DNA from: a virus
Reading direction: 5' to 3' (one strand)
DNA length: 20,648 nt
Virus record (IMG/VR): IMGVR_UViG_3300030106_003533
Coordinates: 4,499 to 25,146 of that record
Shown in pieces: positions 1 to 20,648 of the stretch (within the stretch, counting starts at the first letter, position 1; every line of letters starts with the position of its first letter). The notes beneath the pieces are model-generated. The model was given only the letters and a program-made list of their open reading frames with translations. It did no database searches and was not told the DNA's origin. Position numbers and translations under genes: made by a program.

Positions 1-158
1 GCTACAAAAGCTGTTGTTCCAGCACTTAGTGTTGCCCCAGAAGAATATAAAGCAAGTTTAAACGTACTTGCAGCACTAGCTCCCGTTGGGGCAAATCTAT
101 GAACCCCCAATAATAATTCTGTTTTGAAAGAGGTACACATTGCTTGTGTGATTGCCAT
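1..158 (-). CDS. Virion structural protein, N-terminal part (runs off the left edge)
   Basis: The first 52 residues of a minus-strand gene are visible, beginning MAITQAMCTSFKTELLLG and continuing into a Gly/Ala/Ser/Thr-rich stretch. The start is the ATG at 158, with GGAG about six bases upstream. This N-terminus resembles a virion protein family common in uncultured marine phages, often encoded next to adaptor and tail genes; that is recollection of the family, not a search. The gene follows the 96-residue gene after a 9-base gap, so it is probably the next member of the virion operon. A GTTTAAAC copy (56-63) lies inside and encodes Phe-Lys. The length and C-terminal domains cannot be seen. 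Confidence 0.75.
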   Translation of the reverse strand, partial: MAITQAMCTSFKTELLLGVHRFAPTGASAASTFKLALYSSGATLSAGTTAFV

Positions 159-167
159 TTTTAACTC

Positions 168-458
168 CTATTCATCTAATAATTTAATTAACTCAGGATG
201 CCCCATTTGGTTAAATCTATTTGCCAAAGTAACATTATGACTTCTGATAGCCTCGTGCATATATTGAATCAACACTTGTTTTATATTTTGTTTAAACACT
301 TCTGCTTGTGCTCTCACTGCTGGATGTGAATCACTACTAATTGATATTATTTTATTTAAAGCTCTTTCTGATATTTCTTCTGGTGTAAATCCTCTATTAG
401 AGGTTGTATGAACCTGCACATCTCCACCTAATAAACTTGCTGCTCCGTTACCTATCAT
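168..458 (-). CDS. Small conserved phage protein, unknown function
   Basis: This 96-residue protein begins MIGNGAASLLGGDVQVHTTS and has a mostly helical, mixed-charge C-terminal half. The segments GFTPEEISERALNKII and HNVTLANRFNQMGHPEL look like a small family regularly found beside adaptor genes in marine phages. No catalytic motif, signal peptide or membrane segment is visible. Its ATG overlaps the end of the adaptor gene as ATGA, so translation is probably coupled. Context suggests a structural or assembly role. It carries a GTTTAAAC copy at 290-297 (Phe-Lys). The gene call is strong, but its function is unknown. Confidence 0.85.
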   Translation of the reverse strand: MIGNGAASLLGGDVQVHTTSNRGFTPEEISERALNKIISISSDSHPAVRAQAEVFKQNIKQVLIQYMHEAIRSHNVTLANRFNQMGHPELIKLLDE

Positions 459-1132
459 TTAACCTGATACCTCGCTTGTTCTGTTCTGTACATATCTTGA
501 CGATTTTTACCTTCACTTAGCTGTTTAAGCCCTGTCATAGACTGATTATACTTGTCTGTGTATGTTTTATAAACATCAGGTTCACCTTTCATAAAGATGT
601 GAGCTTCGATCAAAGTTCCGTAAAGCAACACAGAACTATAGTTATCGCCTACCCAAGAAGTGCCTGCTGTAACTATGGACTCTGGGTAATAAAAATAATG
701 TAACTCCATAGAATAATCCTCATCTGGAGTTGGTGCGACTATATATGAATTATCGTCAAACAAAGCGTAATGCGTAGGCTTGCCTGTGCTATTTGGATTA
801 GGAAAAGATTCTCTTATGTAATTAACATCTTTATTCAAAAGATAAGTGTAGTTACTGGATGAGTCTATTACTGCTAAAGAAAAATTTGCAATCCAGTCAG
901 AGGGAACTGATAAATACTGATTTCCAGTGCTAAGGCTTCCAGTTACATTTTTTCTTAAATTTAAAATTTGAATAGCATTATATATTTTTTGTTCAGCTTG
1001 TTTAATAAACGTGTTTACCTGTTCATTGCTAGTTAGAGTAATAGAATTACCTGCACTATCCGTAAAGGAGGTGTCAGGAAAATCATTCTCCACATAGCCC
1101 TTAACAGTTTCATAAAGCTCAGTGTAGTTCAT
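455..1132 (-). CDS. Head-tail adaptor protein (SU10 adaptor-like)
   Basis: This 225-residue protein looks like the phage adaptor family named after phage SU10. Such proteins sit under the portal ring and connect the filled head to the tail. Family-like features are a helical N-terminus with FIKQAEQKIYNAIQ, then LRKNVTGSL, LSVPSDWIANFSLAVI, LLNKDVNYIRESFPNP, a beta strand LHYFYYPESIV, and a late helix LLYGTLIEAHIFMKGEPDVY. The length suits the family. The ATG overlaps the stop of the upstream 53-residue gene as TAATG. The second adaptor-like protein at 1667-2380 differs in sequence and is probably the other ring of the neck. The assignment rests on recognised motifs. Confidence 0.8.
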   Translation of the reverse strand: MNYTELYETVKGYVENDFPDTSFTDSAGNSITLTSNEQVNTFIKQAEQKIYNAIQILNLRKNVTGSLSTGNQYLSVPSDWIANFSLAVIDSSSNYTYLLNKDVNYIRESFPNPNSTGKPTHYALFDDNSYIVAPTPDEDYSMELHYFYYPESIVTAGTSWVGDNYSSVLLYGTLIEAHIFMKGEPDVYKTYTDKYNQSMTGLKQLSEGKNRQDMYRTEQARYQVK

Positions 1133-1293
1133 TATCCATTTCTTCCAGAGAACTTAGTACCCTTTGTTGCAGCCCCAGTTCCTCTAATCTTTACAGTTTG
1201 AGTGTTTGGTATATTGTTTGGATAACCAGATGTTTTTGGAACTGGAACTTCAATCGGTGATTTATATATTCCGTTCATTTTTCCTGTTTTCAT
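1132..1293 (-). CDS. Small basic protein with a C-terminal RGTGAATKG motif
   Basis: This is a 53-residue frame, MKTGKMNGIY...FSGRNG, starting at the ATG at 1293 behind AGGAG and ending in TAATG, which overlaps the adaptor start. The C-terminal RGTGAATKGTKF stretch is like a short Gly/Lys motif I associate with small proteins of marine phages. The gene fills an otherwise empty 170-base gap in a tightly packed operon, which supports its being real. The protein is basic, probably unstructured, and has no cysteines or membrane segment. A role as a minor virion or assembly protein is only inferred from position. Confidence 0.75.
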   Translation of the reverse strand: MKTGKMNGIYKSPIEVPVPKTSGYPNNIPNTQTVKIRGTGAATKGTKFSGRNG

Positions 1294-1301
1294 AACTACT
1301 C

Positions 1302-1667
1302 CTAACTAATTTGAATGGTGACTGTTACACTTCCTAAATTTGTGTTTCCTATTAAACTGTTTCTATATCCAAGATTAAAAGGATCTTGCAATCCTACTGG
1401 ATTAAAACCATATTGAAAGTTTCTTGCTTTAGACTCTGCAAAAGCATTTAAGTCAGGTCTAGGATTTCTCAAAGCCTGTGGATCATCAATCGGTTTCATT
1501 CCAACTTGTAATTGAGGCTGATCCTTTTCAAAACACTCAGGGCAAACTAATATGTTTACCTTTTTTGTTTTGATTGTCAGTTGTTTTAACTTCTTTAACT
1601 TATATCTAAATCCGCACCTATCACATTCTGCGATAGCGTGTTTACCAGAGGCAAAACTTCTGCCCAT
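1302..1667 (-). CDS. Zinc-ribbon phage protein
   Basis: This 121-residue protein has two CxxC knuckles (C15/C18 in ECDRCGF and C42/C45 in VCPECFE) separated by 23 residues, a layout suited to one zinc ion. The N-terminus MGRSFASGKHAIAECDRC, the segment DDPQALRNPRPDL and a C-terminus ending TVTVTI recall a family widespread in marine phages beside neck genes. No nuclease motif is visible, so a role in DNA ends, head completion or protein contacts is not settled. The start overlaps the stop of the upstream adaptor-like gene as TAATG. The zinc-ribbon call is firm and the biological role unknown. Confidence 0.8.
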   Translation of the reverse strand: MGRSFASGKHAIAECDRCGFRYKLKKLKQLTIKTKKVNILVCPECFEKDQPQLQVGMKPIDDPQALRNPRPDLNAFAESKARNFQYGFNPVGLQDPFNLGYRNSLIGNTNLGSVTVTIQIS

Positions 1668-2380
1668 TACACCGCAGAGAAAGAGCTAGTTGGAACTATG
1701 CGTATTGATGCTTTTTCTCTGTCCTCTTCTGATGCCAACTTCCATTGGTCTTGATAATCTTGCTTTAAGGCAGCAACTCTTCCCTCTGCTCCTGGTATTT
1801 TAGCAGACAAATAGTATGCTAAACCAGCGATTAAACAGTTATAAAACCGAAAAGGTATAGCTGGTGTGTTGACTCCATTGCCTGAGTCATCAATCCTTTT
1901 AAGTCTCCAATAGACAAAAGTGTAAGTTGTGGCTGCATCAGGGGCTGGATATAAATTTATTACAGGGGGCAAAACTCCTGTGGGAGTAGTAGCCCCAGAT
2001 CTTCTGTCAATGTAAACCTGTATAGGTCTTCCAGTGGCGTTTTTGTTAGGTATTGTTGCGTAAGTTGAAACGCTTATTCTAGTAACACTTAGATCTTGTT
2101 GTTCACTTCCAGTTCCTGTTCTTATAACGTGTTCTAATAAATCGATGGTGTCATTTGGTAATTCATAAGTTATCGTGCCAGAAGAAAGAGCGACTGAACC
2201 CTCTTCAACTGTCCATAAGTTAACTCCACGATTCGCCCATTCCACTGTTAACAAATTTAAAGATCTTCTGGCTGTTCTAAAATGATAGCCAGTTCTAGCC
2301 TCTGATCCACATCTTTCAAAAGCCTCTTCTATAATCTCATTAACATCTGGAGTAAAACTTGTTGTGCCTGTAGTAGTCAT
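1667..2380 (-). CDS. Neck/stopper-like virion protein (tail-tubular-A or P22 gp4 type)
   Basis: This is a 237-residue protein. Its N-terminal helices DVNEIIEEAFERCG and RTARRSLNLLTVEWANRGVN are typical of head-completion and tail-tubular proteins. They are followed by beta-rich sequence (ITYELPNDTIDLLEHVIRTG) and a late helical pair near FYNCLIAGLAYYLSAKIPG. These features match phage proteins annotated as T7 gp11-like or P22 gp4-like neck components, which extend the portal and retain packaged DNA. It lies beside the SU10-type adaptor, as expected for a neck pair. Its ATG overlaps the upstream stop as ATGA. Which of the two adaptor-like proteins touches the portal cannot be told from sequence. 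Confidence 0.7.
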   Translation of the reverse strand: MTTTGTTSFTPDVNEIIEEAFERCGSEARTGYHFRTARRSLNLLTVEWANRGVNLWTVEEGSVALSSGTITYELPNDTIDLLEHVIRTGTGSEQQDLSVTRISVSTYATIPNKNATGRPIQVYIDRRSGATTPTGVLPPVINLYPAPDAATTYTFVYWRLKRIDDSGNGVNTPAIPFRFYNCLIAGLAYYLSAKIPGAEGRVAALKQDYQDQWKLASEEDREKASIRIVPTSSFSAV

Positions 2381-2670
2381 TTTGCTTTTACGCTATTAAT
2401 ATATTTTCTGTAAACAGCAGCCGAATCTCTTTTTCCCATCACTCTCGCTCTTTGTTCCATCGCAATAGCTGCTTGAATTTTGTGAGCTTTTGAACGACCG
2501 CTTCCTTTAATCTTTGTAACACTTTTGACTGCATCATCTTTTGTAGCAAATTTTAATCCCCTTATAGTTCCTTTAGGGTTTTCGTCAGTGTATAAATCCG
2601 AGTGCTTCTTTGACCTAGCAGGTTGCCCTTTCTTTCTAGGTATTCTAGGATTTGCTTTTTTTACGGACAC
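2377..2670 (-). CDS. Small basic conserved phage protein
   Basis: This 97-residue, Lys/Arg-rich protein contains HSDLYTDENPKGTIRGLKFA, a Ser/Lys-rich middle (KIKGSGRSKAHKIQAAIAME) and a C-terminal helix VYRKYINSVKAK. I recognise the DLYTDENPKGTI-G-KIQAA pattern from hypothetical proteins of marine phages but know no function. The start is a GTG at 2670, with AGGAAA about nine bases upstream, and it overlaps the previous gene by 26 bases. The positive charge suggests DNA or RNA contact, perhaps packaged with the genome; this is inference. It belongs to the run of basic proteins spread over 2.4-7.6 kb. Confidence 0.8.
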   Translation of the reverse strand: MSVKKANPRIPRKKGQPARSKKHSDLYTDENPKGTIRGLKFATKDDAVKSVTKIKGSGRSKAHKIQAAIAMEQRARVMGKRDSAAVYRKYINSVKAK

Positions 2671-2932
2671 TGCGTTTTTTTCCTAAAATAGTTTTAACAT
2701 TAGTAGGCTTTCCACCAGGATTGCCTGCTGCTCTTTTACGTTGTACTGCTGACCTTATCTGTCCTTTAGTCATGGTTTTGGCTTTAGCTCTTGGAACGCA
2801 TTTTGGATAAGCCCTCTTGCTTTTAGAAGCTGACTTTCTTCCACAGGGTTGAAACTTACCTTTCTTTTTCTTTGCTCCAATATCAACCCAATCTCCTTTC
2901 GCACCCTTGCCAAACCACTCTTTGAGAGACAT
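2645..2932 (-). CDS. Small basic conserved phage protein (GDWVDIG type)
   Basis: This 95-residue, strongly cationic protein begins MSLKEWFGKGAKGDWVDIGA and continues with KFQPCGRKSASKSKRAYPKC and MTKGQIRSAVQRKRAAGNPG. Two cysteines (C30, C45) sit in the basic middle. The order WVDIG, FQPCGR, YPKCVP, RAAGNPGGKPTNVKT is a pattern I recognise from small proteins of marine phages, with no established biochemical role that I know. The ATG overlaps the stop of the 56-residue upstream gene as TAATG, with GGAGG nearby. Binding to nucleic acid is plausible from charge alone. The reading frame is certain, the function open. Confidence 0.82.
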   Translation of the reverse strand: MSLKEWFGKGAKGDWVDIGAKKKKGKFQPCGRKSASKSKRAYPKCVPRAKAKTMTKGQIRSAVQRKRAAGNPGGKPTNVKTILGKKRSVRKKSKS

Positions 2933-3102
2933 TATCTATATCCTCCACCTCTTTTTTTGTATGTCCTCACCAACCATGCGTTTGCATAAGCTGATGGATA
3001 CACCTTGAATTTCCGTTTAGCCTCTGCTTTTACACGAGAATACAAAGACGGATTTGTTGGTTTAGGACTCTTAGAGCTAGATTTTGATTTTTTCACAGCC
3101 AT
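2932..3102 (-). CDS. 56-residue conserved basic phage protein
   Basis: This short frame starts at the ATG at 3102, has AGGAG seven bases upstream, and ends in TAA at 2932-2934 overlapping the next start. The protein reads MAVKKSKSSSKSPKPTNPSL, then a helix-like block YSRVKAEAKRKFKVYPSAYA, then NAWLVRTYKKRGGGYR. The block VKAEAKRKFKVYPSAYANAW followed by YKKRGG is one I know from small proteins of marine and other large DNA phages, which makes this a real gene despite its size. The function is unknown; the charge suggests binding to nucleic acid. It fills the only gap between 2932 and 3119. Confidence 0.85.
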   Translation of the reverse strand: MAVKKSKSSSKSPKPTNPSLYSRVKAEAKRKFKVYPSAYANAWLVRTYKKRGGGYR

Positions 3103-3118
3103 TATAAACTCCTAACTT

Positions 3119-4549
3119 TTATTTTCCACCTATTGGAGCAGGTCTACCTCCTCCTTTTCCTCCCATGCCTCCAAAGCCGCCACCAAAACTAGGTCTCATT
3201 TGTTGTTGAAAACCATAACTTTGTGGTTGTCTAAATGGCTGGGAAAAACCTCCCGTAGGTTGAAATCGATTAAAAAAAGGTTGTGAGTATTGTTGACTCA
3301 TATACGGATTATAACCCATGTTAAAATAACTTGGTGGTGGAGGTGGTGGAGCAAACGATCTAAAAGGACTAAAACTAGGTCTTCCAAACTGAGATTGTGA
3401 TCCTGGAAAAGGTCTGCTATGTACCGCAGCAGCTCTAGGCATAGAGTAAGGGTTAAACGTTATATCTGAGTAACGAGGTCTCTGTGCTATATTTTGTCTA
3501 GCTATTGCACCTCTAAGTTCAAAAGGGTTTAAATATGTTCCAGACTGAATAAGACCTTGCAATTGAGATTGACTTGGATCAAACCCCATATTTTGCCTAT
3601 ATAGATCTCTTGCTCTGGATGCAAACTCTCCACCCTCTATCGCTGCCTGTCTAAACGCTCTTGGATCTTGCATTAGATCTGGTCTTACATTTCTATAATA
3701 ATCTAACCCTGATAAACGTGGATCTCTAGCAAGCACTTGTTGAAAAGTGCTAAACACAGGGCTTGTTTGTCTAAGCTCTGGAATAGCTCTTTGAAAGAAT
3801 TGTTCTCTGGTCAATCCACTAGCTCCCTCTTGAGCAGCTTGTGACTCAGGCTCTCTGCCCAAAATGTCCATGTATCTTTGAAAACCCACTGAAGCTGAAT
3901 CAGGAACAAAAGGTTGATTGGCTTGTTTGTCAGCTTCAGCTTGTAATCCTAAAGCCTGATCCCTTGTTATTACATTTCCAGAAGGATCACGATAAATAGT
4001 TTCTGTCCCCCCCATGCCTAAAGGTTTTTCCTCTGTAGTGTATGCTGGAGTAGAGGTGACAGAGGAAGATGCACTTGGAGGTTCAACGGGTTCGGTGGAA
4101 GTTCCCGTAACTGCACCCTCCTCTGTCGTAGGAGGTGTATAACCAGGTACAGAGGTCATCTCTGTTTGCAAGCTCTGTGCTTCTTGAGGATCTAAATCCG
4201 ACCCAAAGCGATTTACATGATATTGTATCTCGTCTGGGGTAGCAGGTCTTCCATAAGTTGTCTCATAAAGTTGATTTATATCCGTAGCGGAGTCAGACGC
4301 TGCTGTGTCTACAGATGGAGTTTGTTCACTAACAACTGGAGCTTCACTAACAACTGGATCTTCAGCAACAACTGGAGGTGGTTGAAACTGAGTTACAACG
4401 CTAGACGGATTAGCTTGAGATTGAGCTAAAGGAGTGCCTCTGGGATTGCCAAATATATCTAGTTCACCAGCACGATAATCTAGATAAGCCTGAGTAACCT
4501 CTGGAGTCCTTTTTGAGGGGTCTGCATATAAAGCAACTAAATTAGACAT
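3119..4549 (-). CDS. Gln/Pro-rich virion-associated protein with DUF4214-like segment
   Basis: This is a 476-residue modular protein. Residues 1-60 are short and mixed, and 56-85 hold Val/Pro/Glu repeats encoded by a tandem 18-base repeat. Residues 91-135 (INQLYETTYGRPATPDEIQY) resemble the DUF4214 helical unit. A second helical part at about 218-335 includes a similar YMDILGREP segment. The C-terminal 130 residues are disordered and rich in Pro, Gln, Phe, Tyr and Gly, with a run of six prolines and Gly-rich blocks near the end. DUF4214-like units occur in secreted and phage structural proteins. Position among virion genes suggests a structural or ejected protein. The Shine-Dalgarno is weak. 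Function is not established. Confidence 0.75.
   Translation of the reverse strand: MSNLVALYADPSKRTPEVTQAYLDYRAGELDIFGNPRGTPLAQSQANPSSVVTQFQPPPVVAEDPVVSEAPVVSEQTPSVDTAASDSATDINQLYETTYGRPATPDEIQYHVNRFGSDLDPQEAQSLQTEMTSVPGYTPPTTEEGAVTGTSTEPVEPPSASSSVTSTPAYTTEEKPLGMGGTETIYRDPSGNVITRDQALGLQAEADKQANQPFVPDSASVGFQRYMDILGREPESQAAQEGASGLTREQFFQRAIPELRQTSPVFSTFQQVLARDPRLSGLDYYRNVRPDLMQDPRAFRQAAIEGGEFASRARDLYRQNMGFDPSQSQLQGLIQSGTYLNPFELRGAIARQNIAQRPRYSDITFNPYSMPRAAAVHSRPFPGSQSQFGRPSFSPFRSFAPPPPPPSYFNMGYNPYMSQQYSQPFFNRFQPTGGFSQPFRQPQSYGFQQQMRPSFGGGFGGMGGKGGGRPAPIGGK
4325..4378. repeat. Three tandem 18-bp units inside the Gln/Pro-rich gene
   Basis: Three adjacent copies of an 18-base unit are visible: TTCACTAACAACTGGAGC, TTCACTAACAACTGGATC and the diverged TTCAGCAACAACTGGAGG. 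In the minus-strand frame they encode a Val-Val-(Ser/Ala)-Glu-rich linker of the 476-residue protein. The unit length is a multiple of three, so copy number can change without a frameshift. This looks like ordinary slippage in a disordered linker. Confidence 0.9.
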
Positions 4550-4552
4550 TTA

Positions 4553-5344
4553 TTAAATAATCCTACCTTTTGTTTTGCCTTTCATAGCAATTCCATCAGC
4601 TCTTTTTGAAACACCGCCTGCTGAAGAGCCTTTTTTCATCATTCCGCCTCCAGCATAGCCCTTCTTCATCATACCTCCGCCTTTATATTTAAGTCTGCCT
4701 ATACGTCTCGTAGTGGTCATATCTTGAAGTCTAGCTCCTGCACCACCTCCCATGCCTGACCCCAAACGACCTGCTGCTCTTCCAACTTTGGCTGCTTTTT
4801 CTGTTTTTAGTTGAGCCGCCTTTCTAGCTTTTTTTCTTTTTATAAAAGTATCTACTTTTTTTGCATCACGTTTATCTTTAGGATCGCCTTTTTTAACCGA
4901 TCCGCCCGCAGCCATTTTTCCTATTCCATCAGCAGCGTAAAACGGAACTTTTTTTCCGTCTTTTTCAACCATTTTTAGTTTTCCGCCTTGAGCATAACCT
5001 TTTTTCATCATGCCACCACCAGCGTATCCTTTTTTCATCATGCCGCCTTTTTTCATGGGTCTTGCTTGAGTTTTAGGCATTCCTCTAGGCATAGGCATAG
5101 GTGCGGCTGGAGTTTTGGACATACCTCTGGGCATAGGCATTGGCATAGCTTGTCTGCCACCACCCATTCTTGGATTTTCTCTTATTAAATCCATAAGCAT
5201 TTGTACTTGGCTGGGAGACAAATTCATTCCCATTGTGGATTGAAGACCTGCCCCTGCTGCTCCGCCAACTGCTCCCCCAGTAACTCCTCCAGCTTGGTAG
5301 CCTTTTTTCATTCCTCCTTTTGCGTAACCTTTTTTCATTTTCAT
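4553..5344 (-). CDS. Lys/Gly/Met-rich repeat protein with DGIA-GKTKGR C-terminal tag
   Basis: This 263-residue, strongly cationic protein is built from degenerate MKKGYAxGG units (near residues 3-20, 97-121 and 225-245) and two PMPMPRGM units (near 69 and 83). The middle (about 150-220) is Lys/Arg/Ala-rich and probably helical. It ends KRADGIAMKGKTKGRII, almost the same tail as the protein at 6620-7087. There is no signal peptide, enzyme motif or convincing membrane span. Proteins with MKKG(Y/G) repeats are common among marine phage late genes and have no assigned role I know of. The start is the ATG at 5344 behind AGGAG. Binding to DNA, or condensing it, is a guess based on charge. Confidence 0.8.
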   Translation of the reverse strand: MKMKKGYAKGGMKKGYQAGGVTGGAVGGAAGAGLQSTMGMNLSPSQVQMLMDLIRENPRMGGGRQAMPMPMPRGMSKTPAAPMPMPRGMPKTQARPMKKGGMMKKGYAGGGMMKKGYAQGGKLKMVEKDGKKVPFYAADGIGKMAAGGSVKKGDPKDKRDAKKVDTFIKRKKARKAAQLKTEKAAKVGRAAGRLGSGMGGGAGARLQDMTTTRRIGRLKYKGGGMMKKGYAGGGMMKKGSSAGGVSKRADGIAMKGKTKGRII

Positions 5345-5347
5345 TTC

Positions 5348-6022
5348 CTACTCCTCTCGGTATAAATTATTAAATGTTTCTTCTGGGTTCATATAACTAT
5401 CATCCTGTTCAGCACAATGAGTGTACTGACTTGGTCTAAAATCAGGAGCACCCTCGCCTGTAGCCCATAAAGCAGGAGAGGTAACTCTTACTCTGTTATT
5501 AGGAAGTGCAACCATGTTTCCTTTCCATTGTCCGTCCGTTAACACCATAACATGACTCTGCTTGTGTTGGGCTGGACAGTCTGCGATTTCGCTTTCGGTG
5601 TAGTCCACAGTGAAGAGATATCTCGCTGTGTGAAATTCTCCTGCGATTTTGGCAAGCCAAGGGCTTGGTTTGCATCTGTCGAGCGATATGATTGAGTGGT
5701 GGTGCGATGGGCAATCCCAAGGTTGTGCGAGGTGGGTTTCCATTCTTTCTGGAAAGACATCCACTGGGATGTCCCCACATAGTGCCGTGATCGGCATTCT
5801 TGCCCACATTGCCCCTCCTGTGACGTTTTCCAAACCTGCGTCTGGGTCGTCTGCTTCACACCCTGTGAAGATGATTTGAAAGCTGAGACATCTGTCTGGC
5901 ATCGTTGTAACAGCCACTGCCAGTCCGTGTATAAACTCTCCGTGATATTTTTGATGACCATGTGTAAATTCTTGTCTAATCCAAACTTTTGTATAGGGAA
6001 TATTACTTATTAAGTAAGCCAA
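5348..6022 (-). CDS. Conserved phage protein of unknown function, GC-rich body
   Basis: This 224-residue protein begins (TTG)AYLISNIPYTKVWIRQEF and ends with an acidic tail NPEETFNNLYREE. The start is TTG at 6022 behind a perfect GGAGGT, which decides it. The composition is unlike its neighbours: six cysteines, many His, Trp and Pro, and little Lys. It looks like a compact globular domain rather than another basic virion tail. The N-terminal NIPYTKVW and central HGEFIHG segments resemble hypothetical proteins in marine phages. Bases 5581-5880 are 51% GC by my count, well above the flanking genes, which suggests recent transfer or unusual constraint. No catalytic motif is recognised. Confidence 0.8.
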   Translation of the reverse strand: MAYLISNIPYTKVWIRQEFTHGHQKYHGEFIHGLAVAVTTMPDRCLSFQIIFTGCEADDPDAGLENVTGGAMWARMPITALCGDIPVDVFPERMETHLAQPWDCPSHHHSIISLDRCKPSPWLAKIAGEFHTARYLFTVDYTESEIADCPAQHKQSHVMVLTDGQWKGNMVALPNNRVRVTSPALWATGEGAPDFRPSQYTHCAEQDDSYMNPEETFNNLYREE

Positions 6023-6025
6023 TTC

Positions 6026-6604
6026 TTACCTCCGTTTTCTTTTAACCCCTCCAATTACGCCACCTTTCTTCATATTTTTTAAAAGTATTTTGCCCATTCT
6101 TGCAAACTCGTTAACATCCTTCATATCAGGATTTTTTACAGCAACTTTTTTAGATAGAGCTTTAAATCTAGCATTAAAATCAGGGGCTGATGCTCCACCT
6201 TGAGTTCCTTCCTTTGCTCTGCTTACCCTAGCTCCTACAATAGACTTACCAGATATGTTTTTACCAACCCTTGGGCTTACTTTTCTTGTCCTGCCTCCAT
6301 AAACAGAACCATCACCTTTAGAAGCACCTATGTTTTTTGCACTCCCTAAAACTGGTTTTCTAGGTCTTCCTGACCCTTTAAGAGTTTTTGGATCAATATT
6401 TTTAGAACTACCCATCTTCATACTTTTTCTAGCACTTTTAACATCATCTTTTGTTTGAGTTGTAAATCTTTTTCCGTCAAAAGAAAATGTTTTTTTGCCA
6501 GCTTTTCTAGCATCTGAAAAGGCTTGTTTAAACGTTTTTGGTTTTACGTTTCTTGTGCTTTTGCTTCCAAATCCTGAGAACGATTTATAATCACTTGATT
6601 TCAT
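6026..6604 (-). CDS. Basic virion-associated protein with a TFKQAF-FDGKRFTT segment
   Basis: This 192-residue protein is rich in Lys, Arg, Ser and Gly and probably mostly disordered. The most ordered part is near residues 24-52 (KTFKQAFSDARKAG, TFSFDGKRFTTQTKDD), a short helix-then-beta motif I know from many marine phage structural proteins. It is followed by repeated SAKNIG/GKNISGKS-like segments and a C-terminal helix NEFARMGKILLKNMKKGG. The start is the ATG at 6604 with AAGGGG upstream. A GTTTAAAC copy (6526-6533) encodes Phe-Lys in TFKQAF. Its role is unknown, probably a virion or internal head protein from position and charge. Confidence 0.78.
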   Translation of the reverse strand: MKSSDYKSFSGFGSKSTRNVKPKTFKQAFSDARKAGKKTFSFDGKRFTTQTKDDVKSARKSMKMGSSKNIDPKTLKGSGRPRKPVLGSAKNIGASKGDGSVYGGRTRKVSPRVGKNISGKSIVGARVSRAKEGTQGGASAPDFNARFKALSKKVAVKNPDMKDVNEFARMGKILLKNMKKGGVIGGVKRKRR

Positions 6605-6619
6605 TATTTACCCCTTACC

Positions 6620-7087
<468 letters not shown>

Positions 7088-7089
7088 TT

Positions 7090-7362
7090 TTATTTACTCC
7101 CTAATATTTGATATAACGTACCTAGAGTCGCAACAACTGCACCACCTGCACCTGCTGCCCATATAAGAGCTTTCCATCCGCCTTTAGCTTCAGAAAGAAC
7201 TTTGTGTATTTCAGATATAGATTTTTTTATTTCTTCTATATCTTTTTTCATTTCATCCATGTCCTCTTGCATATGTTTAATCTCATTGCCTTGAACAGCA
7301 ACTTTGCTTTCTATCTTAGGAGGGCGACCTCTACGCTTGGCGGCTGGCTTTAACATTTCCAT
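7090..7362 (-). CDS. Holin-like membrane protein with an N-terminal AT-hook-like motif
   Basis: This 90-residue protein has three parts. Residues 9-16 (KRRGRPPK) match the AT-hook core GRP flanked by basic residues, a minor-groove DNA-binding motif. Residues 25-58 (IKHMQEDMDEMKKDIEEIKK and onward) have heptad spacing suited to a coiled coil. Residues 64-87 (KALIWAAGAGGAVVATLGTL) are one hydrophobic membrane span followed by a short tail. Coiled coil plus one C-terminal span is the layout of several small phage holins, which make the timed membrane lesion for lysis. No endolysin is in the window to support this. It overlaps the upstream gene by 13 bases with a weak ribosome site; the second ATG, two codons in, could be used instead. 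Confidence 0.72.
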   Translation of the reverse strand: MEMLKPAAKRRGRPPKIESKVAVQGNEIKHMQEDMDEMKKDIEEIKKSISEIHKVLSEAKGGWKALIWAAGAGGAVVATLGTLYQILGSK

Positions 7363-7640
7363 CGCTTTCTCGCTTGACGTAAACGGCTATTAGGATTTTT
7401 TGCTGCTTTGGGAAATTTTTTCATTTGACCTGCCGATCTCGCACAAAAGGACTTGCGTCTCTTTGCATCTTTAGAGCCAGCTTTAACCTTGCCTGTGACA
7501 GCAGTTTTTAACTTAGAACCAGGATTAGCCCTACGATAGGCAGCCACACCTTTTTTAGTCATGCCTGCACCCTGTTTGGTCGGACGAAAATTGCCCGACT
7601 TCACAGAAGTTCTTATGCCCATGCCTTTAGACTTAGCCAC
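7350..7640 (-). CDS. Small very basic conserved phage protein
   Basis: This 96-residue protein is rich in Lys and Arg. It has GAGMTKKGVAAYRRANPGSK in the middle, KRRKSFCARSAGQMKKFP after it, and a C-terminal RLRQARKRWKC. Cysteines are at 66 and 96. The sequence is a type I recognise as strongly conserved among marine and other environmental phages; a nucleic-acid-binding role is likely from the charge but not shown. The start is GTG at 7640, overlapping the upstream stop by 8 bases, so translation is probably coupled. It sits just before the holin-like gene in the direction of transcription. Confidence 0.82.
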   Translation of the reverse strand: MAKSKGMGIRTSVKSGNFRPTKQGAGMTKKGVAAYRRANPGSKLKTAVTGKVKAGSKDAKRRKSFCARSAGQMKKFPKAAKNPNSRLRQARKRWKC

Positions 7641-8226
7641 AATATAACGTTAAGTTTGTAATATTACTTAACGTGACAGTCGCAAAACTGTTTATATTAG
7701 TTCCTGTAGTCAATATCCCATTTTCTGGAATAGTAAGATGACTGGATTCTACAATGCCTGCTGGAGAGTTTATCTCCAGTATTGGTAAAACAGAATCTTC
7801 ATTGCTAGAAACTGTAATTGAGCCAGCAGCCGTTTGGGCAGCATAATTAAATGCCTTAATTCTTGTCCTTGGCAAAGCCAAGTCTCCACCATAACCTATT
7901 TGAATTGTTCCCACAGAAGTTCCAGAATCTACTTCAAAAGAAATAAGTTCCGAATAAAAGTTAGTGCTAAATACTGTGACCGCACTTTCTCCTCCTGCAA
8001 GAGTTTCAGTTACTGTTCTTCCTCCCAAGTCACCAACCACAAAACCAGATATGTTGTAGTTGGTGCTGGAATCGTCTCCTGCACTATTTTGAACAGACAC
8101 TTTATACCCTGCACCATTTCTGGCTGGAATATGCCTTAGTAAAGTTATAGTGCCTGTTGCTGTAGCGGAAGCAAAATAAAAATTATCGTCAGAGGATGGT
8201 GTAATAGCAAATACATCTGATTGCAT
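7633..8226 (-). CDS. Beta-rich virion structural protein
   Basis: This 197-residue protein has low Lys and is rich in Thr, Ser, Gly, Val and Ile, with alternating polar/hydrophobic strands and no cysteine apart from one near the end. Segments such as SVGTIQIGYGGDLALPRTRI suggest a jelly-roll or Ig-like fold of the kind found in decoration and fibre proteins. It follows another beta-rich protein after a 13-base gap and lies downstream of the capsid gene. The start is the ATG at 8226 with GAG a few bases upstream. The specific role (decoration, tail spike or head fibre) cannot be assigned. Confidence 0.75.
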   Translation of the reverse strand: MQSDVFAITPSSDDNFYFASATATGTITLLRHIPARNGAGYKVSVQNSAGDDSSTNYNISGFVVGDLGGRTVTETLAGGESAVTVFSTNFYSELISFEVDSGTSVGTIQIGYGGDLALPRTRIKAFNYAAQTAAGSITVSSNEDSVLPILEINSPAGIVESSHLTIPENGILTTGTNINSFATVTLSNITNLTLYCG

Positions 8227-8239
8227 AACTTACTCCTCA

Positions 8240-8752
8240 TTAAATAGTATAGAATCCACCAGCAGAAGCAGGCTGACGATACTCAACTGTGGCTACTGCA
8301 TCTCCTAAAGTTCCAAGATTTGCCGCAGAGGCAGGGAAAAAAGTTCCTACAACTTGTAGATCTGTTGCCCCTACATTAATTGACGCAGATGCCATTGCAG
8401 AGCTTCTTACATTTGTTACAGATGTAACGTCAGTGCTTGCCAAAAATGAAGCATCTGCCGTGCCTGTTCCGATAACAAAAGTTGCTGCTGCACACGCACT
8501 AACAGCCTCAAAAACATTTAAATATACATTGGTAATTTGTGATCCAGCAGGTAAGGTAGCTATGACTGTTGAAGCGGTAGCACCAACTACATCAACTCTT
8601 GCTGATTGAGACAACAAGACAGTACCCATGTTATTTACATCTGTACCTACAGTAGTCCCTGTAGAGGTTTCGATAGTTCCGCTTTTTACCTGCCCTAATG
8701 AGGTAACACCAGCGTCTGATTTTACTGGTCCCGAAAAGGTAGTCGTACCCAT
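8240..8752 (-). CDS. Virion structural protein (MGTTTFSGPVKS type)
   Basis: This 170-residue protein begins MGTTTFSGPVKSDAGVTSLG and continues as a Thr/Ala/Val/Ser-rich beta protein (TVIATLPAGSQITNVYLNVF). The N-terminal TFSGPVKS stretch is a pattern I recognise from virion-operon proteins in marine phages next to the capsid gene. Composition and position suggest a decoration or head-surface protein, but no domain is established. The start is the ATG at 8752 with AAGGAG about seven bases upstream. The gene is separated from the major capsid gene by a 122-base structured spacer, so its expression level could be set separately. Confidence 0.78.
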   Translation of the reverse strand: MGTTTFSGPVKSDAGVTSLGQVKSGTIETSTGTTVGTDVNNMGTVLLSQSARVDVVGATASTVIATLPAGSQITNVYLNVFEAVSACAAATFVIGTGTADASFLASTDVTSVTNVRSSAMASASINVGATDLQVVGTFFPASAANLGTLGDAVATVEYRQPASAGGFYTI

Positions 8753-8779
8753 TTAATTCTCCTTGTGTAGTAGCACATT

Positions 8780-8822
8780 TTCACACTATCTCTACTACGT
8801 CTGCTAGGTCAGTTAGTGTGAA
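8780..8822. repeat. 9-bp inverted repeat TTCACACTA/TAGTGTGAA
   Basis: The arms at 8780-8788 and 8814-8822 are perfectly complementary over nine bases and enclose a 25-base loop. A second inverted pair, GTAGTAG (8767-8773) and CTACTAC (8792-8798), interleaves with it, so the two stems cannot form as simple nested hairpins but could give a pseudoknot. The element lies in the leader of the 170-residue gene and after the capsid gene. It may affect RNA stability or translation; this is inference. Confidence 0.6.
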
Positions 8823-8845
8823 TCAAAAAAATCCTAGAAGTAATC

Positions 8846-8865
8846 GGGGGGTGTTTAAACCCCCC
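8846..8865 (-). terminator. GC-rich hairpin after the capsid gene, partial terminator candidate
   Basis: Six G, then TGTTTAAA, then six C form a 7-bp stem (closing T-A included) with a six-base loop that holds a GTTTAAAC copy. On the transcribed minus strand it lies 9 bases past the major capsid stop. A run of seven T follows about 14 bases later (8825-8831) instead of immediately, so it is not a classic intrinsic terminator. It could attenuate transcription or protect the capsid mRNA 3' end, either of which would raise capsid yield over downstream genes. Confidence 0.5.
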
Positions 8866-8874
8866 TAATTAACG

Positions 8875-9783
8875 TTATGCACCAGGCGAACCAAACATTC
8901 CTAATGGATCAGAAAATCCAAAAGAATATCTTTCTCTTGCTTTATAACGAACATTACCTGTATCAAAGTCGCCCTCCATTGAGGTAGACATTGGTAAACG
9001 AACAAAATGTTTTAGTCCGTTTGGTACATCTGTTGTTATAAAGTAAGCATCAGAGTCGGTCAAATAGTGATTAACTGCATATCCCTCTGGAATTGCTCCC
9101 ATTGAACGAATTGCATTTAGATCGTTATCAGCAGTGGCTGTACGAAGCTCCGAGTCTAGAAGACGGGTAGCCACGAACATTAACGCTGGTGGGATGATCA
9201 ATTTACGAGGTTTGGCTGCGATTAACAATCCACGCTCATCAGTCCAAGCAGCGATTTGAATAATATGAGCCTCTAAAGAGGTTTCATTCAAATCAGTTGC
9301 TGTAGCTGGTCTGTTAGAGTTTGTTCCTCCTGACACAAGTGGATGTGCTGTTGAGAATAAAGAAACTCCATCTCCGCCAGTAAATGCAGAATCAAAACCC
9401 TGATTAAGGATATTGGCTGCCTTAACTTGCTTAGTGTAAGCCATAGCACGAGCTAAAGCCTTGGTGTAGCGAGCTGAAAGAGAGTCATAAAGGTTGTCCT
9501 CCATTGCCTCCTCTGTAATCGCAAAACCAAGAGCGATTGTTTCGTGGTTATAGCGTGAAGTGTAAGCCTCTTGTGCATTGTCAAAAGCGATAGCCTCGCC
9601 CTCATTTTTGACAGGTGCAGCAGAGAAACCAGATAATTTAGTCTCCTCCTCGAAGGAACGCTCTGAGGTCTCTGTTTCAAAGATCTCTTTATGCTCTTCT
9701 CCGTACTTTTCGTACTCAAGACCATACAAAGCATTAAGTCCAGGTAGGAGTTCTTTAAGTTGTTGTGCTCTTGAAATAGCCAT
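8875..9783 (-). CDS. Major capsid protein (HK97 fold expected)
   Basis: This 302-residue protein forms the shell of the head. It matches large phage head proteins in layout: an N-terminal helix with LLPGLNALYGLEYEKYGEEH, then FEEETKLSGFSAAPVKNEGE (start of the E-loop region), TIALGFAITEEAMEDNLYDS (spine helix), the DGVSLFSTAHPL segment, TDERGLLIAAKPRKLIIPP and a C-terminal beta part with YLTDSDAYFITTDVP. The GFAITEEAMEDN and LFSTAHPL motifs are characteristic of Mu-gpT/SU10-type capsid proteins. The ATG at 9783 has AAGGAG eight bases upstream, a strong site suited to the most abundant product. Scaffold, co-chaperonin and portal genes lie upstream, as expected. Confidence 0.88.
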   Translation of the reverse strand: MAISRAQQLKELLPGLNALYGLEYEKYGEEHKEIFETETSERSFEEETKLSGFSAAPVKNEGEAIAFDNAQEAYTSRYNHETIALGFAITEEAMEDNLYDSLSARYTKALARAMAYTKQVKAANILNQGFDSAFTGGDGVSLFSTAHPLVSGGTNSNRPATATDLNETSLEAHIIQIAAWTDERGLLIAAKPRKLIIPPALMFVATRLLDSELRTATADNDLNAIRSMGAIPEGYAVNHYLTDSDAYFITTDVPNGLKHFVRLPMSTSMEGDFDTGNVRYKARERYSFGFSDPLGMFGSPGA

Positions 9784-9795
9784 TTAAAAATCTCC

Positions 9796-10629
9796 TTAAA
9801 CTGCCGTAGCTTCTTGATAAGAATGAATAGCAAAATTCAGCTTAACAAGAACCTCTGGGAACTCAGTGAACACGATTGTTGAACTTGCTGGTATAGCTGT
9901 AACACTACCAGGAACAGCAATCGCAGAATTAATTGTGACGGACGTATCACCAGCCGCAGCCGCACTAGAAACAAAAGACTTGGTCTGAATTAACTGACCT
10001 GCTGAATCTAGATACGCAACGTCTGTTCCGACAGGTAAAGCATTCGGAAGAGCAGTTGTGGTTATTGTCGTAGAAGATGAACTTCCTGTTGTTGTCGTTG
10101 TTTTCTTGGTATCAGGCACAACACCAACAATTCTTACTGGAAAAGCTGCTGTTGTTAAAGTTGTACCAAGATGAACAGCGTTTGCAGAATTACCTGTATT
10201 GGTACTTCCAGTGTTGTTCAACATTCTTTGATTTTGTCCTACTAATGCGTTGTTACCAGAAGCAACTGTTGTCCCTGTGGAACACACAACCGCTTTGTAA
10301 ACTACATCAGGGTCGTCTGAAACATAAGCCTTTATATCACCAGCTTTTGTTGCTGATGGATAATATTGGCTAAATGTTTTTTGCTTTGTGGTTGGGTCTG
10401 TATAAGTACATCCCAAAAAAACACCAATCAAACCTGAGTCGTCAGCATCGTTTGTAACTGATTGACGCTCGACACACCCTCTGACTAGCTTAACAAAATC
10501 TCCATTAAAGATATCTGTTCTGTAATCATACTGAATGGGTAATTGTCTGGTCGATCCTACAAACGGAGTGCCACCTATCAAATTGACTGGTTTAAGCCCA
10601 AAAGGGGCATCAATCGTTGGGTAAGCCAT
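9796..10629 (-). CDS. Head protein, probably decoration or capsid-associated
   Basis: This 277-residue protein begins MAYPTIDAPFGLKPVNLIGG and then PFVGSTRQLPIQYDYRTDIF with GDFVKLVRG. It is beta-rich throughout and carries a Thr/Ser-rich low-complexity linker (near residues 185-205). The N-terminal PTIDAPFGLKPVNLIGG and NGDFVKL patterns are familiar from a structural protein encoded immediately before the capsid gene in many marine phages. A shell-stabilising or decoration role is the best inference. The start is the ATG at 10629 with GGAG upstream. It is followed after 12 bases by the capsid gene, so both are probably made from one message. Confidence 0.75.
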   Translation of the reverse strand: MAYPTIDAPFGLKPVNLIGGTPFVGSTRQLPIQYDYRTDIFNGDFVKLVRGCVERQSVTNDADDSGLIGVFLGCTYTDPTTKQKTFSQYYPSATKAGDIKAYVSDDPDVVYKAVVCSTGTTVASGNNALVGQNQRMLNNTGSTNTGNSANAVHLGTTLTTAAFPVRIVGVVPDTKKTTTTTGSSSSTTITTTALPNALPVGTDVAYLDSAGQLIQTKSFVSSAAAAGDTSVTINSAIAVPGSVTAIPASSTIVFTEFPEVLVKLNFAIHSYQEATAV

Positions 10630-10644
10630 AATCTATCTCCAAAG

Positions 10645-11085
10645 TTATCCTCTGCTACCTTTTGTGGTTGTTGACTTTTTGTCAGCAAACATAGGCATAC
10701 GAGGGTCATTCTGTCTTTTATAATTAACATCCACAGCAGCCGCTTGGTCTTGGGTTTTCTGGTTTATGTGTTGACTTCTGCCTTCTACCCAGCCTTTTGG
10801 TATTTTGTGTAACATTAATCCGCCAATTTCAACCTCCCCTGTTTTTTTTCCATAAATGGCAATTTCGGGGTGGTCTTCTATTTTACAAGGTTCATATCCC
10901 ATTGATCTTTTGCTTATGACATTTCTGGCATCGTCCTTTCCTAAAATGGAAGTTCTAATGTATTTGTAGTCATGGTCAGGATCATTTCTAGGGTCTGGCA
11001 AAACAGCCTCGGTGTAAGGTCTGTATGATACAGTGCGTGCATTGGAATCACGAGTTTTTACTTCAACAGGTTTGCGATCAGCCAT
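10645..11085 (-). CDS. Conserved head-operon protein, unknown function
   Basis: This 146-residue, mildly basic protein contains YRPYTEAVLPDPRNDPDHDY, KYIRTSILGKDDARNVISKR and a region EIGGLMLHKIPKGWVEGRSQ. Its C-terminus is Lys/Ser/Thr-rich and probably disordered. I recognise a similar protein between scaffold and head genes in marine phages but know no tested function. It has no transmembrane segment or metal site. The ATG at 11085 overlaps the scaffold stop by 8 bases and has GAAGGAG upstream, so it is translated well with the scaffold. A minor capsid or assembly role is inferred from position. Confidence 0.78.
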   Translation of the reverse strand: MADRKPVEVKTRDSNARTVSYRPYTEAVLPDPRNDPDHDYKYIRTSILGKDDARNVISKRSMGYEPCKIEDHPEIAIYGKKTGEVEIGGLMLHKIPKGWVEGRSQHINQKTQDQAAAVDVNYKRQNDPRMPMFADKKSTTTKGSRG

Positions 11086-11950
11086 TTGATTGCTCCTTCA
11101 TAATTTGTTTAGCATACTCTTCAACAGGTACTCCTAGCCTTTTGGCTATGGAGACTTGAGTCTTAGTTAACTTAATTTTGCTCGATCCAGACGATCTCGA
11201 TGCTGGAGCAACAACATTAGCGGGTTTTTTAGTCCCGAATTTATGAGGAAATTCTTCTCGCATCCGTGAATCAATTTGGCTGAAGTATTCTTCAGATCCA
11301 GAGGATATACCTCTTTTAACTAATTCATCGTGTATTCCAAAGGCTGCACCTCTCATTACTGCGTCAGTATCAAACCAACGATTTTCAGAAACCCACTGAC
11401 GGGTGCGTTCATCAGGGACTATCTGTTGTTGTACCTCATTTTGAGGTGTTTGTAAAGGTTTATCATAAACTGGTTGATAATTTTCTACTTCTTTTTGATC
11501 GTAAGTAAATCTTGCCAGTTTTTTTTGTGCCTCAAGCATCTTATCAGCTTCGCCTGCCTCATAAGCATCTTTGTATTCTTTTTCTGCCTGAGATATCTGA
11601 GCGTCTACTTTACCCTTGTGACTTTCTATAAGGACAGACTCTCCTTTAGAAAGTTTCTCTTGTAAAGTTTTGTTTTGACTTGCAAGAGATTTAGCATAAT
11701 TTATAGCTTCTCTTTGCTCTCTTTCAAAACGTTCCTTATCTCTTCTTTCATCGTGATAAGCACGTTTTAATTGATTAATTCTTTTTTGAACATTAGCACT
11801 GTAAGTCTGTATTTCTTCCTCTGGAACATCTACATCACCTAAGTGTTGTTTGTTTCGATCTTCTTCTGGAGTATCATCAACTATTTCTACCTGATTTTCC
11901 TCCTTAACTTCATCTTCGATTTCATACTCTACTTTTTTTTCTTCCGACAT
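11078..11950 (-). CDS. Scaffolding protein (putative)
   Basis: This 290-residue protein directs capsid shell assembly and is then removed, judging from its place between portal and capsid genes and its composition. The N-terminal 45 residues are very acidic, and residues 50-160 form a long charged helix or coiled coil (KRINQLKRAYHDERRDKERF). Residues 185-235 carry the conserved-looking WVSENRWFDTDAVM and EEYFSQIDSRMREEFPHKFG. The end (about 258-285, KLTKTQVSIAKRLGVPVEEY) is a small basic helical domain, the usual capsid-binding end of scaffolds. A longer frame begins at 12013, but the ATG at 11950 has AAGGAG at the right distance and is chosen. Confidence 0.78.
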   Translation of the reverse strand: MSEEKKVEYEIEDEVKEENQVEIVDDTPEEDRNKQHLGDVDVPEEEIQTYSANVQKRINQLKRAYHDERRDKERFEREQREAINYAKSLASQNKTLQEKLSKGESVLIESHKGKVDAQISQAEKEYKDAYEAGEADKMLEAQKKLARFTYDQKEVENYQPVYDKPLQTPQNEVQQQIVPDERTRQWVSENRWFDTDAVMRGAAFGIHDELVKRGISSGSEEYFSQIDSRMREEFPHKFGTKKPANVVAPASRSSGSSKIKLTKTQVSIAKRLGVPVEEYAKQIMKEQSNG

Positions 11951-11960
11951 TTCATTCTCC

Positions 11961-12314
11961 TTAAGCACGGGATATACCTCGTGGGTCAGCGATAACAGCT
12001 TCAACCATGTCATCGTTAATTAATCTAAATTCTTGCTCACCTTCCTTTGTGGTAACTTTAAACCTAGTTCCTGAGTAAGCTCTCATCAAAATAAAATCTC
12101 CTTTTTCACACCAAGCTCCGTCAGGAAATCTATCTTCATCTTTATAAGCCAGAGAACCTAGTTCAGTGACAAAACCAACTATTGATGCAGTCTCCTCTCT
12201 TTTTGTTAAAGTATCTGGTCTGACAATACTTGAGTTTTCGTATTTTTCATCGAGTTTCGGTATGGCTATTAAAATTTTGAACCCCTTGGGAACGGGAAGT
12301 TTCAAATCACTCAT
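11961..12314 (-). CDS. GroES-like co-chaperonin
   Basis: This 117-residue protein has the layout of Cpn10/GroES: a first beta strand GFKILIAIPK (11-20), a flexible segment 22-40 with Ile30-Val31 (SSIVRPDTLTKREE) where the GroEL-binding mobile loop is expected, strands ASIVGFVTELG, a CEKGDFILMRAYSGTRF strand pair (69-85), and a closing EFRLINDDMVEAVIADP. GroES caps the host GroEL chamber during folding. T4 gp31 shows that phages can encode such caps for capsid folding. Its place between portal and scaffold/capsid fits that role. The start is the ATG at 12314 behind GGAGGA. No GroEL partner gene is in the window, so the host chaperonin would be used. Confidence 0.82.
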   Translation of the reverse strand: MSDLKLPVPKGFKILIAIPKLDEKYENSSIVRPDTLTKREETASIVGFVTELGSLAYKDEDRFPDGAWCEKGDFILMRAYSGTRFKVTTKEGEQEFRLINDDMVEAVIADPRGISRA

Positions 12315-12477
12315 CAGGTAAATCCTCCAAAAATTTAATTACTCTTTGTAAGCCTCTAATTTCTCCAGTTGCTTGGAGATATTTTTCGTGGCTATCCACA
12401 GGGTTGAAAGCGAGGGATTCTATAATAACAGCCTGATCCTCGCTAATCTGTTTTAGTATCAGCTCTTTCAAGTCCAA
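12307..12477 (-). CDS. 56-residue helical protein overlapping the portal 3' end
   Basis: This short frame starts at TTG at 12477 behind a strong AAGGAG (six bases spacing) inside the portal gene and ends in TGA at 12307, overlapping the GroES-like start as ATGAGTGA. The protein contains LILKQISEDQAVIIESLAFN and YLQATGEIRGLQRVIKFLED, two amphipathic helices with a Gly-x-x-x-Gly-Leu pattern. Small proteins of this kind occur just after portal genes in other phages. The other two frames of this stretch lack usable starts. It explains the otherwise empty 128 bases between portal and co-chaperonin genes. The function is unknown; a helical accessory to the portal or scaffold is one possibility. Confidence 0.75.
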   Translation of the reverse strand: MDLKELILKQISEDQAVIIESLAFNPVDSHEKYLQATGEIRGLQRVIKFLEDLPDE

Positions 12478-14848
12478 TTCTTACTCCTTCCTTAAAGTCA
12501 TCTTCGATTCTGTTTTGTTGATCTTGATTCAATTTTTGCTCTGCCTCAATACTATCTATAGCTATTTTAGCCCCTGCAATTTCGGCTTGAGAGTCAATAC
12601 GCTTGTTCTCTCTATCGTCCTTAGCCTTCATCTCTTGGGTTTTAAGATTAAGTTCAGCCTCATCCATTGCTTTATCGTGCTGGAATTTAGCTTCTTTTAA
12701 TTGAAGTTCTGCTTTTTGCATCTGAATCACTGGGTCTTCTTGTTGTTGTTGTGTCTGTTGTTGTTGTGCTTCTGCCTGATCTTTTTGCAATAACTTGTCT
12801 GAAGCTAAGGACACAACCCTAGAAAGTTCTACTTCAACGTCCTCTGGAAGTTTTTCATCTGGAGGTGGAAGTGGAACACCCATCATTTTCTCGATTTCGA
12901 CTCTGTACTGGAAGGCAACGTGTTCCGCAACATGGGCTGTAATAGCAGCCTGTATTCCCTGAGCGTTTGGACTTTGACCAACTAACTCTCTTATTTTTGG
13001 ATCGTTTGCCATATTCATGTGCGTTTTAATATGTGCCTCATGGTCTTGATATAAAAACGCTTTAACTGGCTTGTTTTTCAACAAGTTCATATTCTCTGCT
13101 ACTGGATCAGTAGGCTTGAAGTCGTCCTCTAATGGAACAATCTTCTTGACTTCTTTTATTCCTAGCACTTCTAGCATCTGACGATGTAATAAAGGCATAT
13201 CGTAAATATCTGGAGCACCTTGTGCAAGCTGTAAAGCCGCTTGATACTGTACTACTTTTTGTGCCATTGTTGATGCGTTAGGATCAGATACAGGTATGAC
13301 TTCTACCATATCATAATCAGACATCTTTGCTAACCTCGTACCTCCATCAACTTCGTACTTGTAAACTGGTGGCGTGTAATCACGGATTATCTTTGAAAGA
13401 AGTTTAAACTCTTGTCGCATGGCTACATGGACACGAGCTTGAACAGCAGTCATAACTTTTAATGTGCGTTCCAATATTGCTAACGTTGTTCCGACAGGGG
13501 TTTGCCCAGACATATCTGCAACTTTCAAATCTGCAACAGAGGCGAATCTTCTGCCCTCTTCGATAATTTGATTTAGAAGTTGATAAAGTGTGCCAGAGGG
13601 TTCTTTGTAAGGCAAAGGCACTATTGATTCTTTTATTGTTAGTCCAGTGACATCAACATCTCTGAACTCACCTGGTGCGATAGGGGTATCGTCCCCCTTG
13701 ACTCGTAAATCCTTAGATTTAAAACCACCTGGTAAATTGGCTAATGTTCCAGCATCAACTAATTGTCTTAGTATTGATGTTGCAGACTCTGCAAAGCCTC
13801 CTACCAAATGAATTAAACCAAATCCGTAAAACCCAAAACCAGGTATGTAAGGGTAATGAACGAAGTGCATTCTTTTCTTTTTAACTGGATCATCCTCTAG
13901 ATAATTACGCCTGACTCCTAAAACCTCACCAGTGGAAAGAAGGGTCACAACATAAGGCAATCCTATCTTTGTTTCCTTGCCGTCTTTTTTGTCCTCATAG
14001 CCGACAAGATCCAAATCGCAATGACACTCAAAGATCGTATATCTTTCATCTTTAACAGCAGAGTATCCAGTTTCCTGATCCTGACTTTTCTCTATCTCTG
14101 TTTTGGTGTTTTCTGGATCTGGAAGATCTATGTCCATATAAAAACCCATCGATATAAGTTTCCTTACCTCGTTTTCGGTTTTTCTCATTCTGTGAGTTAT
14201 TCGCTCCGCAGACTGTAAATCGGATGCTCCGTAAGGAACAATTATGTCTTCTGCTGTTACAAATATCGATACTTGTCTGTTTAAACTTGGATCGAAGTAT
14301 ACTTTTTTGAAAGCAGAACCTGCAATAGGAAGAGACCACAGTAATCTTTCATGCTCACCTCTGTACTCAGGCATCTTTTCCGTGAGTTCATAGTTCATGC
14401 TTTCTTGAACACGATTAGCTGCTTCTTGTTTCTCTACATCCATTTTACCTATAATTTGTGTTTTTACAGGTCCGCTCGCAGGAAATGTAGAAAGAATAGT
14501 TTCGGATTGAAATTTTACAACTGCCTCTGATAATACAGGGTGAAACACACCACAAGCACCATCCCAAGGCTCAGTTCTTTCTTCTATCTTTAATCCAAGA
14601 AGTTTTATGCCCTCTGCATATGTTCTTTCCCATTCTTTTCTTGAATCAAGGTCAACTTTTATACTGCTCAAGATATCATCTGAAACCGAGTCGAGTTCTT
14701 CCTGCTCTAAATCCTCAGCTAGGTTTTGTTCAAAGGTTACAGGTTTTATTTCTACCTCGACTTCAACCTCTTCCTCTTCTGGGTCGATTTCTATCTCTAT
14801 TTCCATTTCCGCTGGAACTAGCGGTTCAAGTGGTTTCTCTATAGCCAT
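12443..14848 (-). CDS. Portal protein (P22 type)
   Basis: This 801-residue protein forms the dodecameric ring through which DNA enters and leaves the head. The body (about 40-640) has portal-family features: an early EWERTYAEGIKLLGLKIEER helix and EPWDGACGVFHPVLSEAVVK, then wing-like beta sequence with MHFVHYPYIPGFGFYGFGL and a stem-helix region LAILERTLKVMTAVQARVHV. Residues 14-38 are an alternating acidic/aliphatic stretch. The C-terminus (695-801) has a nine-residue Gln-rich tract (QQQQTQQQQ) and a long charged helix, suited to the barrel extension of P22-like portals. It starts at the ATG at 14848 sharing one base with the terminase stop (TGATG). No ribosome site is evident, so coupling is likely. 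Confidence 0.85.
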   Translation of the reverse strand: MAIEKPLEPLVPAEMEIEIEIDPEEEEVEVEVEIKPVTFEQNLAEDLEQEELDSVSDDILSSIKVDLDSRKEWERTYAEGIKLLGLKIEERTEPWDGACGVFHPVLSEAVVKFQSETILSTFPASGPVKTQIIGKMDVEKQEAANRVQESMNYELTEKMPEYRGEHERLLWSLPIAGSAFKKVYFDPSLNRQVSIFVTAEDIIVPYGASDLQSAERITHRMRKTENEVRKLISMGFYMDIDLPDPENTKTEIEKSQDQETGYSAVKDERYTIFECHCDLDLVGYEDKKDGKETKIGLPYVVTLLSTGEVLGVRRNYLEDDPVKKKRMHFVHYPYIPGFGFYGFGLIHLVGGFAESATSILRQLVDAGTLANLPGGFKSKDLRVKGDDTPIAPGEFRDVDVTGLTIKESIVPLPYKEPSGTLYQLLNQIIEEGRRFASVADLKVADMSGQTPVGTTLAILERTLKVMTAVQARVHVAMRQEFKLLSKIIRDYTPPVYKYEVDGGTRLAKMSDYDMVEVIPVSDPNASTMAQKVVQYQAALQLAQGAPDIYDMPLLHRQMLEVLGIKEVKKIVPLEDDFKPTDPVAENMNLLKNKPVKAFLYQDHEAHIKTHMNMANDPKIRELVGQSPNAQGIQAAITAHVAEHVAFQYRVEIEKMMGVPLPPPDEKLPEDVEVELSRVVSLASDKLLQKDQAEAQQQQTQQQQEDPVIQMQKAELQLKEAKFQHDKAMDEAELNLKTQEMKAKDDRENKRIDSQAEIAGAKIAIDSIEAEQKLNQDQQNRIEDDFKEGVRIGLERADTKTD

Positions 14849-16353
14849 CAGTAATACTTAGCCCTTCTTGCTGTAAATGTTGTTTCCTGCTCGTCAGTAG
14901 GTATTCTGATAAATCCACCCTGCCTAAATCTTAATAGTGCCTGACTTGTTGAGTCAACCAAGTCATCGTGATCTCCATTAGGAAACGATGCAACTTCTTC
15001 AACTACCTCCTCTGCCCATCTCCTGTCTGGACACCATACCAACCCAGATGCAAACAAATCAGAAATAGCGTTTACTCGTGCTATTTTATCTGATCCTTTC
15101 GATGGTGTATACTCCGATATTGGAATACCTGTTTTTCTCATCTCATAAATCAACGGAGCACCTGCTGCTTTTTTCTCCACTATCAAGGTATCGGGTTGCC
15201 ATTGATCATAAAATTCATACGCAGTTTGCTTTAACTCTGGGAACTCCATGCGATCCTTAAAGGCATCCAAAAGGATTAAATTTGCAACCTCATCCCCATC
15301 TTCATTCGATTTATAAAAAATACCCCAAGTTGTGCAGGCAGAATAGTCTGCCCTGTTGTTTTTTTCAAAAGCTGTATCCCAACTCTGAATAATATAATCA
15401 CATGGAGGTGGATTCTCTTTCTCCCATATCTTCCACATATCCCTTTTAATTATTGCCCCCTCTTCCGAGGTTGGGTTTTGTTGATACTGAGCCTCCCATT
15501 TGCTTACAGGTATTTCAGATTTTATAGATTCAAGTTCTTCAACTTTCCAAAACTCAGACCATAAAGGTTTTCCACTTGGAAGCAAGGCAGGCAACTCTAT
15601 AACCTCCCACTCATCAGACTCCCTAGCAATCGAGTTATGCAATATCTGCCCAGTGAGATCTTTTTTAGACCATCTGGTCATCACAAGCACAATAGACCCA
15701 CCTGGTTGTAATCTTTGCCTCGGACCTGAGCTGTACCACTCATAAACCCTATCATAGACTTGAGGAGTTCCCTGCATGGCTTCTTGCTCTGAGTGTGGAT
15801 CATCTATAATCAAAACGTCAGCACCTTTACCAGTGACTGCACCGCCCACACCGATAGCAAAATAGTCTCCGCCTTGATTAGTATTCCATCTACCAGCAGC
15901 TTTTGAGTCTGCCGATAGCTTCACATTAAATATATTCTGGTAATCAGGAGATCCTACAAGATTTCTCACCTTTCTACCAAAACCCACAGCCAGTTCAGCA
16001 GTGTGTGCAGTCTGTATTATCTTTTTTTCTGGATATTTGCCTAAATACCAAGCTGGAAACAGATAACTGGCAAACTCAGATTTGGTATGTCGGGGCGGCA
16101 TATTGATTATTAACCTTTTAAGCTCACCATTAGCTACTCTCTCAAACGCATCTGCCATAATCTTATGATGAGTACCCTCAATAAATGCTGCCCACATCTC
16201 TTTAACAAAAGGTAGATAGGATTCTCTACAAGAGGCTTTCTTATGCTCTCCGAGAAGTGTCCATATCTTCTCTATCTCTGGAGAACCATGAGGTAAACTA
16301 TCAATTACCTTCAAATACCTCTTAATCTCTGATTTCGTTAGCAACACGCTCAT
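14848..16353 (-). CDS. terL: Terminase large subunit (packaging ATPase/nuclease)
   Basis: This 501-residue protein is the motor that cuts concatemeric DNA and pumps it into the head. The N-terminal ATPase shows a Walker-A-like MPPRHTKS (85-92), Walker B VLIIDDP with D184/D185, and the coupling motif VMTRWS (224-229). The C-terminal RNase-H-like nuclease shows SWDTA with D326, VEKK with E393, and NGDHDDLVDS with D463/D464, the three acidic positions expected for metal binding. The length is normal for Terminase_6-type large subunits. The start ATG overlaps the end of the LexA-like gene by 32 bases without a strong ribosome site. All key motifs are intact, so it should be active. Confidence 0.93.
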   Translation of the reverse strand: MSVLLTKSEIKRYLKVIDSLPHGSPEIEKIWTLLGEHKKASCRESYLPFVKEMWAAFIEGTHHKIMADAFERVANGELKRLIINMPPRHTKSEFASYLFPAWYLGKYPEKKIIQTAHTAELAVGFGRKVRNLVGSPDYQNIFNVKLSADSKAAGRWNTNQGGDYFAIGVGGAVTGKGADVLIIDDPHSEQEAMQGTPQVYDRVYEWYSSGPRQRLQPGGSIVLVMTRWSKKDLTGQILHNSIARESDEWEVIELPALLPSGKPLWSEFWKVEELESIKSEIPVSKWEAQYQQNPTSEEGAIIKRDMWKIWEKENPPPCDYIIQSWDTAFEKNNRADYSACTTWGIFYKSNEDGDEVANLILLDAFKDRMEFPELKQTAYEFYDQWQPDTLIVEKKAAGAPLIYEMRKTGIPISEYTPSKGSDKIARVNAISDLFASGLVWCPDRRWAEEVVEEVASFPNGDHDDLVDSTSQALLRFRQGGFIRIPTDEQETTFTARRAKYY

Positions 16354-16564
16354 TCTTGAGTACCATAATTGTTCTAGATTGAAGAGGAATCGTCCTTAAA
16401 TACCTCTCTGCCTGTAATCTCTGTACTATTCTGTGAATATTACTGCGGCTTTTCATGTTTAAACCTTCAGCAATCTCTCTAAGACAAGGAGAAAACCCCT
16501 TAATCCTTATAAAAGCATCAATAAACTGCAAAACTAACTTCTGTCTAGGAGTTAATTTCGACAA
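16322..16564 (-). CDS. LexA-like winged-helix DNA-binding protein
   Basis: This protein has about 80 residues and consists almost wholly of a LexA N-terminal-type winged helix: KLTPRQKLVLQFIDAFIRIK, then GFSPCLREIAEGLNMKSRSN (helix-turn-helix) and IHRIVQRLQAERYLRTIPLQ (recognition end and wing). The LexA peptidase domain is absent, so it would not self-cleave in the SOS response. TTG at 16564 is chosen because it directly precedes SKLTPRQ and has a G-rich site about eight bases upstream; a GTG at 16579 is the alternative. Lying between the two terminase genes is unusual for a regulator. It may repress or activate late genes; the GTTTAAAC copies around it are candidate sites. Confidence 0.82.
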   Translation of the reverse strand: MSKLTPRQKLVLQFIDAFIRIKGFSPCLREIAEGLNMKSRSNIHRIVQRLQAERYLRTIPLQSRTIMVLKNERVANEIRD

Positions 16565-16808
16565 AAATATACCCCCCACCCTAAAAAAACCAAAAATTTC
16601 CTACTAAATCCAATATTTCCTTGATTTACAAATGCGTAACTGTCTTTCAAAAGGGTGTACCCCTGTTTAAACTTTAAAATAACATAATTGAATGTGCAAA
16701 TTACTCTGCTAGTAGCGTATAGGTGTGTGTGTGCTGTGCGGGGGGTAGGGGTGGGTGGGGTTGCTATGTGGTCAGCTATGTTTAAACACCCCTTGCTGTT
16801 AAAGTTAT
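16565..16808. other. Terminase spacer, no convincing gene
   Basis: This 244-base stretch separates the small terminase gene from the LexA-like gene in a genome that otherwise leaves almost no gaps. It contains two GTTTAAAC copies (16665, 16780), a (GT)n run, a strong G-quadruplex motif, and a repeated GGAAAT-TTGG direct pair near 16590-16620. On the minus strand a weak promoter-like pair, TTGAAA and TAAATC with 16 bases between, lies near 16630-16660. A frame from 16812 to 16552 is open but encodes an implausible protein. The region may be regulatory, a packaging site or a replication signal. Confidence 0.55.
16740..16760 (+). promoter_or_regulatory. G-quadruplex motif
   Basis: Four G-runs of 6, 4, 3 and 4 bases are separated by loops of two, one and one bases. 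Loops this short give very stable parallel quadruplexes in vitro. G is on the plus strand, so the C-rich copy is in the minus-strand transcripts of the terminase operon, and the quadruplex would form in DNA or in plus-strand RNA. The motif sits 20 bases left of a GTTTAAAC copy. It could stall replication or packaging, or affect transcription from the flanking promoters. Confidence 0.75.
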
Positions 16809-17405
16809 TCAATGCGACTTGCTAGTGTCAAAGGATAGCAAGGTCTTTTCCAACTCATCCTTTAGTTTCTCTGGACTTACAGAGGTTGTGATTTCTTGCT
16901 TGGATAATTCTACAAACAGACCGCTAGACTGCCCCAGCATTTGCAGAGCTTTGAGCTTAACGTGTTCATTGTCCGAATGGATAAGTTTAAACAGCTCTCG
17001 TACTACTGTTTCTCTCGTGCCTTTGTGATCATTCAATATGTCTTTCTGCTCAGTTTGGAAATGGTTGTTCAATTCCCTAGCGATATTTGGTGACTTGCTA
17101 AGTTTGTACGCAGAAGTACTGATAGATCTTTTGGTTGTGCTGGGTTTAATGTCGTAGGCTTTTGCATACGCATCACTGGGGTTCATTCCATACTTGGTAA
17201 TGTTTGTAACGTATGCCTTTTGTTTGTCTGTTAGCTGTCTCTGGCGGTCTCTGGTGATGTTCTTGATACCCTTGGTATTACCATCCTTATTTGTCTTAAC
17301 CACTATGTTGTTTACACTCTCTTCTATTTCTTCTATTTTCACCGCTCCGCTCCGCTGTTTATTGTGACCATGAGAACAAACTGTACCGCCAATTCCTATT
17401 TTCAT
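16809..17405 (-). CDS. terS: Terminase small subunit
   Basis: This protein (198 residues from the ATG at 17405) is the DNA-recognition partner of the large terminase. The centre holds the family-like helix-turn-helix LTDKQKAYVTNITKYGMNPS with DAYAKAYDIKPSTTKRSIST (about 58-97), then a helical oligomerisation region and the late LKALQMLGQSSGLFVE helix. The start is unsure. The frame is open up to a TTG at 17516; the ATG at 17405 has no clear ribosome site; a GTG at 17342 behind GGAGCGG would give 177 residues, a common length. Residues before about 22 look low in coding character, so the shortest form is plausible. A GTTTAAAC copy lies inside at 16985. Confidence 0.8.
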   Translation of the reverse strand: MKIGIGGTVCSHGHNKQRSGAVKIEEIEESVNNIVVKTNKDGNTKGIKNITRDRQRQLTDKQKAYVTNITKYGMNPSDAYAKAYDIKPSTTKRSISTSAYKLSKSPNIARELNNHFQTEQKDILNDHKGTRETVVRELFKLIHSDNEHVKLKALQMLGQSSGLFVELSKQEITTSVSPEKLKDELEKTLLSFDTSKSH

Positions 17406-17700
17406 GCCCTGATTGTGTTCTTGCAAGGGATGTTTAAACCCTATTTGCCCTGACAAACTACCCCATCGATTGATTAAGTTTTCAAATCGGCAATTTTCTA
17501 CACTCTCTTTTTTCAAGTGTCGGAGTTATCGTCCGATGGTAGTAAACAAGCACGTTAATTTTTCGGCTGTACTGCTTGGTATTTCAAACAAAGAAAGTAA
17601 ACAGTGACTATTGACAAACAAAGCAGGGGTGTTACATTTAAATGGTAGGGCAAGTTGTAAGTTTAAACATTAATTAAGTTGTTGATTTAAAAGGAAAAAT
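17406..17700. promoter_or_regulatory. Divergent intergenic region
   Basis: About 300 bases separate the minus-strand terminase operon from the plus-strand module. They contain the plus-strand promoter at 17611-17638, GTTTAAAC copies at 17432 and 17661, and a small dyad TCGGA/TCCGA at 17520-17536 that could be an operator half-site pair. No convincing minus-strand promoter is visible, although TTG-rich candidates exist. Part of the region is open as an N-terminal extension of the small terminase gene. Confidence 0.55.
17611..17638 (+). promoter_or_regulatory. Sigma70-like promoter for the plus-strand module
   Basis: A consensus -35 TTGACA (17611-17616), a 16-base spacer and TACATT (17633-17638) lie upstream of the zinc-ribbon gene. 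Transcription would begin near 17645, leaving a leader of about 55 bases that contains GTTTAAAC at 17661-17668. This placement lets a protein bound to the palindrome block elongation or early initiation. It is the best promoter match I can see in the window; host RNA polymerase would read it. Confidence 0.65.
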
Positions 17701-18450
17701 ATGAAAACAGTAACAGTATTAGATACAAATGGTGTCAAACAGAGCGTTATTTTGTCTCCAAAACACCACAATAGTGAACATTGGTTACAACTGGCGGCAA
17801 GCGAGGTTGCTGGTTCAATCGATATTTTTTTCAATAACAGAGCTATGAGGTGCGGTTTCGATACAGACAGACTGAAACTAATCAAATGGCATTATCATTT
17901 TGCGACTAAGGGCAATAGATCGGAAAAGCGAGAAAACATTGAGGTCTTGCTGGATCAGGTCGTAGGTGATGGGTCAAAGGCTAATGTAGTGACTATCTCA
18001 AATAGACTCTCAGATGAGTTTGATTTACTGGCTCAGGTCATTTTGGGCATGGCTTATGTTGGATTTAACTCAACCAATAGCAGAGTCACAAACTTCAAGT
18101 CTTTTTTGCGGTTTTATGGCTTGGATGCAACCAGACCCAGTAAACCAGAAGTCACAGACTCATTCAAAAGCAACTGTATTGGCTGGATTGAGGGTCTGGG
18201 GGCATTTCCTAGCAAGTCTGTCGCAATTGCCAAGAATAGAACAACTGGTTCAAGGCAGATGCTGTCAGGGCAGTGTACTGGATGTGGTTTTCGATGTTCG
18301 GCTCTCAGAGGGCAATTGGAAAAACATAAAATCCCCCTCTGCGGTGACTGTAATATCCCAATCACTTTCCCAAAGCTGGCAACTGCATTAGCTGGACAAC
18401 CTAAACTACCAAGCACCGCCCCAGCATATGCTGGCGTTAAGCCTTGGTAA
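17701..18450 (+). CDS. Zinc-ribbon protein of the CobS/CobT-like module, unknown function
   Basis: This 249-residue protein has a helical N-terminal domain (1-180) without recognised catalytic motifs. A C-terminal zinc ribbon follows, with C192/C195 (QCTGCGFRC) and C214/C217 (PLCGDCNIP), and then a Pro/Ala-rich tail. The pattern QML-x-C-x-x-C-GFR...C-x-x-C recalls zinc ribbons at the end of SprT-like and other phage proteins, but no HExxH motif is present here. The ATG at 17701 has AAAGG eight bases upstream. The 17-base stretch spanning site and start is identical to that of the ATPase gene. Co-expression with the AAA+ and CobT-like genes suggests an adaptor or substrate-recognition role (inference). 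Confidence 0.72.
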   Translation: MKTVTVLDTNGVKQSVILSPKHHNSEHWLQLAASEVAGSIDIFFNNRAMRCGFDTDRLKLIKWHYHFATKGNRSEKRENIEVLLDQVVGDGSKANVVTISNRLSDEFDLLAQVILGMAYVGFNSTNSRVTNFKSFLRFYGLDATRPSKPEVTDSFKSNCIGWIEGLGAFPSKSVAIAKNRTTGSRQMLSGQCTGCGFRCSALRGQLEKHKIPLCGDCNIPITFPKLATALAGQPKLPSTAPAYAGVKPW

Positions 18451-18458
18451 ATCATAAC

Positions 18459-18475
18459 AAAGGAAAAATATGAAA
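18459..18475 (+). promoter_or_regulatory. Ribosome binding site identical to that of the upstream gene
   Basis: The 17-base string AAAGGAAAAATATGAAA occurs at 17690-17706 and again here, covering the Shine-Dalgarno, the start codon and the second codon. The exact identity suggests equal translation rates for the zinc-ribbon protein and the ATPase, as for parts of one complex, or a shared translational operator. Confidence 0.7.
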
Positions 18476-19978
18476 TTTACAAGACAACAAGAGTTTCAAT
18501 TAGTCAAATTATCTGAATCCAAATTGGCTGGAGCTTGTTTGGAGCTGTCAAATTATGACATCAGGAAGAGTAGTGTGAATAGATCCGACTGGAAAATTCA
18601 TTTGATTGAGTTTGTTAAAAATGATTTTGAAAGCTGGGTAGTCGATGGAAAGGTCAAAACATTAGACGATCTAAACTCATTCGCACCCCTAGACTTAGCT
18701 GGGGCAAGCAAGGTTGCTGAAGACATTAATGCAGTATCTACACTCAATTCAAAAGTAGAATCTGGCTTGAAAGAAATTAGTGACCTAGTCAAAAGATCCA
18801 GCAATATCAATTCTGCTATTTTGGATCAACAACAAAAGTCGAGTGCTGATATTGAAAAACAATTGTCCAAAGCTAAGGCTGAGATAGTTTCGATTCAGAA
18901 ACCAGATCCATCTAAAGTAGACACAGCTATCAATCAGGCGGTTGCCGTTCACTTTGAAAAGTTTAAACAGACTTCAACACCTGAGCAAATTAAGGTTGCG
19001 GCAAGCCAAACATCCAAGTACACCATCAAAAAGGCTGGCGAGGTGTTTGGGTCAGAGAATTGTGTTTACGAGATCGATGGGAACAAAGTTGATTTTTCTG
19101 ACTACCCTTGCGAAGTATTCGGTGAATCAAAAGTAGTCGATAGTTTTTACATCTTTCCCCCAGAGCATTTGCATCAGTGTTTGATCGCTTTGGATCAAGA
19201 TATCCCTCACAATTGCTGGCTGGGCGGTCAGCGTGGTACTGGCAAGTCTCAATTTGTTGAGAATTTTGCTGGCAGATTGGGCAGACCATTCGAGCGTATC
19301 AATTTCGATCAAACGTCCGACAGAGACTTGGTTGGGGGGTTTCAGCCAGATCCAGATAAACCGCCTTTGTCATGGCAAGCTGGAGCTGTGGGTAATGCTG
19401 TGAAAAAAGCTGGATGCATCATTTTATTAGATGAGGTCTCAATGGCGTCTGAAAGTAACTTGGCGGCATTGCATTGTGCATTAGAGCGAGTACCATCCAG
19501 AGGTTTCAAGGTTACCGAAACTGGCGAGAGCATCCCTGTAGCACACAAGGTATCGTTTTTTGCCGCAGATAATACTTTCGGTCAGGGCGATGAGTCTGGT
19601 AACTATGGCGGCACGAATGCGATGAACCAAGCCTTTATCGACAGATTCTGTTTTTCAATGGAGTTTAACTATCTGCCAAAAGAAAAAGAGATTAGTTTAT
19701 TGGTCTCTAAGTCTGGTTGCTCATTGGATGTTGCTGAACAAATAGTTGAGTTTTCTGTAACAGCTCGCCAAAAAACACTTGAGGGAATACTAACAATGCC
19801 CCCATCTACAAGACAATTGTTTGGCATAGCTCATTCTTTGAAAAAGGGATTGCCGCCCTCATTGGCATTTAAAAATTCAATTTTAAACAAGTACCCAAGC
19901 GATTGTTATCCAGAGCTTTTGGCAATCTTTGAGTCGAAAGTCGATGTTAAAAAATTACAAGGATTAGACAATGAATAA
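18470..19978 (+). CDS. MoxR/CobS-like AAA+ ATPase
   Basis: This is a 502-residue protein. Residues 1-180 are a helical extension with a probable coiled coil (near 85-150); 180-230 are a linker. The AAA+ core shows Walker A GQRGTGKS (253-260), Walker B IILLDEV (D321, E322), a sensor-1 Asn368 in AADNTFGQGD, and an arginine-finger candidate Arg392 in NQAFIDRF. This matches the MoxR/CobS clade, whose members remodel proteins with a partner carrying a VWA or CobT domain. The CobT-like gene overlaps it by 8 bases, as in such pairs. Phage CobS-like genes are often labelled cobalamin genes, but nothing else here belongs to cobalamin synthesis, so a protein-remodelling role is favoured. Confidence 0.85.
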   Translation: MKFTRQQEFQLVKLSESKLAGACLELSNYDIRKSSVNRSDWKIHLIEFVKNDFESWVVDGKVKTLDDLNSFAPLDLAGASKVAEDINAVSTLNSKVESGLKEISDLVKRSSNINSAILDQQQKSSADIEKQLSKAKAEIVSIQKPDPSKVDTAINQAVAVHFEKFKQTSTPEQIKVAASQTSKYTIKKAGEVFGSENCVYEIDGNKVDFSDYPCEVFGESKVVDSFYIFPPEHLHQCLIALDQDIPHNCWLGGQRGTGKSQFVENFAGRLGRPFERINFDQTSDRDLVGGFQPDPDKPPLSWQAGAVGNAVKKAGCIILLDEVSMASESNLAALHCALERVPSRGFKVTETGESIPVAHKVSFFAADNTFGQGDESGNYGGTNAMNQAFIDRFCFSMEFNYLPKEKEISLLVSKSGCSLDVAEQIVEFSVTARQKTLEGILTMPPSTRQLFGIAHSLKKGLPPSLAFKNSILNKYPSDCYPELLAIFESKVDVKKLQGLDNE

Positions 19979-20648
19979 TTCAATACAAGGACATTTAATA
20001 CTGCCATCACTTTCAGGAGCAATGGCTAAACTCTTCAAAGACATTATTGCTACACATTTAGCTCCAAACAATGCTAAAGACGTTCAAGTCACTGCTCGCT
20101 TTTGGTCAGTGAACACTGCCGCAGTTAAGTTTCACATGGGCGTGGCTAAGGCTGGTGAGTGTGAGAGGACAATGTACGCACAAGTTATGTTTCCTCAGTG
20201 TGATGAAACTAAGCCAATGAAATTGTCACGCTTTAGAGAGCTAATAGCCTACGCATTACATGAGCTTTGTCATTTGCTATACACTCAAAACGTGCCTTGG
20301 GATAGTGCTGTGGCAGATGCTGGTGCGAGAGGTAGATTTTTAGGGTCATTGATTAATGGTCTTGAAGATCCTAGGATTGAAAAGGCTGGTATAGATCTCT
20401 CTCCAAATGTAAACTTTTCAAGTTTCTTTGAAAGTATTATTAACTCTGTCATAGCTAAGTCGGAGTTAAAAGAGGATGATTTTAAAAACATCCCATTCGT
20501 ACTTGCGGTATTCGGCAGACGTTTAAACGGCTATAAAATCAATATCAATTTTGATTGGAATCTTTGCCCTTGGAAAGCTGAGTTAGAAACAGCTCTTAAA
20601 AAATCGCAGTCTGCTAGATCCACAGAGGACATCGTTAAAATCGCAATT
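19971..20648 (+). CDS. CobT-like metallopeptidase/VWA-family protein, N-terminal part
   Basis: 226 residues are visible and the frame runs off the right edge. It starts at the ATG at 19971, overlapping the ATPase stop as ATGAATAA, so translation is coupled. Residues 93-101 (AYALHELCH) carry an HExxH zinc motif (H97, E98, H101), and 127-137 (LINGLEDPRIE) match the N-x-L-E-D-x-R-(I/V)-E signature of CobT and related VWA proteins, with E132 a possible third ligand. A VWA domain with a MIDAS site would be expected further downstream and cannot be seen. The partner of the AAA+ ATPase is therefore probably this protein. Whether it cleaves peptides or only binds metal is unknown. Confidence 0.8.
   Translation, partial: MNNSIQGHLILPSLSGAMAKLFKDIIATHLAPNNAKDVQVTARFWSVNTAAVKFHMGVAKAGECERTMYAQVMFPQCDETKPMKLSRFRELIAYALHELCHLLYTQNVPWDSAVADAGARGRFLGSLINGLEDPRIEKAGIDLSPNVNFSSFFESIINSVIAKSELKEDDFKNIPFVLAVFGRRLNGYKININFDWNLCPWKAELETALKKSQSARSTEDIVKIAI

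Follow-up and report, generated by a model that had tools for sequence, protein, structure and literature searches.

We report a gene module at the end of the genome record of an uncultivated aquatic phage, which encodes a SprT/Spartan-like protein with a lost active site and a retained zinc ribbon, a MoxR-type AAA+ ATPase and a zincin-like domain representing a putative metallopeptidase. Together these probably constitute an ATP-dependent machine, either a zinc metallopeptidase or a remodeller, whose recruiting subunit would be the SprT-like protein; both the activity and the assembly into a complex are predicted.

The stretch of DNA analysed, here called the window, comprises 20,648 nucleotides and corresponds to positions 4499-25146 of the 25,146-base record IMGVR_UViG_3300030106_003533, the end of the window being the end of the record. 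Gene 3 stops at this true contig end and its VWA part is therefore not visible in the window. The features of the locus, in window coordinates, are as follows:

16812-17516 (-): terminase small subunit (TerS), divergent neighbour upstream; weak Terminase_2 and phrog_51 matches
17611-17638 (+): promoter-like TTGACA-N16-TACATT whose second hexamer is preceded by TG; 10 of 12 matches, at chance frequency in the region
17701-18450 (+): gene 1, SprT-like (Spartan-type) protein of 249 aa, no HExxH, C-terminal zinc ribbon
18043-18057 (+): lost HExxH site of gene 1 according to alignments, reading LGMAY
18274-18351 (+): zinc-ribbon cysteines C192, C195, C214 and C217 of gene 1; the C192, C195 and C214 positions are kept across relatives
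18470-19978 (+): gene 2, MoxR-clade AAA+ ATPase (CobS/CbbQ/NorQ type) of 502 aa with an N-terminal extension
19226-19249 (+): Walker A of gene 2, GQRGTGKS
19424-19438 (+): Walker B of gene 2, LLDEV
19971-20648 (+): gene 3, zincin-like N-terminal domain of a putative metallopeptidase-VWA protein, at least 226 aa, open at the contig end
20259-20273 (+): HELCH (HExxH) of gene 3; HExxH is common to 76 of 79 distinct family sequences
20361-20381 (+): LEDPRIE of gene 3, probable region of the third zinc ligand; ED.R.E is present in 78 of 79 sequences

Genes 1-3 run divergently from the genes for TerS, the large terminase subunit (TerL), portal, GroES-like, scaffold-position and capsid proteins on the minus strand and form a unit of their own, flanked on one side by the packaging genes and on the other by a primase/helicase-like gene, identified by eye, that runs convergently. 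A preliminary description had listed the three genes with their coordinates, matched ribosome sites, an 8-base overlap and a direction away from the virion operon, all of which is borne out by the sequence: genes 1 and 2 carry near-identical ribosome sites (AAAGGAAAAATATG), and genes 2 and 3 overlap by exactly 8 bases (19971-19978). The single promoter proposed there has a promoter-like candidate in TTGACA-N16-TACATT, but such sites are no commoner in the region than expected by chance (6 observed, 7.3 expected), and one promoter for the module is therefore plausible rather than established.

TerL (14848-16353, minus strand) is 57-60% identical to that of pelagiphage HTVC027P and phage 023Pt_psg01, which places the window in the HTVC023P-like lineage, a branch of which carries the module. 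Immediately upstream of TerL lies a gene for an 85-aa LexA-type winged-helix protein (16322-16579, minus strand; LexA_DNA_bind 51.4 bits), and a similar protein of 75-81 aa occupies the equivalent place in relatives such as L031, L048, L107 and L126. The virion cluster further contains Lys/Gly/Met-rich repetitive proteins with MKKGYAGGGMMKKG repeats (4553-5344, 6026-6604 and 6620-7087, minus strand), and two matches to the SU10 adaptor family (455-1132 and 1667-2380, minus strand) occur in this single genome.

Gene 2 is a CobS/CbbQ/NorQ-type MoxR AAA+ ATPase, the preliminary description having recognised it as MoxR/CobS-like. It has an AAA_5 core (51.8 bits, cut-off 22), both Walker motifs and a CbbQ_C region (24.7 bits, cut-off 20.6), it matches phrog_249 at 1e-42, and its profile matches the solved structures of midasin, CobS, CbbQ and NorQ. 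Compared with the CobS equivalog TIGR01650 it reaches 52.5 bits, far under the curated cut-off of 558.55. The Walker A motif of the ATPase genes of L115 and L125 reads GERSTGKT, not GERGTGKT.

Of the viral scans with single sequences, those with gene 1 and with gene 2 had no hits and the one with gene 3 hit one locus; L002 was the first syntenic contig, and alignments including it extended the relatives to about 60 loci, in which genes were called by home-made profiles. The gene order is fixed in these relatives, with portal, TerL and TerS on one strand and the SprT-like, ATPase, HExxH and VWA genes on the other, the latter order being found in about 48 relatives. Three genes are real in the window, while the module of the relatives usually has four, because the HExxH and VWA parts are split into separate genes at most loci (about 40). 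Fusions of the two are found in L024 and L028, the nearest relatives of the window, and in a distant group (L052-L064) showing the reverse gene order, in which SprT was not found. All 74 VWA proteins of the relatives carry the MIDAS motif DxSxS and that of L004 exceeds the CobT_C cut-off (41.9 versus 21 bits), in agreement with the expectation of a downstream domain compatible with a MoxR-VWA pair; by analogy, the VWA part of the window's own gene 3 presumably lies beyond the contig end.

The composition and linkage of the module are solid. Among the best 80 of 191 matches of a search with SprT, all from this phage group, HExxH is intact in every one, TerS lies upstream of SprT in 78, and the ATPase follows SprT directly in 75, the contig edge being reached in four and 486 bases being left in L098. 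Whether gene 1 always accompanies the pair had been raised as a check, and among these matches it nearly always does. Outside this group SprT-like genes also occur without the pair: in UtzChips, the one isolate record inspected out of 163, such a gene is set among DNA genes and the ATPase is lacking. Over 99 loci, duplicates included, both active sites are intact in 89, that of SprT is lost in seven, that of the gene 3 family is changed in three, and in none are both lost.

Gene 1 had been described as an uncharacterised zinc ribbon; this has to be revised, as it is a SprT/Spartan-like protein which has lost the active site and retained the zinc ribbon. A profile HMM built from 36 relatives, with the clade of the window left out, matches it at 2.3e-10, and the L002 gene at the same position shares 48% identity with actinobacteriophage SprT-like proteases (Microbacterium phage), scoring 12.7 bits with the Pfam SprT-like profile, below the cut-off of 25.6. 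The model of gene 1 (pLDDT 83) has a zincin-like fold with a zinc ribbon, with selecase (Z 8.1), jannalysin (7.4), SPRTN (7.2) and also Wss1 as nearest folds, all of them zincins. Scans of gene 1 against Pfam, PHROG, NCBIfam and PADLOC returned no convincing family, and a PDB sequence search with its profile gave chance matches only.

The SprT-like proteins of L028, L089, L090, L093 and L094 lack HExxH as well. L093 and L094 lie on a branch of the ATPase tree apart from L028, L089 and L090, and since support is weak and branches are long, one loss and two losses of the motif are not separable. Among the inactive copies of L028, L089 and L090 dN/dS is 0.03-0.085 (a rough value at dS 0.6-1.3), showing that the inactive protein is maintained under purifying selection. 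A decaying pseudogene is ruled out by these values, rough as they are, from relatives with the same loss, and the inactive SprT is a conserved pseudoenzyme of the window lineage.

Gene 3 encodes a zincin-like domain and, judged from its motifs and model, a putative metallopeptidase. HELCH lies within a helix (residues 85-104) of the model (pLDDT 91), whose structural matches are mostly zincins, namely Ste24 (Z 6.8), ZMPSTE24 (5.8), selecase (5.6), BlaR1 (5.3) and SPRTN (5.1), with DUF885-type proteins also in the top rows. These Z values of 5-7 are modest and gain weight only because the HExxH motif is present and zincins recur; for genes 1 and 3 together Z stays below 8 or slightly over, and Foldseek alone gave no match at E<0.001 for either model. 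Neither Pfam, NCBIfam, PHROG nor PADLOC provided a convincing family for gene 3, and its profile found chance matches only among PDB sequences. The three family members without HExxH among the 79 distinct sequences carry HELAF (L018) or HEGLGH (L147, 5802-6809, and L153, 5935-6963, both plus strand). The latter has the HExxxH spacing known from dipeptidyl peptidase III. A Comamonadaceae MAG contains a lone family member of 215 aa (L075, 3904-4551, plus strand; HELGH...LEDVRIE), next to which ATPase, VWA and SprT genes were not detected.

Taken together, the data suggest a mechanism in which the MoxR ATPase, most likely as a hexamer, would power a MIDAS-site VWA co-chaperone which is fused to, or partnered with, the zincin peptidase domain of gene 3, while the SprT-like protein would most likely act as zinc-ribbon recruiting subunit. 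In most relatives SprT looks like an active protease; in the window lineage it would be a pseudoenzyme, with gene 3 doing the cutting. The machine would most likely act on host proteins during takeover, and the kinship to SprT suggests that these may be DNA-bound. A proteolytic or remodelling complex had been named as a possibility beforehand, and as such it is supported by HExxH, the zincin-like models and the VWA proteins of the relatives. Going one step further, a speculative and rather doubtful model would have the SprT/Spartan-like subunit guide an ATP-fuelled, multi-subunit MoxR-VWA-zincin metalloprotease to proteins located on DNA, the guide being a pure adaptor pseudoenzyme in some lineages; host nucleoid, repair and transcription proteins as well as phage DNA crosslinks would be candidate targets as part of this same tentative reading.

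Rather doubtful, yet the strongest competitor, is a function as chaperone only, in which the zincin folds would bind metal or substrate without cutting, comparable to the activation of metalloenzymes by NorQ/NorD or CbbQ/CbbO. CbbQ and NorQ are among the closest solved ATPases, and two branches have a SprT lacking HExxH while L018 lacks it in its gene 3 homologue, which indicates that cutting is dispensable in each subunit. HExxH-bearing VWA proteins might serve as metal chaperones and not be proteolytic. Against this, HExxH and ED.R.E of gene 3 are strongly retained across very diverse phages, and no locus that had lost both active sites was found, the numbers being small. Mutual redundancy of the two protease sites was considered as well, with none of 99 loci lacking both, yet the losses are too few for a conclusion.

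A role of the MoxR-VWA-peptidase module in assembling or maturing the particle, as suggested for jumbo phages (PMC7824862), is unlikely. The terminase genes adjoin the module in 78 of 80 relatives (best 80 of 191 matches), an S78 prohead protease was not found in 13 records, and an archaeal-virus MoxR-VWA precedent is cited in PMC7824862. This reading is weakened by five phages sharing the TerL-portal-GroES-scaffold-capsid order (HTVC027P, HTVC023P, 023Pt_psg01, DSL-LC04 and Pag-Yong1; TerL 45-60% identical), in whose whole genomes a search for the ATPase and the SprT-like gene found neither, by the transcription of the module away from the virion genes and by the SprT relative of another phage residing among DNA genes (one case).

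For viral cobST PMC8651126 (2021) proposes cobaltochelatase subunits which team with a hijacked host CobN to raise cobalamin synthesis, calling the annotation as peptidase mistaken. Transferred to the module, this reading is weak and we regard it as improbable, even though gene 2 is CobS-like by phrog_249 and the solved CobS structures and the VWA of relatives passes the CobT_C cut-off. Gene 2 remains far from the CobS equivalog, the CobT N-terminal domain PF06213 matches neither gene 3 nor L004 and scores 321 bits on a bona fide CobT, and a profile comparison of gene 3 with CobT (hhalign) was not significant. HExxH, nearly invariant in the gene 3 family, is found in none of eight true CobT proteins, of which seven carry VEQAR[VI]E at a place similar to ED.R.E. 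The earlier designation as a CobT-like HELCH protein holds for the motif and for a CobT-like partner of the ATPase, and gives way to a zincin-like domain; CobT chains do not appear in the structural match lists, which does not exclude them as matches. No other cobalamin gene had been noted, and CobN and ribonucleotide reductase are likewise absent from the 12 related contigs (20-60 kb) and the window record, 13 possibly incomplete records. No role in cobalt insertion is known for the SprT-like protein that constantly accompanies the pair. A defence system can be dismissed, the sole PADLOC sign being a weak JetC match of the coiled region of the ATPase (E 0.044).

The phage MoxR/metallopeptidase-VWA pair as such is already known: PMC7824862 (2021) reported jumbo phages with a MoxR ATPase adjoining a VWA protein with metallopeptidase domain and proposed a role in virion assembly. 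The same neighbourhood is seen here in L024 and L028, where peptidase and VWA are fused, and in about 40 split loci. In contrast to the jumbo phages, the ATPase is here preceded by a SprT-like gene, and the peptidase is in most cases encoded apart from the VWA; the carriers are HTVC023P-like phages with a small TerL-portal-GroES head cassette. The viral cobST clusters share the CobS-like ATPase and a VWA partner, with a split VWA ORF in HHTV-2, whereas the part of PMC8651126 available makes no mention of a SprT subunit. PMC7029224, as far as accessible, places sprT and cobS/cobT both in pelagimyophages and draws no link between them. The gene 1 family is homologous to phage SprT-like proteases and the gene 1 model resembles SPRTN and selecase of the SPRTN/Wss1/selecase zincins; different from known SprT-like proteases, the window lineage lacks HExxH and the gene is embedded in a MoxR-zincin-VWA operon. 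With NorQ/NorD, CbbQ/CbbO and bacterial CobS/CobT the module would share the logic of a MoxR hexamer with a VWA co-chaperone, while gene 3, unlike bona fide CobT, retains the zincin motif. No description of the SprT-containing operon was found in the literature, mainly open-access papers, nor, within the accessible parts of these sources, of the SprT subunit, the split architecture or the pseudoenzyme.

The motifs extend to other phages. The "peptidase" partner of cyanophage CobS carries HEVGH, ED.R.E and DWSGS in P-SSM4 and seven further cyanophage-type records, and queries with the peptidase and with the ATPase gave equal record tallies (365 Synechococcus, 61 Cyanophage, 24 Prochlorococcus). 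HExxH is also present in the CobS partners of Roseobacter phage CRP-810 and of Klebsiella and Ochrobactrum phages, the latter two having a VWA/MIDAS-like motif too; it is not present in the partner of Pseudomonas phage ZY21 nor in the frame found in Pseudoalteromonas phage XG4. The motifs favour the peptidase annotation over the cobaltochelatase reading of PMC8651126, and the data as a whole side with a metallopeptidase.

Virome papers often count viral cobS/cobT as auxiliary metabolic genes for vitamin B12. Motifs, partners and genome content speak instead for a metallopeptidase or remodelling system powered by ATP in the phages analysed here, and the shared motifs extend that reading to the majority of the partner proteins checked in cyanophages and other phages. 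With its constant presence, the SprT-like partner provides a concrete, testable clue to the substrate, and lineages with a dead SprT represent natural separation-of-function variants. If the SprT-like subunit indeed guides the machine, widespread phage "cobS/cobT" auxiliary genes would be recast as protein-degradation machinery.
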